From NCBI GenBank assembly GCA_902802355.1, contig CADCLU010000005.1, positions 1 through 64,000 on the forward strand: a DNA stretch of 64,000 bases. Reading direction: 5' to 3'. A model generated the notes under the pieces. It did not search any database, was not told the origin of the DNA, and saw only the letters and a list, made by a program, of their open reading frames with translations. Origin of the DNA: an uncultured Erysipelotrichaceae bacterium. Lineage in GTDB: Bacteria; Bacillota_I; Bacilli_A; RFN20; CAG-826. Each line of letters opens with the position of its first letter. The stretch's first letter is position 1. Shown here in pieces: positions 1-64,000 of this stretch. The position numbers and the translations under genes are program-made.

Positions 1-1
1 A

Positions 2-183
2 GCTTTAGTCGGATATTCAGGAAGTGGTAAAAGTACTATTATTCAATTATTGAATAGATTTTATGATGTCGAAGAAGGAAAAGGAGAAATATTAATTGAT
101 GATGTGAATATTAAAGATTATAATTTATATGAACTCAGAAAAAAAATCGGACTTGTATCACAAGAGCCTTCCATATTTAAAAC
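2..183 (+). CDS. ABC transporter nucleotide-binding domain fragment, eukaryotic P-glycoprotein type (partial; probable foreign sequence)
   Basis: The window opens inside a reading frame that gives a complete Walker A (GYSGSGKST) followed by LLNRFYDV and, near position 155, IGLVSQEP. The QEP form of the Q-loop and the whole spacing are typical of eukaryotic MDR/P-glycoprotein domains rather than bacterial exporters, which usually read QD or QE plus a different context. The stretch is strikingly AT-rich compared with everything to its right. It runs head-on into the 3' end of potD on the other strand and loses its own frame there. I infer a chimeric contig end, perhaps from a protist or fungus in the same gut sample. 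An unusual bacterial gene is the less likely alternative. Confidence 0.6.
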
Positions 184-1218
184 TGCGTTTTCTGGAGCAC
201 AAATGAAGTTAACAAATTCTTCTGCTAATTCTTTTTGAGCGCCTTTTGGCATACACCAACCATCGAACCAAACGTTACTGCCTTCACTTGGAAGAGCATA
301 GTTCAATCTCTTGCCACCTTCTTCAGCGGAATCCATCGCATAGATGGCATCACCACTCCAGGCGAGGTTAGCGTGATATGTACCTTTAACGATTTCGTTT
401 TTACCTTCATCAACTTCGAAAGCGTTAACTGTGGAACCAGCCGCTTCTTTTAAGGCTGCTTCAACTTTCTTAATAGTTTCATCATCACATCTATTGAAAA
501 TAGCGGTTAATTTTTGATTGTAATCTTCAGCAGATTCATCTAAGGCAGCGATTTCATCTTTATAGACGTGGAAGATCGCGGTGACATAACTATCTCTCAT
601 GGAGTCTTTTAATGATAATTGCTTTTGGAATTTGCTTTCTTTGCTCCAAAGAGCTTCCCATGTACCGATTTCTTCTTCGTTGAAGTAATCTGGATCATAG
701 GTGAAACCCATGGTACCCCAGAAATAAGGAACGGCATAGGTAAGGAAGGAATTATTGTCATTTAATTTGACACTGGAGAATCTTTCTTTGATGAATGGAG
801 AACCATAATCTTCAAAGTTTTGGAGGGATTCACCGTATTCACCTGTTGATTCGTTATAGGAGAACTTTTCTAAAAGACCTTCGTTCGCCATTTTTTGAAT
901 CATGTAGTCTGATGGGCAGCAAAGGTCGGCTTTGACGAGTCTCTTGCTGATCTTGGTGTACATGGTCTCGTTGGTGTCGAAGGTGATGTAGTTGACTTTG
1001 ATCTTCTGGCCTTCGTGGCTTTCGGCGTAGGCTTTCTCGAAAGCGAGGATGGTTGAATCCTCAAGTGGGTTGCCCTTCTCGTCGACGCCTTCGTAGATGT
1101 AGTCTTCCCAGTTGTAGACGTTGAGGGTGATGGTGCCGTCATTAGCACCGCCACAACTAGTGAGTCCGCCTAAACTCATGAGTGCGGACATAGCTAAGAT
1201 GAGTGCGCTTTTTTTCAT
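118..1218 (-). CDS. potD: Spermidine/putrescine ABC transporter substrate-binding lipoprotein PotD, 3' end disrupted
   Basis: Extracellular polyamine-binding lipoprotein that delivers substrate to the PotBC permease. The first ~25 residues form a lipoprotein signal with a TSC-G lipobox; the mature part has the family's NVYNWEDYI opening, a [11 protein letters not shown] core and a [12 protein letters not shown] segment near the C-terminus. Homology is clear down to about FICAPENAV (position ~185); the last ~20 residues of the open frame are antisense to the foreign ABC fragment and are not credible, so the real gene is truncated at the join and true potD bases are about 170-1218. It is the last gene of potABCD, 21 bp after potC. 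The ATG is preceded by an AGGAGG-like site. Confidence 0.9.
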
Positions 1219-1239
1219 TTCTAATTCCTCCTATAAAAA

Positions 1240-2130
1240 TTAGATTTTTTTCGCTTTGCGATTATTTACTATCGTGTAGCCGATCATGACTGCGACGATG
1301 AGTACGAAGATAAGGGTCGTGAAGGATCTGATCTGGATTGGGATAGCCCCTTTCGCGAGAGTTCCTTGCACGTAGGTCGAGATGGTCTGGAAATCCATGC
1401 CTTCCGACGGTTTGGTGAATTCGGTGATGACAAAGTCATCAAGCGATAGCGTCATCGAGATCATGAAGCCCGAGAAGATGCCTGGAAGGAGATCTGGGAT
1501 CATTACTTTGAAGAGAGCGCCTGCCCTGTTAGCGCCAAGATCCATCGCGGCCTCATAGAGGGATGGGTCCATCTGCTCTAATTTAGGCTGGACGTTGATG
1601 ACCACGAACGGGATCGTGAGGACCATATGACCGATGATGAGGGAGAAGGCGGAGGTTGGGAGATTAAGCCAGGCGAAGAGGATGCATAGCGATAAAGCCA
1701 TGACGATTTCGGCGTTGACGATCGGGATTTCGTTCGCGAAATTGAAGACCGCTTTGAGCTTCTTTCCTAAGAAATGCATGCCGATGGCACCGGCAGTTCC
1801 TAGAACGGTGGAGAGAGTTGAGGCGACGACGGCCACCCAAACGGTGTTCCAAGTCGCTTCCCAAATCTGCTTGGCGTAGACGTTGCTTCCATTGAAGAGG
1901 GTAGCGTAGCAATCAAAGTTGAGGCCGTTCCACTGACCGATGACTTTGGAATCGGTGAAGCTATAGAGGATGAGGTACATGATCGGGAGATACATGACAA
2001 GAAGCATGATCCAGACGAAGGTGAGGGCCACCGCTTTCTTGGCTTTCTCCCCTTTTTCTCTTCTTTGAAGAGAACGGTTGGTCTCTTCCATCGCCGTGTT
2101 AGGAGTGTTCATAACAAGTTCTTTTTCCAT
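1240..2130 (-). CDS. potC: Spermidine/putrescine ABC transporter permease PotC
   Basis: Inner-membrane permease subunit of the polyamine importer. About 296 residues with a charged cytoplasmic N-terminus, then six predicted membrane spans. The cytoplasmic EAA loop is plain (EAAMDLGANRAGALFKVMIPDLLPGI), as is the LSLDDFVIT segment characteristic of PotC. It starts only 2 bp after the potB stop, with an AGGAG ribosome site inside the end of potB; a second in-frame ATG six codons later is also possible. It works with PotB, the PotA ATPase and the PotD lipoprotein encoded on either side. Confidence 0.93.
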   Translation of the reverse strand: MEKELVMNTPNTAMEETNRSLQRREKGEKAKKAVALTFVWIMLLVMYLPIMYLILYSFTDSKVIGQWNGLNFDCYATLFNGSNVYAKQIWEATWNTVWVAVVASTLSTVLGTAGAIGMHFLGKKLKAVFNFANEIPIVNAEIVMALSLCILFAWLNLPTSAFSLIIGHMVLTIPFVVINVQPKLEQMDPSLYEAAMDLGANRAGALFKVMIPDLLPGIFSGFMISMTLSLDDFVITEFTKPSEGMDFQTISTYVQGTLAKGAIPIQIRSFTTLIFVLIVAVMIGYTIVNNRKAKKI

Positions 2131-2132
2131 TG

Positions 2133-2960
2133 TTACCTGGCTCCTTTCTTCTTCTCACTGAAGAAATTCTCGAAGACGACGGAAAGTCCGATGAGGGCGA
2201 GCATGATGATGGCGTAGACGCTGCCAACATTAAGCTGGGAATGTAAGAATTGGTGCTCAATCTGACCGCCGATGAGCTTGATCGTACGGCCGGACAAGGC
2301 ATCGGTGATGACGTAGGAAGACATCGTCGGCATGAAGGTCATCGTGGCCGCGGAGACGATTCCTGGAACCGTCATCGGGACGATGGTCTTGAAGAAGACC
2401 TGGACTGGGGAGGCGCCAAGGTCGGCAGCCGCCTCAATCTGGCTCTTATCGAGTTTGAGCATCGTGTTATAGAGAGGGAGGATGGCAAATGGGAGGTAGT
2501 TATAGACCATGCCGATGATGGAGCAGATCCATGGATGCATGGCAGGATCGAGGCCGAAGAAGATGAGAAGCTGCTTTGTGGCAACGGTCCTGATGACGAA
2601 GTTGATCCACATCGGGAGAAGGAAGAGATAGACAAGAACAGCGTTCTTGTTGAACTTCGAATTCGCAAGGATATAGGCGATCGGATAGGCAATGAGGATG
2701 CAGATGACGGTCGTAAGGGCCGCAACGCCTAAGGATTGTCCGATGACTTTGAAGGTCGTTCCACTGCTATCTGGCGAGAAAACGTCAATGAAGTTATTCA
2801 AGGTGAAATGACCGTCTGCATCGCTGAAGGCGTAGCAGAAGATGAGAAGGATCGGAAGAATGATGAAGAGGACGAGGAAAACGCCGTATGGCATGCAAAG
2901 CCATTTGCGGTTCTCGCGCATCACTCCTTTGTTCTTCGGTAAAGCTCTGGTTGCTTCCAT
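2133..2960 (-). CDS. potB: Spermidine/putrescine ABC transporter permease PotB
   Basis: Second permease subunit of the polyamine importer, 275 residues, the usual PotB length. The first ~20 residues are cytoplasmic and basic, followed by six hydrophobic spans and an EAA loop reading EAAADLGASPVQVFFKTIVPMTVPGI. The MTFMPTMSSYVITDALSG segment is the PotB counterpart of the PotC DDFVIT region. It lies 5 bp after potA and 2 bp before potC, so translation of the operon is likely coupled. Confidence 0.93.
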   Translation of the reverse strand: MEATRALPKNKGVMRENRKWLCMPYGVFLVLFIILPILLIFCYAFSDADGHFTLNNFIDVFSPDSSGTTFKVIGQSLGVAALTTVICILIAYPIAYILANSKFNKNAVLVYLFLLPMWINFVIRTVATKQLLIFFGLDPAMHPWICSIIGMVYNYLPFAILPLYNTMLKLDKSQIEAAADLGASPVQVFFKTIVPMTVPGIVSAATMTFMPTMSSYVITDALSGRTIKLIGGQIEHQFLHSQLNVGSVYAIIMLALIGLSVVFENFFSEKKKGAR

Positions 2961-2965
2961 TTCGT

Positions 2966-4513
2966 TTACCTACCACCCTTGAGTTTGACTTCGACGCCAC
3001 CCTCTTTGATGACGAGGGAGACGTTGTCGCCGATATTCCAGAGGTCTGGGGTGTTGATGATGAACTCCTCATCGACATCCTGATTCCAGACAGTTACTTC
3101 GTAATGGTCGCCAAGGTAGATCATGTTAATGATCTCGCCATGGAGGTCAGAGGCATTTGGATCGTCGGAGAGTTCGATGTCATCGAAACCGACTTCGACG
3201 GAGACCTGAAGTCCTTCGACATCCCTTTCCTCACCCTTATCGTTGATGAGGGTGCCCTCTTCGCTAAGGTGATAGCCCGGGAAGAGCTTAAGGACATCGA
3301 ATGAAGCATGGATGCCAGCAAAGCTGACATGGCAGTGTTTGGTAAGATGGCCGTCGTAGTAGTTAGAAGTGAATGGCTTCTTCATGATCTGGATGTTCTC
3401 CGGATCGACGGAAAGTCCGACGACGCTTTCTTCTTCGTAGTTCTTGGTGGACTGAGCGATCATCTCGTTCTTTCCAACCATCGTGATGTATTCGTAATGC
3501 ATGCCTTTGAAGATCTTGGAAACGATCTTGGCATTGACGGTGCCTTCGTCTTTTGGGCTGATGATGACGTCCTCCGGACGGATGACGACGTCGACCTTTT
3601 CGTTGAGGGCGAATTTGCCTTCGTCGGCTGGGTCGCTATCGAAGGAGGCGCCTAAGAATTTGATCTTGTTCCCCTTCTGCACCGTTCCGGTGAAGATCGA
3701 GGATTCACCGATGAAGTCAGCGACGAAAGCGTTCTTTGGCTCGTCGTAGATCTCTTTTGGGGTGCCGACCTGCTGGATTTCGCCATCGGACATGACGACG
3801 ATGGTGTCAGACATGGTGAGGGCCTCTTCCTGGTCGTGGGTGACGTAGATGAAAGTGATGCCAAGCTTTTTGTGCATGGCCTTGAGCTCAAGCTGCATCT
3901 CCTTCCTCATCTTGAGGTCGAGAGCGCCTAAAGGCTCATCGAGGAGAAGGATCTCTGGCTCATTGACGATGGCGCGGGCGATGGCGATTCTTTGCTGTTG
4001 GCCACCAGAGAGGGTTGAGACCGCTCTCTTCTCAAAGCCCTCTAAGTCAACGAGGTTAAGGGCGTATTTGACTTTGGCCCTGATCTCGTCTTTGGTGAGC
4101 TTCCTTTTGGCGTAGAGCTGATTGCCGTTCTCATCGAGGATTGGATTTCCTTCTTTGTCCTTGAGAGGCTTGGTTAAATCATCGACCCTCTTGTACTGAA
4201 GGCCGAAAGCGATGTTCTTGTAGATATTGAGATGGGTGAAGAGGGCGTAACGCTGGAAGACGGTGTTGATTGGTCTCTTGTATGGCGGGATGAGGGAAAT
4301 GTCCTGACCATTGAGGAGGATCTGACCGCTTGTCGGCATGTCGAATCCGGCGATCATTCTGAGGGTGGTTGTCTTGCCGCATCCAGAAGGACCAAGGAAG
4401 GTGACGAACTCACCTCTTTTGATATCGAGATTGAAGTCATCCACAGCGGTGAAAGACTTGTCGAAGACCTTGCAGACATTCTTCAAGGAAATGATTGTGT
4501 TCTCAGCGTTCAT
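2966..4513 (-). CDS. potA: Spermidine/putrescine ABC transporter ATP-binding protein PotA (long form)
   Basis: ATPase that powers polyamine import. Walker A GPSGCGKTT at residues 41-49, signature LSGGQ at 168-172, Walker B LLLDEP at 189-194, then the switch THD. I place the start at 4513, where GGAGG precedes the ATG; the open frame continues upstream but that stretch is AT-rich and not protein-like. At 515 residues it is much longer than the common ~370: about 30 extra residues lie between Walker A and the signature (about 110-140, rich in K, D, N, G), and the C-terminal regulatory part is enlarged by well over 100 residues. First gene of potABCD, so it should set operon expression. Confidence 0.9.
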   Translation of the reverse strand: MNAENTIISLKNVCKVFDKSFTAVDDFNLDIKRGEFVTFLGPSGCGKTTTLRMIAGFDMPTSGQILLNGQDISLIPPYKRPINTVFQRYALFTHLNIYKNIAFGLQYKRVDDLTKPLKDKEGNPILDENGNQLYAKRKLTKDEIRAKVKYALNLVDLEGFEKRAVSTLSGGQQQRIAIARAIVNEPEILLLDEPLGALDLKMRKEMQLELKAMHKKLGITFIYVTHDQEEALTMSDTIVVMSDGEIQQVGTPKEIYDEPKNAFVADFIGESSIFTGTVQKGNKIKFLGASFDSDPADEGKFALNEKVDVVIRPEDVIISPKDEGTVNAKIVSKIFKGMHYEYITMVGKNEMIAQSTKNYEEESVVGLSVDPENIQIMKKPFTSNYYDGHLTKHCHVSFAGIHASFDVLKLFPGYHLSEEGTLINDKGEERDVEGLQVSVEVGFDDIELSDDPNASDLHGEIINMIYLGDHYEVTVWNQDVDEEFIINTPDLWNIGDNVSLVIKEGGVEVKLKGGR

Positions 4514-4926
4514 TTTCGTGCCTCCATACCCTCTTAGAAACAGGATAACGAATGCCAGTAATTCCCCTCTTGAAAAGAGGTAGGAAACTTGACGCGAAAA
4601 ATAATGCATTAAAAGGACACAAAAAACAACAAAATTTTTCACACTTTTTTCGATAATTTTTTCGTGATGGTTTTTGAAAAAATCAAAAGTGGGCATTTTG
4701 TGGGACTTATCGAAGTTTCCCTAGCATTTTTTAAGGTGAAATTTTTTTGATTTTTTTCGAAATTTTTCGGGGTGATTTTCGTTCAAAAAAACTGTGTCGG
4801 TTTTTCACACCGATTTTTGGGGTCATTTTAGGGGGTGTTTTCTGGGGTTCGCGCGTGCGCGCAACCTATTTTATGCAATTCTTAAGGGTCTTTTTTTACT
4901 CTGGCGTTTTCACTAAAATAATAGGC
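4514..4926. other. Intergenic region between potA and a divergent lipoprotein gene
   Basis: About 410 bases without a convincing gene. It is rich in T and A runs. It holds a CCCCTCTTGAAAAGAG palindrome-like 16-mer at 4564-4579 (seen again at 63937-63952), a hairpin built on TCGGT/ACCGA near 4797-4815, and a GC-rich hairpin around 4848-4868 (arms GGTT+GCGCG and CGCGC+AACC). Promoters for both divergent genes must lie here; only the -10 box at 4914-4919 is easy to see. Confidence 0.5.
4914..4919 (+). promoter_or_regulatory. -10 box placed for a leaderless transcript
   Basis: TAAAAT ends 7 nt before the ATG at 4927, so transcription would start at or next to the start codon. No Shine-Dalgarno sequence is visible in the 20 nt upstream. 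The -35 region is poor (T-rich). Confidence 0.4.
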
Positions 4927-6021
4927 ATGAAAAAACGTTTTTTATTCTGTGCCGTTTTGACTTCCTTGAGCCTCCTTTCCGGATGCCAAAAAGAGGAAGC
5001 CGAACTTATCAATATCACCTTCGGGAAACTATACGATTCCTCTCTTGAGGAGACCATCGAAAACCATCTCGTTACGGTCACTCATTCAGAGCTTACTTCA
5101 TTGGTCTCTGAGAAGAAGGAATTCATCCTTCTCGTCTATGACAAAAACAACACCTGCACCTGCTGGGAGGAGTTTGAAAAGACCATCCTTTCCTTCGTCA
5201 AAAGGAAGAACGCGTTAATCTACGCGATCGCCCCTACCGAGTTCGACGGAGGACACGAGACATTCGGTCTCAACATCGCTAAGAACGAAGAGACCATCGC
5301 GATTTTCGAGGATGGAGAAGTCAAACATCAGAAGACCACAAACGGCGATAAAGATGAGTTCATGAAGGAAGAGAGATTCGCTTCCTGGCTTAATGAGAAA
5401 GTCCACTTCTCGAAGATGCTTTATGTGAACGCGATCCAATATTTCGCCCTTTTCAATAAAGGCGAGCAGTTCACAGTTGGCTATCTTAGAAGCTCCTGCC
5501 CAGATTGCTCATATGTCGAGGATGCCGTCCTTTCCTCTTTCAACGCGAAAGACAACAACGTCTCATACGTCATCGATTGCGATGTCGATGGCATCAGACT
5601 CAAGAACGGCGAATACGATGAAGAGCAATGGAACTTTTTCAAAGAGGCCTCCGGTCTTTCCTCTAGCGGAAGCGAGGATTTCGGATATGGCCAAGGCTAT
5701 GTCCCTTCCTTCTACACCTATGCCGGATACAACGCCGCAACGATAGGCGAAAGAATCGCGGACGCTGTCGTTTATCTTAATGACAAAATCGAGAAAAACC
5801 CCGAAACAGGCGAATACTATGTGGCCGATTCTTTCTTCACCGAAGAAAGAGAGATTGTCCTCGGTTTCTTAGGTAACACGAAGGTTGAGACAACCGTCTT
5901 AAAAGGAATGAAAATACCTGCAGAGGATATCGAAAACGGAACTTGGAAGAAAGACGCCGCCGCTAAATACCATAACCCTCTTCTTGAGGCTTATTTGACC
6001 GCTTACGTAGGTAAGAAATAA
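4927..6021 (+). CDS. Lipoprotein with thioredoxin-like cysteine motifs
   Basis: Predicted membrane-anchored lipoprotein of 364 residues, function unknown. The start at 4927 gives a textbook signal peptide (MKKRFLF, hydrophobic stretch, LLSGC lipobox); the open frame upstream lacks protein character. The mature part holds a CTCWEEF segment around residue 77 and, further on, a SSCPDCSYVEDAV segment after a YLRS strand. The CPDC placement matches a thioredoxin-fold active site, so a role in disulfide chemistry outside the cell is plausible, but I could not match it to a named family. A hydrophobic LVYDKN strand before the first cysteine pair suggests two thioredoxin-like halves. It stands alone upstream of the DUF4956 gene (57 bp gap). 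Confidence 0.75.
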   Translation: MKKRFLFCAVLTSLSLLSGCQKEEAELINITFGKLYDSSLEETIENHLVTVTHSELTSLVSEKKEFILLVYDKNNTCTCWEEFEKTILSFVKRKNALIYAIAPTEFDGGHETFGLNIAKNEETIAIFEDGEVKHQKTTNGDKDEFMKEERFASWLNEKVHFSKMLYVNAIQYFALFNKGEQFTVGYLRSSCPDCSYVEDAVLSSFNAKDNNVSYVIDCDVDGIRLKNGEYDEEQWNFFKEASGLSSSGSEDFGYGQGYVPSFYTYAGYNAATIGERIADAVVYLNDKIEKNPETGEYYVADSFFTEEREIVLGFLGNTKVETTVLKGMKIPAEDIENGTWKKDAAAKYHNPLLEAYLTAYVGKK

Positions 6022-6078
6022 GATAATCCCAATAGAAAACCCCTTTCTTTCGTTAAATTTGTGAACGGAGTTTTCAAA

Positions 6079-6780
6079 ATGAACCCTTTTGCCAGCGTTT
6101 TCCAACTATTTTCCGGTAACACGGTTTTTGCTTTTTTCATCCCCTTTGGCGTCGCTTTGCTCATTGGCATCGCCATGGCTTTCACCTACAAAGCCGTCAA
6201 GAAAGGCGAGGTTTACACCAAATTCATGCCGATCGCCATGATCGTCTTACCTTTGGTGATGACTTCCCTTATCGGCCTCATCAACATGCGTAACATCGAA
6301 ATCGAGTCCGAAGGCTATGTCAGAGTCGCCCTTGTCGTGAGCGCAGGCATCGCCTTAACCCGTTTCAGAAGCGACAAGCTCTCGATGATCGACATGGTCT
6401 ATCTCATCGTGGCCTCCACCCTTGGCATCGTCCTTGGAATTGGCTATGTCATGTACCCAATCATCATCGCTATCGTCGTCATTGCTATCATGCTCATCGC
6501 CCATAAGATGAAATTCGGCGAAAACAAAGACGGCGTGTACACTCTCAAATACCAGGTTGGCGAAGATCTTGCTAACACTGAGGTCTTTGAAGAGGCTATT
6601 TCAAAGCACTGCTCCACCCATAACTTGCAGAGCGTCCGCACCATCGAATACGGCCAGCTTTACGAAGTAAGATATAACGTCACACTAAAGAAAGGCGCTT
6701 CAGTCAAAGCCCTTATCGATGAGGTAAGGATGCATAACGCTAACCTCAATGTCAGCGTCATCATCGCTGAGAAAGACTAA
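6079..6780 (+). CDS. DUF4956 family membrane protein
   Basis: About 233 residues: four hydrophobic spans in the first ~145 residues, then a soluble C-terminal domain of ~85 residues. The RVALVVSAGIALTRFRSDKLS segment and overall plan match DUF4956. I start at the ATG at 6079, which has GGAG 8 nt upstream; a GTG at 6061 in the same frame lacks one. Its stop is followed after 2 nt by the VTC-domain gene, a pairing commonly seen in Firmicutes, where the DUF4956 protein may be a membrane partner of the VTC enzyme. The biochemical role is not known. Confidence 0.85.
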   Translation: MNPFASVFQLFSGNTVFAFFIPFGVALLIGIAMAFTYKAVKKGEVYTKFMPIAMIVLPLVMTSLIGLINMRNIEIESEGYVRVALVVSAGIALTRFRSDKLSMIDMVYLIVASTLGIVLGIGYVMYPIIIAIVVIAIMLIAHKMKFGENKDGVYTLKYQVGEDLANTEVFEEAISKHCSTHNLQSVRTIEYGQLYEVRYNVTLKKGASVKALIDEVRMHNANLNVSVIIAEKD

Positions 6781-6782
6781 GA

Positions 6783-7517
6783 ATGGCCATCAATTCCGGC
6801 AACTCCTTCTGCCGAATCGAGAATAAATACATCATCCCTCTTGAGAAAGTGCCTCTTTTGATTGAGGCCATTTCCGAGCATGTCGAATATGACAAGTTCG
6901 CAAAAGAAAAGGGATCATACCAGGTCAATTCCATCTATTTTGACAATATCTATGGCGATATCCATAACAGAAACATCGCCAAACCGAAGTTCAAAGAGAA
7001 GCTCCGTCTAAGGTCCTATGGAGGAGATAAGCCTATCTTCTTCTTAGAGTTCAAAGACAAGGTATTCAAGGATGTATACAAAAGACGCATCTACCTCAGC
7101 AAAGAAGAGGTTGATGCCTTTGTTAATGATGGTGTTTTCCCTCCGAAGAACGGAGACCCAAAACATGACGAATTCATCGATGAGCTCGCGATTTTCAAGG
7201 AAAGATATAGAGGTTCGATCGTCCCTAACACAATCATGCAGTACGACAGGGTCGCCTACATGAATAAGCCTGGCGAAGGCTATCTCAGATTAACCGTAGA
7301 TAGAGACATTCGTTACAGGAGAGAAGACTTCGAAATCAACAAAATCGGCGGCAAATCCCTCCTAAAAGAAGGATATGGCATCCTTGAGATCAAGTTCATT
7401 GGAGCAATGCCCCTCTTCGTCGCAAAGGCCCTCAATGACCTAGGGCTCCAAAGGCAGACCTTCTCCAAATTCGGCTCTTCATATCTAAGCGAAGCCAAAG
7501 AGGCAAGACTTCTCTAA
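6783..7517 (+). CDS. VTC domain-containing protein (polyphosphate polymerase-like)
   Basis: The 244-residue protein is almost entirely one VTC domain: the opening RIENKYIIP, then IYFDN, a basic KEKLRLRSYG strand, FLEFKDK, and a late LEIKF strand, all alternate-residue patterns of the tunnel-fold that binds triphosphate and nucleotides. In yeast Vtc4 this domain makes polyphosphate from ATP; bacterial relatives are often annotated polyphosphate polymerase, though the substrate in this clade is unproven. The basic and acidic tunnel residues look intact. Cotranscribed with the DUF4956 gene (2-nt gap) and followed by a terminator. A CotH-type protein, a frequent companion of this pair, lies 2 kb away. 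Confidence 0.85.
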   Translation: MAINSGNSFCRIENKYIIPLEKVPLLIEAISEHVEYDKFAKEKGSYQVNSIYFDNIYGDIHNRNIAKPKFKEKLRLRSYGGDKPIFFLEFKDKVFKDVYKRRIYLSKEEVDAFVNDGVFPPKNGDPKHDEFIDELAIFKERYRGSIVPNTIMQYDRVAYMNKPGEGYLRLTVDRDIRYRREDFEINKIGGKSLLKEGYGILEIKFIGAMPLFVAKALNDLGLQRQTFSKFGSSYLSEAKEARLL

Positions 7518-7540
7518 AGAGGTTCTTCCTCTTTTTTCTT
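7517..7540 (+). terminator. Intrinsic terminator after the VTC gene
   Basis: Stem AAGAGG/CCTCTT with a short TTCTT loop followed by a T-rich run. It begins inside the stop codon. Confidence 0.7.
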
Positions 7541-7561
7541 TTACTCGACCCCTCTAAGTTC

Positions 7562-7567
7562 GATAAT
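7562..7567 (+). promoter_or_regulatory. -10 box placed for a leaderless transcript
   Basis: GATAAT ends 6 nt before the ATG at 7574. The intervening ATCCCC is not a ribosome site and no purine-rich motif lies upstream. Confidence 0.4.
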
Positions 7568-7573
7568 ATCCCC

Positions 7574-8692
7574 ATGGCTTACATCCGTAACGTTTTGTCA
7601 TCATTAAGAAAGGCTGACCTCGACTTCGCCCTCATCGACGAAGGAGACAGAATCGCCGTTGGGGTATCCGGGGGAAAAGATTCCCTTTGCCTCCTCAAGG
7701 CCCTTTCCATATACACACTTTACTCAAAGAAGAAATTCACTGTCCACCCTATCTTCCTTGACCTCGGTTTTGACTTCGATAGAAGCGAGATCAAGAAGCT
7801 TGAAAAGTTCGCTAAAGAATGCGGCACAAAACTCTCTGTGGTTGACAGTCGTTTTGTCTTTGATATTCTCAAGGCTCATAAGAAACCAGATGGACATCTC
7901 CCTTGCTCGATCTGCTCACGCATGAAGAAAGCGGCGATCAACGCCGAAGCGAAGAAACTCCACTGCAACAAAGTCGCGTTCGCTCACCATAACGAAGACT
8001 CCATCGAAACTTTATTCATGAATATGGTTCATGGAGGAAGAGTTGCAACCTTTGATCCGAAGATGACTTTAGAAAGAGCGGGCATTACTTTCATCAGGCC
8101 TCTTATCTACTGTCATGAATGGTATCTCGTCCATATGGCGGAAGAAGAAAACATTCCTATCGTTGACACTAAATGTCCTGCTAATAAACATACCGAAAGA
8201 GAGGTTACTAAGAACTTCGTCAAGAAGCTCTACAAAGACCATCCTGAAAGCGTCATGAACCTCCGTAATCTCATGAGCAACCATGAAGCCTTCAACCTCT
8301 ATTTCCCGAACATCGAATACGTTCATGAGAAAAAACCTTCTTTGTCTCTCCGCCCAATCATCTCCCCTGAGGATATGAGAGGAACGAAGATGTCTTTCAA
8401 AAAGAAGAAGGAAGGCGAAGTCGATTACCTCGTGTTATGGAATCACAAGAGGGTTGGCGAAGTCTCTTATATGCATCTAAGCGCCCACAAAGTCCTCCTC
8501 TTCAATGTCTCTGGTGAGAAAGAATACCTTAAAGAAGGGATTCCGTTCCTAATGGAGAAGATCTGTGAGAGGGTCAACCCTGTCCATTTCTATCTCTATG
8601 GCAATAAAGCCTTAGCGAACCTCATGAGTTTCAAAGAAGTAAACGTCGAAGGCAGGAAATCCCCTGCTTACATGATTACGATCAAGAAATAA
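7574..8692 (+). CDS. TtcA-like PP-loop tRNA thiolation enzyme with C-terminal extension
   Basis: 372 residues. The PP-loop ATP pyrophosphatase motif SGGKDS sits at residues 32-37; cysteines C111 and C114 (CSIC) plus C201 (TKCPA) match the three cysteines that hold the 4Fe-4S cluster in TtcA-type enzymes, which adenylate and thiolate a tRNA base (cytidine 32 in E. coli). After the TtcA core (~250 residues) there are ~110 additional residues beginning near RPIISPEDM, absent from E. coli TtcA; they look like a separate small alpha/beta domain. Substrate assignment is therefore family-level only. Convergent with the gene at 8750, with which it shares a terminator. Confidence 0.8.
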   Translation: MAYIRNVLSSLRKADLDFALIDEGDRIAVGVSGGKDSLCLLKALSIYTLYSKKKFTVHPIFLDLGFDFDRSEIKKLEKFAKECGTKLSVVDSRFVFDILKAHKKPDGHLPCSICSRMKKAAINAEAKKLHCNKVAFAHHNEDSIETLFMNMVHGGRVATFDPKMTLERAGITFIRPLIYCHEWYLVHMAEEENIPIVDTKCPANKHTEREVTKNFVKKLYKDHPESVMNLRNLMSNHEAFNLYFPNIEYVHEKKPSLSLRPIISPEDMRGTKMSFKKKKEGEVDYLVLWNHKRVGEVSYMHLSAHKVLLFNVSGEKEYLKEGIPFLMEKICERVNPVHFYLYGNKALANLMSFKEVNVEGRKSPAYMITIKK

Positions 8693-8702
8693 AAAAAGAA
8701 AA

Positions 8703-8728
8703 GGATGGCAATTTGCCACCCTTTTTTT
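8703..8728. terminator. Bidirectional intrinsic terminator
   Basis: GG(A)TGGCAA-type stem pairing with TGCCACC, followed by seven T; A-rich on the other side. It lies between two convergent genes. Confidence 0.65.
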
Positions 8729-8749
8729 AAAAATCCCTGCAAATTCCGC

Positions 8750-9553
8750 TTAATCCCTCGAGGAAGAAGCCGAACTTGAAGCGCTCGCAATCAAGAGAAG
8801 AACACGGTAGATGAGCTCAAGAAGAGCGATGACCATGTCGTTGATGTATTCGATGTTATAGAGACGGAAGAGTTCTTTGCACATTCCGATTTCTTCTTCG
8901 GTAGCAAGATTATCTCTACGCATGACCTCAATGGCCTTCTCTTGAGCCTTTTTCTCGGTCTTAAGAACGACTATCGACATGATGAAGGAGATGACGTAGA
9001 AGAGTAAGCCTAATAAGCTTAGAAGAATCGACCATAGGCCAATCGTATGGAAGAAGATGATATCAAGGGCGACGCCTATGGCCACAAGCGGGACAAAGGC
9101 AAGAGGCCCGAAATAGATAAGAGGTGTGAGGACGATTCTTGTCTTCATGTCTTTATCGCCTTCTTTATCGAGGACGGCAAGTGACGATTTTTGAGCGGCC
9201 ATCGCAAGAGAAGAGATGCTCCTCTTCTTAACGGTCCATCTCCTTAGACGGACTTTCTTGAAATAATGCGAATAGCTGTTTCCAAAAAGGAAAGAACCGG
9301 TGACGCTGACCCTGATGTGGTTTAGGCCTTCTTTATCGAGGAGGGTTCTAGCGATTTCTTCGCCGTTTTGTCCCCTACTATTCTGCACGCGGTTGAATCT
9401 CACGTACTTGATGGCAAGAGTGATTTCCACCCCAAGAGCGAAGATGCTCACTAAGCCGATAAGGACAATGACGATGAATAATGCGATGGCGATGCCATCA
9501 TTAATATCGCCTAGGCCTAAAGCTTCTTCGATAAAAGCGATGAGTTGATCCAT
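8750..9553 (-). CDS. YugP-like membrane protein lacking the HExxH zinc-protease motif
   Basis: 267 residues aligning along its length with the YugP family of membrane zinc metallopeptidases: an N-terminal span, then NSRGQNGEEIARTLLDKEGL (family: SGxxGAExARxxLDxxGL), VRL, SISSLAMAA, two membrane spans, and a C-terminal helical region ending in a span. At the catalytic site the family reads AAHEVGHA; here residues 119-126 read AAQKSSLA, so both histidines and the glutamate are gone (Q121, K122, L125). The DHYDP and downstream E-F-(N/D) ligand regions are also altered. I infer a non-catalytic relative kept for another role. AGGAG ribosome site; monocistronic. Confidence 0.75.
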   Translation of the reverse strand: MDQLIAFIEEALGLGDINDGIAIALFIVIVLIGLVSIFALGVEITLAIKYVRFNRVQNSRGQNGEEIARTLLDKEGLNHIRVSVTGSFLFGNSYSHYFKKVRLRRWTVKKRSISSLAMAAQKSSLAVLDKEGDKDMKTRIVLTPLIYFGPLAFVPLVAIGVALDIIFFHTIGLWSILLSLLGLLFYVISFIMSIVVLKTEKKAQEKAIEVMRRDNLATEEEIGMCKELFRLYNIEYINDMVIALLELIYRVLLLIASASSSASSSRD

Positions 9554-9621
9554 AATATGTAACTCCTATTGTCTATATTGTAGCAAAAAAGAAGGCGACC
9601 TGAAAAATAATGCATAGATAA

Positions 9622-9651
9622 GAAAAAGCAGCGAGCTAATTGCCCGCTGCT
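9622..9651 (-). terminator. Intrinsic terminator of the CotH-type gene
   Basis: Seven-base stem AGCAGCG/CGCTGCT followed on the minus strand by TTTTTC, just after the stop at 9671. Confidence 0.8.
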
Positions 9652-9670
9652 CTTTTTGTAATGTGATTAA

Positions 9671-11635
9671 TTACTTGGTCGGAAGAGGAGTTCTGGTGCT
9701 ATTTGGAACCCATCTGCTCTCAAGGTAGTTAACACGCTCGGCAAGCCATTTAAGGGTCTCGGCCTGAGCGCTTGCGCGATCGCTGACGTTGACGAATGGT
9801 CTTCTAAGCTCGCCGGAGTTGACGCCATCACCGTTGAAGTAGCTGCCGACGTTGTTGTCAGAAGCCTGGGTGGTTGTCCACTTGGTGAAGTTCTTGGCGT
9901 ACTCAGCATCGTAGTACTTATAGAAGGTTCTGGCTAAGGACATCATCTTCTCGAATGTCTGGTTGGTTCTGACGGTGTTCCACTTTGGAATGACGTAGTC
10001 GTTCATGAACCAGCTCATCTTGCCAAGGAGTTGGAACCACATATTGGCGGTTCTATCCATGAAGTATGGATCTTTGCCATTGCTGGTCTGCCCAGCTTTC
10101 TCGATGAAGCCTCTTCTGTTACCGAAGTTGCTGTCGAAATCCCATGGGTTGTCGAATCTTAACTTCTTATCGCCGGTGGCGGAGTTGTCGAAGGACATGT
10201 AGAAGGAAGAATAACCGACATCTGGTGGTAAGCAGACCGCGTTGATGATGAAGCCTTCGGCCCAAGCGTTGCAGTCAAAATGCTTTTCGATGGCTTGCTT
10301 GACGGTGGTGCCAGCTGGGGCAGCGATCATCTGGTTGTTGTCATTGATGTCTTTGGCGGAGTTGTTCTTGGAACCTTCGGCTAAGACTTTGAAGAGAGCC
10401 TGAAGTCTGTTCTTCATCCAAGTGACCTGGGCGCTGTTGGAGGCGTTAGTCTGCTGGTTGGTGCCAGCTGTGCTGTCGGTGATGTCAGAGTTCATGGTGT
10501 AAGTCGTGACAATACCTAAGCCAGAGTTGGCTAAGCAGCTCTCGATGTTGTAGCTGTTTCTGGTGAAGTAATTGCCGTAATCGATTTCGAAGGTTGGGTC
10601 ACCCTCGGCGCCTTTCTGGGCTTCGTTACGGGCATAGTAGTCGAGTTCGAAGTTGTAGCCGATAGCGGTCGATGTGATCGGGACGGTGGTTTTCTCACCG
10701 GTCTCTGGATCGATGACATCCTCTTCTGGTTCTGGGAGGTTGATACGGCCATCTTTGACCTCTTTTTGTTCAGCGAGCATATACATGCCCCAGTAAGTGT
10801 TGTTGAGATAGACGGAGACTGGAGTGTAGTCGGTGCTCCAAACCTTGGAATCATCAGCGATGACGCCCTTGGAGAGCTCTAAACCTAAGGCAGTTCTGGA
10901 AATGGTGGTGTCCTTAGCATCTGCTAAGAGGACCCACTTCTTGAATTTTTTGTTGCCATTGAGGCCAAGCATCGACTGTTTCTTGTCGAACTTAATCTGG
11001 AAGCCTTTCTTATCGAAGCCAGCGGTCTGGTTGCCTCTGACCTTCATAGTGGCAGCAAGGTTCTTGGTGGTGTTGTATTCGCCAGCGTTGGTGATCGTGA
11101 TGTTGCCGGAGACGGAAGGTCTTGTGATATCGGTGCTTCTGGCGGCAGTCGCGAAGTTGGCGTTTGGGTCGGTGGCATCAAAGGCGAATCTGATCTCTGG
11201 AAGAACGGCGTGGGTGCTGTCCATCTGTTCGTAACCGCAGGTTGAGCAGGTTCTGTACTTGACGTTGGAATTAGCGAAACGCTCGTCGTTAAGCTTGGTG
11301 CCTAAGTTCTCTTCGACCCAATTGCCGAAAGTGTGGTTAGCGGCATCCTTCTTGTCACCACATTCGGCACAGACGTGATAATGCTGGGAGGCATCGGCAG
11401 ACCACTCGGTTCCGTAGTTGTGAACGTGAACGGATGAGGAGGCCTTGGCGGTTGAGCTCGAAGCGGCGACGCTTGAGACGGATGAGCCTGCGGTTGAGGC
11501 TAAGGATGAGGTTGATGGGGATGATGGGGCCTCTGATGTTTCTGGAGCAGCACTGCTGGCTCCGCCTTCATTGACACAGCTGACGGTCATCAAAGGGAAG
11601 GCAAGAATTGTCAGGACCTTGAAAAACTTCTTCAT
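9671..11635 (-). CDS. CotH kinase family lipoprotein
   Basis: 654 residues. Signal peptide with lipobox VSC, then a Ser/Ala/Thr-rich linker, then a Cys-containing segment (HVCAECGDKK ... RTCSTCGYEQ) of the kind repeated in clostridial surface proteins, then a CotH domain: MKVRGNQTAGFDKKGFQIKF, WVLLADAKD, a YLNNTYWGMYMLAEQ strand-helix and the acidic NPWDFDSNFG segment that supplies metal-binding aspartates. CotH proteins are atypical protein kinases of spore coats or secreted proteins; the target here is unknown. Start chosen at 11635, which has AAAGGA upstream; an ATG three codons earlier overlaps that site. It stands alone with a terminator, but DUF4956 and VTC genes nearby support a shared cell-surface function. 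Confidence 0.85.
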   Translation of the reverse strand: MKKFFKVLTILAFPLMTVSCVNEGGASSAAPETSEAPSSPSTSSLASTAGSSVSSVAASSSTAKASSSVHVHNYGTEWSADASQHYHVCAECGDKKDAANHTFGNWVEENLGTKLNDERFANSNVKYRTCSTCGYEQMDSTHAVLPEIRFAFDATDPNANFATAARSTDITRPSVSGNITITNAGEYNTTKNLAATMKVRGNQTAGFDKKGFQIKFDKKQSMLGLNGNKKFKKWVLLADAKDTTISRTALGLELSKGVIADDSKVWSTDYTPVSVYLNNTYWGMYMLAEQKEVKDGRINLPEPEEDVIDPETGEKTTVPITSTAIGYNFELDYYARNEAQKGAEGDPTFEIDYGNYFTRNSYNIESCLANSGLGIVTTYTMNSDITDSTAGTNQQTNASNSAQVTWMKNRLQALFKVLAEGSKNNSAKDINDNNQMIAAPAGTTVKQAIEKHFDCNAWAEGFIINAVCLPPDVGYSSFYMSFDNSATGDKKLRFDNPWDFDSNFGNRRGFIEKAGQTSNGKDPYFMDRTANMWFQLLGKMSWFMNDYVIPKWNTVRTNQTFEKMMSLARTFYKYYDAEYAKNFTKWTTTQASDNNVGSYFNGDGVNSGELRRPFVNVSDRASAQAETLKWLAERVNYLESRWVPNSTRTPLPTK

Positions 11636-11760
11636 GAAAAACATTCCTTTCTTAAGAAGGCAACCAAAATGATTGCCCTCTTATTTCATTAAGATGTTGA
11701 CTTGCAACTCCTATTGTATACGAATAATTAATCAATATAAACTGTAGTTTATTGGTGGAA

Positions 11761-11790
11761 GAAAAAACACGCCTTATGGCGTGTATTTTT
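11761..11790 (-). terminator. Terminator of the rimP-rbfA operon
   Basis: Stem ACACGCC/GGCGTGT with ATAA loop and a run of T on the minus strand, 11 nt after the rbfA stop. Confidence 0.85.
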
Positions 11791-11800
11791 TGTTGGTGTC

Positions 11801-12166
11801 TTATTTGCTCTCTTTGTGAGCCTTTTCGATCTGTTCCTCTTCTCTTTTAAGGGCGGCGTTGATTCTCTCGTCCTTATAGAAAGTGTCATCGAGGAGGAAG
11901 GTGAGCTCAGGGACTTTGCGGAGGTCTATCTTCTTGGCTAAGGAACTCCTTACATAACCTTTGCAGCGGTTTAATTCGGCAAGGTTTTGCAGAGGATATT
12001 TCGCTCCAAGGAAGGAAACATAGACTTTCGCGAACGAATAATCGTTAGCGACGATGACCTCGTTGACCGATGGCATGCCGATATGCGAGTTCTTGAGCTC
12101 GAACATCAATATGTCGGAGATGTTCCTAGCGATGACGGCTTTGATTCTGCCATTCCTATCTGCCAT
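11801..12166 (-). CDS. rbfA: Ribosome-binding factor A
   Basis: Single KH-like domain protein of 121 residues that binds the 30S subunit during late 16S rRNA 5'-end maturation. The start (R-IKAVIARNISDIL), the VNEVIVANDYSFAKVYVSFLG strands and the LRKVPELTFLLDDTFYKDERIN ending are family hallmarks. Last gene of the operon, 2 nt after infB, with a terminator directly downstream. Confidence 0.95.
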   Translation of the reverse strand: MADRNGRIKAVIARNISDILMFELKNSHIGMPSVNEVIVANDYSFAKVYVSFLGAKYPLQNLAELNRCKGYVRSSLAKKIDLRKVPELTFLLDDTFYKDERINAALKREEEQIEKAHKESK

Positions 12167-12168
12167 AA

Positions 12169-14031
12169 CTACTCCTTATCGACCATCTCGTAGCCTTCGA
12201 CGATGTCGCCTTCTTTGATGTCGTTGTAATTCTTGATCGAGATGCCGCATTCGTATCCTTCACGGACCTCTTTGGCATCGTCTTTGAATCTCTTCAAGCC
12301 AGCGAGTTCGCCAGTATAGACGACAACGCCTGCTCTAAGAAGACGGATCTTGCTTCCGGCTTTGATGGTGCCGCTAGTGACATAAGAACCGCCGATGGTG
12401 CCGATCTTTGAGATCTTGTAGATGTGTCTGATCTCAGCCTGACCGGTGACCTGCTCGACCTGTTCGGCCTTATACATACCTTTGACGAGGGCCTCGATCT
12501 CTTCGAGTACTTCGTAGATGATCTGGTGGGTTCTGATTTCGACGCCGGCCTCATTGGCTTTGGCGGTGATGCGGGCATCTGGGCGGATGTTGAAGCCGTA
12601 GATGATGGCCTTAGAGGCTTGGGCAAGGAGAAGGTCGCTATCGTTGATAGCGCCAGCACTCGCAGCCAAGACCTTGATCTTGACCTGGTCGTTGCTTTGC
12701 TTCTCGATGTTGGCTTTCATGGCCTCAGCGGAGCCTTCCGTATCGGCTTTGATGATGATATTGACTTCTTGGATCTTTCCGGCGTTGACGAGGTTGTTGA
12801 GATCGCTAAGAGACATGGCCGCACTGGCGCTTCTCTCCTGCTTTTGTTTCTCAAGGGCGCGTCTTTCGGCGATTTCTTTGGCTTCTTTCTCAGTTGGGAA
12901 AGCCATGAAACGGTCGCCTGCCATTGGGACGGCGGATAAACCGGTGACGGCCACTGGGGTGGATGGGCCGGCGGATTTGAGGACGGCGTTATATTCATTT
13001 GTCATCCTTCTGATCTTGCCGTATATCTCGCCGACGACGACGTAGTCGCTGGCGGCGATGGTGCCGTTTTGGACAAGGAGCGTGGCTTTTGGGCCCTCAC
13101 CCTTATCGAGTTTGGCTTCGAGGACGGTACCGATGGCGAATCTGTTTGGATTGGCTTTAAGCTCCATCATCTCGGCTTTGAGGAGGATGGCATCGAGGAG
13201 GTCGTCGATTCCTTTGCCGGTTTTGGCGGAGACTTCGACGGTCATGACATCGCCACCGTAATCCTCGGCGATGACGTCATGGGCCATGAGCTCATTCTTG
13301 ACTCTGTCTGGGTCGGCTCCTGGCTTATCCATCTTGTTGATGGCGACGATGATCTCGCAGTTGGCGGCTTTGGCGTGGTTGATGGCCTCGATGGTCTGAG
13401 GCATGACGCCGTCATCGGCAGCGACGACGAGGACGGTGATGTCAGTCGCATCCGCACCACGGGCTCTCATGGCCGTGAAGGCTTCGTGCCCTGGGGTGTC
13501 GATGATGGTGATTTTCTTTCCTTTGTGGTCTTTCTGGTAAGCGCCGATGGCTTGGGAGATGCCGCCGGCCTCTTTGGAACAGAGGTCACTATGTCTGATG
13601 GCGTCGATGATCGAGGTCTTGCCGTGGTCGACGTGGCCCATGACGGAAACGACTGGGGCACGCTCAACTAAGGAAGAAGGATCATCTTCGATCTTGAGGT
13701 CTTCGAAATGCTCGGCATCGACGATTTCCTCTTTCTTGAAGTCATAGCCGTACTCTAAGCAGATGGTGCCGATCATCTCATCATCGAGCAACTGATTGAT
13801 GGTGACGGCTTTGCCATTCATGAACATGTATTTGATGATGGATGGGATAGGAACGTTGATGGCTTTGGAGAGCTCAGCGACCGTAAGCGGTTTGGAGTAG
13901 ACGAAGACACCGCCGTTGACCTTGGCGAAATCCTCTTTCTTCTTCGGACGGGATTCGAAGTTGGCCTGACGGAAACCGCTATGGTTTTTGTTTTGGCCAC
14001 CCTTCTTGTTATTGAACTGCGGTTTTTTCAT
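12169..14031 (-). CDS. infB: Translation initiation factor IF-2
   Basis: GTPase that brings initiator tRNA to the 30S subunit. 620 residues, a short IF-2: the N-terminal region before the conserved IF2-N helix is only ~45 residues of basic, Asn/Gln-rich sequence. G1 is [10 protein letters not shown]3 DTPGHEAF, G4 NKMDK. Domains II, III and C2 follow to a clean end. The start overlaps the end of the L7Ae-like gene by 23 bp, with GAAAGGAG before the ATG. Confidence 0.97.
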
Positions 14032-14335
14032 CTTTTTCTCCTTTCTTGAGCTTAAGAAGATAGCTCATGGCGGCTTTTTTGCCGATGATGCCGAGGAATT
14101 TGATCTCAGCATGGCCTAAGGCTTTGCCGAGTTCCTTCGACGTGAAGGTCTGTGAGAGAGGTTTGTGGGCGCGTTTGATTCTCCCAAGGGTGCGAAGAGA
14201 TTCTCCGCTATCGATGTCGGTAGCGGTTACCACGAGGGTGACTTCGCTCATTCTCCTATGAAGCTCCTCACCGATGATGACCTGGTGAGTCGGATATAAG
14301 AGACCTAGGAATCCTAACGCGTCATTCTGGCTCAT
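14009..14335 (-). CDS. L7Ae/L30e-family protein (YlxQ-like)
   Basis: 108 residues with the L7Ae fold (LGFLGLLYPTHQVIIGEE, then VVTATDIDSGES, and late VKFLGII-type strand). In Bacillus the equivalent YlxQ sits at the same place between ylxR and infB; it is a putative RNA-binding protein. Overlaps ylxR by 4 bp and infB by 23 bp, so translation is probably coupled. The basic C-terminal tail ([10 protein letters not shown]) fits RNA binding. Confidence 0.85.
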   Translation of the reverse strand: MSQNDALGFLGLLYPTHQVIIGEELHRRMSEVTLVVTATDIDSGESLRTLGRIKRAHKPLSQTFTSKELGKALGHAEIKFLGIIGKKAAMSYLLKLKKGEKDEKTAVQ

Positions 14336-14571
14336 AGCTTCTCCAAGAGTTCCTCTTCTTCTTTGCTGATTGGACGATGGAGGTAACGGTTTAAGGAGCC
14401 TTTTTTGACGGCGTCCTTTCCACTACCCTTTTTGAGATAAACCCCTCGTCCTTTGAGGGTTTTCTCTTCATCAAGGATGAGTTTGTCATCCTTTATCACG
14501 AGACGGAGGAGCGTCTCACGCGGGAAACGCTTGCGTGAGACGATGTCCGTTCTGTCGTTGACTATTTTCAT
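14332..14571 (-). CDS. ylxR: YlxR family (DUF448) protein
   Basis: 79 residues between nusA and the L7Ae-like gene, as in Bacillus. The conserved arginine-rich segment (RKRFPRETLLRLVI) and GRGVYLKK are present, giving a small RNA-binding fold. The N-terminus is shorter than usual and lacks the Cys/Arg segment (RxCVxC-type) seen in many relatives. Its ATG shares one base with the nusA stop (TAATG), a classic translational coupling. Confidence 0.88.
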   Translation of the reverse strand: MKIVNDRTDIVSRKRFPRETLLRLVIKDDKLILDEEKTLKGRGVYLKKGSGKDAVKKGSLNRYLHRPISKEEEELLEKL

Positions 14572-16415
14572 TATCTGAGATCGTCGTCGTACTCGTCGTT
14601 GTACTCGTACTCGAGATTCTCGTCTTCCTCGTTGTAGTAGTCGGCCTCATTCTCTTCTTCGGCCTCAACCTCAGCGAGTTCCTCCTCTGTGTAGATCGGC
14701 ATGGTGTTCATGAGAGGCTCAAGAGGTTTCTCGTGGGCGATCTCTTTCTCACTGATCTTGCGAGGACGCTTCTCCTCTTTCTTGACGGAGTGCTTCTTGC
14801 CGGTCTCGACCTTCTTCTCGGTCTTGGTGTTGAGGGATTTCTCAAGCTCATCAAGGGAGGTTGTGGTCTTGACTTCGACTTTCACCTCTGGCTCTGGTTC
14901 CTTGACTGGCTCAGGTTCAGCGATTGGCTCAACCTCATCAAGGATTTTGCCAGGTTTGACTTTGGTGACAGGCTTCTTGGCGACAACGATTGGGGCCTCC
15001 TCAACGATTGGGGTCTCCGGAGCCTCTTCTTCGGCGGCAAGGGCGGCTTTCTCTTGCTCTTCGGCCTGACGGAGGGCTTCACGCTCCTCGGCGAGGCGGA
15101 GCGAACGCTCAGCGTAGTTGACACGCTCTTTGGCGCGCTTGTCTTCTTCGACTCTGGCTCTGATATCTTCGATGGATTCGAATTCGATGCCATCATCGAG
15201 GGCTTTCTGCTCCTCGTAGATCTCGATGGAGTAGCCGGTAAGTCTCTTGGCTAAACGGATGTTGGCGTTCTTCTTGCCAAGAGCGACATAGTACTGATCG
15301 TCTTTGACGACGGCGATGGCGGATTTGCCTTCTTCCTCGGTCTCAGGTTTGATGGCTACGCCAACGACCTGGGCTGGGCGGAGGGATTCGGCGATGTAGA
15401 GAGATGGATCTTCGCTATATGGGATGATGTCGATCTTCTCTTTCTCGTGGCTGTTGCCAAGTTGCGCGACTATCTTCTGGATGCGGCTTCCACCCTGACC
15501 GATGCAAGCGCCGGTTGGGTCGATGTCCTCTTTGGTCGAATAGACGGCCACTTTGGAACGGAGGCCAGCGATACGGGCGATGCCTTTGATGATGACAACG
15601 CCTTCATAGATTTCGTGGATTTCCTCTTCGAAGAGTCTCTTTAAGAAGCCTTCGGAGGAACGGGTGACTTCGATCTGAGGTCCTTTCTTGACGCCGTCGA
15701 CATCGACGCTCTTGACCTCCTGGATATAGACCTTGATGGTCTCGCCTGGTTTGAAGTACTCATCGCCGATCATGTCTTTCTTATTGAGTTCGATGACGGT
15801 TCTTCCGACCTTGATGGCGACACCTTTCTCATCGCTTCTTTCGACGATGCCGGTGAGCATCTCTCCGATGTGATCCTTGTAGATGTCATAGAGAGCGACT
15901 CTTTCAGCCTCGCCGATTTTGTTGCGAAGGATGGTGCGGATGCTCACGGCGGTGAGCTTCGTAAGTTCGTTGAGAGGGCAATAGATGCTATAGAAGTTGT
16001 TCAGTTTGATATTGGATTTCTCGGCCTTGACGAGGGCAAGAAGGTACTTGAGGTCCTCTTTCTCCTTCTTCTCTTCGCCTCTTGGGCGCTTGAGATAATC
16101 GATCTCCTCCTCTAAATGGGCGATCGTTTTCTCGCAATCCTCTTTGGCGTCTTCCTTGCTGATCTCGAGGTAATCGTCTTCGACTTCCTTGACGATCTTC
16201 TTCTTCTGGCAAAGGGTGGCATGGACGCTGCCATCCTCCTCCTCGATGATCTTGGCTTCGACGATGGCGTCGTCTCCGCCTTTGAGGAACTTGATGTAAG
16301 AGGTCTCCATGGCCTCCTTCAATGCGGCTAAGACGGAATCGCGGCTGATTCCTTTGCCTTCAGCGATGGCGTTGATGAGCTCGCTGAACGTCATTTCCTT
16401 TTTCTCTTCTTCCAT
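14571..16415 (-). CDS. nusA: Transcription termination/antitermination factor NusA
   Basis: RNA polymerase-associated pausing and termination factor. N-terminal NusA domain to ~150, S1 domain around GEMLTGIVERSDEKGVAIKVG, then two KH domains (RIAGLRSKVAVYS..DPTGACIGQGGSRIQKI and the YYVALGKKNANIRLAKRL part). After residue ~395 comes a long low-complexity tail rich in E, K, P and V that ends in a very acidic stretch (EEDENLEYEYNDEYDDDLR). Total 614 residues versus ~370 for Bacillus NusA, so the tail is ~200 residues of extra sequence, possibly an acidic interaction arm. Confidence 0.95.
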   Translation of the reverse strand: MEEEKKEMTFSELINAIAEGKGISRDSVLAALKEAMETSYIKFLKGGDDAIVEAKIIEEEDGSVHATLCQKKKIVKEVEDDYLEISKEDAKEDCEKTIAHLEEEIDYLKRPRGEEKKEKEDLKYLLALVKAEKSNIKLNNFYSIYCPLNELTKLTAVSIRTILRNKIGEAERVALYDIYKDHIGEMLTGIVERSDEKGVAIKVGRTVIELNKKDMIGDEYFKPGETIKVYIQEVKSVDVDGVKKGPQIEVTRSSEGFLKRLFEEEIHEIYEGVVIIKGIARIAGLRSKVAVYSTKEDIDPTGACIGQGGSRIQKIVAQLGNSHEKEKIDIIPYSEDPSLYIAESLRPAQVVGVAIKPETEEEGKSAIAVVKDDQYYVALGKKNANIRLAKRLTGYSIEIYEEQKALDDGIEFESIEDIRARVEEDKRAKERVNYAERSLRLAEEREALRQAEEQEKAALAAEEEAPETPIVEEAPIVVAKKPVTKVKPGKILDEVEPIAEPEPVKEPEPEVKVEVKTTTSLDELEKSLNTKTEKKVETGKKHSVKKEEKRPRKISEKEIAHEKPLEPLMNTMPIYTEEELAEVEAEEENEADYYNEEDENLEYEYNDEYDDDLR

Positions 16416-16431
16416 GTTTTGCTTTCCTTTC

Positions 16432-16893
16432 TTAGAACTTTATGGCTAAGCGCGCTTTGTCGATGTTTGAACGCGCTAACGAGAGCGTCTTTTTGCGGCC
16501 TTTGACTCTGATTTCGAGTTTGATCTCCTCTTCTGTTACTTCCTTTAGGTCGCCTTCGAGGAAGTTGTACCCTTCGTAAGGGTTCACTAGGTGGACATTG
16601 ACGAACTCACCGACGTATTTGGCGAGTTTCTCTAGACGAAGCGGTTTCTCAGAGCCTGCGCTAGAGACGTCAAGCATGTACGCTTCGTTGATGGGGTCCT
16701 CTTTATCGAGAAGAGGATTGATGATGTCGCTTACCTTCACGATGTCATCAAGCGAGATCGGCGCATCGCGGTCGACCACGAGATGGAGCGTGAGGCCTTC
16801 TTTGTTTCGGCTTAAGGACACATCTGCGAGCTCGTAACCTTCTTTCTCCAAGGTCGGCTCAAGAAGCTCCTTCACCTTATCAAGTAATCCCAT
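16432..16893 (-). CDS. rimP: Ribosome maturation factor RimP
   Basis: 153 residues starting MGLLDKVKELLEPTLEKEGYELADV; AGGAGG lies just before this ATG, whereas the longer open frame upstream covers the leader hairpins. RimP helps 30S assembly. The two-domain plan (N-terminal alpha/beta with LHLVVDRD, C-terminal Sm-like fold with the LDVSSAGSEKPL signature) is complete. First gene of the operon. Confidence 0.95.
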   Translation of the reverse strand: MGLLDKVKELLEPTLEKEGYELADVSLSRNKEGLTLHLVVDRDAPISLDDIVKVSDIINPLLDKEDPINEAYMLDVSSAGSEKPLRLEKLAKYVGEFVNVHLVNPYEGYNFLEGDLKEVTEEEIKLEIRVKGRKKTLSLARSNIDKARLAIKF

Positions 16894-16990
16894 TTGCCCT
16901 CCTAAAATTAGAAAGAGTGGTCCTAATGGGCCACTCAATTCGATATGTATTGAGCTAGCGGAGCCGCTTCCGCGGGTCTTCCACCGCGAG
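16894..16990 (-). ncRNA. Structured rimP mRNA leader
   Basis: Between the promoter and rimP the leader can fold into four consecutive hairpins: CGCGG/CCGCG (16971-16988), AGCGG/CCGCT (16957-16968), CTCAAT/ATTGAG (16934-16954) and GAGTGG/CCACTC (16915-16936), the last two competing for the same bases. A rimP leader RNA motif is known from Firmicutes; whether this one belongs to it needs a covariance-model search. The position and compactness fit autoregulation of the operon. Confidence 0.5.
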
Positions 16991-16991
16991 T

Positions 16992-17020
16992 ATTATGCAC
17001 TAGTTAAAGCGTATACGCAA
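16992..17020 (-). promoter_or_regulatory. Promoter of the rimP-nusA-infB operon
   Basis: -35 TTGCGT (17015-17020) and -10 CATAAT (16992-16997) with a 17-bp spacer. The start site would be near 16985, giving a ~90-nt leader. Confidence 0.6.
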
Positions 17021-17027
17021 GCGCATA

Positions 17028-17053
17028 AAGAAAAAGCGGTGACCTGCACCGCT
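17028..17053 (-). terminator. Terminator of lipoprotein array member 5
   Basis: AGCGGTG/CACCGCT stem, short loop, TTTTTC run on the minus strand. It directly precedes the rimP promoter. Confidence 0.8.
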
Positions 17054-17058
17054 ATCGC

Positions 17059-17859
17059 TTATGAGAGTTCTGCCGTCTCTAGGTATCTTTCCCAGCCTGT
17101 TGGCAAAGTGATTTCGACCTCTTCTTTCTGTTCCAAGAAGAAACCGCATTCCCAGCTTGAGCCGTCTGGGTAATTCGCCTTTATCTTCGCCGATGTGAAA
17201 GCGAAATTGTCATAGCTCAGCTCGTAAACCTCAGTTGTGGTTTTTCTGTCTTTCCTAAGGGTATCGACCGCTTTGATGGTAAGATTGCCTTCCCCTTTTG
17301 AGTAATACTTCGTCTCGGTCGTTAGTTTGTTATAATCATCGTCATCCACAATAAGGCCGAAGATCTTGGACTTTTCCTCTTCGAAAACATATGGGTCGAT
17401 GAGGACTTCAGGAAGATGTTTCATTCTCGCAAGGCCGTCATCGTAATAAGAGCGTTCGAAGTCGGTTTTGCTTTGTTTCAGAGAATAGGCATAAACATTG
17501 GGGGCGCTGCCTTCGTGAAAAAAGGAGTAATAAAGAACTTTTAGATGCTCTTCGTCATTGACCAAATAATACTTGTTTTGGCCCTTATCCCCCACGCTGA
17601 CCTCGGCAGAGAATTCGCCATCGGCGTTGGAGCGTAACACGGCATGTTCCGTGGTGGTGACCTCTTTTCCGCCATTCGTCTCGTCCTTGGTGACCGACTT
17701 GTAATTGAGCCTGAGCTCATAATTCTCGATCTCGGTTTTCTGGAAAGCGATTGCATCCCTGATGCTCCCCACTTCCGCGGTATCAACGATCTCAGGCCCT
17801 AGGCAAGAAGAAAGAACCGCAAGAGAAGCTAAACCAAATAATACATTCTGTTTTCTCAT
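17059..17859 (-). CDS. Lipoprotein of a five-member tandem family (member 5)
   Basis: 266 residues, no recognised family. Lipobox VLSSC with the lipidated cysteine at residue 19. Shared family landmarks: an N-terminal AIAFQKTEIENYEL helix-strand, a YYSKGEGNLTIK strand at 185-196, and a C-terminal ITLPTGWERYLE. The pattern of alternating polar and hydrophobic strands suggests a beta-rich secreted domain of the type found in lipoproteins that bind ligands or other proteins, but I do not assign a function. Has its own promoter module and terminator, so it is expressed independently of its neighbours. It is the most divergent of the array. Confidence 0.8.
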   Translation of the reverse strand: MRKQNVLFGLASLAVLSSCLGPEIVDTAEVGSIRDAIAFQKTEIENYELRLNYKSVTKDETNGGKEVTTTEHAVLRSNADGEFSAEVSVGDKGQNKYYLVNDEEHLKVLYYSFFHEGSAPNVYAYSLKQSKTDFERSYYDDGLARMKHLPEVLIDPYVFEEEKSKIFGLIVDDDDYNKLTTETKYYSKGEGNLTIKAVDTLRKDRKTTTEVYELSYDNFAFTSAKIKANYPDGSSWECGFFLEQKEEVEITLPTGWERYLETAELS

Positions 17860-17880
17860 TCTCTGTTCCTCGCTTTCTCA

Positions 17881-17910
17881 AAGATACTCTTTTTGAGGAG
17901 GCAAAATCCA
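17881..17910 (-). promoter_or_regulatory. Conserved promoter module of the lipoprotein array
   Basis: On the minus strand TGGATTT, ~13 bp, then AAAGAGTATCTT. The same arrangement precedes every member of the array. TATCTT is a candidate -10; the start codon follows ~20 nt later with a GAGG ribosome site. Confidence 0.45.
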
Positions 17911-17940
17911 GCCCTTTGGAGAAGGATTTGCGGGGAATAA

Positions 17941-17966
17941 TGAAAAAGCCGGGGGTTATTCCGGCT
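17941..17966 (-). terminator. Terminator of array member 4
   Basis: AGCCGG/CCGGCT stem followed by TTTTTC on the minus strand, 5 nt after the stop codon. Confidence 0.8.
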
Positions 17967-17971
17967 CCGTT

Positions 17972-18757
17972 TTAATAGTTTACCTCGAACTTCTTGTAGC
18001 CTAGGCTTTGCCAGTCGCTTGGGAGTTCGATTGTGATCTCGTCCTTCGGGTTCATCCTGATGTTATAGGTGGACTTGGTGTTCGTGTGCGATATTTCTTC
18101 CAAATAGACCCATTTGAAGGTGTTTTCATCATAGTGAACGGTGTAGCGGGCTACGTCCTTTTTTGACGAATCGTTATTATCTGTCCAAATTACACGGTCC
18201 ACTTTGATGGTCAGGTTGCCCTCGCCTTCTGAGAAATACTTGACGCTCTCTGAGCGAGAAATGGTATGCTTTTCGAAATTCTTGATATACATGAATTCCC
18301 AAGCGTATTCAGGGGCATAGGCATTGACAGTGCTCGCCACTTTATAGATTTCCGTGGTTTCGTCTTCGCTTAATTCCTTCTCAGGCTTCAATATGCGCCA
18401 ATAGTAGCTCATACCGAGAGCGGATTCTCTTGTGCCACGAAATGAAAGCATGTCCACTTCGATCTTTTCACCCTCCCTATCGCCAACGAAATGGTAATGG
18501 CCGGAACCGTTACTCTTTTGCTCGAAAGTTGATTTTGATTTGACGGTGACGTTCTTTTGTTTAGCGTCATCAAATGACGTTTCCTCCGCTTCGATGAGTA
18601 ACTCGTAATTCCAAATCTCTGGAGCATTCTCGGCGATGTGATTGATGGCTTCCTCGATCTCGGCTGGGTCGCTGATTTCCGAAGCGCCACCGCAAGAAGA
18701 CAAAACGGTGAGAGGCAAGAGTGCTAATAGACAGAGTTTCTTTTTCATGGTTTTCAC
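17972..18757 (-). CDS. Lipoprotein of a five-member tandem family (member 4)
   Basis: 261 residues; signal peptide ending in the lipobox LSSC with Cys22. The family core is visible as IEEAINHIAENAPEIWNYEL near the N-terminus, YFSEGEGNLTIKVD (Phe instead of the usual second Tyr) in the middle and ITIELPSDWQSLGY at the end. Between these lies a variable middle section rich in charged residues. An AGGTG site precedes the chosen ATG; an ATG three codons later is possible. No function known. Confidence 0.8.
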   Translation of the reverse strand: MKTMKKKLCLLALLPLTVLSSCGGASEISDPAEIEEAINHIAENAPEIWNYELLIEAEETSFDDAKQKNVTVKSKSTFEQKSNGSGHYHFVGDREGEKIEVDMLSFRGTRESALGMSYYWRILKPEKELSEDETTEIYKVASTVNAYAPEYAWEFMYIKNFEKHTISRSESVKYFSEGEGNLTIKVDRVIWTDNNDSSKKDVARYTVHYDENTFKWVYLEEISHTNTKSTYNIRMNPKDEITIELPSDWQSLGYKKFEVNY

Positions 18758-18768
18758 CTACCGTTAAA

Positions 18769-18798
18769 AAGATACTCTTTTTGAGGAGGCAAAATCTA
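18769..18798 (-). promoter_or_regulatory. Conserved promoter module of the lipoprotein array
   Basis: TAGATTT then AAAGAGTATCTT on the minus strand; nearly identical over ~50 bp to the module at 17881, including the CCAAAGGG stretch further upstream. Confidence 0.45.
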
Positions 18799-18829
18799 GC
18801 CCTTTGGAAAAGGATTTGCTGGGGATAAT

Positions 18830-18854
18830 AAAAAAGCCGGGGGTTAGCCCGGCT
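18830..18854 (-). terminator. Terminator of array member 3
   Basis: AGCCGGGCT pairs with the CCCGGCT arm, followed by six T on the minus strand. Its stem closely resembles that of member 4. Confidence 0.8.
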
Positions 18855-18868
18855 AGATTGAAGGGTGA

Positions 18869-19678
18869 TTAGGCCGCTTCTTTGTTGATTAAGTCTTCCC
18901 AACCGCTTGGGAGTTCGATCTTGACCTCATCCTTGACGGTGAAGGTGATCTCGGCTTTGCTCTTGTTGCCTTTGTTGGATTCGCCTTCGATGACGGCGCT
19001 CTTCCAGTAATAGTTGTCATAGACAACGGTGTAGTTTTCACTGACGGCGTATTCGTCTTCGGACTTGGCGCCTTCTTTGGCTTTGGCGCTGATCTTCAAA
19101 GTGAGGTTGCCATCGCCCTTGGAATAGTACTTGGATTCGACGGTGTACTCGGCTTCGCTATTCTCGGCGGTCTCCTCAAGCAAATCCTCGGCGCTGATGG
19201 TGTTCGGATCAAGGAACATCGAGGTGTAGAGGGTTGGAGCAAGGAGATAGAGGGCCGACATGCTGAAGGTAAGCTCATTGCCTTCATAGCCGTAGACGGT
19301 CTTCTCATTCTTCTTGGTATCCTCATCATACATATCGAGATAGAGGACCTGCTTATACTTGGCGTCTTTGACGAGATAGATTGTGCTCTCTTCTTTCTGA
19401 TCTCCCTCTTTGGAGACGGTCTTGAGGTACATCTCCTCATTGGCGTTGGCGCGGAAGAGCATTTCGCTTTCCGTGGTGACGTTCTTCTTCGCGGAATCGT
19501 CATAGGAGGTGGCGCTGCTCTTCATGGTCATCTCATAGTTCTTGATGTCTTTGGTTTTGGCAGAGATGGCGTCTTTGGTCTCTTTCAACTTGGCAGAATC
19601 GGTGATTTCAGCACCGTCGCCGCAGGATGAAAGCATGAATGCGGGTAATAGGACTAATAAAGAAAACTTCTTTTTCAT
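18869..19678 (-). CDS. Lipoprotein of a five-member tandem family (member 3)
   Basis: 269 residues, lipidated Cys19 in LSSCGDG. N-terminal helix KLKETKDAISAKTKDIKNYEM, central SKYYSKGDGNLTLKISAK, C-terminal VKIELPSGWEDLI. It has the most complete version of the family pattern and is lysine-rich throughout. Most of the length between the landmarks is predicted beta strand alternating with charged turns. A good ribosome site (AAGGAAGGA) lies 12 nt upstream. Function unknown. Confidence 0.8.
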   Translation of the reverse strand: MKKKFSLLVLLPAFMLSSCGDGAEITDSAKLKETKDAISAKTKDIKNYEMTMKSSATSYDDSAKKNVTTESEMLFRANANEEMYLKTVSKEGDQKEESTIYLVKDAKYKQVLYLDMYDEDTKKNEKTVYGYEGNELTFSMSALYLLAPTLYTSMFLDPNTISAEDLLEETAENSEAEYTVESKYYSKGDGNLTLKISAKAKEGAKSEDEYAVSENYTVVYDNYYWKSAVIEGESNKGNKSKAEITFTVKDEVKIELPSGWEDLINKEAA

Positions 19679-19791
19679 TAGGTATATATCCTTCCTTTGC
19701 TTACAATTTACTCTTTAAGTCGAAAGAAATCCAGTGAAGTGCTTGCATTTTGCTATTTTTTGTAGTGAGTGATTTCTCTCTTTTCTTTAAA

Positions 19792-19819
19792 AAGAAAAAG
19801 CCAGGCTATTGCCCGGCTT
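19792..19819 (-). terminator. Terminator of array member 2
   Basis: AGCCGGGC/GCCTGGCT stem with AATA loop and TTTTTC on the minus strand; overlaps the last codons of the gene. Confidence 0.75.
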
Positions 19820-20591
19820 GGCTCATATGTTCTTCCCAATCACTAGGAAGGGTAATTGAGAAATTGCTCAGCGCTTTGGAGTTGATTTCGTATGTTTGTT
19901 TTTCGTTAATTGCGCCTGATGACCTACTGCTCTCAAGTTTTGCGTACGACAGGAGGTAGTTGTCGTAAGCCATTTTGAAATACTGTTTCCCGTTGAGGTT
20001 GCCTTCATAGGTGGTCTGCGACATCTCGATGGTGAGATTGCCATCCCCTTTTGAGTAATACTTCGTCGAGAATGGATAGCTTTCCTCAAACATCTCGGCG
20101 TAATACAGAGGATCGCGAACGTCTAGGAACGCTTCAAGAGGAAGCATGAGGATGGAAGGAACTATGGTTCCGCATGAGGAATACTCTTCATCCTCAATGG
20201 CATAGACTTCCGTATAGCTTTCCTTGACCGTTATGTTGTTGACCTCAGAATAAACCACTTTTCCATATTTCTCATTGTCCACCGCATACATGGTGAGCTC
20301 GCTTTTGACCTCGTTGTAGTTTACGGATGCCGAAAGGTAAAAGCTGCCTTTTTCATCAGCCTGATAAAGGAGGTTCGATTGATATTTGAATTCCAAAGCA
20401 TCTGCATTGGTTTGAACTATGGAGGTGGATATGGTCGCTTCGTAATTATTGACTTCTTTTGTTTTTACGGAGATGGCTTGCTCAAGCTCTTTGACTCTTA
20501 CTGTGTCACTCGTAATGTCTTGGCCGTAATTTTGGCAAGAAGAAAGAACGGCAGTCGCTAATAAAGGCAGTATCGCGTGTTTCTTTTTCAT
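19806..20591 (-). CDS. Lipoprotein of a five-member tandem family (member 2)
   Basis: 261 residues. Its signal peptide and first mature residues (MKKKHAILPLLA, LSSCQNYGQ) are almost the same as in member 1, so these two are the youngest duplicates. Landmarks: LEQAISVKTKEVNNYEA, TKYYSKGDGNLTIEMS, ITLPSDWEEHM. The upstream regions of members 1 and 2 are also identical over ~40 bp. The middle region has diverged strongly, which hints at selection for different ligands or at antigenic-type variation. Function unknown. Confidence 0.8.
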   Translation of the reverse strand: MKKKHAILPLLATAVLSSCQNYGQDITSDTVRVKELEQAISVKTKEVNNYEATISTSIVQTNADALEFKYQSNLLYQADEKGSFYLSASVNYNEVKSELTMYAVDNEKYGKVVYSEVNNITVKESYTEVYAIEDEEYSSCGTIVPSILMLPLEAFLDVRDPLYYAEMFEESYPFSTKYYSKGDGNLTIEMSQTTYEGNLNGKQYFKMAYDNYLLSYAKLESSRSSGAINEKQTYEINSKALSNFSITLPSDWEEHMSQAGQ

Positions 20592-20607
20592 GGTTATGTC
20601 CCCGTTT

Positions 20608-20645
20608 CACAATAAACATACTACTTTTGGCATTCGTAAATCTAG
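20608..20645 (-). promoter_or_regulatory. Conserved promoter module, copy identical to 21503
   Basis: TCTAGATTT, 14 bp, AAAAGTAGTATGTTTA on the minus strand. TATGTT is a candidate -10. The ~40-bp block is repeated without change upstream of the next member. Confidence 0.5.
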
Positions 20646-20667
20646 ACCCCTAAGGGAAAATTTGCGA

Positions 20668-20693
20668 AAGAAAAAGCCAGGATTTTCCTGGCT
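20668..20693 (-). terminator. Terminator of array member 1
   Basis: AGCCAG/CTGGCT stem followed by TTTTTC on the minus strand. Confidence 0.8.
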
Positions 20694-20699
20694 TAGTTA

Positions 20700-21485
20700 T
20701 CAAGCAACCGAAGAAGATTCTTTAATACGCTCTTCCCAATCATCAGGGAGGTTAACTGAGAAATCGTCTAGTTGTTTGAAGTTGATTTCGTAAGCTCCTT
20801 TTGAGGTGCTGGAGCCAACATGCCACCCGTCTTTTTCGATTTTTGCATATGACAGGAGATTGTTATCGTAAGTCATTCTGCAATAAAACTTGGTGTCCGG
20901 ACTCCCTTTGTATTCTGTTCTAGACATCTCGATGGTGAAATTGCCATCCCCTTTTGAGTAATACTTCGTCGGATCGGGGTGGTAATCGACAAGTCTATCT
21001 ACATAAAGAGAGGGATCCCGAATGGAGTCATACTCTCTAAGAGAACTCGAAAAATACGATGGAAGCAAAGATAGCGGTGTGACTTCATAGGTTACGCCAC
21101 GGACCTTGATCGATTGAGTTCTTTTGCCTATGACACGATAATCTTCATAAACCACTGTGTCGTATTTTGAGTCATTCACAACATAATAGACGCTCTCGCT
21201 TTTTACTTCGTTGATTTCCAAAGATGCAAAGACAAAAAAGTTGCCTTTTTCGTCAACACGGTAAATAAGATCCGAGTTGTAATGCTCAAAGGTCCCATAT
21301 TCGGTTTTAGTGACATCTGCGACGACATGAACCTCATAGCTCTTGATATAGTTCATTTTCCAAGAGATATCTTTCTCAAGTTCGTTGATTCGAGTTTTGT
21401 CGCCCGTGATCTCTTGACCATAGTTTTGGCAAGAGGAGAGGACGGTCATGGCTAATAACGGCAATATCGCATGTTTCTTTTTCAT
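20700..21485 (-). CDS. Lipoprotein of a five-member tandem family (member 1)
   Basis: 261 residues; Cys19 lipobox LSSCQNYGQ. The N-terminal helix reads INELEKDISWKMNYIKSYEV, the core TKYYSKGDGNFTIEMS, the end VNLPDDWEERI. Length equals member 2 and the overall identity is visibly higher to it than to the others. GAAGG ribosome site 8 nt before the ATG. Function unknown. Confidence 0.8.
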   Translation of the reverse strand: MKKKHAILPLLAMTVLSSCQNYGQEITGDKTRINELEKDISWKMNYIKSYEVHVVADVTKTEYGTFEHYNSDLIYRVDEKGNFFVFASLEINEVKSESVYYVVNDSKYDTVVYEDYRVIGKRTQSIKVRGVTYEVTPLSLLPSYFSSSLREYDSIRDPSLYVDRLVDYHPDPTKYYSKGDGNFTIEMSRTEYKGSPDTKFYCRMTYDNNLLSYAKIEKDGWHVGSSTSKGAYEINFKQLDDFSVNLPDDWEERIKESSSVA

Positions 21486-21502
21486 GGTTTTTACCTTCGA
21501 TT

Positions 21503-21541
21503 CACAATAAACATACTACTTTTGGCATTCGTAAATCTAGA
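21503..21541 (-). promoter_or_regulatory. Conserved promoter module, copy identical to 20608
   Basis: Same TCTAGATTT ... AAAAGTAGTATGTTTATTGTG block as the next member downstream, at the same distance from the start codon. Confidence 0.5.
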
Positions 21542-21560
21542 CCTCTAGGCAAGAATTTGT

Positions 21561-21588
21561 AAAAGAAAAAGTCGGCTATTGCCGACTT
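21561..21588 (-). terminator. Terminator of the degV gene
   Basis: GTCGGC/GCCGAC stem with a four-base loop and TTTTTC on the minus strand. Confidence 0.8.
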
Positions 21589-21604
21589 AGTTCATTTTGT
21601 TTAG

Positions 21605-22477
21605 TTAAGCGATTGGGTGTTCGCCGTCGTTGAGATAGAGGATACCAAGGGTGTTTGGACCGCAATGGCAGGAGATTGTCGCGCCTGCATAGGTCTCATA
21701 AACGTGCTTGAAGCCTTCTCTCTCAAGTCTTTCTTTGACCCAAGCGACGATTTTGTGATCCTCTTCACCATAAATGGTGTGGGTGATGAAGACGATCTCT
21801 TTGTCTGGGTTATTGAAGGTCTTGAGTGTCTCTTCGACGTAGTCTGGGCACCACTTCTTGACTGGGCCACGGAACTTCTTGCCGCTTTCCATCTTGCCGG
21901 TGTCGGTCTTCATTAAGATCTGTGGGCGGAGGTGCAATAGGTTAGCGCCGAATCTTGCCATGGCTGAGCATCTTCCTCCTTTGTAGAGGAACTCGACGGT
22001 CTCGAAGCAGAAGGAAGTCTGGTTGTTTGGGATACGTTCCTCAACGAGCTTGACGATCTCTTCCGCGGATTTGCCAGCCTCAACGAGTTTGGCAGCGTAG
22101 ATGCACTCGAGAGCGACGCCCGTGGAAAGGGAACGGCTATCGATGACGTGGACCTTGCCACCGAAGGCTTCGGAAGCGTTCACCGCGTTGTTATAGGCGC
22201 AAGAGATGCCAGAGCTAAGGCAGATATGGATCTGCTCGTCATAGTCCTTAAGGACTGAGGTGAAGAATTCGGTGTATTCCATCTCGTTGACGGCGCTTGT
22301 TCTTCCTAACTGGCCGGTCTTCATCGTGTAGTCGATGAGGTCTTTGCCGGTGATGATTCCATCTGGTTCGCTTCTCTCGCCAAGGGTGACGGTAAATGGA
22401 ATGGTGATGATGTTATATTTCTTGAGGAGATCCTGTGATAAGTCACAGGTTGTCTCGGTTGTGATTGCAATTTTCAT
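21605..22477 (-). CDS. degV: DegV family fatty-acid-binding protein
   Basis: 290 residues with the DegV (EDD) plan: MKIAITTETTCDLS start, TSAVNEMEYTEFF, CLSSGISCAYNNA, then DSRSLSTGVAL, and the FLYKGGRCSAM segment that lines the lipid pocket. DegV/FakB-type proteins bind a fatty acid for phosphorylation by FakA; paralogs are common and the exact lipid cannot be read from the sequence. GGAGA site before the ATG; monocistronic with its own terminator. Confidence 0.9.
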   Translation of the reverse strand: MKIAITTETTCDLSQDLLKKYNIITIPFTVTLGERSEPDGIITGKDLIDYTMKTGQLGRTSAVNEMEYTEFFTSVLKDYDEQIHICLSSGISCAYNNAVNASEAFGGKVHVIDSRSLSTGVALECIYAAKLVEAGKSAEEIVKLVEERIPNNQTSFCFETVEFLYKGGRCSAMARFGANLLHLRPQILMKTDTGKMESGKKFRGPVKKWCPDYVEETLKTFNNPDKEIVFITHTIYGEEDHKIVAWVKERLEREGFKHVYETYAGATISCHCGPNTLGILYLNDGEHPIA

Positions 22478-22543
22478 GAAAGTTCTCCTAAAACGTTCTC
22501 GAAAAGAATACTAGATTATTCAAAAGAATAAAAGACCGTTGGT

Positions 22544-22840
22544 TTATTTGAATAGGCCCATGATCGCGGTGATGAGGAAGAAAAGCCCGACAAGAACCGC
22601 GGCGATGAGGGCGTAGGCAAGAAGGTACAAGAGACCTCTTGTGACAAGGTCCTCTTTCTTTTTGGACCAGGTTGAGGAGAGATAGAACGCCCCAACGAAG
22701 ATGAGAGGCTCGAAGGCGTAGTTAAGGGTACCACCCACTACTGGGATGAGGACAATTACGCTTTGAGGGATCAGCCAGAGTCTTATGAGGGTGCATAAGA
22801 CGAGGATCATGCTGTAAATGACGAGTTTTCCGTTTTTCAT
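22544..22840 (-). CDS. Small four-span membrane protein
   Basis: 98 residues when started at the ATG at 22840, which has AAAGGAAA upstream. Three or four hydrophobic helices with a basic SKKKEDLVTRG loop in the middle. No family recognised. It follows guaD by 4 nt and is probably cotranscribed with it; a transporter accessory or unrelated small membrane protein are equally possible. Confidence 0.65.
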   Translation of the reverse strand: MKNGKLVIYSMILVLCTLIRLWLIPQSVIVLIPVVGGTLNYAFEPLIFVGAFYLSSTWSKKKEDLVTRGLLYLLAYALIAAVLVGLFFLITAIMGLFK

Positions 22841-22844
22841 GTTG

Positions 22845-24113
22845 TTATTTCCTTTCATAGACCTTACGGCCATCAATGTATTTGGCTACTAAGAAGCTTT
22901 CGCTTGCATTGTACATCAATCTCTCAAGCCTGTCCTCGATTCCGAACTTCATGCTTGATGGATCGCCATTGACGTCATCGATGACGAGGATGTCGGCGTC
23001 ATACCCTTCCATGAAGGAACCGGCTTTGCCAAAATATGAGGCTCCACCCAAGGTGCCGATATAGAGGGCTTCCTTGGCATTAAGAGGTTTGTAATTATTC
23101 CTTCCTCCGTGGTTGATGACCTTGGAGAGCTGGATGGCGAGCTTGAGATTGGCGAAGAGATTGAGGGTGCTTCCCCCTGCCACGTCCGAGCCGATGCCGA
23201 CATGCATTCCATAGTCGAGATACTTCCTGACAGGCATGATTCCGCCTGTGGTGACGTTGGTGTTGCTCTCTGGGCAATGGACGAGATAGACGTCTTTCTC
23301 TTTGAGAGTCTTCATCTCCTCATCGGTGACGTAGATGCAATGTGCCATGACGGAATGCTCGAGAAGGCCCACTCTGTCGTAGGTGTCCGTGTATGATTTG
23401 GCATCCGGGCAAAGCTCTTTGACGAAGGCGATCTCTTCCTCATTCTCATCTAGATGAGACTGCGAGGCCACGCCGTATTCTTTCCTCACTTCCCCTAGCA
23501 TCTTCATCATCGGATCGGTGCAGCTGACGGTGAATCTTGGGGTGATGCATGGTTTGACGTGCTTGAAATCTTTTAAGCGTTTGATGAGCTCGATGTTGTC
23601 TTTCCTTGCTCCTTCAACCGTCTGGGAAATGTAGTCAGGGCAATTCCTATCCATGTCGACGATGCCGACATAGGCGTCGATGCCTGCTTTCTCAAGGAGT
23701 TCGCAAAGGATATATGTTCCTTCGAGATGGATGGTCGCGAAGATGACCGCTTTGGTGGTGAAACTCTTCTTTAGGCAATCGACGAAGACTTTGTAGGCCT
23801 TTTTGGCGTGTTTCTCGTCTTTGAAGGCCGCTTCCCTAGGGAAGGTATATTTGTCGAGCCACTCAAGAAGGGTGGCATCCATGAGGGTACCTTTATAGGC
23901 GAACTGGGAGGCATGGAGATGGAGATCGGCCATACCTGGGAGAATGAGTTTGCCAGTGTAATCGATGAGCTTCTTTTTCTTTAACTCTTTCGGGAGGGAT
24001 TTCATGGCTTTGACGATCTTGCCGTCTTTGACATGGAGATAGCCGTTATGGATGCTTACGAATTCGCTGAGGCTCTTGTTATAGGCGATATCGCCTTTGA
24101 CGATGTACTCCAT
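22845..24113 (-). CDS. guaD: Guanine deaminase (amidohydrolase family)
   Basis: Deaminates guanine to xanthine. 422 residues of the GuaD/TRZ-ATZ branch: PGMADLHLHASQFAYKG (metal-binding HxH and the guanine-binding Q/F), RNCPDY, CITPRFTVSCTDPMM, QSHLDENEEE (metal His), HCIYVTDEE, and GIGSDVAGGSTL (metal Asp). All four metal ligand positions are present. The start codon has a GAAAGGAG site, and 17 nt upstream of that begins the T-run of a terminator hairpin, so expression appears to depend on readthrough (see the leader). Confidence 0.92.
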   Translation of the reverse strand: MEYIVKGDIAYNKSLSEFVSIHNGYLHVKDGKIVKAMKSLPKELKKKKLIDYTGKLILPGMADLHLHASQFAYKGTLMDATLLEWLDKYTFPREAAFKDEKHAKKAYKVFVDCLKKSFTTKAVIFATIHLEGTYILCELLEKAGIDAYVGIVDMDRNCPDYISQTVEGARKDNIELIKRLKDFKHVKPCITPRFTVSCTDPMMKMLGEVRKEYGVASQSHLDENEEEIAFVKELCPDAKSYTDTYDRVGLLEHSVMAHCIYVTDEEMKTLKEKDVYLVHCPESNTNVTTGGIMPVRKYLDYGMHVGIGSDVAGGSTLNLFANLKLAIQLSKVINHGGRNNYKPLNAKEALYIGTLGGASYFGKAGSFMEGYDADILVIDDVNGDPSSMKFGIEDRLERLMYNASESFLVAKYIDGRKVYERK

Positions 24114-24130
24114 TCTCTCTCCTTTCTGAT

Positions 24131-24155
24131 AGAAAAAGCCCCGCTGAAAGGGGCT
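24131..24155 (-). terminator. Terminator hairpin inside the guaD leader (putative attenuator)
   Basis: AGCCCC/GGGGCT stem and TTTTTC run ending only 17 nt before the guaD ATG. There is no room for a promoter between them. Confidence 0.7.
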
Positions 24156-24244
24156 CTTAGGTCATATGTTCCTAGAGGATTCTCCTGAGTTATTCATGAG
24201 TGATTTGACCCTAGAGAATTCCATGTGATTACTCTAGCACAGGA
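24156..24244 (-). promoter_or_regulatory. Candidate riboswitch or other cis-regulatory leader of guaD
   Basis: Read on the minus strand, a CTAGAG segment (24232-24237) can pair with either of two CTCTAGG copies (24210-24216 and 24171-24177). The second copy can also pair with CCTAAGAG (24154-24161), which touches the terminator stem. Such mutually exclusive pairings upstream of a terminator and a purine gene suggest a switch. It does not match the purine-riboswitch consensus as I know it. Confidence 0.4.
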
Positions 24245-24250
24245 TATCTT

Positions 24251-24279
24251 AATATCCTATTTGTTTTTCATCTTCTCAA
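24251..24279 (-). promoter_or_regulatory. Promoter for the guaD leader
   Basis: -35 TTGAGA (24274-24279) overlapping the stop of the upstream gene and -10 GATATT (24251-24256) with a 17-bp spacer. A transcript from here would carry ~130 nt of leader. Confidence 0.45.
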
Positions 24280-24845
24280 GAAGCCTTGGACCATCCTGGA
24301 AGGAGGTCAGCGGAGTTGACCAGATTTACGGTTTTATCTTCGTCGACCCAATAATAGATATCGAAGTAACCCGGTGGATAGCTGAACTCACCGCTAAAGT
24401 AAAAGTCTTCATCGGAATCGCGATCTAGCGAGTACACTAGAAGAATCCTGATAGAACCGCTTCCCGGAATGAAAAATCTGGAGTCGAGATGCAGTTTTGC
24501 CTCTTTGCTATAGAAGTATTTATACCAGCCGTCGTCCCCTTTTTTGTATTCATAAAAACAATCCTTATTGCGATCGGTGATCGTGTAAATTCGCTCATAG
24601 TCATCACAGACTTCGTTTTTGGCGAGGAACATGTACTTTTCATTCAAACGGTGGTCACCAAACACCTGGCTTCTGTCATATAGGCCGAAATAAGCGGTCA
24701 AATCGACACCATCATCGAGTTCAAAGCGAACCGCGTTCGAATCTTGAAGATCTTTTATCGTGAAACGAGGCGAATCGTCACTAGGCGGACAAGAGGTCAA
24801 CAAAGGCAAAAACGCCAGCAAAAGGAGTCTGGATTTCTTTTTCAT
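24276..24845 (-). CDS. Lipoprotein, paralog of its upstream neighbour
   Basis: 189 residues; signal peptide with lipobox LTSC and a PPSDD start of the mature chain. Shares with the next gene the MKKKS-LLLL signal, FxLxDGxDLT-YxGLYxxS, KFMFLxxNx, YERIYxxxx, SEAKxHxDSxxF and a C-terminal Y-W-DEDKTVxL pattern, so the two are tandem duplicates. It lacks the Ser/Glu-rich tail of its partner. Its ATG overlaps the partner's TGA (ATGA), so the pair is translationally coupled. Function unknown. Confidence 0.8.
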   Translation of the reverse strand: MKKKSRLLLLAFLPLLTSCPPSDDSPRFTIKDLQDSNAVRFELDDGVDLTAYFGLYDRSQVFGDHRLNEKYMFLAKNEVCDDYERIYTITDRNKDCFYEYKKGDDGWYKYFYSKEAKLHLDSRFFIPGSGSIRILLVYSLDRDSDEDFYFSGEFSYPPGYFDIYYWVDEDKTVNLVNSADLLPGWSKAS

Positions 24846-25558
24846 GCCACTGCCTCACTTGACTCTAATGGTTCCTCGGTAGAAAGGAGTTCTTCTTCGC
24901 TAGACTCTAAAGACTCCTCGGTAGAAATAGTATCTTCCTCGCTAGAAGAAGCTTGTGATTCTATAGAGGACTCTTCTGAAGCGGAATAGTTTGGAAGTCT
25001 TTCACGGTAGGTCGAGACATAGACGGTTTGGTCTTCAGCGATGTAATAGTAGAAAGGCTGATAATCAACGTATCCGCTATAATAGAAAAGAGATTTGCTG
25101 TCATAGAAATTTTTCTCGGGGCTGTATCCCTCTACCTGCGCCAAAACAACCGTAAAAACATCGTTATCACTATTGAAGTATTTGGAGTCTATATGTATTT
25201 TGGCCTCTGAGGTATAAGTGTATCCATTTCCGTTTCTCGGCTCTTTCCAATAGTGCTGGGAATTAGGCGTTGGGACCTCATAAATGCGTTCATATCGCAC
25301 GGATGATTGATATGGGTCCTTGGCGTTTGCGACGAGGAACATGAATTTATCGGAAGTTGAGCTGCCGCGGTAACCCAATGATTTGTTATAGAGACCATAA
25401 GAAAGCGTCAGATCAAGTCCATCCTCCAAATCAAACCAAAGCATTTTGTTGTAATAAGGAAACTCTTCTACATCGAAAAGAGGGCCATCAAGACTTGGTG
25501 GACACGAAGTCAATAAAGGCAAAAGCAGCAATAACAGCAAATTGGATTTCTTTTTCAT
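24842..25558 (-). CDS. Lipoprotein with Ser/Glu-rich C-terminal repeat
   Basis: 238 residues, LTSC lipobox at Cys19. The body matches the following gene; the last ~45 residues are a low-complexity tail of S, E and L built from a 14-residue repeat encoded by two 42-bp tandem units (24861-24944). Such tails usually act as flexible spacers or adhesion regions. No known domain. The upstream region carries AAAGTAGCATAATG, similar to the -10 block of the five-lipoprotein array. Confidence 0.8.
   Translation of the reverse strand: MKKKSNLLLLLLLPLLTSCPPSLDGPLFDVEEFPYYNKMLWFDLEDGLDLTLSYGLYNKSLGYRGSSTSDKFMFLVANAKDPYQSSVRYERIYEVPTPNSQHYWKEPRNGNGYTYTSEAKIHIDSKYFNSDNDVFTVVLAQVEGYSPEKNFYDSKSLFYYSGYVDYQPFYYYIAEDQTVYVSTYRERLPNYSASEESSIESQASSSEEDTISTEESLESSEEELLSTEEPLESSEAVA
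24861..24944. repeat. Two 42-bp tandem repeats within a lipoprotein gene
   Basis: Copies at 24861-24902 and 24903-24944 begin GACTCTAA and share CTCCTCGGTAGAAA and TCTTC-TCGCTAGA. The length keeps the reading frame, so copy number could vary without breaking the gene. Confidence 0.7.
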
Positions 25559-25639
25559 GGTCTGCCCCTTTCAAAAGACAATGGAAAAGCGACTATCGAC
25601 ATTATGCTACTTTCTTTAATTGAAAAGGAATACCTATAA

Positions 25640-25664
25640 AGAAAAAGCAAGACTATATCTTGCT
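25640..25664 (-). terminator. Terminator of the flavodoxin-like gene
   Basis: AGCAAGA/TCTTGCT stem followed by TTTTTC on the minus strand; the upstream arm lies in the last codons. Confidence 0.75.
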
Positions 25665-26186
25665 TCCAAATTCATATGCGCCTTTAAGCTGTTCTTCTGT
25701 GATGTCCCCTACATCATTAAGGGCGAGGCCATCATAGGAGCCTTTGTACTCGACCCCATCGAAGCATTCGACCCAGCCTTCGATGGCGGCAGTCGGTTTT
25801 TTGACCGCTTCAGGATTATCGTCCGCGCAGGTGAAGAGGGCGTACACCTCTTTGAACTTCCTGTCTTCTCTTGGGTAGAGAGGGTTCATTCTGTCGAGGA
25901 AGGTCTTAAGCTGACCGGAGATCGAATAGTAATAGATAGGAGTGACGAAAACGAGGGTATCTGCGCCGTTAACGTCCTCAATCACGTCTTTGACGCTGTC
26001 ATGGAGGACGCATTTGCCAGTCTCTTGGCAAGTCATGCAGCCGATGCAGTATTTCAAATCCATGCGGGAAATGTCGATGATTTTGACCTCATTATGCTCT
26101 TTTAGGCCCTTAACCATCTCATTCATGAGGGTTTTGGAAGTGCTTTTCGCTCTTAAGGAAGAAGTGATGACAGTGACTTTTTTCAT
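25653..26186 (-). CDS. Flavodoxin-family NAD(P)H-dependent FMN oxidoreductase
   Basis: 177 residues with a flavodoxin-like fold: phosphate-binding start VITSSLRAKSTSKTLMNEM, C-x-x-C-M-x-C segment (YCIGCMTCQETGKCV) and TPIYYYSISGQLKTFLDR, the FMN isoalloxazine loop of NADPH-dependent FMN reductases. The cysteine cluster resembles that of iron-sulfur flavoproteins but is incomplete in spacing, so an iron-sulfur cluster is uncertain. Nine bp after cysE, so likely in one transcript with it. Confidence 0.85.
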   Translation of the reverse strand: MKKVTVITSSLRAKSTSKTLMNEMVKGLKEHNEVKIIDISRMDLKYCIGCMTCQETGKCVLHDSVKDVIEDVNGADTLVFVTPIYYYSISGQLKTFLDRMNPLYPREDRKFKEVYALFTCADDNPEAVKKPTAAIEGWVECFDGVEYKGSYDGLALNDVGDITEEQLKGAYEFGSKI

Positions 26187-26195
26187 AATATTCCC

Positions 26196-26960
26196 CTACT
26201 TTATTTCTTTGACTGAGTCATTCGTGTAGATGAGGGTCGTATCTTCAACGACTGAGTTGACGATGAAGACGTTTGAACCGATGGTGACGTTCTCACCGAT
26301 GACGGTATCTCCCCCAAGGATTGAAGCACCGCTATAGATGGTGACGTTGTCCTTGATTGTTGGGTGGCGTTTGATTCCGCTTAAGGCCCTACCCTCTTTC
26401 AAAGAAAGAGCGCCTAAAGTAACGCCATGATAAATCTTCACGTGTTTACCGATCTCTGCAGTCTCTCCGACGACGATTCCGGTTCCATGGTCGATGAAGA
26501 AAGGAGAGCCGATCTTCGCGCCTGGATGGATGTCGATGCCAGTAAGGCTATGGACCTTCTCGGAGATGATGCGAGGGATATATGGGATATCAAGCTCATA
26601 GAGAGCGTGCGAGATTCTGTAATAGGTGATGGCGAGGAAGCCTGGGTAAGCGTAGACGACCTCAGAGAGGGATTCGCATGCTGGGTCGCTTTCGTAGAAG
26701 AAGTCGAGGTCAGCGTATAATTCCTCTTCGATCACAGGGATTTTCTTTAAGAAAGAGTCACACTTCTCTTCATCTATGGAGATATATTCGATGAACATGT
26801 TCTTGATGCGGGAAAGAAGGCTTTTCTTGTGCTCTTCCACGCTGTCATGAAGGGTGTCGAAAGCGCCAGGGAAAAGGTATCTCTTCATGAGATCCATGAA
26901 TTTGTCTAACTCTTCGTAATGAGGCCTTCTCTCGTTTTTGAACACTCTAGATGATTCCAT
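26196..26960 (-). CDS. cysE: Serine O-acetyltransferase
   Basis: Makes O-acetylserine, the acceptor for cysteine synthesis. The N-terminal helical SATase domain is followed from ~residue 150 by left-handed beta-helix hexapeptide repeats; the catalytic segment IDHGTGIVVGETAEIG and the RHPTIKDNVTIYSGASILGG turns are intact. I start at the ATG at 26960 (MESSRVF), which has AAAGGGA upstream; the frame runs 18 codons further but without a site. 254 residues. The longer N-terminal domain resembles the plant/enteric type and the EpsC annotation used for some Firmicutes. No cysK in the window. Confidence 0.9.
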   Translation of the reverse strand: MESSRVFKNERRPHYEELDKFMDLMKRYLFPGAFDTLHDSVEEHKKSLLSRIKNMFIEYISIDEEKCDSFLKKIPVIEEELYADLDFFYESDPACESLSEVVYAYPGFLAITYYRISHALYELDIPYIPRIISEKVHSLTGIDIHPGAKIGSPFFIDHGTGIVVGETAEIGKHVKIYHGVTLGALSLKEGRALSGIKRHPTIKDNVTIYSGASILGGDTVIGENVTIGSNVFIVNSVVEDTTLIYTNDSVKEIK

Positions 26961-27037
26961 GCTGTTCCCTTTTCTTTCTTGCACTGGAAACATTCTACTA
27001 TGTTTCGCTAGCAAAAACCCTTTAATGATTCAAAAAG

Positions 27038-27066
27038 AAAACAAGGAACGCTTTTTGGGCGTTCCC
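27038..27066 (-). terminator. Terminator of the Ig-like lipoprotein gene
   Basis: GGAACGC/GCGTTCC stem and a T-rich run (TTGTTTTC) on the minus strand. Confidence 0.75.
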
Positions 27067-27087
27067 TGTTCTTATTGAAAGGGCTTA

Positions 27088-28623
27088 TTAAGCGGCGATT
27101 GGCTTAAGTGAGAAGTAGTCAAGCTCTGGGCCATCTTCAATCGCGGTCATCGCGATGGTGTTAGTGCCAACGGTGACATTGACGGTGCCAAGTTCGACCT
27201 GGACATAGTCCGCTCCCCAACCGCTTGATAAGGCCTGGGCTGGGAGGGTTTTGCCAGCAAGAGAGACATCGACGGTGTTGAACGTGAGGCTCATTGCCGC
27301 TCCAAGATCCATGTCTTCGTACTGATAGGAGCTATTCATCTTTGGTTTGCCAGTCATGTAGAGTTTCATCTCCTTGGCTTCGGTGGCTTCGAAGGTGACG
27401 GTTAAGGTCTCACCGGCTGGCCAAGTGGAGATAGTGGTTCCGCTTGCTGGGGTGCCTCCGCCCATGCTCCAAGGAGTAGTCGCTTTGATGGCGCCTTCTT
27501 CAGTGACACCGGTTTCGGCTTCGACTTGGATTTCGCCAACTGCTTTCTTAGGAGTGACGTTGATGGTGACTCTAGCGCCATACATGCCATCTTTCTTGGC
27601 AGTGATCTTGACCTGTCCGGTAGCAACGCCGGTGACAAGACCGTTTTCGTCGACGGTAGCGACCGTCTCGTCGCTAGAGAGATAAGTAAGCTCAGTCGTC
27701 TCTGAAGTGATTTGGAGGGTATCCCCCACTTCGATTGTGAGACTCTCTTCGGTATTGGTGATGGCAATGGTTTCTTTGGCTGGGGCCGCGACGGTTGCGA
27801 TGGTCGTATCCGCAGAGCCATAGACCTCTAAGTAATCAAGAGAGAGACCGCCTGCAAGCATCGTGAGCTCAAGGGTGTTCTCGCCTTGGATGAGGTTGAC
27901 GGTTCCTAAAGAGACCTCTGCCCAAGTGGTGTTATATCCATCGACCGTGATCTCACCTTGGATGGTAAGGTCGGCTCCATTGAACTTCGCTGACATGGCT
28001 TCGCCAACATTGACGGTCGAAGAGGCTCCAATATAAGCAAGAAGCTCAGCTTGTTCGGCTTTGCTTGCGGTGAATTTGAGGGTTTCTTTATCGCCTTCGC
28101 CGAAGCTTCCGATATAGGTGGTTCCGTCATCGTTTGTGGTGACTGGGGTGGCAGATCCGTTTCCGAATTCCATTCCGAAGAATGAGGTTGAATACCAACC
28201 ATCGGCACTGACGTGGTCAGCATCTTCGAATTCGACTTTGCCGCTGGCTGGATTTCTTTCGACGGTGATGCTCATGCTTCCTTTGCGGTAGCCTTCTTTT
28301 TCTGCGCTGATGGAGGCGGTTCCAAGTCCGGTGGCGGTGACTTTGCCAGTCTGGTCGACGGTTGCGACTTTCTCATCGGATGACTTGTAGGTGGCGCCTT
28401 CGACGCTCGATTTGATCTGGAGGGTTTCGCCGACATGGAGGGTCTTAGAACCTTCGGTGGTGAGCTCGATCTTCTCTAACTGACTGCTAGAGGCAGTGCT
28501 GGTTTGGCTTCCAGCTGGAGTTGACTCATCGGCTTTGCTTGCCCCGCCATTGCCGCCACAAGAGGCTAAGCACATCGTCAAAGCGAGGGAAGAAAGAAGG
28601 GTCAAGGCTTTGATTTTTTTCAT
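27088..28623 (-). CDS. Lipoprotein with two Ig-like (BIG2) and two CBM6-like modules
   Basis: 511 residues. Lipobox ASC, Ser/Thr linker, then module A: BIG2 domain (LHVGETLQIKSSVEGATYKSSDEKVATVDQTGKVTATGLGTASI) followed by a jelly-roll resembling family 6 carbohydrate-binding modules (FEDADH ... ENTLELTMLAGGLSLDYLEV). Module B repeats the pattern after residue ~280 (IEVGDTLQITS ... SDETVATVDENGLVTGVATGQVKI, then VEAETGVTEEG ... NTIAMTAIEDGPELDYFSL). The repeat of a 2-domain unit implies an internal duplication. Likely binds glycans at the cell surface. No catalytic domain is visible. Confidence 0.85.
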   Translation of the reverse strand: MKKIKALTLLSSLALTMCLASCGGNGGASKADESTPAGSQTSTASSSQLEKIELTTEGSKTLHVGETLQIKSSVEGATYKSSDEKVATVDQTGKVTATGLGTASISAEKEGYRKGSMSITVERNPASGKVEFEDADHVSADGWYSTSFFGMEFGNGSATPVTTNDDGTTYIGSFGEGDKETLKFTASKAEQAELLAYIGASSTVNVGEAMSAKFNGADLTIQGEITVDGYNTTWAEVSLGTVNLIQGENTLELTMLAGGLSLDYLEVYGSADTTIATVAAPAKETIAITNTEESLTIEVGDTLQITSETTELTYLSSDETVATVDENGLVTGVATGQVKITAKKDGMYGARVTINVTPKKAVGEIQVEAETGVTEEGAIKATTPWSMGGGTPASGTTISTWPAGETLTVTFEATEAKEMKLYMTGKPKMNSSYQYEDMDLGAAMSLTFNTVDVSLAGKTLPAQALSSGWGADYVQVELGTVNVTVGTNTIAMTAIEDGPELDYFSLKPIAA

Positions 28624-28698
28624 AAAATCTGAATTTGCTTTATTGCAAATCTCCTTTCATTTCAGGGCTAGATATTCCGTGCCTCTCGCCCTGAGAGG
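28624..28698 (-). promoter_or_regulatory. 5' leader with pseudoknot and hairpin between Shine-Dalgarno and start
   Basis: CCTCTC (28693-28698) pairs with GAGAGG (28682-28687); the loop AGGGC (28688-28692) can pair with GCCCT (28664-28668), an H-type pseudoknot. AAAGGAG follows at 28651-28657, unusually 27 nt before the ATG; a TTTGC/GCAAA hairpin (28634-28649) fills the gap and would bring the site to a normal distance. Confidence 0.45.
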
Positions 28699-28904
28699 GG
28701 ACGCGAAAGAAATAACTCCTGGCAAACGTGCGCTTGGTGCGCGTTGTCTATTTGTTTATCCATGAGAATTATACGTCTAATTAATTTTTTTGAGTCCAAA
28801 ATTATTGGTTATTTGCTGTTATGAAGCGATAATATCCTAGGTTTTATCGGCATTTTCATTATTTGTAAAATTTTGTATGTTTTATAGCGTTTTCTACTAT
28901 TAAC
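28699..28904. other. Intergenic region upstream of the Ig-like lipoprotein
   Basis: AT-rich, no credible gene. A perfect TATAAT lies on the minus strand near 28752-28757; its -35 is unclear. A 31-codon frame starting at 28763 on the minus strand has no ribosome site. Confidence 0.4.
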
Positions 28905-28930
28905 AAAAAGGCACTGGTGATTCAGTGCCT
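28905..28930 (-). terminator. Terminator of the GGDEF gene
   Basis: AGGCACTG/CAGTGCCT stem with a six-base loop and TTTTTG on the minus strand. Confidence 0.85.
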
Positions 28931-28951
28931 TCTTTGATGATTGATAAAAGT

Positions 28952-30019
28952 TTAGATATGACGCCTATTGATGCCGGTTTCTTCGTAGTACTTGTCTTTG
29001 TCGCTATACATCATGGCATCGGATTCTCTTAATAGTTCATCGATGTCTTTATTGCCATCGAGGTTAAGTCCATATCCGATGGCACAGGAGTATTTTGTCT
29101 CGCTGACGTTCTTTTTGATTCTTTCTATGAGGGCAAGAACTTCCTCTTCTTGGACCCTTCTACAAACGATGATGAATTCATCTCCGCCGACACGGTATCC
29201 TGATTCCTTGCCTTTGAGGGCACGACGGAAGCATAAGGACAATGCTGAGAGGGCTTCATCCCCTGCGTCATGACCCTCGGTGTCATTGATGGCTTTGAGA
29301 CCATTCATATCAATTGAGACGAGAGCGCTGATGCTCTTAGGGTCGCGGGAGATGTCCGCGAAATAAGCATGACGATTGAGCAATCCCGTTAAAGAATCCT
29401 TCTTCGTTAGCTGTAAGACCGAGAATTCATAATACGCAAACAAAGCAATGGCGATAGACACAGAGAAGACCTTGGCATAATCGGCTTTGAAGATGAAAGG
29501 CAGGACGAGGCCCGATCCAAGAGCGAAAGCCATAAAGCCAATCGGGATCATCTCAATGAGCCTTTTGTTGCTTCTTCTAACGAGAAGGAAGATGAGGAGG
29601 ACGCTATAGATGCCGACAAAGACATAAGGCGTGACCCAAAGAGGGCCTCTAACCATTTCGTTATTCTCGTTGATGCTAGAGACGATGCCAGTGAAGATGG
29701 AGACGATATCAAGAATAAGAAGAGCGGAGGCTGGAAGATATATGAACCAGCGCATCTTCTTAACAAGAGCGTGGGTGATAAGAGCGATGATGAATGGCGT
29801 TGCGCTATATCTAATCGCCATGAGGACGTTCCTAAGAGCAACGTTATCCGTCGAGAATTCGATATAGACGATAATCGACAAAATGAAAATAGAGACAATC
29901 AAAACGTATAGGCGGATGATAGACCTTTTCTCAAGGAAAACCGTGGTCGCCAAAGATATGGCAAAAGCCAAGAGGATAAGGATCAAGGCCCAGTTCTGGA
30001 GAAGATACTCTTTAAACAT
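28952..30019 (-). CDS. Diguanylate cyclase with seven-span membrane sensor
   Basis: 355 residues. The first ~195 residues contain seven hydrophobic spans in a membrane-sensor arrangement; the rest is a GGDEF domain. The key pieces are present: SLTGLLNRHAYF start, SIDMNGLKAINDTEGHDAGDEAL, GYRVGGDEFIIV with an intact GGDEF active site, and a late ELLRESDAMMYSDK. It should make cyclic di-GMP from two GTP. No EAL protein or c-di-GMP riboswitch was seen in this window. The promoter contains the palindrome TTGTACAA at 30040-30047, also found twice before the histidine-kinase gene. Confidence 0.9.
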   Translation of the reverse strand: MFKEYLLQNWALILILLAFAISLATTVFLEKRSIIRLYVLIVSIFILSIIVYIEFSTDNVALRNVLMAIRYSATPFIIALITHALVKKMRWFIYLPASALLILDIVSIFTGIVSSINENNEMVRGPLWVTPYVFVGIYSVLLIFLLVRRSNKRLIEMIPIGFMAFALGSGLVLPFIFKADYAKVFSVSIAIALFAYYEFSVLQLTKKDSLTGLLNRHAYFADISRDPKSISALVSIDMNGLKAINDTEGHDAGDEALSALSLCFRRALKGKESGYRVGGDEFIIVCRRVQEEEVLALIERIKKNVSETKYSCAIGYGLNLDGNKDIDELLRESDAMMYSDKDKYYEETGINRRHI

Positions 30020-30081
30020 ATGGGTTTTCTATATTTTCATTGTACAACAATACCGAAAAGAATGTAGACATATGCACGCAA

Positions 30082-30112
30082 AGAAAAAGCGCGCCCCTTA
30101 TGGAAGCGCGCC
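30082..30112 (-). terminator. Strong terminator after the small hydrophobic reading frame
   Basis: GGCGCGC/GCGCGC stem with an 11-nt loop, then TTTTTC on the minus strand. Confidence 0.8.
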
Positions 30113-30126
30113 TTCAGTCGTTCGTT

Positions 30127-30198
30127 TTAAAGAGAAATGGTTACCGCAAGATAGACAATTGCGGTAAACGAAAGATTGATGATTGATGCAATTAGCAT
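30127..30198 (-). CDS. Possible 23-residue hydrophobic peptide
   Basis: ATG at 30198 with AGGA 9 nt upstream opens a 23-codon frame (MLIASIINLSF ... AVTISL), almost wholly hydrophobic, ending 15 nt before a strong terminator. It could be a one-span membrane peptide or type I toxin-like. Within it lies a perfect 9-bp inverted repeat (TTACCGCAA/TTGCGGTAA), so an RNA structure is an alternative reading of the conserved-looking segment. Confidence 0.35.
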   Translation of the reverse strand: MLIASIINLSFTAIVYLAVTISL

Positions 30199-30208
30199 GT
30201 CTAAAGTC

Positions 30209-31282
30209 CTATTTGTTTTTATCGACGCCAACGGATTTCCTGGCTTTTTCAAAGAAAACAGCCTGGGAGAACGTGATGGCTGAGATAGCTGGGAAAAGAA
30301 GGCCAAGGGAGAATATGGTTACACCACGGCCTCTCTTTTTAAAAATCCCCTCGCGGTAGCCTTTATATGTCAGGTACTGTTTTGAATTGAACTCAAACGC
30401 GCAGATGCGGTCAGCTTTGGCATAACCTTCCCTTCTTGGTTTGCAATTATTTAGGTTTTCGACACGGATGGTGATCGTGTCGCCATAATCCAGGTCCGTG
30501 AAAATGGGACTAAGAATACGATCGACAACTTCGGAAGGCATTTGGTATTCGACGTCACTACCTTTGATATAGAAGAAATAATCGGGGGTGCGTCTATTTG
30601 TGAAGCTGACTGCTTCGAATTCTCCGGTGACGAGGACTGTGTCTTTCTCATAGACCGGCCTGTCAAAAGGGCTCAAAAATAACGAGAGGGTCATAACGGC
30701 CACGCCCAGTGCGAAGATAACGATTGAGTAAATCTTGTTTTTCTTCATCTTCTTTGGATCGTTCCAGAAGTATCTTGGGTCAACGAAATCCTCAACGACC
30801 GTTTCAGGGTCTTTTCTCTCGATGATCTTATCGAGGATAGGATCAACGCCAAAGAAAGCGGCCTTGCGTCCGTCTTTGAAATAGAAGGTGAAATCTAGAG
30901 GTCCACGGCGAATCTTCTTTATCTCGGATATCTTTCTTTTTCTCGTTTTGAAGAAAAGCCTTACGTGGATCTCGTCTCCTTTGATGGCGACGAAGCCAAG
31001 GAGGACGAAAAAGAGCTGAATCGACCCAGCTAAGCCAATTACGGAGCCAAGGATGAAGAGAGGAGCCTGAATCGACCCATTCCTATCGAAAACCATAAGA
31101 ATCGCGCATCCGGCCAAGCACGCTAGGCCAACGGCGGTAATTACGATCCCGGAGATCAAATGATACCCAGTTGGTTTTGTCTTCAGTTCATAGGAAGCCT
31201 TATTTGGCAGCTTATAAAAAAGAAAACCCATCACGAGGATGAGAAGAATGACCGAAGCGACGATTATAGATTGCAACAACAT
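30209..31282 (-). CDS. Membrane protein of unknown function
   Basis: 357 residues. Three N-terminal spans, then a cytoplasmic region with a PH-like short strand pattern (GDEIHVRLFFKTRKRKISEIKKIRRGPLDFTFYFKDGRKAAFFG), two more spans, a second soluble domain and a C-terminal span. No match to a named family. Expressed from a leaderless-type promoter; followed by the small hydrophobic frame. Confidence 0.75.
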   Translation of the reverse strand: MLLQSIIVASVILLILVMGFLFYKLPNKASYELKTKPTGYHLISGIVITAVGLACLAGCAILMVFDRNGSIQAPLFILGSVIGLAGSIQLFFVLLGFVAIKGDEIHVRLFFKTRKRKISEIKKIRRGPLDFTFYFKDGRKAAFFGVDPILDKIIERKDPETVVEDFVDPRYFWNDPKKMKKNKIYSIVIFALGVAVMTLSLFLSPFDRPVYEKDTVLVTGEFEAVSFTNRRTPDYFFYIKGSDVEYQMPSEVVDRILSPIFTDLDYGDTITIRVENLNNCKPRREGYAKADRICAFEFNSKQYLTYKGYREGIFKKRGRGVTIFSLGLLFPAISAITFSQAVFFEKARKSVGVDKNK

Positions 31283-31289
31283 GAGATAA

Positions 31290-31295
31290 ATTATA
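31290..31295 (-). promoter_or_regulatory. -10 box placed for a leaderless transcript
   Basis: Consensus TATAAT ends 7 nt before the ATG at 31282; a TTGCTA -35 lies 18 bp upstream. No ribosome site exists. Confidence 0.5.
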
Positions 31296-31321
31296 CGGAA
31301 AAGGGTTCATTTATAGCAAAT

Positions 31322-31351
31322 GAAAAGGGCGTTTTCCCTAGCAAAACGCCC
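31322..31351 (-). terminator. Terminator of the TfoX-like gene
   Basis: Nine-base stem GGGCGTTTT/AAAACGCCC with TTTTC on the minus strand. Confidence 0.8.
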
Positions 31352-31360
31352 CTATTTTTA

Positions 31361-31648
31361 CTATTTGAGGTCGGAGATGAGTTTCTCCACTACCTCTTTG
31401 ATCTCGTCTGGGTCCTCGCTATCGACTGCGTACATCATCGATCCCCCAGGATAAGGGAGAGCCTCGCTAAAGCCATAACCCGAGAGGGATTTGGTCTTTT
31501 TGACGAGGAAGCGGTTGTCGTATATCCCTCCAAAGACCTTGCCGTCTTTATAGATGACATATTCGCCCATCATCTTGCGATAGGTGATGCCACTTACCTC
31601 ATGAAGAAGGTCAAGGACATATAGAAGGAAATCGTTATCGGATGCCAT
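31361..31648 (-). CDS. TfoX N-terminal domain protein
   Basis: 95 residues, essentially one TfoX-N domain: ITYRKMMGEYVIYKDGKVFGGIYDNRFLVKKTKS and the late EALPYPGGSMMYAVDSEDPDEI. TfoX/Sxy is a competence regulator in gammaproteobacteria, but stand-alone short relatives are widespread and unlinked to competence. Two spaces down from the unknown 112-residue gene; no competence genes nearby. Confidence 0.85.
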   Translation of the reverse strand: MASDNDFLLYVLDLLHEVSGITYRKMMGEYVIYKDGKVFGGIYDNRFLVKKTKSLSGYGFSEALPYPGGSMMYAVDSEDPDEIKEVVEKLISDLK

Positions 31649-31671
31649 GCTTTAATGATAGCCGAAGCCAC

Positions 31672-32010
31672 TTATAGTTCCGAGTAGAAACCGCTTTTGC
31701 CGGTATCTTCTTTGTCGACTATTTCGAAGCTGGCGCCAAGACCTAAGATACAGCCGATCTTTTTGATCAGTATCCTCTTGTTTGGGTCATCGACGTCTTT
31801 GATGAAAGATTCCATATCCGAATTGTCGATGTGAAGATGGGTCATTGAACAAAGCCTTTCCTTGCCGAAGATCTTCTTCTTCACGAGGCAATCGACATAG
31901 GTCTCATTTGGGTCTTCGTAGAACTTCAAGATGATGTTGCCAAGGTTCCATTCTGGGGATTCTCCCAAGGTTATGGTTCCTTTATGGATGTTTGAGAAAC
32001 AAGTGTTCAT
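31672..32010 (-). CDS. Hypothetical protein
   Basis: 112 residues, no signal peptide, no recognised domain; balanced charge, with a MTHLHIDNSDMESFIKDVDD segment. It starts 5 nt after the stop of the large lipoprotein, with no ribosome site, and so may be translationally coupled to it. Confidence 0.6.
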   Translation of the reverse strand: MNTCFSNIHKGTITLGESPEWNLGNIILKFYEDPNETYVDCLVKKKIFGKERLCSMTHLHIDNSDMESFIKDVDDPNKRILIKKIGCILGLGASFEIVDKEDTGKSGFYSEL

Positions 32011-32015
32011 GGTCG

Positions 32016-33707
32016 TTATTTAGCAAACAGCGATGAGAAATCGTAGGTGGATACAACCACATGTCTGAGAGAATCAACAATCATAGTTCTCTCATCAAGC
32101 ACATAGAACTCATTACCTGCGATGGTGAACGAGTATTTCGACATGTATTGAAGCCTATTGGTCTCCTGTTCCGTCAAATAGCTGCCATCAGATTTGAAAA
32201 GAATTTTGTCGGCGTTTTGGAGGACTTTTGGCTCAAGATTTTTCCACAAAGGGGTCACGTTTATTTCCGTGTGTCCATCCCTGAGGCGTTTATAGTTGTC
32301 GCTGTAACTCGTTGCGTAAGAATAGTCTTTGAAACAGTTGACCAAATAGAAAGAGGTGCCGTGTTCGAAGAATGGGCCATATTCATTCAACGTGTAAGTC
32401 TGGCTGCTGGTTTTGAAATTATGATGACCCGCTGGGTAGATGTCATTAACCAAAGCAGGATCAATTGGGACGACTGTTCCTTCTAAAAGGTTGAAGCTAG
32501 TTTTAGTAGCCTCCCCTTCTTTAGCGACAGAGACATACATGAATGGATATTCCTCTTCGCTAAAAGCGTTGAAGTCTCCACCAGGAATATATTCGTGGGA
32601 GTACTCAATAAGCTCATTCTTGTTAAAGCTCCAACCCATCGTTTGCATTAGAGTCGGCATATCAGAACGATCTTCTAAGGTGTCGAAATCAAAATATATC
32701 TCGAATCCATAGCCTGAGACGCAGGCTTCAACGAAGTACGTTCCTTCTTCCATGCCTTGGATAGCGCCTTCAAAACTCACGATGACGTTGTCTTGGTGGT
32801 TGTTAGCGGCCGCTTGAACAAAAAGGCAGTCTCCATAATAACCGACAGGCAAATCGGTCAATAAATCATCGTAATTGCCGTTATTCCTGACGAGGTTCGT
32901 GGTGATGCAGTAGGCCTTATCCGCAGTTGCGTGTTCAACGACGAATGTGTTTTCTCTTTGCCCCGCCCTCATCGTGACTGGGGTTCTAGAGCTATCCGCC
33001 GTGGTAACGCTGAAATTGAAGGAGTCGGCGTTAAGGAAGTTTTGCCACTCAACGGTTATCGTTGGATTTGAATAATCCAAGATGCCTTTGCCAACCAAAC
33101 GATTAAGCTTCAAAACGTTTTTGGAGTAGTAATAGTCAGTGTTGTATTTTTCAACGACGATCCGATGGTCTTCGAAATTCATCTCATAATCCCAAATTTT
33201 AGGATCGTCCAATCTGAATAGCTCTTTGTCATTGTGGTAATCGTATACGCGAACCCAAAAGCCGGCATTTTTCAAACTACGCCCATCAGCGGTCGTATAA
33301 ATGAAATCAAGATAGCCGTCTTTATTGGCATCGGCCAAAAACAAAGAATCAAGCGTGCCTACAAAAGACTTGTCTTCACCCTTAACGTAAAGACTGCTCA
33401 AATACAAAGTGAAATCCTCATTCAGGCTATCGACCCTGAAAGAAAGGCCGCCGCTAGGGATTTGTTCATTCGCTTGCTTAATGACGATGACGCCGTTATC
33501 CATCTCGCGGACGCTGGCTTGTGGGAATTCGCTGCTAGAGGTCTCTGGAACGCTGGTTCCTCCTGAACAGGTTACAGATTGAGCACTACTAGAAGATTCA
33601 GGAACGCTTCCGAGAGAGTCATCAACTCTTGGCGTATCTTGGCAGCTGCTTAGCGCGAAAGCGCTGAGCATTGCGATGAATAACGATCTGTTCTTAATGC
33701 TTTTCAT
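32016..33707 (-). CDS. Large lipoprotein of unknown function
   Basis: 563 residues from the ATG at 33707, which has AGGAGG six nt upstream; the frame upstream is not used. Lipobox LSSC, then a Ser-rich linker (SSSAQSVTCSGG), then ~500 residues of mostly beta-type sequence. One part (FLADANKDGYLDFIYTTADG) resembles an FG-GAP/dockerin-like calcium loop in having D-x-N-x-D-G-x-x-D, which suggests a secreted, calcium-stabilised beta-rich protein. Rich in aromatic residues, as in carbohydrate-binding surfaces. Function unknown. Confidence 0.75.
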   Translation of the reverse strand: MKSIKNRSLFIAMLSAFALSSCQDTPRVDDSLGSVPESSSSAQSVTCSGGTSVPETSSSEFPQASVREMDNGVIVIKQANEQIPSGGLSFRVDSLNEDFTLYLSSLYVKGEDKSFVGTLDSLFLADANKDGYLDFIYTTADGRSLKNAGFWVRVYDYHNDKELFRLDDPKIWDYEMNFEDHRIVVEKYNTDYYYSKNVLKLNRLVGKGILDYSNPTITVEWQNFLNADSFNFSVTTADSSRTPVTMRAGQRENTFVVEHATADKAYCITTNLVRNNGNYDDLLTDLPVGYYGDCLFVQAAANNHQDNVIVSFEGAIQGMEEGTYFVEACVSGYGFEIYFDFDTLEDRSDMPTLMQTMGWSFNKNELIEYSHEYIPGGDFNAFSEEEYPFMYVSVAKEGEATKTSFNLLEGTVVPIDPALVNDIYPAGHHNFKTSSQTYTLNEYGPFFEHGTSFYLVNCFKDYSYATSYSDNYKRLRDGHTEINVTPLWKNLEPKVLQNADKILFKSDGSYLTEQETNRLQYMSKYSFTIAGNEFYVLDERTMIVDSLRHVVVSTYDFSSLFAK

Positions 33708-33796
33708 ATAATGCCTCCTGTTTTTTCTATACCAATAAGACGGGGAAAAGCGGCAAAACCGCTCACCTTGGTCCACATAATTTCACAAGATAAGAA

Positions 33797-33826
33797 AAAA
33801 AGCACTTTGTATTTTCACAAAATGCC
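33797..33826 (-). terminator. Terminator of tRNA-Thr
   Basis: GCA(T/C)TTTGT-type nine-base stem (33802-33825) followed by seven T on the minus strand. Confidence 0.75.
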
Positions 33827-33836
33827 TGCTTTCGAT

Positions 33837-33910
33837 TGGTGCCCCGCCGCAGAGTCGAACTACGAATTGATCCTTACCATGGATCTGTTATGCCGTTTAA
33901 CTAGCGGGGC
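33837..33910 (-). tRNA. tRNA-Thr (anticodon GGT)
   Basis: Acceptor GCCCCGC/GCGGGGC, D-arm GTTA/TAAC, anticodon stem GATCC/GGATC with loop ATGGTAA (anticodon GGT), T-arm CGTAG/CTGCG with loop TTCGACT, and an encoded CCA end. 74 nt. Confidence 0.93.
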
Positions 33911-33959
33911 AGCGAGTAGAATTATAGTTTCTTAAGAAACAACGCGCAAGAGTTAATGA

Positions 33960-35252
33960 TTAATTCGTTTCCTCCCCTATCAAATCATAGACCATCGCGC
34001 TGTTGATCATGACCTTGACGATATCGCCTTCGTGATGCTTTTTGGCGCTATAGAAATAGATGTTTCCGTCGATGTCATCTGGGGCATTCCAGTATGAGCG
34101 GAGAGTGTACATATCTCTCTTCTTGTCGTATCCCGTGACGATTCCTTCCATGACTTCACCGATTCTTTCTTTGTTAAGACGATAGGAGATTTTCTTTGCA
34201 AGCTTCATGATCTCGTCTTTTCTCTTCTCGGCGGTCGCGTGCCTTACCTGATGAGGCATGTTGTACGCAGCGGTTCCTTCTTCTCTAGAGAAGGTGAAAA
34301 CGCCAAGATGGTCAAAAGGAATCTCCTCTAAGAATCTCACCGTCTCATCGTGTTCCGTCTTGGTTTCGCCAGGGAAACCGGAGATGAGGGTGGTTCTAAG
34401 GACGGCTTTTGGCATCATGGTTTTGATCTTGCGGAAAAGGACTTTCATCTCCTCCACCGTTCCGTGTCTATTCATTAAGCGGAGCATTTTGTTGCTCGCG
34501 GTCTGAATCGGGACATCGAAATATGGGGCGATGGTTTTGGAGTTCTTGATGAAGCGGAGTTCCTCATCGGTGATCTCCTCTGGATACATATAAAGGACCT
34601 TGATGCTATAGAAGCCCATGTTGTCGAGGGCATGCATGAGTTTGACCATGTCCGGTCCGTCTTTGATGTCGCAGCCATAGTGCATCGGGTCTTGTGAGAC
34701 GAGAGCGATTTCCTTAACGCCTTTCGCTTTGAGGATGAGGGCTTCAGCGACGATCTCCTCAAGCGGGCGGGACTTCATTCTTCCTCTGATATAAGGAATC
34801 GCGCAGAAAGAGCAGAAATTGTCGCAGCCATCGGAGATTCTAAGATACGCGAAATATGGAGCGGTCGAGATCATCCTTCTCATAGGGTTAAGTTGGATGA
34901 TGCCTTTCTCCCCTAAAAGCTCCATGACGAGGAGATTCATCTTCGGATAGTCGCGAAGAGGGACCCAAAGGTCGACCTCAGGGATGGCTTTCTTTAGCTC
35001 TTCGAGGCTACGTTCGACGAAGCAACCGGTGACGATGAGCTTGGCTTGTCTATGGGAGGCCATCTCAAGGATGGTGTCTATTGCCTCTTTCTTGGCTGGT
35101 TCGATGAAGCCACAGGTATTGACGATGATGACATCGGCTTCTTCAGGGTTTGGGGTAATCTGAAAACGGTCTCCTGGGAAGGAGGCGAGCATCATCTCAC
35201 TATCCACTAGGTTCTTAGCGCAGCCTAGGGAGACCATTCCGATTTTCTTCAT
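33960..35252 (-). CDS. rimO: Ribosomal protein S12 methylthiotransferase RimO
   Basis: Radical-SAM enzyme that methylthiolates an aspartate of ribosomal protein S12. 430 residues: UPF0004 domain opening SLGCAKNLVDSE with the cluster cysteines (NTCGF, TGCFVER), radical-SAM motif SDGCDNFCSFCAIPYIRGRMKSR, and a C-terminal TRAM domain from ~365. The SLGCAKN...DSE pattern and LVSQDPMHYG distinguish RimO from MiaB. Stop of galT lies 2 nt upstream, so the two are in one transcript. Confidence 0.93.
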   Translation of the reverse strand: MKKIGMVSLGCAKNLVDSEMMLASFPGDRFQITPNPEEADVIIVNTCGFIEPAKKEAIDTILEMASHRQAKLIVTGCFVERSLEELKKAIPEVDLWVPLRDYPKMNLLVMELLGEKGIIQLNPMRRMISTAPYFAYLRISDGCDNFCSFCAIPYIRGRMKSRPLEEIVAEALILKAKGVKEIALVSQDPMHYGCDIKDGPDMVKLMHALDNMGFYSIKVLYMYPEEITDEELRFIKNSKTIAPYFDVPIQTASNKMLRLMNRHGTVEEMKVLFRKIKTMMPKAVLRTTLISGFPGETKTEHDETVRFLEEIPFDHLGVFTFSREEGTAAYNMPHQVRHATAEKRKDEIMKLAKKISYRLNKERIGEVMEGIVTGYDKKRDMYTLRSYWNAPDDIDGNIYFYSAKKHHEGDIVKVMINSAMVYDLIGEETN

Positions 35253-35254
35253 GC

Positions 35255-36736
35255 TTAGTTAAGGGCTTCTTTGAGGAAGGCGTCATAGGCCTTCTGTGAC
35301 TTCTCGTCTTCTTTGAAGACGGCAACGTTTTTAAGGATGTTGCGGCAGACTCTGTTGATGTAGGTGGCGACGTCTAAGGATGGGTTCTCTTTCATGGCGT
35401 TGATCATATCCTCGAAGAGAGCCATATCCGGGTACTCTTTGAGGTATTCCTCTTTGCTCATGTTGACGGATTTCTCCGCTTCGACCATCTGACGCTCTAA
35501 ACGGGCTGGGAGGATGAACTGGCCAGCGCATTCGATGAGGCCGATGCCCTCCTTCTTGATAGCGTGATATTCGGGATGGGCGTGGAAAACGCCATCTGGA
35601 TATTCTTTGGTTGTGATATTGCAGCGTAAGACGATGATGAGCTGATATTCGTCTCCGCGTTTTAGGGCGTAGGAGGTGACCGTGTTGTGCTTATTGCCTT
35701 CGCTTTCATGGATGATGCCAAGCTCTTCGTTGTCATAGGCTCTCCAGGCGTTAAGGATCTTCTCACCGAGGTCCATGATCTCTTCTTTGTCCTTTCCAGA
35801 GATGCGGATGGTGTTCGTGTAATAGTCCACTTTCGCGACTTTCGTGCCGGATTTGCTGGTGAAAATGACTTCTTTGTCTTTCGCGGCAAAGAGAGGAAGC
35901 ACTGGCGATCCGCCTTGGAAATGCTCGTGATTTAAGATGGAACCACCGACGATTGGGAGGTCGCTGTTGCTGCCCATGAAGAAGACTGGGAACTGCTCGA
36001 CGAAGGAAAGGAGACGGTCAAAGGTCTTCCTTTCGACTTTCATCGGGATATGGTCCTCCTTGAAGGCGATGCAATGGTTACGGAAATATCCGTATGGGGA
36101 ATACTGGAGGTACCATCTCTCCCCTGCAAGGGTAAGAGGGACGTACCTGATGGTCATTCTGGCGGCGTGTTTGTCATCGCCATAATAGCCAAGGTTCTCA
36201 ACGCAAAGAGCGCACTTCGGATAGTTCGTCGAAGCGGTCGTCAAGAGCTTAGCGATGTCTTTGTTGTTCTTCTCAGGTTTCGAGAGGTTGATGGAGACGC
36301 CGATATTTGGGCCGTCCTCGAAGGTGGCAATCCATTCTTTGTTGCGTTCCACTTTCGTCTTCTGGAAATAATAATTGCTCGTTCCAAGGGCTTTTAGGAA
36401 CTGGAGAGCGGTCGTTGGGTCGGTTGCTTTGAATTCTTCGAAAGCGCCGTTAACGAGGCTTGGGAGAGGAGAGACGATGCCAAGAGCGAAGTCGGCTTTT
36501 CTTTCCGCTTCTTTCTCGTCGTCACCATTGAGAAGGCAATACTCGACGATCTCGGAAACGAGGTTGTCAGGGACTTCCATGTTCTCGATGTCTCTCTTAT
36601 TGATCTCCCCTTCGTAAGGCTCAGTGGCCCCGAAGAAATGGAGAAGGATATTTTGGAGATAGATCTTGTCGCTATCTAAAAGATAGAGATGCTTTTCGGC
36701 ATAATAAATGAGTTCGGCGATTATCTTGCTAATCAT
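35255..36736 (-). CDS. galT: UDP-glucose--hexose-1-phosphate uridylyltransferase (Firmicutes type)
   Basis: Leloir enzyme transferring UMP between galactose-1-phosphate and UDP-glucose. 493 residues of the GalT2/Bacillus-Lactobacillus class, unlike the ~350-residue E. coli form. The catalytic region GGSILNHEHFQGG carries the HxH motif that forms the uridylyl-histidine. galM lies upstream (26 bp), rimO downstream. galK and galE are not in the window. Start has TAGGAG eight nt before ATG. Confidence 0.92.
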   Translation of the reverse strand: MISKIIAELIYYAEKHLYLLDSDKIYLQNILLHFFGATEPYEGEINKRDIENMEVPDNLVSEIVEYCLLNGDDEKEAERKADFALGIVSPLPSLVNGAFEEFKATDPTTALQFLKALGTSNYYFQKTKVERNKEWIATFEDGPNIGVSINLSKPEKNNKDIAKLLTTASTNYPKCALCVENLGYYGDDKHAARMTIRYVPLTLAGERWYLQYSPYGYFRNHCIAFKEDHIPMKVERKTFDRLLSFVEQFPVFFMGSNSDLPIVGGSILNHEHFQGGSPVLPLFAAKDKEVIFTSKSGTKVAKVDYYTNTIRISGKDKEEIMDLGEKILNAWRAYDNEELGIIHESEGNKHNTVTSYALKRGDEYQLIIVLRCNITTKEYPDGVFHAHPEYHAIKKEGIGLIECAGQFILPARLERQMVEAEKSVNMSKEEYLKEYPDMALFEDMINAMKENPSLDVATYINRVCRNILKNVAVFKEDEKSQKAYDAFLKEALN

Positions 36737-36762
36737 GATGGCGTACTCCTAATTGGATTTCG

Positions 36763-37791
36763 TTACTTGGTTTTGAAGACATAGGTGATCATATTGACCT
36801 GGACCCTTCCCTTCTTTTGGAAGGCTCCTGGCTTGATGACATCTAAGTCGTCGAAGCGGGGTTCTAAGGCTAAGCCCGAGTACATTTCCTCTTCGTTCCC
36901 GTTGGTGAGCATTCCACCCCCTGGGAAGTTATCAGCATAACATGTTATGGCTGGAAAAGTTGTAAAGATTTGCAAAGAAACGATAGGACTCTCGAGTGTC
37001 AGGAGAGGTTTTTCCATCACAGATTTGTCTTTGCGGTAGTCACTGCATCTTGCGTTAGTCCTAATGAAAACATGGTCTAAACCATTGGTTGGAAGCTTTG
37101 CTAAATCTTTGTTTGGCAAGGCCTCATCGAGGGAAACGCCTTTGCGGAAATCGAGATTCGCTGGGACCTTGATGAACTCTTTGGCGACGCATCCCTCATC
37201 GAAAAGGGAGACGCGGTCCGCATCAAGGGTGAATCTATGATTCCTGATGTTTTTGTATCCGCCCAAATTGAAATAGGCGTGATTCGTTAGTCTTGTGTAG
37301 GTGTCTTTGGTTGGTTTGCCGGCGGTGAACTTGATGTCGATGACGTTCTCTTTCTTGTGGATGATGTATCTCACGTTGATCATCTGCTCACCTGGAAGGC
37401 CTTCTTCACCGTCTTGGAGCATGTAGAAGAAATCCACCACCGCGCCTACTCTCTTTTCACGAACATCATAAATCCATGGCTTGTAGCATAGAGCGTCTTT
37501 GCCAGTGTGAAGGGTGTTCTTCCCATCGTTTTGGTCGAGATGGTATTCCTGACCGCTGATCGTGATCTTCGCGTCTTTAACTCTGCCAGCGATTCTGCCG
37601 ACGGTCTTGCCGAAGTAAGAACGGGTGTACATCCACTTCTCGAAGTCTTTGCAAGCGATGGTCATCGGCTTGTCGTTGATTCTAATTTCGTAAATGGACG
37701 CGCCAAAATCGCAGAGGGTGACCTCCATGCCAGCGTCATTTCTAATGACGACCATGCGGCAACGGCTATTCATCGTCTCGCCTATTTGCAT
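36763..37791 (-). CDS. galM: Aldose 1-epimerase (galactose mutarotase)
   Basis: Interconverts alpha and beta galactose. 342 residues with the beta-sandwich pattern: GMEVTLCDFGASIYEI, YFGKTVGRIAGRV, N-x-L-H-T-G, the catalytic His in TRLTNHAYFNLGG, and the late ALEPRFDD. The family's usual first strand is short here. Start at 37791 overlaps the Fe-ADH stop by 10 bp; a second ATG at 37773 has a weak AGGCGAG site upstream and may be the true start. Confidence 0.9.
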   Translation of the reverse strand: MQIGETMNSRCRMVVIRNDAGMEVTLCDFGASIYEIRINDKPMTIACKDFEKWMYTRSYFGKTVGRIAGRVKDAKITISGQEYHLDQNDGKNTLHTGKDALCYKPWIYDVREKRVGAVVDFFYMLQDGEEGLPGEQMINVRYIIHKKENVIDIKFTAGKPTKDTYTRLTNHAYFNLGGYKNIRNHRFTLDADRVSLFDEGCVAKEFIKVPANLDFRKGVSLDEALPNKDLAKLPTNGLDHVFIRTNARCSDYRKDKSVMEKPLLTLESPIVSLQIFTTFPAITCYADNFPGGGMLTNGNEEEMYSGLALEPRFDDLDVIKPGAFQKKGRVQVNMITYVFKTK

Positions 37792-39005
37792 GATGGGTCA
37801 GCCTCCATATATATGGCTTTGAGTTCCTCGGCTCCGAGAATCTTCGGGACAGGATAGAGAGGATTGGCTTCGTGGAGGGCGGCCTTCACGAGGTCATTGA
37901 GATCCTCTTTCTTGATGACATGGTCGAAATGGGCTGGGATGCCAAGAGAGTACTTAAGCATCTTGACGTAATCGATGAAGGCTTTGGCGGCCTTATCGGT
38001 CTTCGATTCTGGATGGACGATTTCGATGAGTTTGGCCAAATCCGCAAGCTTTTTGTGGGCCTTTTTGCCAAAAGCCTCAAGAACATACGGGAGAAGTACG
38101 GCATTAGCGAATCCATGTGGGACGTTATACTTTCCGCCTATCGCATGGGCTAAGGCGTGGACATATCCGACGTATGAACGTGTGAAGGCAACGCCTGCGA
38201 GATAGGAGGCATAAATCATGTTCTTGCCTGCTGCCAAGTTATGAGGGTCTTGGTATAAGCCAAGGAGATTATGGTAGATGATGTTGACCGCGTAGAGGGC
38301 GCATTTCTTCGTTTTCCTGGTGAGGGCGTTTCCGATATAGGCCTCCACCGCATGCGTCAAAGCGTCCATGCCGGTCGCGGCGATGGTCTTTGGAGGAAGA
38401 GTCTCTAAGAGAGTCTCATCGAGAATCGCATAATCCGGGACGAGCTTAGGATCGTTGATCGCATATTTGGATCTGGTTTCTGGATCGATGATGACCGCGG
38501 CTACTGTGGCTTCGCTTCCGGTTCCGGCTGTCGTTGGGATGGCCACTAAGCATGGATATTTCTTTTTGACCTTGAAAAGGCCTTTGAGGGAGGAGATGTC
38601 TTTGGTGTCGTTAGAGATGCAGGCTCCGATGATCTTGGCGACGTCGATCGCGGAACCACCGCCAAAGGCGATGATCGAATCGATGCCTTCCTCTTTGACT
38701 GCATCTAGGGCAGGAAGAACGCTGTTGAAGGTTGGGTTTGGCTCCACTCCGAAATAGAGGGAGTATTTGAGGCCCTTCTGTTCTAATGCGTCCGTCAAAG
38801 GTCCGATCTTCCCAATCTTCTCAAGGATTGGGTCAGCTACGATAAGAGGTTTCTTGTAGCCATTCTCGGCAATGATGTCGGCGGCTTTGACATAAAAAGC
38901 AGGCCCTTTGATGGTCTTTGGTTCCGGGAACTTGATTAAAGGCATCCCGATTTTGTTCAAAACGAACTGATAGGTACGGTACCCAGCGACTTTGAAAATA
39001 TTCAT
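37782..39005 (-). CDS. Iron-containing alcohol dehydrogenase
   Basis: 407 residues of the group III (Fe-ADH) family: GGGSAIDVAKIIG (NAD(P) binding), PTTAGTGSEATVAAVI, metal-site pieces ATGMDALTHAVEAY and VHALAHAIGGKYNVPHGFANAV. Substrate cannot be told from sequence; butanol, lactaldehyde and 1,3-propanediol dehydrogenases share these motifs. Overlap with galM suggests cotranscription, perhaps for fermentation of sugar-derived aldehydes. Confidence 0.9.
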   Translation of the reverse strand: MNIFKVAGYRTYQFVLNKIGMPLIKFPEPKTIKGPAFYVKAADIIAENGYKKPLIVADPILEKIGKIGPLTDALEQKGLKYSLYFGVEPNPTFNSVLPALDAVKEEGIDSIIAFGGGSAIDVAKIIGACISNDTKDISSLKGLFKVKKKYPCLVAIPTTAGTGSEATVAAVIIDPETRSKYAINDPKLVPDYAILDETLLETLPPKTIAATGMDALTHAVEAYIGNALTRKTKKCALYAVNIIYHNLLGLYQDPHNLAAGKNMIYASYLAGVAFTRSYVGYVHALAHAIGGKYNVPHGFANAVLLPYVLEAFGKKAHKKLADLAKLIEIVHPESKTDKAAKAFIDYVKMLKYSLGIPAHFDHVIKKEDLNDLVKAALHEANPLYPVPKILGAEELKAIYMEADPSCK

Positions 39006-39049
39006 AACTTTGATGACATTGTAAACCTTGTAAGGGTTTAATGCATCAG

Positions 39050-40537
39050 TTAGGCGTTACGGATAGCGAGTTTAGCGTCAATCTCAGCGAAGGCTTTTTT
39101 GTTGTAGATAGGAATGATTGGGATGTAGGCGAGTATCGAAAGCATCCAGCTGATAGGCCAGCAAATCCAAAGCAATGGGAGAGTATGAATCTCAGGGATC
39201 TTGGCCCAGATGAAGTTGATGTAGACGATTCTCATGACGGTGACGAAAAGAAGGGTGATGAGGGTTGGGGTTTTCGAATGCCCAAGGCCTCTAAGATAGA
39301 AGGAGCAGACATCCATATAGCCATCAAGGACATAGGTAAGGCCAACGAGGGTTATTCGCATTGTTCCTACTTCGAGCGCCATCTTGAAAGCACTCTCGAG
39401 GAAAGTTCCGGATTCGTCGGTGAATACTTTCGGAGAGATAAATAAACCAATCAATTGATAGCGAAGGAAATACGAGATGAGGCCTAAGGAAACGCCGATG
39501 ATGGTTTCGTACATCATCGAGATCCAGAAGACCTTCTTGAGGTTCTCTTTCTTGAGCGCTCCATAGTTCTGCGAGATGAACGAGGAGACGGCTACGGCAA
39601 AGCCATTCATGGCAATCCAAATGTAATGCTCAATCTGAATCGAGGCAGTGTTTCCTGCCACTGCCACATCGCTAGCTAGCTCAGCGGTTTCGAAACCGTT
39701 GACGCCGGCTTGGATGAAGATATTTGAGAAAGAGAAAATGAAGGACTGGATTCCGGCAGGGATTCCGTTCTTGAGAATCTCTTTGGTCTCTTTCTTATAA
39801 ACGGTCCAGTCTTTCCAGGAGAAGACCGCAAAGGATTCTTTGTTATGGGACAAGAAGAAAAGGATGAGAAGGGCTTCTAGGAATTCGGCGATGACAGTCG
39901 TGATGGCAACACCTATGACATCGAGGTTAAAGACCATGACGAAGAGGAAGTTAAGGCCGATATTGACGATGCCACAGATAAGCAAAACATAGAGAGGACG
40001 CTTGGAATCGCCCATGCCCCTAAGGAGAGCGGAGCCGAAATTGAAGACCATCAAGAACGGCATTCCAAGGAAGTAAATGCGAAGGTAGGCGATGGCTTTG
40101 TCGATATAGAGGTCCGGCGTCTTCATAAGTTCCAATAGAGTTGGGGCGACAAACCAAGCTGCGACAGCGAGGAAGACACCTGAGAGCAAAGAGATGATGA
40201 CGGAACTCTGAACGGTCCTTCGAGCGGTCTCTTTGTCGTTCATGCCTCTTGCTTTGGCGATGACAACGTTGGCCCCTACTGATATGCCGACGAATAATCC
40301 GATGATGAGGTTAATGAGGGCACTATTGCTCCCAACCGCGTTCATCGAGGTATATCCACCGCCGAAGTTGGCGACGACAAGCTGGTCGACGGAGCTATAG
40401 AACATCTGGAGGAAGGAAAGAAGGACCATCGGGATGGCGTATAGCGGAATGGTTGCGAAAAGATTGCCTTCCGTAAGGTTGATCTGGCCGCTGAAGATGC
40501 GGTGAAGTTTTTGACTGAAGGACTCTTTTTTCTCCAC
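39050..40537 (-). CDS. MATE family efflux transporter
   Basis: 495 residues, twelve predicted spans in two halves, with MATE signatures: PMVLLSFLQMFYSSVDQLVVANFGG near the start and GANVVIAKARGMNDKETARRT between spans. Drives cation-coupled export of drugs or metabolites; substrate unknown. The start codon is GTG, 8 nt after TAGAAT, with no ribosome site, so it may be another leaderless message. Its gene ends 45 bp before Fe-ADH's start region; a separate transcript is likely. Confidence 0.9.
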   Translation of the reverse strand: MEKKESFSQKLHRIFSGQINLTEGNLFATIPLYAIPMVLLSFLQMFYSSVDQLVVANFGGGYTSMNAVGSNSALINLIIGLFVGISVGANVVIAKARGMNDKETARRTVQSSVIISLLSGVFLAVAAWFVAPTLLELMKTPDLYIDKAIAYLRIYFLGMPFLMVFNFGSALLRGMGDSKRPLYVLLICGIVNIGLNFLFVMVFNLDVIGVAITTVIAEFLEALLILFFLSHNKESFAVFSWKDWTVYKKETKEILKNGIPAGIQSFIFSFSNIFIQAGVNGFETAELASDVAVAGNTASIQIEHYIWIAMNGFAVAVSSFISQNYGALKKENLKKVFWISMMYETIIGVSLGLISYFLRYQLIGLFISPKVFTDESGTFLESAFKMALEVGTMRITLVGLTYVLDGYMDVCSFYLRGLGHSKTPTLITLLFVTVMRIVYINFIWAKIPEIHTLPLLWICWPISWMLSILAYIPIIPIYNKKAFAEIDAKLAIRNA

Positions 40538-40616
40538 GAGGACATATTCTAGTTTTTTCTAGGATAAATTCCTAGAAGAATGCGTAGATGCCTTTCTTTT
40601 GAAATCAGCGTAAAAA

Positions 40617-40644
40617 GAAAAAATCCCCCGTTTTTGCAGGGGAT
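40617..40644 (-). terminator. Terminator after the zinc-ribbon gene
   Basis: ATCCCC/GGGGAT stem with a C-A-rich loop and six T on the minus strand. Confidence 0.75.
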
Positions 40645-40674
40645 ATTTCAAAAATTGTTAGTTTTTTGAGGGAA

Positions 40675-41067
40675 TTACTTCTCGGTTTTGTAGGTGTCTC
40701 TGATGATCATCAAGATACCGGCGATGGTGTTGACGAAGATAAGGGAGCAGATTGAGAATCCGATGCCGTAAGGCTCGTTCTTCTCAGCCTGTTTGAAGGC
40801 ATGCATCGTCATTGGGACCATCCAGATGAGAGGGATGAGGGCGAAACCGAAGGCGACGGTTGAAAGGACCATTAAGATCTTGATGGCAAGATCGAGTCCG
40901 GTCTGAGCCTCGCTCGCGACTTTATCATCCTTTTTGGAGGAATTGACGACCTCAGCTTCCTCGTAGCGATCGTCGTCGGAATAGTTGTCCTGAAGGGCGC
41001 CGCAAGATGGGCAGAACTTGTTTCCGTTCTCCACTTCTTTGCCGCAGTGATGGCAGAAATGTTTCAT
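40675..41067 (-). CDS. Zinc-ribbon membrane protein
   Basis: 130 residues. Zinc-ribbon CHHCGK...CPSCGA at residues 5-23, an acidic linker, then two membrane spans (LAIKILMVLSTVAFGFALIPLIWMVP and IGFSICSLIFVNTIAGILMI). The zinc ribbon is cytoplasmic or extracellular depending on topology. Similar small proteins are common in gut Firmicutes and unstudied. Two nt after the next gene upstream; likely one transcript. Confidence 0.75.
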   Translation of the reverse strand: MKHFCHHCGKEVENGNKFCPSCGALQDNYSDDDRYEEAEVVNSSKKDDKVASEAQTGLDLAIKILMVLSTVAFGFALIPLIWMVPMTMHAFKQAEKNEPYGIGFSICSLIFVNTIAGILMIIRDTYKTEK

Positions 41068-41069
41068 GT

Positions 41070-41825
41070 TTATTCTCCTTTTATTTCATAAGGGGCAGTC
41101 CAATCGATGCCCGCTTTAAGAAGCAATTGGCGTTTCTTGATGTTGTAATTCTCAAGAGTGAACTCATCTTGATGGGCGTCAAAATGCTCTCTAAGAGCAA
41201 TATTAACCCCATCTATGATTTTTGGGAAGAGAGGGTTGCTCTCAATTGGGTCATGGACGATGGATGGTTTCTCTTTCTCAAGGGCGAAAAGCCTTTTCCC
41301 CTCCTCTAAGCCAAACATCATGATAAGGGATTCGTAGGTTGGGAAGAGGTTCGCTCTTTCTTCTTCTGGATATCTCCATACAAGGCGTATTTCCCTTTCC
41401 TTAGCGAATATGGCGTCTTTTGCATCCTGGGTTTGGAAGGCATAGTAGGCCGCTTCGTCATAACATTCTCTTTCCTTGTCAACATCCTCAAGGTAATCAA
41501 AGGCTTCGGCTAATTTGAGATATGAGATACGTAATTCTTCCTTGCTGAAGGTCTCTTTCCTAGTTTGGAGGAGTTTGTACGCTTCATTGGCGGCGTCTCT
41601 CCCCTTCCATGGCTCTTCGGCGTTGTTGACCGAATGGAAATAAAGAAGGTCGAGAGCGACGAGTTCCCCAAAGGATTCGACTTTGTCTTCTTTTAGAAGC
41701 TGCTCCCTGAAAGAGAGAACGAACTGGGAAAGGTCCTTCCTCTTGTCTTTCATGACTTTCTCAAAGAGATATTCGTATGAGGATTTGATTTCCTCTTCAT
41801 TATTCGTATCGATCTTTTTCTTCAT
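41070..41825 (-). CDS. Hypothetical TPR-like cytoplasmic protein
   Basis: 251 residues, charged, mostly helical. Segments such as ANEAYKLLQTRKETFSKEELRISYLKLAEAFDYLEDVDKERECYDEAAYYAFQ have the length and spacing of TPR-like helix pairs. No catalytic motif seen. Adjacent to the zinc-ribbon membrane protein (2 nt), which suggests a joint role. Confidence 0.65.
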   Translation of the reverse strand: MKKKIDTNNEEEIKSSYEYLFEKVMKDKRKDLSQFVLSFREQLLKEDKVESFGELVALDLLYFHSVNNAEEPWKGRDAANEAYKLLQTRKETFSKEELRISYLKLAEAFDYLEDVDKERECYDEAAYYAFQTQDAKDAIFAKEREIRLVWRYPEEERANLFPTYESLIMMFGLEEGKRLFALEKEKPSIVHDPIESNPLFPKIIDGVNIALREHFDAHQDEFTLENYNIKKRQLLLKAGIDWTAPYEIKGE

Positions 41826-41906
41826 AACTAGGCCTTAGATAGTATCGGTTTTCGATTCTTTATTTTCAAGTTATCGTGAAAACTGGCTCGGTTTTTTATA
41901 TATCAT

Positions 41907-41936
41907 TTGATATATTCCTTCAAAAAACCCACAATT
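41907..41936 (+). promoter_or_regulatory. Promoter for a leaderless transcript
   Basis: -35 TTGATA (41907-41912), 18-bp spacer, -10 ACAATT (41931-41936), 5 nt before the ATG at 41942. Confidence 0.4.
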
Positions 41937-41941
41937 TAGAT

Positions 41942-43642
41942 ATGAACAAGATTAAACGCAACATCCTCTTGCTTGGACTTGTCTCCTCCTTCGGTCTTCT
42001 TGGAGCCTCTTCCCTTCCCTTGAATGCGGAACCAACTTCCTCAGAACCAAGGTTTGCGAACAAGCTGCCGAGCACCATTGATCTAAACGACTCAACCGAA
42101 ACCGAAATCAGAAGCTATTACTCTTCCTTAGGCTCCTTAAGCGCCTCGGAGAGAAATGGCACGAACCTTCTTAAGAACCTTAAGCCGATCCTTCAGGATT
42201 TCGACTACTATAGCTACGACAACGTCTGGAAGATCTACGAGATTACAGACAGAGATTGGAACCTTTCCCCTGCCATTTCGGACAGCGATAACGGAATTAC
42301 TTACGACTCTGCGACGAACACCTATACCAAATACGGATATCTTTCTAACGCCAAAAAGGACGCCACCTCTAACCCATACGTCCACACCCTCTATAGGAAC
42401 GTTGATGCAAATGGGTCCATCGTCGAAGAAGGCCGCATCAAAGAATGGGGCGACCACAACGCGACTGGTACGAATAGAGAACATGTTTGGTGCCAATCTA
42501 GAGGCTTTAAAGCATCTTCAGGCGCGGAAGGCCCTGCTGGAACCGACGTCCACCATCTCATCTCAGGCGATGGCAGAGTCAATCAGTCCTACCACAACAA
42601 CAGTCCTTATGGCTATGTCGACAAGACGAGCTCCAAAACCAAGAATGCCGGAAGCGATAAGCCATATCTCGAAGGCAATCTTCTTGGACCGCAGCTTCAC
42701 GCTCATGCCGATGATGTGACCAATATGGTCTTTGAGCCACAAGATAGCGACAAAGGCGATATTGCTCGTGCCCTTTTCTATATGGCTGCCTGCTATAACA
42801 ACTTCTCAGGCAACGAGACCATCACGCAGTTCAACCCTAACCTTCTTTTAGTCGATTATGCGACTAGCGATGGAGCGGCTGAAGAATCAAGCGCTTCTCA
42901 CCCAGTCACCATGGGAATCCTCAGTGATCTCCTTGAGTGGCACAAGCTCGATCCGGTTGATGAATATGAGATCCATAGAAACAACCTGATTTACAAAAAC
43001 TTCCAGCATAACCGCAATCCTTTCATCGATTTCCCAGAGTGGGTCGATGTCGTTTGGGGAAACGATTCTTCTAAGATCGCTGACCCAACGAACGACAAAA
43101 TCGGCTCAAGCGAACAAGGTCCAATAACGGTCACTCCTTCGACACTCAATTTCGAAATCAGCCAAGATGCCTGTCGCATGGGAGCGTCAGTCAAAGTCAA
43201 AGCGGACATCGACGATGAATTGACTTACAAAATCTCTGATGCGATCGTTGAAGTCAAAAAAGGCGAAACCGTCACTGATTCCGACGGCGTTAAAGAGACC
43301 ACTTTCGAAGTCACGACGCTAGAGCATTTCACTGTAGGCTCTACCACTATCACCTTCAAAGGTCACAAAGGCGAGGAAGAGGTGACCGCAACGCTTAAGG
43401 TCACCATCACAGAAGCGAAGAAAGCCCCTGAAACTGATAACGAAAACCCATTCGTTAAGGCTCTTAGGGGAGTATTCGGAGATGCCGCCGAGACAGTGTT
43501 TGTCATTATCATCGTTGCTCTCGTCATCCTCGTTCTCTCAATCCTCATCCTTACCTTCGTGATGATGGGCAAGAAAAATAGAAAGAAGGCTTTGAAGAAA
43601 GTCACCAAAGCCGCTAAAAGAAGCTACAAAAGGAGAAAGTAA
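41942..43642 (+). CDS. Secreted endonuclease I with C-terminal membrane anchor
   Basis: 566 residues. Signal peptide, then an endonuclease I (EndA/NucM) domain: the active-site segment TGTNREHVWCQSRGF (family: NREHxxPxS) and the metal/His positions of DVHHLISGDGRVN are present. After ~residue 400 comes an Ig-like domain, then a membrane span (VFVIIIVALVILVLSILILTFVMM) and a strongly basic tail (KKNRKKALKKVTKAAKRSYKRRK). The nuclease is therefore displayed outside, tethered by its C-terminus. Likely degrades nucleic acids for scavenging; the downstream pncB salvages the nicotinate that would follow. The proline of the usual HxxP is replaced by Cys. Confidence 0.85.
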   Translation: MNKIKRNILLLGLVSSFGLLGASSLPLNAEPTSSEPRFANKLPSTIDLNDSTETEIRSYYSSLGSLSASERNGTNLLKNLKPILQDFDYYSYDNVWKIYEITDRDWNLSPAISDSDNGITYDSATNTYTKYGYLSNAKKDATSNPYVHTLYRNVDANGSIVEEGRIKEWGDHNATGTNREHVWCQSRGFKASSGAEGPAGTDVHHLISGDGRVNQSYHNNSPYGYVDKTSSKTKNAGSDKPYLEGNLLGPQLHAHADDVTNMVFEPQDSDKGDIARALFYMAACYNNFSGNETITQFNPNLLLVDYATSDGAAEESSASHPVTMGILSDLLEWHKLDPVDEYEIHRNNLIYKNFQHNRNPFIDFPEWVDVVWGNDSSKIADPTNDKIGSSEQGPITVTPSTLNFEISQDACRMGASVKVKADIDDELTYKISDAIVEVKKGETVTDSDGVKETTFEVTTLEHFTVGSTTITFKGHKGEEEVTATLKVTITEAKKAPETDNENPFVKALRGVFGDAAETVFVIIIVALVILVLSILILTFVMMGKKNRKKALKKVTKAAKRSYKRRK

Positions 43643-43644
43643 GC

Positions 43645-45159
43645 ATGTCAGTTAAAGTCACCCCTTACATTCCAAATGAAGACTACGACAACCCAGCGAT
43701 GGTCGTCGATTTCTATGAGTTCGCGATGGCGAATTCCCTTTTCCTTCACGGATACAAAGACACCATCGTCGTCTTCGACATGTTCTTCAGAGAGAACCCG
43801 GATAACCTTGGCTATGCTATCTCGTGCGGCCAGGCTAAGTTAACTAAGTTCCTTCTCAACTACCACTTCAACGAAGAAGACCTTATCTATCTACGTGGCA
43901 AAGGCATGTCCGAGGAATTCCTAGAGTGCCTTCGCACCTACAAATGGAAAGGCGATATGTACGCCCTCAAAGAAGGATGCGTCGCCTATCCTCAGGTCCC
44001 GATGGTCAGAATCGAATGCGATATGATCGGTGCCATCCTTATCGAGACCTATCTCCTTCAGACCATGAACTTCCACTCCTTAATCGCCACCAAAGCGACA
44101 AGGATCTCCGGACTCTCCTCCCATAAAGAGAGAGCGGTCATGGAATTCGGCACTAGACGTGCCCAAGGCCAAAGCGCAGGCAACGATGGCGCATATGCCG
44201 CCGTCCTTGGCGGATGCATCGGCACCGCTAACTGCTTAGCTGAGATGAAATATGGCCCAGAGGTCAAAGCGGTCGGAACCATCGCCCACTCCTTCATCGA
44301 ATTCTATCCTGATGAGCTTAGCGCTTTCCGCGCCTATGCTGAGACCTATCCAGATAACGTTTCCTTGCTTTTAGACACTTACAGTGTCTTTGGCTCAGGA
44401 CTTCCTAACCTCATCAAGTTAGATGATGAGCTCATCAAGAAGTATCCAAACGACCCAAATAAGAGAGTCAAATCCGCCCGTGTCGATTCTGGTGATCTTG
44501 CTAGAACCTACAAGAGGCTTAGAAAGGCCCTTGATGCGGCTGGAAAGAGCTACGTCAAATTAATCGCTTCCAATTCTCTTGATGAGAGAAAGATTATGAA
44601 CATGGAAGTCTATGAGGGCGCGAAGTTCGACGCCTATGGCGTTGGGGAGAACCTCATCACTTCCGCCACAGACCCTGTCTTCGGTGGGGTTTATAAGCTT
44701 GTCGCCGTCAAGAACGCCGACGGCAGTTACACCCCAAAGATGAAATGCTCCGACTCTTCCGTCAAAGCCATCATCCCAGGCAAACTCATGGCCTACCGCA
44801 TCTTTGATGAGAATGGCCAAGGACAATGCGATTTGATCACCTTCGACGATGAGGTCGTTGAGGAGGGAAAGCCTGTCACCGTTTACGATTTCGACCCAAC
44901 CTCATTCAAGAGACAAAGAGTCATCACCCCTTATAAGGTTGAGAAGCTTCTTGTCCCTTATATCATCGGTGGCAAACTCGCAGGACCTCTTCCATCGATC
45001 ACCGAGAAGAAGAACTACATCAAAGACCAGCTCGAGAACAAAGTCTGGGAATCCGAGCTTAGACCCGAGCTTCCTCACGTCCACTACGTGGATCTAAGCG
45101 AAAGGCTCTATAACGTCCGTACAGAGCTCTACGAAAAACTTCACGGCGGAAAGATCTAA
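43645..45159 (+). CDS. pncB: Nicotinate phosphoribosyltransferase
   Basis: Converts nicotinic acid and PRPP to nicotinate mononucleotide in NAD salvage. 504 residues, the longer Gram-positive type, with DFYEFAMANSLF, SHKERAVMEFGTRRAQG (family FGTRRA-hallmark) and VRLDSGDL-type RVDSGDLA. Starts 2 nt after the endonuclease stop. Followed by a bidirectional terminator. Confidence 0.93.
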   Translation: MSVKVTPYIPNEDYDNPAMVVDFYEFAMANSLFLHGYKDTIVVFDMFFRENPDNLGYAISCGQAKLTKFLLNYHFNEEDLIYLRGKGMSEEFLECLRTYKWKGDMYALKEGCVAYPQVPMVRIECDMIGAILIETYLLQTMNFHSLIATKATRISGLSSHKERAVMEFGTRRAQGQSAGNDGAYAAVLGGCIGTANCLAEMKYGPEVKAVGTIAHSFIEFYPDELSAFRAYAETYPDNVSLLLDTYSVFGSGLPNLIKLDDELIKKYPNDPNKRVKSARVDSGDLARTYKRLRKALDAAGKSYVKLIASNSLDERKIMNMEVYEGAKFDAYGVGENLITSATDPVFGGVYKLVAVKNADGSYTPKMKCSDSSVKAIIPGKLMAYRIFDENGQGQCDLITFDDEVVEEGKPVTVYDFDPTSFKRQRVITPYKVEKLLVPYIIGGKLAGPLPSITEKKNYIKDQLENKVWESELRPELPHVHYVDLSERLYNVRTELYEKLHGGKI

Positions 45160-45165
45160 AGACAA

Positions 45166-45199
45166 AAGAAAAAGCCTCGCTTCGGCGGGGCTCTTTTTT
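45166..45199. terminator. Bidirectional terminator
   Basis: GCCTCGC/GCGGGGC stem with TTCG loop; T-run on both strands. Lies between convergent pncB and the ABC permease. Confidence 0.85.
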
Positions 45200-47759
45200 A
45201 TTCTACGCTCTTGAGGGATTCGACCATCTTCACGCTGTCGCTTTGGAATGAGTAGAAACCATTGACGAGGAGAGCGACAACGAACGTGAGGACGAACGAC
45301 AATACGAACGAGAGAGGGTTGATATGGAAGAGATAATGGACGAGCTCAACTTTGTTGAGGGTCATGACGCCCATGTGGAATGGTATGCCAGCGAATAAGC
45401 CTATGCCTACACCTATTGCGACAAGGGCCATCATCTCGAAGATGAGAGGGAAGGCGATCTCAGCGCGCGAGAAACCTAAGACCTTGAGGGTTGCGATATC
45501 CCTTGTCCTGTCTTTGAAGTTCATGAGAGCGAGGTTATAGAGAACCGTGATGGCAAGAAGGATGGCGAAGACCTTGACGGCATTGGTCATGATGAGGATG
45601 CCTCCCATGACGTCACTCACCGATTTGGCCCAGTCTTCCTGGGTTTGGGCTTGCATGACATAAGGCAAGGCTAGGAGCTTCGTTTTGATCTCGTCAGGGC
45701 TATAGCCCTCAACTATGTCGAGGTTGCAACCTGAATAGGAACCTCCCCAATCGCCAAGGACTGGGGAATCGCCATAGACGATGACGCCGTTATAGACGAA
45801 AGCCTCATAGACATCGTAGACAGTCGCGCTGTAGGTCACATTCGAATAGGTGAAGGTGACAGTGTCCCCCGCTTTCGCGCCTGTTGAGTCAGAGATTTTC
45901 TGAGAGATGGCGACCTGGTCAAGAGGCATCTCAGGAACGTATTTCATGTGGGATTTGCGGCCGTTTTCACCCAAAATGAAGATAAAAGAGTCGGCAGAAT
46001 GACCTTCTTCGTAACTGATCGTGGAAGTCGCTCTCGTATACATCTCAAAAGACTTGACCCCCTCGATTCCCATGAGGTCATCTTCAATGTCCGCTTTCGT
46101 TTTGATTGAGGAAAAAGTGAGAGATATGTCTTGGCTATTGCCTAGGACCATATCGTGATCAAGGCCATAGTTAATCGTGTCCTCAACACCAAAGCCACAG
46201 ACAAGAAGAGCTGTGCAACCGACGATGCCGACAATGACCATGATGGATTTGACGACATCGCTGAACATGTTTCTTAGAGCCATCTTAAGGGATAAGAAAG
46301 TGATGCCGTGTTTCGGCTCAATCTTAAGCGAATAGGATTTCATGACCCTTGGACGAGGTCTCATCGATTCGCAAGGCTTAAGGGATATTTCCCTTCTAGC
46401 GATGAAATAGGTGACTCCTGCCGCAATCGATAGGAACGATAGAGCGGTCAATATTCCAGTAAACCAAGGGAAGACATAGCCAAGGGTTGGAAGGGTATAA
46501 ATAATCGCGTATTTCTTATCCATGATCCATGGGATGAGGATTGGACCGACGATCTCGCCGATAAGGGTTCCGATTCCGACCAAAGCGAGGGTGATCGCAA
46601 CATAAAGGGACATAATCTCGCCGTTTTTGAGACCTAACGCTTTCATCGTGCCGATCTGCATCCTCTCTTTGAGGATGATTTGCGAGGTGGTCGTTAATAT
46701 GACAAGGACCGCGACTAGGAAGAAAACGAACGGGAAAAGGAAGGTGAAGTTACGGGCTTGCTCAACGTCATTGTGGACCGTGATGACGAAAGGCATATCA
46801 CTTCTATCGTTGGTGGAGAGAAGGTTATTGGCCGTCTTTGATTTGAAATACTCGTTGACGCTTTTCTTGATTAAGGAGGAGTCCTCCCCTTCATTCAGTT
46901 TGATGAGGTACTGGTTCGGACAAAGGAGACGTCCCTCATAATTCATGGTGCCGTCACCCTGGAAGAAAGAGGCTTCTGTGAGGATCTCATGGAGGACATT
47001 TATCTCCTTGATCTTATCTTCTTCTGAGAGCTCGCTTTTCATGTTGCCGTAGAGCATCTCATCGAAGGCTTTGTGGAAGGCTTTGTCACTGATGATGATG
47101 GTTGAGTTATTGTATGAGGATTTCGCGATGTTCTCTGGGAATTTCATGAGTCCCGTGACCTTGAAATCAAGGACAAGCGTCTTCGCTTTGAGAGGGTTCT
47201 TCTCATCGTCGTAGTAGCGTTCAAGCTTAAGCAGATCGGAAAGCCATGAAGACCTTGAGGTGAAGGCACTCATATCGAGGGTGATATCGAAATCGCCACC
47301 TAGGGTGTATGAGCCTAAAGCGGCTTTGCTTGGGTCGGTTGAGCCAAGGGATTCGTCAATCCTGACGAAATAATCCGAGGTATCTTGCTCGTTCTTCTGA
47401 AGGTCATATGGATGGGAGATAGAAGGTTCTCCATCGGTCACGGCGACATAGACACTATGATGTCCGGCCTGACCCATGATCTCGAAACGGGATTCAACAC
47501 TGCCTTTATCTTGGACAATATATTTAATCGCGGCTTCGTCACGTTCATCGTAACTAAGCGTGGTGACCCAAAGGTCGGCCATGTTGCCATTTCTGAAAGT
47601 TGTCTCAACACGGCTAGAGAAATTCTCGGCATTGGCCATAAGGCCAACAAAAAGAGTCACCGCGATCGCACCGATGGCGATGATGGCGAGGAATTGCTTC
47701 CAGTTGTTCTTTATTTCCCTGAGGCCGAGTTTGGCGAGGAGTTTTTTGACGCTCACCAC
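45198..47759 (-). CDS. FtsX/MacB-type ABC transporter permease
   Basis: 853 residues with two FtsX domains: an N-terminal span, a large extracytoplasmic region, three spans (~340-440), a second large domain from ~490, and three final spans. Typical of exporters or mechanotransmission systems such as those of lipoproteins or peptides. The GTG start at 47759 overlaps the ATPase stop by 7 bp. Together with the ATPase it forms an operon driven by the operator-promoter at 48465-48493. Substrate unknown. Confidence 0.88.
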   Translation of the reverse strand: MVSVKKLLAKLGLREIKNNWKQFLAIIAIGAIAVTLFVGLMANAENFSSRVETTFRNGNMADLWVTTLSYDERDEAAIKYIVQDKGSVESRFEIMGQAGHHSVYVAVTDGEPSISHPYDLQKNEQDTSDYFVRIDESLGSTDPSKAALGSYTLGGDFDITLDMSAFTSRSSWLSDLLKLERYYDDEKNPLKAKTLVLDFKVTGLMKFPENIAKSSYNNSTIIISDKAFHKAFDEMLYGNMKSELSEEDKIKEINVLHEILTEASFFQGDGTMNYEGRLLCPNQYLIKLNEGEDSSLIKKSVNEYFKSKTANNLLSTNDRSDMPFVITVHNDVEQARNFTFLFPFVFFLVAVLVILTTTSQIILKERMQIGTMKALGLKNGEIMSLYVAITLALVGIGTLIGEIVGPILIPWIMDKKYAIIYTLPTLGYVFPWFTGILTALSFLSIAAGVTYFIARREISLKPCESMRPRPRVMKSYSLKIEPKHGITFLSLKMALRNMFSDVVKSIMVIVGIVGCTALLVCGFGVEDTINYGLDHDMVLGNSQDISLTFSSIKTKADIEDDLMGIEGVKSFEMYTRATSTISYEEGHSADSFIFILGENGRKSHMKYVPEMPLDQVAISQKISDSTGAKAGDTVTFTYSNVTYSATVYDVYEAFVYNGVIVYGDSPVLGDWGGSYSGCNLDIVEGYSPDEIKTKLLALPYVMQAQTQEDWAKSVSDVMGGILIMTNAVKVFAILLAITVLYNLALMNFKDRTRDIATLKVLGFSRAEIAFPLIFEMMALVAIGVGIGLFAGIPFHMGVMTLNKVELVHYLFHINPLSFVLSFVLTFVVALLVNGFYSFQSDSVKMVESLKSVE

Positions 47760-48457
47760 TTAACCTCCGAAGGCTTAAGCGGGTTCTCCACTATTTCGTT
47801 CGTCTCGATTTTGCCATCTCTGATGCGGATAAGACGTTCTGCGCATTCGGCGATCTGGCTGTTATGGGTGACGAGGATGACGGTTTTCTTGTATTCCACC
47901 GCGACTTCATTGAGAAGCTCGATGATTGAAGCGCCTGTTTTACTATCTAAAGCGCCAGTAGGCTCATCGCAAAGGAGGAGCTTAGGGTTCTTGACGATAG
48001 CACGGGCAATCGCGACTCTTTGCTGCTCACCACCAGATAACTGGGATGGGAAGTTATTGGCTCTTTTCTCTAAGCCAACGCGTTTAAGGATGTCTCTCGC
48101 ATCGAATGGGTTTTTGGCAACGCTTGCCGCAAGTTCGATATTCTCAAGCGCCGTAAGGTTCGGCATGAGGTTATAGAACTGGAAAACGAATCCGATGTCC
48201 TGTCTTCTGAAGAGGGCGAGTTTCTTGGATTTGTATTTGGCGATGTCCTCTCCGGCGACGAGATATTCGCCGCTTGTTGCATTATCCATTCCGCCTAAAA
48301 GGTTAAGGAGAGTGCTCTTGCCTGCGCCAGAGGCACCTAAGATAACGACAAACTCACCCTCGTTGAGGGTGAAAGAGACATCATCCAAAGCCCTGACCTC
48401 ATTGTCCTGGCCTTGGTTGTATATTTTCGAAAGATGAGAGACTTTGATTTGTTCCAT
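47753..48457 (-). CDS. ABC transporter ATP-binding protein, LolD/MacB-type
   Basis: 234 residues. Start chosen at 48457 (MEQIKVSHLSKIY), which directly follows the promoter; the extra 12 codons upstream would lie across the promoter itself. Walker A GASGAGKSTLL, signature LSGGEQQRVAIARAI, Walker B LLCDEPTGALD, H-loop VTHN. The DEPTGALD form marks the exporter subclass that pairs with FtsX-like permeases. Partner of the next gene. Confidence 0.93.
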   Translation of the reverse strand: MEQIKVSHLSKIYNQGQDNEVRALDDVSFTLNEGEFVVILGASGAGKSTLLNLLGGMDNATSGEYLVAGEDIAKYKSKKLALFRRQDIGFVFQFYNLMPNLTALENIELAASVAKNPFDARDILKRVGLEKRANNFPSQLSGGEQQRVAIARAIVKNPKLLLCDEPTGALDSKTGASIIELLNEVAVEYKKTVILVTHNSQIAECAERLIRIRDGKIETNEIVENPLKPSEVKW

Positions 48458-48464
48458 GCTCTTG

Positions 48465-48493
48465 TTTATACCCCAATACGTTGGGGTTAACAA
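48465..48493 (-). promoter_or_regulatory. Promoter with an inverted-repeat operator in its spacer, leaderless start
   Basis: -35 TTGTTA (48488-48493), -10 TATAAA (48465-48470). The 17-bp spacer is an inverted repeat, ACCCCAA-CGT-ATTGGGG, filling it completely. The ATG follows the -10 after 7 nt. A dimeric regulator bound here would block RNA polymerase. Confidence 0.55.
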
Positions 48494-48513
48494 GAATTAG
48501 GCGTTTTTGGACA

Positions 48514-50406
48514 TTAATACCAAAAACCGCCATAGCCCCATCCGGTAGGGACGTTCCATGGGCTTGAGGAGTGTTCTGGATGCTGGTTGTTCGTGCCATG
48601 GAATGCGCCATTGCAGATGGTTTTCACATAGCCGAAAGTCCTGAGTTTGTAGAAGCCGACATTGGCCCAGATGACGTATTCAGGCTCAATGTAATTGGCA
48701 AGGATTATGGCGTATTCGTTGTTGCTATATTCCGCAAAAGAAGCGCAAATTGCTGCGGATTCTTTGGTAATTTTGATTCCGTAGTAGCTATATCCAGCCC
48801 TGATGACGTAGTAGTTATTCGGATTCACTTTCTGATGGTTTTTGACAACGACGGTGTTCTGGTTGCCATAGAGGGATTGGACCTGGCCATCATTGCCATA
48901 AGCAATAAGGGTTCCGCCATTGATCGTGATCTGGGAATACGTGCCGCATTCAAGAGGAGAATGGGAATTGTCTTTCGAGGCGACGATGATGACGAGACCT
49001 GAGCGCATCTCGAAATAGCCATCGCTGTCAATGCCATCTCCTTCGGCGTTGATGTAGTGATTGCCACCGCCGATATAGACCATGGTGTCAGTACGTTCCC
49101 TATGGATGGTGTCAGCTTTCCAGCCGTCGTCAGAAGAATTGACATAGGTGATTCCGCCACTAGTGGCGATCTTCTGAGCCAAGAAGCCTCTATGTCCGCT
49201 TGAGACGGTGATATAACCGCCACGGATCTCAAGGTTTACATCGGCTCTGATGCCTTGGCACCAAGTGGAATTTCCAACATCCATCGTATAGGTTCCGCCA
49301 TTGACGAAGACGGATGAGGTCTGAGAGCGGATGCCATCGCCTTTGAGGGCGTTTAGATAGAAAGAACCGCCATCGACGATGATGCCCTTCTCAGCATATA
49401 AGGCGTGGGATTCTTTGGATTCGATTTGGCCGTTGCCGCCTTCCATGTAGAGGGCGCCTGCGCTATAGATGGCGGAGCCAGGGACCTTCATGGAATAGGA
49501 AGCGTCTTTGATCTCAACGCCAGCGATATCGTCATTCTCTTCGGTGTTCCCGAAGACTGGGATGGTGACAGATTCATCGAAGTCGCTCACTTCGACGGCG
49601 TGTCCGGCCTCACCTGTTGAGTTAAAGGTGAAGGAACCGCCTTCTTCTGCTCTACCAAGGACGATGGAGTTCTTGGCTTTGAGACAGCTTCCTGGAGAGA
49701 GGACGGCTAAGGTTAAGCCAAAGGCTTCGATGCTCTTTTTGGATTCGATTCCGTTATTCGCGAAGGCGTTGACCCTAAGGGATCCTTTGCCACGGAATTT
49801 GAGTTTCGAATGAGCGTATATAGCCGCATCATTCTGTTCTCCGATAAGACGACCATCGCGGTTATCGACGATGACCGAGGAGGTATTCTCAGGGATATTG
49901 ACGAGGAGATTGGAGGTTCCGGTCGAATAGATCGGTCCTGGGGTATATTCTTCGCCATCGACGTCCATCGTGTAAGTGCCAGCGCATCTGATGAAGACGC
50001 CATTCATCATGACTCTCACGGTGTCTAAGCTTTCGGTGGCTTCGGCGGTGTTGAAGAGAAGGCCGTTTGAGAGGGCCCCGCTGATGACATAGTCACCGAT
50101 TTCTTTGATGTTGATGATGTTGTTCTCGTTATCGATGCTGACCTTATTCGAATCAGAGGTTGTTGAGTCGCCATCGGCCAAGGTGATAGTGATGGCATTT
50201 GAGGAGAAATACTGGTTCTGGGCGATTGCGCTATCGGCGGCAGAGTCGATGTTGATTTCGCTGTCATTGATGGAAGCACCACTGTCATCGACTTGTGGGA
50301 TTGATACCGAATTGCCAGCGCTTGAGGTATTTACCTCAATACCGCAAGAAGGCAGCATGAAAAGAGATGTCAGCAATGGGATGATTTTTAGACGTCTCTT
50401 CATCAA
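48514..50406 (-). CDS. Cthe_2159-type carbohydrate-binding lipoprotein
   Basis: 630 residues. Lipobox PSC, acidic/Ser linker, then a long parallel beta-helix of short G-N-I-rich turns (e.g. GDYVISGALSNGLLFNTA, SNLLVNIPENTSSVIVDNRDGRLIG, DGIDSDGYFEMRSG). This matches the carbohydrate-binding domain family described from Clostridium thermocellum Cthe_2159, which binds cellulose and pectin-type polymers. A second, smaller copy is the next gene upstream. No catalytic residues. It probably binds polysaccharide at the cell surface. Confidence 0.85.
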   Translation of the reverse strand: MMKRRLKIIPLLTSLFMLPSCGIEVNTSSAGNSVSIPQVDDSGASINDSEINIDSAADSAIAQNQYFSSNAITITLADGDSTTSDSNKVSIDNENNIINIKEIGDYVISGALSNGLLFNTAEATESLDTVRVMMNGVFIRCAGTYTMDVDGEEYTPGPIYSTGTSNLLVNIPENTSSVIVDNRDGRLIGEQNDAAIYAHSKLKFRGKGSLRVNAFANNGIESKKSIEAFGLTLAVLSPGSCLKAKNSIVLGRAEEGGSFTFNSTGEAGHAVEVSDFDESVTIPVFGNTEENDDIAGVEIKDASYSMKVPGSAIYSAGALYMEGGNGQIESKESHALYAEKGIIVDGGSFYLNALKGDGIRSQTSSVFVNGGTYTMDVGNSTWCQGIRADVNLEIRGGYITVSSGHRGFLAQKIATSGGITYVNSSDDGWKADTIHRERTDTMVYIGGGNHYINAEGDGIDSDGYFEMRSGLVIIVASKDNSHSPLECGTYSQITINGGTLIAYGNDGQVQSLYGNQNTVVVKNHQKVNPNNYYVIRAGYSYYGIKITKESAAICASFAEYSNNEYAIILANYIEPEYVIWANVGFYKLRTFGYVKTICNGAFHGTNNQHPEHSSSPWNVPTGWGYGGFWY

Positions 50407-50421
50407 GCTTTCTCCTTCCGT

Positions 50422-51369
50422 TTAGTAAGTGTATGAGCCTTTCGAGAGAGTGGCTCCGTTGAAGGACACGAATCCGCTGATGACGGCATTGACCGTGCCA
50501 GAGTAGTTCTTGTCCTTGCAGATTGGGTCGTTGTCGATGTGAACGCCTGTCACACTGCCGTCGATTATGAGATTGGTGTCGGTTTTGAAGGCGTTTTCGC
50601 AGCCATCGATGGTGATTGTCGTTCCCGTTCCGATGGTGATTGAGCCATCCCAGGAAGAGGAATCAGAGAAATCGAAGGCCTGTTTGCCGGCGTTTTTGAT
50701 GTCGATGGTGCCGGAGAAGTTGACCTTCTCACCACCGTCTTTGCCGTTGTCGGTAAAGAAGTTGTCGCCATGTAAGCCATCCTTGCCAGAGCCATTCACC
50801 TTAAGGGCGAGACGGTCATAGACGCGGATGTCGTCGGCTTTGGCGGCATGGTCGACATTCGAGGAGAGTGTTAAGAAACCATTTCCACAAAGGTGAAGGT
50901 CATTATTGCAGCTGACAGGGATGCCGTCAGCGGCGATTTTGTTCACAGTGCCGTCGTTGGCCTGAAGGACGAGGCCCGACTTCTTGGAGTTATAAGAGAA
51001 GACCACTCCTTCAGTCGCCATGTTGGTGAGGTTGACGCCATTGAGGACGAAGAGGACTCTTCCATGATCCTCAAGGTCAGCCGTGTTATTGATTGCGAAC
51101 GTTCCTTCGAAGGCGCCTGATAACTCATAGGAGATATCGTTTTCGGTGACTTCGAAAGAATATGTCTTTGTGCTCAAATCGAAGGTTGGGGCGGCTGCAT
51201 CGCCTAAAGGTTTGACCTCGAGTGCTTTATCCGAATAGGAATTGCTGTCTTCGATGGTCGTAGGCGCAGAGTACTCAGAGGAATCTTCGCTGCTAGTGGC
51301 GATGAGGCTATCGCAACCGCAGAGGAGCATTCCGCCAAGAAGCATTGTAGCGAGGAGTGTTTTCTTCAT
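50422..51369 (-). CDS. Cthe_2159-type carbohydrate-binding lipoprotein (short)
   Basis: 315 residues from the ATG at 51369 (AGAGAGG upstream). Lipobox CGC, Ser-rich linker, then the same beta-helix family as the downstream gene (DISYELSGAFEGTFAINNTADLEDHGRVLFVLNGVNLTNM, DGIPVSCNNDLHLCGNGFLTL). It ends in a compact repeat of Gly/Ser. Fifteen bp from its partner, so cotranscribed; the two may act together on a surface polymer. Confidence 0.8.
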   Translation of the reverse strand: MKKTLLATMLLGGMLLCGCDSLIATSSEDSSEYSAPTTIEDSNSYSDKALEVKPLGDAAAPTFDLSTKTYSFEVTENDISYELSGAFEGTFAINNTADLEDHGRVLFVLNGVNLTNMATEGVVFSYNSKKSGLVLQANDGTVNKIAADGIPVSCNNDLHLCGNGFLTLSSNVDHAAKADDIRVYDRLALKVNGSGKDGLHGDNFFTDNGKDGGEKVNFSGTIDIKNAGKQAFDFSDSSSWDGSITIGTGTTITIDGCENAFKTDTNLIIDGSVTGVHIDNDPICKDKNYSGTVNAVISGFVSFNGATLSKGSYTY

Positions 51370-51422
51370 GATTGACCTCTCTTTACAATCTATAAACGCC
51401 CCAACATTCAATGTTGTTGGTT

Positions 51423-52766
51423 TTAGTCAGCGAGGGTTCCCATTGGATCCCATGGGTGGAGTTTGATCGGTTCGGCCTCGGTGGCTTTGAGTTCTTCTTC
51501 GGTGAGGTACTTCTTCATGATGACGGCCTGATAGACGAATTTGTCGAACCAGGTCTCACTCATGACGTAGTAACCGCTGAGAGCGACGTCGTTGCCCCAG
51601 CTGTTCTCGATCTTCCATCTGTTGGCCTTGCCATCTTTGAGATTGACGCCGGTGATGACCATGGCGTGGTTCATGGCGCTATGCCAGTAATCGAGCATCT
51701 TCTCTTTAGAGAACTCGACGCTGAGATCGAACTCGGATTCATAATCGAAGGACTTGTCATCCCAAGCGAAGAGCTTTGGATCGCGGTAGAAAGAGACGTC
51801 GCTTCCAAACCAGACTGGCTCGCCATCGGAAAGCTGTTTGATGATAAGTTCCTTGATACGTTCCATTGGAAGGTTGAGGTGGTTGATGGCCTTCCCTTCT
51901 TTGACGTTGCCAAGGTACTCGATGGTGTAGTTCTTCATGTATGGCTTGTCGCTCGTTGGTGAGTTGATGAGGGACTGATATTCGTCGATTCTCTCGCCGA
52001 TGTACTTCTCAAAGAAGGTTTTCGGGGTGAGGTCTTTGTCGACGAAGTAGCCCTTCTCATTCTCATATTCGAAATCGAATTTGGTTGGAGGGACGCCGAA
52101 GCAGTTAAGGAAGAGATGGTAGATCTTTTCCATGACCTCTTCTTTCATTTTTCTCGCGGTAGCAATATCGCCTTTTTTGAGGAAAGAGGCAGAATCTGCA
52201 GCGAATTTTCTGATTGCGGCATTAACCAAGAAGTCGCTTTCCTGGGTGTTTTCGGACTGGAAGGTCTCTGGGAATTTGTTCTGTGGAACGAGGCCGTATT
52301 TCTTGACGAGGTTGACGAACATATCCCACTGGCCACCGTCGGAGACTGGCATGGCGAGGATGAAATGAAGCTCTCTGTCGTCATGGTCGCGGCCACCGAG
52401 CTCAAGGATGGTCTCGAGAGCGAAGTTGGCCTTCTCAATCTTGTCGTAGAGAGAGATATAGTTCTGGGAGAGCTCGAAGCTCTTGAGTTCGCATTTCTTG
52501 GCGATGATCTCGCGGAGGACATTGAGGCCGGCGAAGATCCAGCAGCGGCCACTTCTCCTCTGATTGGCGACCGGCAAGGTCTTCAGGTCGATGGAGAAGG
52601 CTGGGGCGACGCTTCCTAAAGCGCCTGGCTCATAGATGGCAGCGGAGATGTTGCCTTTGCTGAGGGCGTGCCTCACGATGGTGTTCTTTTTGTCTTCTGA
52701 ATAGTCTTTGACGATTTTGGCGGTGACTTCTTCGTTAAGTGCGCCGATAAGTTTTTCTTTTGACAT
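51423..52766 (-). CDS. pepC: Aminopeptidase C (bleomycin hydrolase family)
   Basis: Cysteine aminopeptidase of intracellular peptide turnover. 447 residues. Active-site Cys in NQRRSGRCWIFAG, His in MNHAMVITGV and Asn in IENSWG are all present. The C-terminus ends in ...WDPMGTLAD, and the family's self-blocking terminal residue cannot be judged. AAAGGAAT precedes the ATG. Next to pepT, together a peptide-degradation pair on opposite strands. Confidence 0.93.
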   Translation of the reverse strand: MSKEKLIGALNEEVTAKIVKDYSEDKKNTIVRHALSKGNISAAIYEPGALGSVAPAFSIDLKTLPVANQRRSGRCWIFAGLNVLREIIAKKCELKSFELSQNYISLYDKIEKANFALETILELGGRDHDDRELHFILAMPVSDGGQWDMFVNLVKKYGLVPQNKFPETFQSENTQESDFLVNAAIRKFAADSASFLKKGDIATARKMKEEVMEKIYHLFLNCFGVPPTKFDFEYENEKGYFVDKDLTPKTFFEKYIGERIDEYQSLINSPTSDKPYMKNYTIEYLGNVKEGKAINHLNLPMERIKELIIKQLSDGEPVWFGSDVSFYRDPKLFAWDDKSFDYESEFDLSVEFSKEKMLDYWHSAMNHAMVITGVNLKDGKANRWKIENSWGNDVALSGYYVMSETWFDKFVYQAVIMKKYLTEEELKATEAEPIKLHPWDPMGTLAD

Positions 52767-52910
52767 TTTTCTGATTCCTTTCTTTGAAAGACGTTCCCAT
52801 TTTAGCGAATTCGCACTACATGTGGTAGCGTATTGACCTTTAAAAAGGTCTTTCCTTAGTGTTTTCCTTCTATTTGAGTTACAATAACCGAGTTAGACGA
52901 GGCAAACACC

Positions 52911-54110
52911 ATGAACGAAAATTTAGAAAGATTCCTTAGATACATCAAAATCGATACCCAGTCGGACGATGAGTCCACCTCTACTCCTAGCGCCAAAAAA
53001 GAGTACGACCTTCTTAACCTTTTAAGAAAGGAACTCCTTGAGCTTGGCATTGAAGGTGAGATCACCAAAGAGGGAAGGTTATACGCTTTCCTCGATGGCG
53101 AAAAAGGACTGGACGTTATTGGTTTAAACTCCCATGTCGATACCGCTCTAGAGATGCCTGGCAAAAACGTCAAAGCCCAGATCATCGAGAACTATGACGG
53201 CGGTTACATCAAACTCAACGACGAATACCAGATGAGCCCAAAAGAGTTCTCTTCCCTCAAGGGACACGAGGGGGATACCCTTGTCGTCACGAGCGGAGAC
53301 ACCCTCTTAGGCGGAGATGACAAGGCTGGCGTTGCCGTCATCATGTCAGTCCTTGCCTACCTAGTCAAAAATAAAGAAGTCAAACACCATCCAATCGCCA
53401 TCCTCTTCACTCCTGATGAAGAGATCGGAAGAGGCCCAGAGCATTTCGATGCGAAGAAATTCGGCGCAGATTACGCATACACGATCGATGGCGATTACCC
53501 AGACCATATCGATATCGAGAACTTCAACGCCGCGCATGCCGATGTCACCATCCACGGCGTAGGCATCCACCCAGGCGAAGCCAAAGGCAGAATGGTGAAC
53601 GCCATCAGCTTAGGCGTCCTCTTTGATTCGATGCTTGGACAAGAAGCCCGTCCTGAGAACACCGACGGACACGATGGCTTCAACCACTGCGGTTCCTTCA
53701 GCGGAGACGTTTCCAAAGCTGAGCTCCACTACATCATCAGAAACCACGACAAAGAGAAGTTCGAAGCCCAGAAAAAGAAGTTCTTGGAGATCAAGGAATT
53801 CATTGAGAAGAAATACCCAACCGCCAAGATCGGCCTTGAGATGGGTGACGATTACAGAAACATGAAGGAAATCATCGATGAGGATCCTCGTGCGTTGAAT
53901 CATGCCGTCGAGGTCTTCAAGAAGATGGGTATCGAACCTGTCCATGCCCCAGTCAGAGGCGGAACCGATGGAGCGACCTTTTCCTTCCTTGGTTGCCCAA
54001 CCCCAAACCTTGGCACCGGCTCATATAACCACCACAGCCGTTACGAATTCCTCTCAGTCAGAGATTTCAATCAAATGATTGAGATCGTCAAAGAACTCGT
54101 CAAAGCCTAG
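52911..54110 (+). CDS. pepT: Peptidase T (tripeptide aminopeptidase)
   Basis: 399 residues, M20B metallopeptidase. Zinc-site pieces: NSHVDTA, GDDKAGVAVI, TPDEEIGRG, YTIDGD and the C-terminal NHHSRYEF. Removes N-terminal residues from tripeptides. TACAAT at ~52881 plus a GACGAGG site precede the start. Terminator follows. Confidence 0.94.
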   Translation: MNENLERFLRYIKIDTQSDDESTSTPSAKKEYDLLNLLRKELLELGIEGEITKEGRLYAFLDGEKGLDVIGLNSHVDTALEMPGKNVKAQIIENYDGGYIKLNDEYQMSPKEFSSLKGHEGDTLVVTSGDTLLGGDDKAGVAVIMSVLAYLVKNKEVKHHPIAILFTPDEEIGRGPEHFDAKKFGADYAYTIDGDYPDHIDIENFNAAHADVTIHGVGIHPGEAKGRMVNAISLGVLFDSMLGQEARPENTDGHDGFNHCGSFSGDVSKAELHYIIRNHDKEKFEAQKKKFLEIKEFIEKKYPTAKIGLEMGDDYRNMKEIIDEDPRALNHAVEVFKKMGIEPVHAPVRGGTDGATFSFLGCPTPNLGTGSYNHHSRYEFLSVRDFNQMIEIVKELVKA

Positions 54111-54119
54111 CATTCATTA

Positions 54120-54145
54120 GAGCTCCTCACGGGGCTCTTTTTTAT
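54120..54145 (+). terminator. Terminator of pepT
   Basis: GAGC-CC/GG-GCTC stem around a TCAC loop, then six T. Confidence 0.7.
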
Positions 54146-54156
54146 TGCCTAGACAA

Positions 54157-54181
54157 AAGAAAAAACGGGATAGCTCCCGTT
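54157..54181 (-). terminator. Terminator of tRNA-Gln
   Basis: AACGGGA/TCCCGTT stem with GCTA loop and T-run on the minus strand. Confidence 0.8.
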
Positions 54182-54185
54182 AATT

Positions 54186-54893
54186 TCAAATGGCTGGGGT
54201 GACTGGGTTCGAACCAGTGCATCTCGGATTCAGAGTCCGATGCCTTACCGCTTGGCTACACCCCAATGCGCAATCGGCATCGATGGCGCCAATGGCTTTA
54301 GGAGTAGCCTCGATTTCGACAGGTTTAGGAGATTTCGATGGGGTTTTGCTGGAGGTTTTTGTCGGAGCTCTAGAGGAATCGGCCTTAGAAACGGCGAGGG
54401 TTCCGTATATTCTTTCAGGATTCTCTTTGATCCAGGCGATTCTCCATAGGCCATAAATGAAGACGATGACCTCAAGGGCAAAGACAAAGATGGCGTAGCC
54501 TCTAAGGAAGAGGTTAAGGCCACTATTCGCACTGGCGATATTTCCGAAAAAAGCGCCTAAGCCAAGGTCAAGATGAGCAAGAATAAGAGCGCCGCTGACC
54601 ATAAGCTTAACGATATCAATCGCATGATAACGAGCTCTCGATAATCCCTCTTTTCCATGGACGAACATAAGGCCCGTTCTCACAGCAACGAAGACCAAAG
54701 CGAGGATGGTGAATCCTAGGAAGATATAGTCGAAAACCTGAGGTATGCTCCCAGCTTCGCCATCGATGATAAGGAGCAAGGCTGAGAAGAAAGTCGTGAA
54801 AAAGACAAGAACGCACGAGGCGATGAAAAGAGCGAGGTTGATGGTCTTTGTGATCTTGTTCTTGTAAACAAGACGGGCTTCGTTTTCGTTCAT
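54186..54893 (-). CDS. Four-span membrane protein whose frame runs through tRNA-Gln
   Basis: 235 residues from the ATG at 54893, six nt after TACAAT (54900-54905) with no ribosome site. Four hydrophobic spans in the first ~170 residues, then a Ser/Thr/Lys-rich tail. The frame has no stop before the tRNA gene: the last ~25 codons (CSQAVRHRTLNPRCTG...) are the tRNA-Gln sequence itself, and TGA comes only after it. Either the protein really ends with tRNA-encoded residues, or the message is cut by tRNA processing and becomes nonstop, or a frameshift hides the true end. Function unknown. Confidence 0.55.
   Translation of the reverse strand: MNENEARLVYKNKITKTINLALFIASCVLVFFTTFFSALLLIIDGEAGSIPQVFDYIFLGFTILALVFVAVRTGLMFVHGKEGLSRARYHAIDIVKLMVSGALILAHLDLGLGAFFGNIASANSGLNLFLRGYAIFVFALEVIVFIYGLWRIAWIKENPERIYGTLAVSKADSSRAPTKTSSKTPSKSPKPVEIEATPKAIGAIDADCALGCSQAVRHRTLNPRCTGSNPVTPAI
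54191..54265 (-). tRNA. tRNA-Gln (anticodon CTG)
   Basis: Acceptor TGGGGTG/CACCCCA, discriminator G, encoded CCA; anticodon stem TCGGA/TCCGA, loop CTCTGAA giving anticodon CTG; T-loop TTCGAAC. 75 nt. Lies at the 3' end of the membrane-protein frame on the same strand. Confidence 0.94.
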
Positions 54894-54899
54894 AGGCTT

Positions 54900-54905
54900 A
54901 TTGTA
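54900..54905 (-). promoter_or_regulatory. -10 box placed for a leaderless transcript
   Basis: TACAAT ends 6 nt before the ATG at 54893 and overlaps the stop region of the gene upstream. Confidence 0.4.
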
Positions 54906-54907
54906 CA

Positions 54908-55060
54908 CTAAGCGGCGTCTTCGTGGTCTTTGTATTTTTCGCTTCCGGCTTTGCCAGAATCCCCATCCATGTCTCTTTCATTGAGCATATCGAGATCTTC
55001 GCCGGTGTACTTCTTTTTGATGTATTTGCGGTACAAAGCTAGAGTCTTTTTGTCTCTCAT
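54908..55060 (-). CDS. Small charged protein coupled to a metal permease
   Basis: 50 residues (MRDKKTLALYRKYIKKKYTGEDLDMLNERDMDGDSGK...), hydrophilic with a basic first half and acidic second half. Its ATG overlaps the permease stop (ATGA), a coupling that argues it is real. No family recognised; could be a cytoplasmic modulator of the transporter. Confidence 0.5.
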   Translation of the reverse strand: MRDKKTLALYRKYIKKKYTGEDLDMLNERDMDGDSGKAGSEKYKDHEDAA

Positions 55061-55953
55061 ACGTTAACCCACATGAATGCATAGCCCATTATGAGGGCAA
55101 AGACGATAAGGAGGCCTTCGACGATGAAGGCGGCCTTGAGGGTCTTCTTCTGCTTGAAAAGATATAGCGGGCCAAGACCGGCGTTGACGGCAAGGCCAGC
55201 AAGGAGAGCGCCGAAAGGAAGGGCGTTTTCGACATAAAGCTCGGCAAGGAGAACGCTTGAAGCGCAGTTTGGGATGAGGCCGATGAGAACGGCAAATAGA
55301 GGCGAGAACCAGCGTGATGAGGAAAGGAATTCCTCCATATTGATCACGGTGCTAAGCCACTCAAAGAGGAGTCCAAAGAGGAGAGAGATCACGAAAGCGT
55401 AGGCGAAGATCTTAAGCGAATGGATGAGAGGATGGACGAGATGCTCATGGATTGGGCTTTCTTTTCCCCCTTCTTCCACTTCGTGTCCGCAGCAGCCTTT
55501 GTGGATGTCGTGGTTGCCTTCGCAGTGCTCTAAATGCTCATCGACGACTTTGTCCCTCTTTCTGAAGAAGAGGTCGACCATGATGCCAAAGAAAGCGCCG
55601 AAGACGATCTTGAGTCCGATGACGGCAAAGGCCATAGGCCACTTGCCCTCGAAGTTCCCAAACATGATAGGGAGAGCTTCGTCTGAACATGCAATGAAGA
55701 TAGCCACAAGGGTGCCCAAAGTAATGTGGTCTTTGGTGAAAAGGTCACCTGCGACGACGGAGATTCCGCACTGCGGGACCACGCCAACCAAGGAACCGAA
55801 TAACGGGGCCTGTTTCTTCTTTTTCTCTAAGATAGATGCGATTTTTCCTTCAAAGAAGGAAAGGATGAAGTAAATGATGAAAGCGAAGCCTAAGACCTTG
55901 AGAGACTCAAGGAGGCTGTCCAATGCGATTTCACCAAACACTTCGATTGTCAT
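55057..55953 (-). CDS. Putative metal-ion permease (DUF318/Mn-transporter-like)
   Basis: 298 residues, about eight spans. Two repeats of a GLVPQCGIS/GLIPNCASS motif at the start of each half (GVVPQCGISVVAGDLF and GLIPNCASSVLLAELY) match the arsenic-permease/DUF318 type, also annotated putative manganese transporter. Between the halves lies a His/Cys-rich loop (EHLEHCEGNHDIHKGCCGHEVEE ... HEHLVHPLIH), a probable metal-binding sensor or chelator. Metal specificity is an inference. TATACT lies 8 nt before the ATG, so again a leaderless-type start. Confidence 0.75.
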   Translation of the reverse strand: MTIEVFGEIALDSLLESLKVLGFAFIIYFILSFFEGKIASILEKKKKQAPLFGSLVGVVPQCGISVVAGDLFTKDHITLGTLVAIFIACSDEALPIMFGNFEGKWPMAFAVIGLKIVFGAFFGIMVDLFFRKRDKVVDEHLEHCEGNHDIHKGCCGHEVEEGGKESPIHEHLVHPLIHSLKIFAYAFVISLLFGLLFEWLSTVINMEEFLSSSRWFSPLFAVLIGLIPNCASSVLLAELYVENALPFGALLAGLAVNAGLGPLYLFKQKKTLKAAFIVEGLLIVFALIMGYAFMWVNV

Positions 55954-56034
55954 ACCGATATAGTATAGTCACTTTGAAACCTTAGTAGAACTAAGAAACA
56001 TCTATGGCTATAATTACCGGGTGAGGTAATACCC

Positions 56035-56853
56035 ATGACTGAAGACGAGAACAAATACAATCCCTTCGCCCGAGCGGCGGAGAAAAACGGCATTAAGACT
56101 TTTAAGCCACATCCTTTAAGCAAGATCAAGAAGACCATTGCGGTCATCTCCGGCAAAGGCGGAGTTGGCAAATCGATGGTCACTTCCCTCTTAGCGGTCC
56201 AGCTTATGAAGCAAGGACTCAAGGTCGGCATTTTGGACGCTGACGTGACTGGCCCTTCAATCGCCAAGACCTTTGGTCAGGACGAATATCGCCCAATGGG
56301 AGACGAGAACGGCATCTTCCCTGCCAAGACCGAGAAAGGACTTCTCCTTATCGGCGCCAACAACCTCCTCGACGATCCTTCCACCCCTGTCGTCTGGAGA
56401 GGATCCCTTATTTCTAACTTAGTCACTTCCCTTTATTCCCAGGTCATCTTTGATGAACTCGATGTCCTCCTTATCGATATGCCGCCAGGAACCGGTGATG
56501 TCCCGCTTACCGTTTTCCAGAGCATCCCAGTCGATGGAGCCATCGTTGTCTCCTCTCCTCAAGACCTTGTCTCGATGGTCGTCAAAAAGTCCATCACGAT
56601 GGCGGGTATGATGCATATCAATGTGTTAGGCGTCATTGAGAATATGGCCTACATAACCTGCCCAGATTGCGGCAAAAAGATCAAAATCTTCGGCGAAACC
56701 CCTCTCGATTGCCTTGCGGCGATGATGGGCGCCAACCTAATCGACGAGCTTCCTATGGATGGCAAACTCGCTGCCCTAGTCGACCAAGGAAAGCTTGAGG
56801 ATTACGAAGGCGATTATCTTAGCAAAGCCGTCGAAGCGATCAAGAAGCTTTAA
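56035..56853 (+). CDS. Mrp/NBP35-family P-loop ATPase
   Basis: 272 residues. Deviant Walker A GKGGVGKS, switch DADVTGPSI, and the CxxC of YITCPDCGKK that can hold a bridging 4Fe-4S cluster. Such proteins (ApbC, Mrp) carry iron-sulfur clusters to target apoproteins. GAGGTAATACCC precedes the start. Terminator follows. No other Fe-S assembly genes nearby. Confidence 0.92.
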   Translation: MTEDENKYNPFARAAEKNGIKTFKPHPLSKIKKTIAVISGKGGVGKSMVTSLLAVQLMKQGLKVGILDADVTGPSIAKTFGQDEYRPMGDENGIFPAKTEKGLLLIGANNLLDDPSTPVVWRGSLISNLVTSLYSQVIFDELDVLLIDMPPGTGDVPLTVFQSIPVDGAIVVSSPQDLVSMVVKKSITMAGMMHINVLGVIENMAYITCPDCGKKIKIFGETPLDCLAAMMGANLIDELPMDGKLAALVDQGKLEDYEGDYLSKAVEAIKKL

Positions 56854-56858
56854 TCGAA

Positions 56859-56889
56859 AAGACCTCCCGGTTCGAAGGAGGTCTTTTTT
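56859..56889 (+). terminator. Terminator of the Mrp gene
   Basis: AAGACCTCC/GGAGGTCTT stem and a run of T. Confidence 0.85.
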
Positions 56890-56899
56890 TCATGCTTTG

Positions 56900-57469
56900 T
56901 TAACGATACACCAAATGGAAGAGGCCGTTGCCGTTGTAATAGATAGGGCTCGTATCTCTGTTAAGGATTGCGCAGGCGAAATATTGCTCAGGGGTAGATG
57001 ATGGCTTTCCTTCATAGAGGGAACGTTTAACATAAATACCCACTCCACCGGCGGTGCATCCTCTCAGGGTTCTTGCCTCGTCGGTATCATTGTCTTCGGT
57101 GATTTGCCTTATGGTCTCGTTGAGATAATACGATACTGTGCTCTTTTCGTAGGCGCCTAAATCAACCTCGTAGAAGAAATACTCATCCTCGTAAGTGCTT
57201 TTGATTCCAATCTCGTTTTTGACTTCTTTGACGAATTCCTTCTTATAGCTCAGGTAAGAAATCTCAACAGGAGAATAACTCTCCTCGTTATAAAAGACTT
57301 TGGCGATCTTGTATTCGGAATCAAGGCTGATGACCAAGGAGGAGAAAGCTCCGGTTCCGGTTATCTCCTTTTGCGCGAAAATGTCCGGTTTCTCGGTTGC
57401 ATCTAAAAGGCACGACGAAAGAAGAAAAGGAATCGTCGAGATGAAAGGCAGGAATCTTATCTTTTTCAC
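56900..57469 (-). CDS. Lipoprotein with GTG, leaderless-type start
   Basis: 189 residues. Signal with lipobox LSSC, then IFAQKEITGTGAFSSLVISLDSEYKIAKVFYNEE; no recognised domain. GTG at 57469 follows TATCAT (57476-57481) by 6 nt. One likely disulfide (C-GG at ~138 and ~165). Monocistronic. Confidence 0.7.
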   Translation of the reverse strand: MKKIRFLPFISTIPFLLSSCLLDATEKPDIFAQKEITGTGAFSSLVISLDSEYKIAKVFYNEESYSPVEISYLSYKKEFVKEVKNEIGIKSTYEDEYFFYEVDLGAYEKSTVSYYLNETIRQITEDNDTDEARTLRGCTAGGVGIYVKRSLYEGKPSSTPEQYFACAILNRDTSPIYYNGNGLFHLVYR

Positions 57470-57475
57470 ACCGAT

Positions 57476-57481
57476 ATGATA
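57476..57481 (-). promoter_or_regulatory. -10 box placed for a leaderless transcript
   Basis: TATCAT ends 6 nt before the GTG start at 57469. Confidence 0.35.
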
Positions 57482-57493
57482 CTCCTTCCATTA

Positions 57494-57518
57494 AAGAAAA
57501 AGGTAGGTTCCCCTACCT
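57494..57518 (-). terminator. Terminator of the XRE operon
   Basis: AGGTAGG/CCTACCT stem with a GGAA loop and TTTTTC on the minus strand. Confidence 0.85.
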
Positions 57519-57524
57519 GATTCC

Positions 57525-57731
57525 TTAGAAATAGAATATCTCTTCGAATTTCTTATCGAGAGCGACACATAAGAGGAGAGCGAGCTTCGCGGTTGGCTGA
57601 TACTGGCCCGTCTCGATTGAGCTGATGGTGTTTCTGCTCACGCCGACGAGATCGGCTAGATCAGATTGGGAAAGCCCCTTCTCTTTTCGCATCTTCGCTA
57701 CGTTATTACGTAGAATCAATGATTCATCCAT
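57525..57731 (-). CDS. XRE-family HTH regulator, Cro/YozG-like
   Basis: 68 residues, one helix-turn-helix: LRNNVAKMRKEKGLSQSDLADLVGVSRNTISSIETGQYQPT. The minimal single-domain type that represses its own operon. 3 nt after the upstream DUF6442-like gene and probably its partner; two CAAG-N4-CTTG palindromes sit in the shared promoter. Confidence 0.93.
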   Translation of the reverse strand: MDESLILRNNVAKMRKEKGLSQSDLADLVGVSRNTISSIETGQYQPTAKLALLLCVALDKKFEEIFYF

Positions 57732-57734
57732 AAC

Positions 57735-58061
57735 TTACATTAACCCGCAGAGTTGAGTGATCCAAAGAGCCAAGAAACCCATCGCTCCTACGATATAGAG
57801 GATACTGACGACAAGTTCATGCCTTTTTCTCAAACGGATGTATTTGTAGATGAATGCAACGGCAATCATCACCATAAGTCCGCCTAAGACGAAGTATTTG
57901 AAGACGCCTGTGATGATCCAGTCGGCAACGAGGAGAGCAACGATAAAGAGCCCTCCCACCATGAACGCGAGATTAGTCGCTTTGTTTGTTACTTCTAATT
58001 CCGCTAAGTCTTTGCCCTTATTCTCTTTTTGGGCTTTTGCGAGTATTTCTTCTTTTTCCAT
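57735..58061 (-). CDS. Small membrane protein paired with an XRE regulator (DUF6442-like)
   Basis: 108 residues: a charged N-terminus (EEILAKAQKENKGKDLAELE) and three spans. This arrangement of a DUF6442-type protein directly followed by a single-HTH regulator is frequent in Firmicutes. Role unknown; the pair may sense an envelope signal. AAGGAG site before the ATG. Confidence 0.8.
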   Translation of the reverse strand: MEKEEILAKAQKENKGKDLAELEVTNKATNLAFMVGGLFIVALLVADWIITGVFKYFVLGGLMVMIAVAFIYKYIRLRKRHELVVSILYIVGAMGFLALWITQLCGLM

Positions 58062-58078
58062 GAGTGTCTCCTTTTTGC

Positions 58079-58128
58079 CAAGTCAACTTGGTAACCACAC
58101 TATAATTCTTGCCAAGTACGCTTGTCAA
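58079..58128 (-). promoter_or_regulatory. Promoter with two CAAG-N4-CTTG operators
   Basis: -35 TTGACA (58123-58128), -10 TATAGT (58099-58104), spacer 18 bp. Palindrome CAAG-CGTA-CTTG (58113-58124) lies in the spacer and touches the -35; CAAG-TTGA-CTTG (58079-58090) lies just downstream of the -10. The XRE protein is the likely ligand. Confidence 0.55.
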
Positions 58129-58155
58129 CATTTTGGAAGCGATTTTTTGATGGGC

Positions 58156-58184
58156 AAAAGAAAAAGGCGAGTTTTCTCGCCTTT
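58156..58184 (-). terminator. Terminator of the Amt-PII gene
   Basis: GGCGAG/CTCGCC stem with A-rich arms and TTTTTC on the minus strand. Confidence 0.85.
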
Positions 58185-58198
58185 AATTTTAGTGATTG

Positions 58199-59923
58199 TT
58201 ATTCAACGTCCTGAAGAGCGTCGTAACCTTCCTCGCCAGTTCTTACTTTGACGACATTCTCAACGTCATAGACGAAGATCTTGCCATCGCCGAGGTTGCC
58301 GGTATAAAGGACTTTCTTCGCGGTTTCAATGACGTTTCTGACAGGGATTTTGCTGACGACGATGTCGACTTGGACCTTTGGAAGGAGGTTGGTGTCGACT
58401 CTGACGCCACGGTAATACTCTTCATAGCCCTGCTGCTGGCCAAAGCCTAAGACATGGGCAACGGTCATGCCGGTGATGCCGAGTTTGCTCATTGCGTCTT
58501 TGAGAGCGTATAAGCGTTCCTCTTTGAAGATGATCTGAACCTTGGTGAACTTCGGAGAGGAGGAAGCTTTGCTTGGGACCTTCTTGACCGGTATGGCCTC
58601 TTCCACTGGGGTAATGCCAGTGACTGGGAGGGCTTCTTTCTCAAGGCTATATTCGGCGTAGGCGTTAGAGGCATACACGAAGTCTGCGTAAGCGGATGGA
58701 AGACCGTGTTCAGTCTTATCAAGACCCTTGATCTCCTCTTCTCTAGAGACACGGAGACCGACGGTCTTTTTGATGATGAAGAAGGTGATCGTCATGGTGA
58801 CGACGGTGTAAGCGGCAACGGAGACGAAGCCAAGACACTGGACACCGAGCTGGTAGAAATCACCGGTGTAGAATAAGCCTTTGAGTCCGGCTGGAGCGGC
58901 TGGGTTGGCTAATAAGCCAACAGCGATTGTGCCCCAGATACCGTTGGCCATATGGACGCCGACAGCGCCGACAGGGTCATCGATATGAAGCTTGAGGTCG
59001 AGGAATTCGACGACGAAGACGACAAGGAAGCCAGAGACCAAACCAACGACGGTTGAGCCAATCGCATCGAGGGCGGCGCATCCTGCTGTGACACCGACTA
59101 AGCCGGCTAAGCAGGCGTTGATGCACATCGAGACATCGGGTTTCTTGTTCTTGATCCAGGTGAAGATCATGGTAGTGACGGTCGCTACGGCTGGAGCGAT
59201 GGTCGTGTTGAGGAAGATGGTTGCGAGTTCGCTTGGGGTGGTCGCGGCGGCTCCGTTGAAGCCATACCAGCCAAACCAGAGGATGAAGGCGCCTAAGGCA
59301 CCTAAAGGAATTGAGTGGCCTTGGATGGCGTTTACTTTAGTAACTTTGCCATTTTCGTCGTATTCGTATTTGCCAATGCGTGGTCCGAGGATGATGGCAC
59401 CGATGAGAGCGGCGATGCCGCCGACCATATGGATCGCGGTGCTTCCTGCGTAATCGTGGAACCCAAGGCTAGAGAGCCAGCCTCCGCCCCAGATCCAGTG
59501 AGCCTCGATTGGGTAAACGATCAAAGAGATGACCGCGGAATAGATGCAGTAAGAGAGGAACTTGGTTCTTTCTGCCATGGAACCGGAGACGATGGTCGCG
59601 GCGGTTGCGCAGAAGACAAGGTTGAAGACGAAGGTCGATGCTGCGGTGAAACCTTCGGCTGGGCTTTCGATGAAAGCGGCGAATTTAGCGAAGAGATCGA
59701 GGTTTGGGATACCGATGAGTCCCGCTAAAGCATCTTCACCCATCATTAAGCCGAAGCCTAAGAGCATGAAGACAACGGTGCCGATGCAGAAGTCCATAAG
59801 GTTCTTCATGATGATGTTGCCAGCGTTCTTCGCACGGGTGAAACCAGTCTCAACCATGGCGAATCCGGCCTGCATGAAGAAGACGAGGGCGGCACCAATC
59901 AAATACCAAAATTCAATTGTCAT
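58199..59923 (-). CDS. amt: Ammonium transporter fused to a PII (GlnB-type) regulatory domain
   Basis: 574 residues. The first ~410 residues are an Amt/AmtB channel with the twin-histidine pore (AGSTAIHMVGG and VGVHMANGIWGT). After a linker of ~50 residues comes a full PII domain from ~460: KVQIIFKEERLYALKDAMSKLGITGMTVAHVLGFG, T-loop YYRGVRVDTNLLPKVQVDIVV, and RTGEEGYDALQDVE at the end. In other bacteria PII is separate and plugs the channel; here the two are one chain. GGAGGAG precedes the ATG. Divergent from a LysR gene. Confidence 0.93.
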   Translation of the reverse strand: MTIEFWYLIGAALVFFMQAGFAMVETGFTRAKNAGNIIMKNLMDFCIGTVVFMLLGFGLMMGEDALAGLIGIPNLDLFAKFAAFIESPAEGFTAASTFVFNLVFCATAATIVSGSMAERTKFLSYCIYSAVISLIVYPIEAHWIWGGGWLSSLGFHDYAGSTAIHMVGGIAALIGAIILGPRIGKYEYDENGKVTKVNAIQGHSIPLGALGAFILWFGWYGFNGAAATTPSELATIFLNTTIAPAVATVTTMIFTWIKNKKPDVSMCINACLAGLVGVTAGCAALDAIGSTVVGLVSGFLVVFVVEFLDLKLHIDDPVGAVGVHMANGIWGTIAVGLLANPAAPAGLKGLFYTGDFYQLGVQCLGFVSVAAYTVVTMTITFFIIKKTVGLRVSREEEIKGLDKTEHGLPSAYADFVYASNAYAEYSLEKEALPVTGITPVEEAIPVKKVPSKASSSPKFTKVQIIFKEERLYALKDAMSKLGITGMTVAHVLGFGQQQGYEEYYRGVRVDTNLLPKVQVDIVVSKIPVRNVIETAKKVLYTGNLGDGKIFVYDVENVVKVRTGEEGYDALQDVE

Positions 59924-59959
59924 GATTACTCCTCCAATGAACCCGGAAACAAGTTCATA

Positions 59960-60032
59960 TGGCGAATTTTAATAGCCTGCAAAATATTACACAAATACGT
60001 ATAATATTATGGTAACGATACGATTTCCGTAT
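59960..60032. promoter_or_regulatory. Amt promoter and LysR-type operator
   Basis: On the minus strand -35 TTGTGT and -10 TAAAAT with 17-bp spacing drive amt. ATAC-N7-GTAT (60018-60032) is the classic LysR-family recognition form; it lies upstream of the amt -35, where activators bind, and 15 bp before the lysR start. Confidence 0.5.
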
Positions 60033-60046
60033 GATAGGAGAAGTAT

Positions 60047-60928
60047 ATGGACATTCGCACATTATCTTACTTTGTAACCATTGCCGAAGAACTCAACATC
60101 ACCAAAGCCGCCGAGAAGCTTTGCATGTCGCAGCCACCGCTCAGCAATCAGATGAAAAGCCTTGAGGAAGAACTTGATACAACCCTCTTCATCCGTGGCA
60201 AAAGACACCTTCAATTAACCGAATCGGGAAAGCTTCTTTATAGACATGCCAAAGAAATTCTTTCTTTGGTCGACAAGACTTCCGAGGAGGTCAGAGCCAT
60301 GGCAAAAGGCATGCACGGAAAGATCGCAATCGGCCTTGTTGAGGGTTCCGCCCCTATCATTGCCGCAGAGTGGATCGAGACCTTTTTGAAGGAACACAAA
60401 AACGTTCAGTTCACCGTCGTCGATGGCAATAGCGACGAGCTCATCCAGAAACTTAGAAGCGGCCTCATCGACCTTGCCATCATCACCTCCCCTTGCGACA
60501 ACACCCTTCTTAGCAGTTTCAAAGTCGGGCAAGAGCAGATGACCGCCTTCATGAGCAAAGACAACCCTCTTGCTTCCCTTCCTGGTTCCACCATCGATTT
60601 GGCTATGCTCAAAGACAAGGCCCTCATCGTCCCTAGCAGGGAATCGATGGTCTCGATGATCTATCGCTGGTTCAAGGAAATCCATATCGAGCCGAAGATC
60701 GTCTGCAAGATGGACAACTACCTCGACGTCGCCGCTCTTGCGGGAAGGAACGTCGGAATCAGTCTCTTCCCTAAAACCTCGTACATTCTCAATCAGCAGA
60801 TCATCGCCAAAGAGATCGTCAACCCGGAAAGATATGTCGAATACTTATTCGTTTGGCTCAAGAACAAGCCTCTCTCCCTTTTGAATGAGGCTTTCATCAA
60901 TCACGTCAAATCCTTCGTGAAAGCATAA
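60047..60928 (+). CDS. LysR-family transcriptional regulator
   Basis: 293 residues. N-terminal HTH (MDIRTLSYFVTIAEELNITKAAEKLCMSQPPLSNQMKSLEEELDTTLFIRGKR), linker helix, then a periplasmic-binding-protein-fold sensor (KIAIGLVEGSAPIIA...). Placed back to back with amt, so nitrogen-related control is the first hypothesis; the ligand is unknown. AGGAG seven nt before the ATG. Confidence 0.9.
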   Translation: MDIRTLSYFVTIAEELNITKAAEKLCMSQPPLSNQMKSLEEELDTTLFIRGKRHLQLTESGKLLYRHAKEILSLVDKTSEEVRAMAKGMHGKIAIGLVEGSAPIIAAEWIETFLKEHKNVQFTVVDGNSDELIQKLRSGLIDLAIITSPCDNTLLSSFKVGQEQMTAFMSKDNPLASLPGSTIDLAMLKDKALIVPSRESMVSMIYRWFKEIHIEPKIVCKMDNYLDVAALAGRNVGISLFPKTSYILNQQIIAKEIVNPERYVEYLFVWLKNKPLSLLNEAFINHVKSFVKA

Positions 60929-60959
60929 AAAAAGAACCTATTTTCATAGGTTCGATTTT
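60927..60959. terminator. Bidirectional terminator shared by lysR and the noncoding RNA
   Basis: GAACCTA/TAGGTTC stem with a six-base loop. On the minus strand it is followed by seven T, on the plus strand by GATTTTG, so it is stronger on the minus strand. Confidence 0.8.
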
Positions 60960-61159
60960 GCCAATCAGCTCGATGGTTGGTGGTGGTCCGTCTTACCGAT
61001 TTGCGGTTAGCATGACTTGTCTTTCGCAATTTAGGGCTCGAAGGAGGAGAAAGGAGATACCTCGATTGCCCAAGAAACAGGTGATGCCGAAGGAGACGAT
61101 TGTCTGTTTAAGTCCCAAAGAGCCGAAAACCGCATGACTAGCTATTTGGGTTCTTAAGC
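60934..61159 (-). ncRNA. Putative small noncoding RNA under SARP-type control
   Basis: About 225 nt with its own -10 (61166-61171), operator and terminator. No frame has a start with a ribosome site. Nested long-range helices are visible: GCGGTT/AACCGC (61128-61133 with 61003-61008), GGCTC/GAGCC (61120-61124 with 61035-61039), AAACAG/CTGTTT (61104-61109 with 61075-61080), plus a GAC-AATC-GTC hairpin. A 17-nt pyrimidine tract (61041-61057, RNA UCUCCUUUCUCCUCCUU) is complementary to Shine-Dalgarno sequences. I infer a trans-acting sRNA; no known family recognised. Confidence 0.5.
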
Positions 61160-61165
61160 ACTTGA

Positions 61166-61201
61166 ATGGTAACATCCCCTCTGCCACAGAAGCGCCACAA
61201 A
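61166..61201 (-). promoter_or_regulatory. SARP-type operator-promoter before the noncoding RNA
   Basis: Minus strand: TTTGTGG, 4 bp CGCT, TCTGTGG, 12 bp, -10 TACCAT. The 11-bp repeat of heptamers is the known SARP binding pattern, and the same layout recurs at 63670. Confidence 0.6.
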
Positions 61202-61232
61202 GAAAAAAGCAGCCAAGTCGGCTGCTCTTTTT
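61202..61232. terminator. Bidirectional terminator after the response-regulator gene
   Basis: AGCAGCC/GGCTGCT stem with T runs on both sides. Confidence 0.85.
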
Positions 61233-61240
61233 GATTTTAA

Positions 61241-61999
61241 TCAAAGATCTTCAAATATCGGCCAGGAATACTGAATCATGTACTCGCCTCTGTACATGCG
61301 TATCGCGTTAGGGTTCCCCTTCTTATATTCGTAGGCATCGCAGTCGACCTTATCGACATCGATTGAATAGCCGTTATGGCTTTTGACGAAAACGTCAGCG
61401 CAGCCCACGCTCTTGAGGGTCTTTTGGATGTCGGCGATGAGGTTCCTCAAATAGGACTTATGATCTTCCTCCCAAAGGACGGCATTGAGCTCATTGATAT
61501 TGATGGCAGAACCTTCCCTATCGACGAGGTAAGCGAAGAGCTCTTTTGACTTCGAATAGGAAAAACGAAGGGGTTTTGCTTGGAAAAATAGCTCAAAATT
61601 GCCAAAGCATTTGATTTGGAGTTTCTTCGTTGGCTCTAGTTCCACAGGGAAACGGAGGCCTTCCACTTCCTCTTTCACTTTGGCTGGGCTCACTGGTTTA
61701 GAGACATAGCCGGAAGCATGCATCTTCATGGCTTCCATGGCGTAGTTGTTATAGGCGGTCACGAAGATGATGTTGATCTTCGGATTGACCCCTTTGAGTT
61801 TTTTGGCGAGAGCGATACCGTTTAGCCCTGGCATCTCAATATCGAGGAAGGCGATGTCGATTTGCTCTTTCTCATTTTCCTCAAAGGCTTTGAGTGGGTT
61901 GGAATAGGAAAGCAGTTCGGCCTCAGGGAGGACTTTTTTGACCGTTTCCTCAAGTCTTAGAAGCTGGAGCTTCTCATCATCGACGAGCAAGATTTTCAT
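61241..61999 (-). CDS. Response regulator with SARP-type DNA-binding domain
   Basis: 252 residues. Receiver domain 1-~118 with DDE (9-11), phospho-acceptor Asp in IAFLDIEMPG, Thr in FVTAYN and Lys in VSKPV. From ~128 a winged-helix of the SARP/OmpR type (KIKCFGNFELFF ... SKSKELFAYLVDREGSAININELNAVLWEED ... GEYMIQYSW). SARP proteins bind 11-bp-spaced heptamer repeats. The two such repeats flanking this operon are the obvious targets. Starts 8 nt after the kinase stop. No BTAD domain follows the helix. Confidence 0.9.
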   Translation of the reverse strand: MKILLVDDEKLQLLRLEETVKKVLPEAELLSYSNPLKAFEENEKEQIDIAFLDIEMPGLNGIALAKKLKGVNPKINIIFVTAYNNYAMEAMKMHASGYVSKPVSPAKVKEEVEGLRFPVELEPTKKLQIKCFGNFELFFQAKPLRFSYSKSKELFAYLVDREGSAININELNAVLWEEDHKSYLRNLIADIQKTLKSVGCADVFVKSHNGYSIDVDKVDCDAYEYKKGNPNAIRMYRGEYMIQYSWPIFEDL

Positions 62000-62007
62000 A
62001 ATTGCAC

Positions 62008-63264
62008 CTACTTATAGAAAAACACCGTGACAGTCGTTCCTTTGTTGAGTTCGCTTTCGACTTTGACCTCTCCCCTACACATCGAGGAGATTCTATATTT
62101 GACGTTGTTGAGTCCGTAATGGTTGCTTCCTTTGACGTCATTAGGGTCGAAGCCGACTCCATCGTCGGATATCGTAACGACATAAGCATCGTTATTTTCA
62201 TAGGTCTTAAAGGTGATGGTTCCCCCTTCGATCTTCTTGAGGATGCCGTGTTTGGCGGCATTTTCCACTAGAGGCTGCAAGGAAAGAGCTGGGAGCATGA
62301 AGTCCTTTGTTTGAATGTCGTAAACGACATTGAGACGGTCTTCAAACCTCATCTTCTCCAAAGAGAGATACGTTTTTATATGCTTAAGCTCATCGGCGAA
62401 AGGAACGAGGCCGTTCTTTGAGAGCGAGGAAAGGTTGGCTCTAAGGTAATCGGTGAAATCATCAAGGCCTTTCTCCGCTTTGTCAGGATCGATTTTGATG
62501 AGGGTTGATATGGAGGCGAGGGTGTTATAGATGAAGTGAGGCTGAATCTGGGAGATCATGATCTTCACTTCCGCTTCCTTGTTCCTCTTCGCTTGGTTGG
62601 CAAGTTCCATATTCTTCCTTACGTTGACGAAGAGGAAAAGGATCTCAATTGCGATGATGATCGAGAGATAGGCCACCGCATAACCTGGAAGAAGGTTCTG
62701 GATGATGATGGCCACAAGCGGCACCGCACAATATGCTGAGAAAGCGATTTTCTCGGCAATTTTGACCTTTTTGTTGAAAATGGCGAGGCAGAAAACCGTC
62801 GCGAAGGTGACGAATTGATAGCCTTGGGAGATAATCATCGTCTTCGCTCTCGTGTACACGCCATTCTCCGCATAGAAGAACATGTGGTTGAAAATATTCG
62901 CAATATCAAGGGCAACGAAAACGATATAGAGACCCAAACTCACGGCCCAGAGAATATTCGAAGTCTTCTTTTTGATTGGGATGTAGGCCATTGCGTATCC
63001 CATGAGCAAGAGCAACTCAAAGTTGTTCATGATGTAGAAGACCGTATAGAAAGCGATGATGAGGTTGTCGCTCGTATAGTTCATCTTGATGAGGGTGAAC
63101 ACCAAGTACGTAGCGAAATGGAAGGCATTGAAAACGACGAAAGCGAGGAGACAAAGCTCATCTTTCCTTTTGTTTTTCTTGAGAAGAATGTTGATGGTAT
63201 GAATCAGGAAAAGGGCTATGCCGATGATGCATACCGTTGCGTTGAATGCGCTTTTGCTGTCCAT
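62008..63264 (-). CDS. LytS-like sensor histidine kinase
   Basis: 418 residues from the ATG at 63264. Eight or so N-terminal spans fill the first ~230 residues, then a His_kinase (LytS-type) region: QIQPHFIYNTLASISTLI with the phospho-His, and an ATPase with PLVENAAKHG (N-box), SDDGVGF (G1) and a NHYGLNNVKYR end. Pairs with the SARP-type regulator directly downstream. Signal not known. A TTG 9 codons upstream lies in the promoter itself. Confidence 0.92.
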   Translation of the reverse strand: MDSKSAFNATVCIIGIALFLIHTINILLKKNKRKDELCLLAFVVFNAFHFATYLVFTLIKMNYTSDNLIIAFYTVFYIMNNFELLLLMGYAMAYIPIKKKTSNILWAVSLGLYIVFVALDIANIFNHMFFYAENGVYTRAKTMIISQGYQFVTFATVFCLAIFNKKVKIAEKIAFSAYCAVPLVAIIIQNLLPGYAVAYLSIIIAIEILFLFVNVRKNMELANQAKRNKEAEVKIMISQIQPHFIYNTLASISTLIKIDPDKAEKGLDDFTDYLRANLSSLSKNGLVPFADELKHIKTYLSLEKMRFEDRLNVVYDIQTKDFMLPALSLQPLVENAAKHGILKKIEGGTITFKTYENNDAYVVTISDDGVGFDPNDVKGSNHYGLNNVKYRISSMCRGEVKVESELNKGTTVTVFFYK

Positions 63265-63271
63265 TTCCAAT

Positions 63272-63299
63272 ATTGTACAAAATTTGTACAAGTTATCAA
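63272..63299 (-). promoter_or_regulatory. Kinase promoter with two TTGTACAA palindromes
   Basis: -35 TTGATA (63294-63299), -10 TACAAT (63272-63277), 7 nt to the ATG. Two perfect 8-bp palindromes TTGTACAA (63273-63280 and 63284-63291) lie 11 bp apart across the -10 and spacer. Leaderless type. Confidence 0.5.
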
Positions 63300-63313
63300 A
63301 CAGCGGCCCCTAA

Positions 63314-63344
63314 AGAAAAAGGACCCTATGGTGCGAGGGGTCCT
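63314..63344 (-). terminator. Terminator of the small membrane-protein gene
   Basis: AGGACCC/GGGTCCT stem, 11-nt loop and TTTTTC on the minus strand. Confidence 0.8.
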
Positions 63345-63361
63345 TACGACACAGGCCTCAT

Positions 63362-63402
63362 TGCCGAGTGGCTAGAAAGGGTTTGACTAATTGCCACCGG
63401 CA
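63362..63402 (-). other. Long hairpin in the 3' untranslated region
   Basis: TGCCG-GTGGC pairs with GCCAC-T-CGGCA, ten base pairs with one bulge and an 18-nt loop. It lies between the stop of the small membrane protein and its terminator and could stabilise or release a small RNA. Confidence 0.45.
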
Positions 63403-63426
63403 CTTGGCTTGCCTACATTTTGACGA

Positions 63427-63627
63427 TCAGCGTGGCTTGAGTCCGAAAACAAGTCCCAATACTACGGCGAGTATTGTGAATAAGCCAATTCCCAAGATGA
63501 TGAAAAAGCGCGTGGTTAGCCTCTTTTTCCTTGAGAGGGCATTTTCCTCCTCATGGAGCTTTCTGTCATAGTACTCGAAAGCCGCTTTATCCGATTCAGT
63601 ATCTTCTTCGTACCAGAAGTCGTTCAT
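63427..63627 (-). CDS. Small single-span membrane protein, probable SARP target
   Basis: 66 residues from the ATG at 63627 with AGGAGG 7 nt upstream. Acidic/basic N-terminal half (NDFWYEEDTESDKAAFEYYDRKLHEEENALSRKKRLTTR), then one C-terminal span (FFIILGIGLFTILAVVLGLVFGL). No family recognised; the tail-anchored form suggests a regulatory or stress peptide. Preceded by the heptamer operator at 63670-63705, so the two-component system probably controls it. Confidence 0.75.
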   Translation of the reverse strand: MNDFWYEEDTESDKAAFEYYDRKLHEEENALSRKKRLTTRFFIILGIGLFTILAVVLGLVFGLKPR

Positions 63628-63669
63628 CAATGTGCCTCCTAAATGAAATAAAACGTTCGAGTTGGCTAC

Positions 63670-63705
63670 ACTATAGGTGGTGACACGTCACAAAAGCGCC
63701 ACAAA
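63670..63705 (-). promoter_or_regulatory. SARP-type operator-promoter before the small membrane protein
   Basis: Minus strand: TTTGTGG, CGCT, TTTGTGA, 12 bp, -10 TATAGT. Same spacing as at 61166-61201; no other copy seen in the window. Confidence 0.6.
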
Positions 63706-63733
63706 GAGAAGTGATTCTCGACGAAAAAGTAAC

Positions 63734-63759
63734 AAAAAAACGGCAGATATTCTGCCGTT
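63734..63759 (-). terminator. Terminator of tRNA-His
   Basis: ACGGCAG/CTGCCGT stem with ATAT loop and seven T on the minus strand. Confidence 0.9.
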
Positions 63760-63770
63760 AATTCTCATTC

Positions 63771-63848
63771 TGGGGCGGAATAGGAGATTTGAACTCCCGA
63801 ATGACCGGTTCACAGCCGGTTGTGTTAGACCACTTCACCAATTCCGCC
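63771..63848 (-). tRNA. tRNA-His (anticodon GTG)
   Basis: Acceptor GCGGAAT/ATTCCGC with the extra G-1 facing C73 that histidyl-tRNA synthetase needs; anticodon stem ACCGG/CCGGT with loop CTGTGAA, anticodon GTG; encoded CCA. Confidence 0.94.
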
Positions 63849-63858
63849 GTGCCGTATT

Positions 63859-63887
63859 AGTTTAGCCACATTGTCTATCCTTAGCAA
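63859..63887 (-). promoter_or_regulatory. Promoter of tRNA-His
   Basis: -35 TTGCTA (63882-63887) and -10 TAAACT (63859-63864), 17-bp spacer. Confidence 0.5.
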
Positions 63888-64000
63888 GGAAGAAATCACT
63901 ATCTTTTTCCTTTCTGTCAAAATGGCTTTTTCACTACCCCTCTTGAAAAGAGAGGGAAAAAGAGGAAAATATAGCCCCATGGTAATTAGAGACAGACTTA
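63888..64000. other. Window end, no gene seen
   Basis: AT-rich sequence with a second copy of CCCCTCTTGAAAAGAG (63937-63952). No reading frame or RNA recognised. Confidence 0.4.

Follow-up and report, generated by a model that had tools for sequence, protein, structure and literature searches.

The guaD locus and its relatives

The window, a 64,000-nt stretch of contig CADCLU010000005.1 from an uncultured Erysipelotrichaceae bacterium, carries on its minus strand a guanine deaminase gene, guaD, preceded by a co-directional lipoprotein-like ORF. The genes and the features of the 162 nt of intergenic DNA between them are as follows.

22845–24113, minus strand: guaD, guanine deaminase (422 aa); best-fitting family TIGR02967, 336.5 bits, below the curated cut-off of 375.4
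24119–24125, minus strand: Shine-Dalgarno sequence AAAGGAG of guaD, invariant in seven species
24133–24158, minus strand: intrinsic terminator AAGAGCCCC-TTTCAGC-GGGGCTTTTT, 97% of cells paired across seven species
24154–24164, minus strand: possible antiterminator 3' arm TGACCTAAGAG, formed by the stop codon and terminator foot of the leader and overlapping the terminator 5' arm
24162–24224, minus strand: leader ORF of 20 codons plus a TGA stop (MEFSRVKSLMNNSGESSRNI), predicted leaderless, predicted start site at 24224
24171–24177 and 24210–24216, minus strand: two CTCTAGG copies, motifs of the original prediction
24206–24216, minus strand: possible antiterminator 5' arm CTCTAGGGTCA, leader codons 3–7, pairing with 24154–24164
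24231–24239, minus strand: extended -10 element TGC-TAGAGT, invariant in seven species except for the N of TGN
24232–24237, minus strand: CTAGAG, motif of the original prediction, included in the extended -10 element
24241–24258, no strand assigned: inverted repeat AGGATAT-TAAG-ATATCCT, directly upstream of the -10 element, present in five species
24276–24845, minus strand: lipoprotein-like ORF, 5' neighbour of guaD

The lipoprotein-like ORF belongs to a set of tandem paralogs in the window (24276–24845, 24842–25558, 19806–20591 and 20700–21485), with the signatures MKKKS..LLTSCPPS and MKKKHAILPLLA..LSSCQNYGQ.

Across the 37 genomes of the genus, guaD at 90–100% identity is found together with its upstream region in 7, the window's own genome included, and the leader is present in those same 7 genomes with a close intact guaD; no copy of the leader was found away from guaD in the 37 genomes. 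The named relatives are metagenome-assembled genomes from the rumen that carry the label Bacilli, Bacillales or Erysipelotrichaceae. We compared seven species, namely that of the window and L003–L008, of which L003 is a 99% twin of the window species, and the seven leaders represent only about three independent lineages. The gene 5' of guaD varies among these species, whereas the leader stays. Its alignment contains the conserved blocks TGTGNTAGAGTAWTCAYATG, TCTARGGTYAA and ATRACCTWAGAGCCCC, followed by the terminator and the Shine-Dalgarno sequence.

A conserved terminator separates the leader from guaD

The terminator, in the sense orientation for guaD, is built of a stem pairing 24150–24158 with 24134–24142 and a T run reaching 24133, and when folded alone has a free energy of about -13 kcal/mol. 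It lies between the leader and guaD in all seven congeneric species. The original prediction of a terminator in front of guaD is thus borne out, although the distance to the ATG (24113) is 19 nt rather than 17. Its further argument, that no room is left for a promoter behind the hairpin, also holds: the gap is taken up by the Shine-Dalgarno sequence and contains no conserved -10-like sequence in the seven species. We therefore reject a promoter at this position, and guaD would depend on read-through, so that the term attenuator appears well chosen for a conserved sense-strand terminator of this kind. The Shine-Dalgarno sequence of guaD is strong, 3' of the terminator and outside its cover.

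The putative leader promoter has the spacing of a leaderless start

The element TGC-TAGAGT sits exactly 6 nt 5' of the ATG at 24224, a spacing that matches the leaderless promoters of this genome and would place the normal start site at the A of that ATG. There is no evident -35 element for this promoter, and TAGAGT, which shares 4 of 6 positions with TATAAT, would make a weaker -10 box. We scanned 1.05 of the 1.09 Mb of the genome (the window, L039–L058 and L071–L110) for elements that match TATAAT at 5 or more of 6 positions and lie 5–8 nt before a start. Such leaderless-type elements precede 16 of 1244 candidate gene starts compared with 1 of 5770 internal ATGs (Fisher P about 1e-11). The extended -10 elements form a sharp peak 6–7 nt before the ATG, in at least 16 genes, which makes leaderless initiation a likely feature of this genome; one of the matches, TGTGCTAGAATTAGGCA-ATG, is nearly identical to the leader promoter. 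The CTAGAG arm of the original prediction can most simply be read as part of a promoter -10 box.

A short ORF with a fixed distance to the terminator

The ORF that begins at this ATG has 20 codons in the window, L003 and L008 and 16 codons in L004–L007 (MIYSKVKTSKNKSEHQ and variants). The difference is a 12-nt in-frame gap that was placed by a frame-blind DNA alignment. Despite the unequal lengths, the stop codon, TGA in one species and TAA in six, is always 4 nt before AGAGCCCC. The substitution pattern scores +47 in the ORF frame versus -73 and -37 in the other two (column-permutation P 0.004, drawn from about three lineages), and we hold with moderate confidence that the ORF is under coding selection.

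The predicted peptide is tiny and hydrophilic, and its C-terminus varies. The leader ORFs contain neither a run of a single amino acid nor a conserved C-terminal peptide motif, and the run of regulatory codons typical of an amino-acid-sensing leader peptide is likewise missing from them. Serine, encoded throughout by codons of the TCN type, accounts for 5/19, 3/15 and 6/19 residues after the start Met without forming a run (P 0.006, 0.07 and 0.001, uncorrected and not independent); we regard this modest enrichment as too little to name Ser-tRNA as the sensed species. The 1.05 of 1.09 Mb scanned contained no second leaderless ORF of 60 codons or fewer that is followed by a terminator. Elsewhere, on the plus strand at L056:2663, lies a candidate leaderless short ORF of 26 codons without a terminator, the stop of which adjoins a downstream start, a possible case of translational coupling.

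Alternative readings of the leader

The original prediction proposed a riboswitch-type element with a purine ligand, in which CTAGAG would pair with either of two CTCTAGG copies. The motifs are present as described, and both copies are able to pair with CCTAAGAG at the terminator foot, but the comparison of guaD leaders, suggested at the time as a check, did not confirm a conserved structure. Of the seven species, only that of the window and L003 have the second copy, which the other five (L004–L008) lack, and the first base of CTAGAG is C, A or G depending on the species. Throughout the alignment the TAGAG side is invariant while its pairing partner drifts, a pattern to be expected from a promoter element but not from one arm of a helix. 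The CTAGAG:CTCTAG hairpin, with a conserved 5' arm, a drifting 3' arm and a second copy peculiar to two near-identical species, was accordingly discarded. An Rfam scan of the leader, also suggested with the prediction, yielded nothing at the gathering level and chance matches only at E up to 10. The purine riboswitch covariance model (RF00167) found no match in the window at either level, in agreement with the earlier remark that no known purine riboswitch consensus is visible; with the same library it is detected in L015 and L016. The leader fold barely beats its shuffles (z -1.59 and -1.82), four species have a 12-nt deletion in the supposed core, and no conserved aptamer-like structure with covariation, of the kind collected in Rfam, was found in the leader. 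A metabolite-binding riboswitch of an undescribed class would suit a terminator that precedes a purine gene, a TAGAG:CTCTA hairpin that can form in six species and an upstream inverted repeat kept with two different sequences. Yet with TAGAGT accounted for as a -10 box we consider it very unlikely, and the leader is probably not a riboswitch of this type.

Our main rival reading is a stand-alone tiny gene, for a small peptide or a small RNA, equipped with its own terminator, guaD being expressed from constant, unregulated leak-through. The invariance of the terminator fits this view, as does the fact that stop-to-terminator distances of 0–5 nt are common at ordinary gene ends in this genome. 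The character of the peptide, tiny, hydrophilic and with a variable C-terminus, speaks against it, as do the restriction of the leader to guaD within the genus and the want of any other promoter for guaD, and we rate this reading as possible but unlikely. Somewhat less probable still, in our estimate, is classical leader-peptide attenuation, with the position of the ribosome selecting between the terminator and an antiterminator that pairs CTCTARGGTYA with TRACCTWAGAG. The placement of the two arms, one in leader codons 3–7 and the other spanning the stop codon and the foot of the terminator, is suggestive, and the overlap of the 3' arm with the terminator 5' arm would make the pairing exclusive with the full terminator stem. 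Moreover, 86% of the arm cells are paired compared with 12–47% in slid controls, and L005 and L007 have a perfect 9 bp. However, the covariation of the antiterminator is not above that of shuffles, its arms carry mismatches in most species, other folds are preferred to it in L003, L004, L006 and L008, and the terminator is far nearer to the stop than in classical amino-acid attenuators, where more than 20 bp intervene (PMC4824070). In five species the inverted repeat stops 4 nt short of the -10 hexamer, on its upstream side; it could serve as an operator or represent the last hairpin formed by the upstream transcript. At the same place L005 has an unrelated sequence that forms another, 8-bp inverted repeat (shuffled P 0.0045), and L008 has none. 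Among the 37 congeners, five genomes carry the repeat at guaD and two genomes have it at a single other site each; given this near-restriction to guaD and the different repeat of L005, we reject it as the operator of a regulon. The repeat also enters a reading in which guaD is transcribed mainly from upstream, the terminator merely trims read-through, and the repeat is a protein operator or that last hairpin. The co-directional upstream gene does end 17 nt before it, but the exchange of this gene among species that keep the leader, together with the invariant -10 element, leaves this the least credible of the readings, with hardly any weight in our judgement.

Discussion

Collectively, we hold translation-responsive transcription attenuation by a leaderless leader ORF to be the best explanation for the leader of guaD, with a confidence somewhat above even. 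The sequence contains a terminator, a promoter-like element at a leaderless position, a conserved coding-like ORF and a fixed spacing between its stop and the terminator, while the transcription start, actual translation of the ORF, control by the ribosome, the sign of that control and its signal are the parts that we infer. In the proposed mechanism, transcription would start at the A of the leader ATG (24224, minus strand) and give a leaderless message, the first 16–20 codons of which would be the leader ORF, with its stop 4 nt before the terminator core. A ribosome halted at a stop codon shields about a dozen nucleotides on its downstream side, so that at the leader stop it would cover the terminator 5' arm, allowing RNA polymerase to read into guaD. 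Were the leader left untranslated, or the ribosome stalled early, the terminator would form. The output of guaD would thereby track translation of the leader ORF, and candidate signals are the general translation status, a charged tRNA such as tRNA-Ser, or an effect of the nascent peptide. As a tentative and rather unlikely extension, guaD may be governed by ribosome occupancy of a mini-ORF that lacks an amino-acid run and takes the place held by a purine riboswitch before other guaD genes of the genus; its output would then report the capacity for translation (GTP, charged tRNA or the state of the ribosomes) instead of the purine itself.

In Escherichia coli, termination dropped from about 90% to less than 10% when a stop codon was shifted from 28 bp to 5 bp ahead of a terminator, and it recovered once translation was removed (PMC4824070). 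In amino-acid attenuators, the leader stop and the terminator are separated by more than 20 bp (PMC4824070), which points to a different design for the guaD leader, nearer to the logic of pyrBI. Together, the E. coli data and the pyrBI-like design lead us to favour a model in which a translated leader gives read-through and an untranslated one gives termination. In E. coli pyrBI (pyrL), too, a translating ribosome directly blocks folding of the terminator before a nucleotide-metabolism gene, as is proposed here from sequence. Nevertheless, pyrL is a 44-codon ORF (135 bp) that contains its terminator and has pause sites read by the UTP level, whereas the guaD leader has 16–20 codons, is predicted to be leaderless and stops before the terminator.

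Several observations count against strong masking of the terminator by the ribosome. A leader of less than 100 nt may not be long enough for coupling (PMC4824070). In the present genome, 39 of 227 ordinary genes (17%) have a terminator within 4 nt of the stop, so masking may be weak here, and the uncoupling of transcription and translation in Bacillus subtilis (Johnson et al. 2020, as cited in PMC7858274) points the same way. Genome-wide, the stop-to-terminator distances are two-peaked, at 0–5 and 12–20 nt, and the many ordinary genes with terminators within 5 nt of their stops are unlike what strong masking would allow.

Attenuators with a leaderless leader ORF have been described before (PMC7298713; PMC4633059). 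Leaderless polycysteine ORFs of mycobacteria (Canestrari et al. 2020, as cited in PMC13236596; candidates in PMC4633059) and trpL of Sinorhizobium meliloti (PMC7298713) are likewise short ORFs at the 5' end of the message before the controlled gene, which in the case of trpL is reached by transcription attenuation. They carry codons for the sensed amino acid, a run of which the guaD leader lacks, and the latter further differs by its purine-degradation gene, its Bacilli host and a stop that abuts the terminator. The proposed mechanism is thus of a known kind, while its arrangement and target are new.

The control of guaD differs within the genus, with RF00167 in two congeners and the leader ORF in seven. 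The purine riboswitch precedes a distant guaD, 38% identical to that of the window type, at L015:1367–1465 and L016:1367–1466 (47.2 and 45.2 bits), and leaves no trace in the leader of the window or of its six close relatives. In L012 and L020, guaD itself looks leaderless. A single genus therefore shows a purine riboswitch, a leader ORF and a plain leaderless promoter before guaD genes, elements that may either have replaced one another or belong to different guaD lineages. The xanthine riboswitch (NMT1 motif), tied to purine-oxidation genes (PMC7373994) and on that account a natural candidate for guaD, was not matched in the Rfam scans of the leader.

Finally, the genome-wide signal of leaderless promoters should help in the annotation of start codons in this group. 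Control by leaderless leader ORFs is known mainly from actinobacterial and alphaproteobacterial genes of amino-acid metabolism. If our reading is true, the expression of a nucleobase-degrading gene in an uncultured rumen lineage of Bacilli would depend on whether a leaderless ORF ahead of it is translated.
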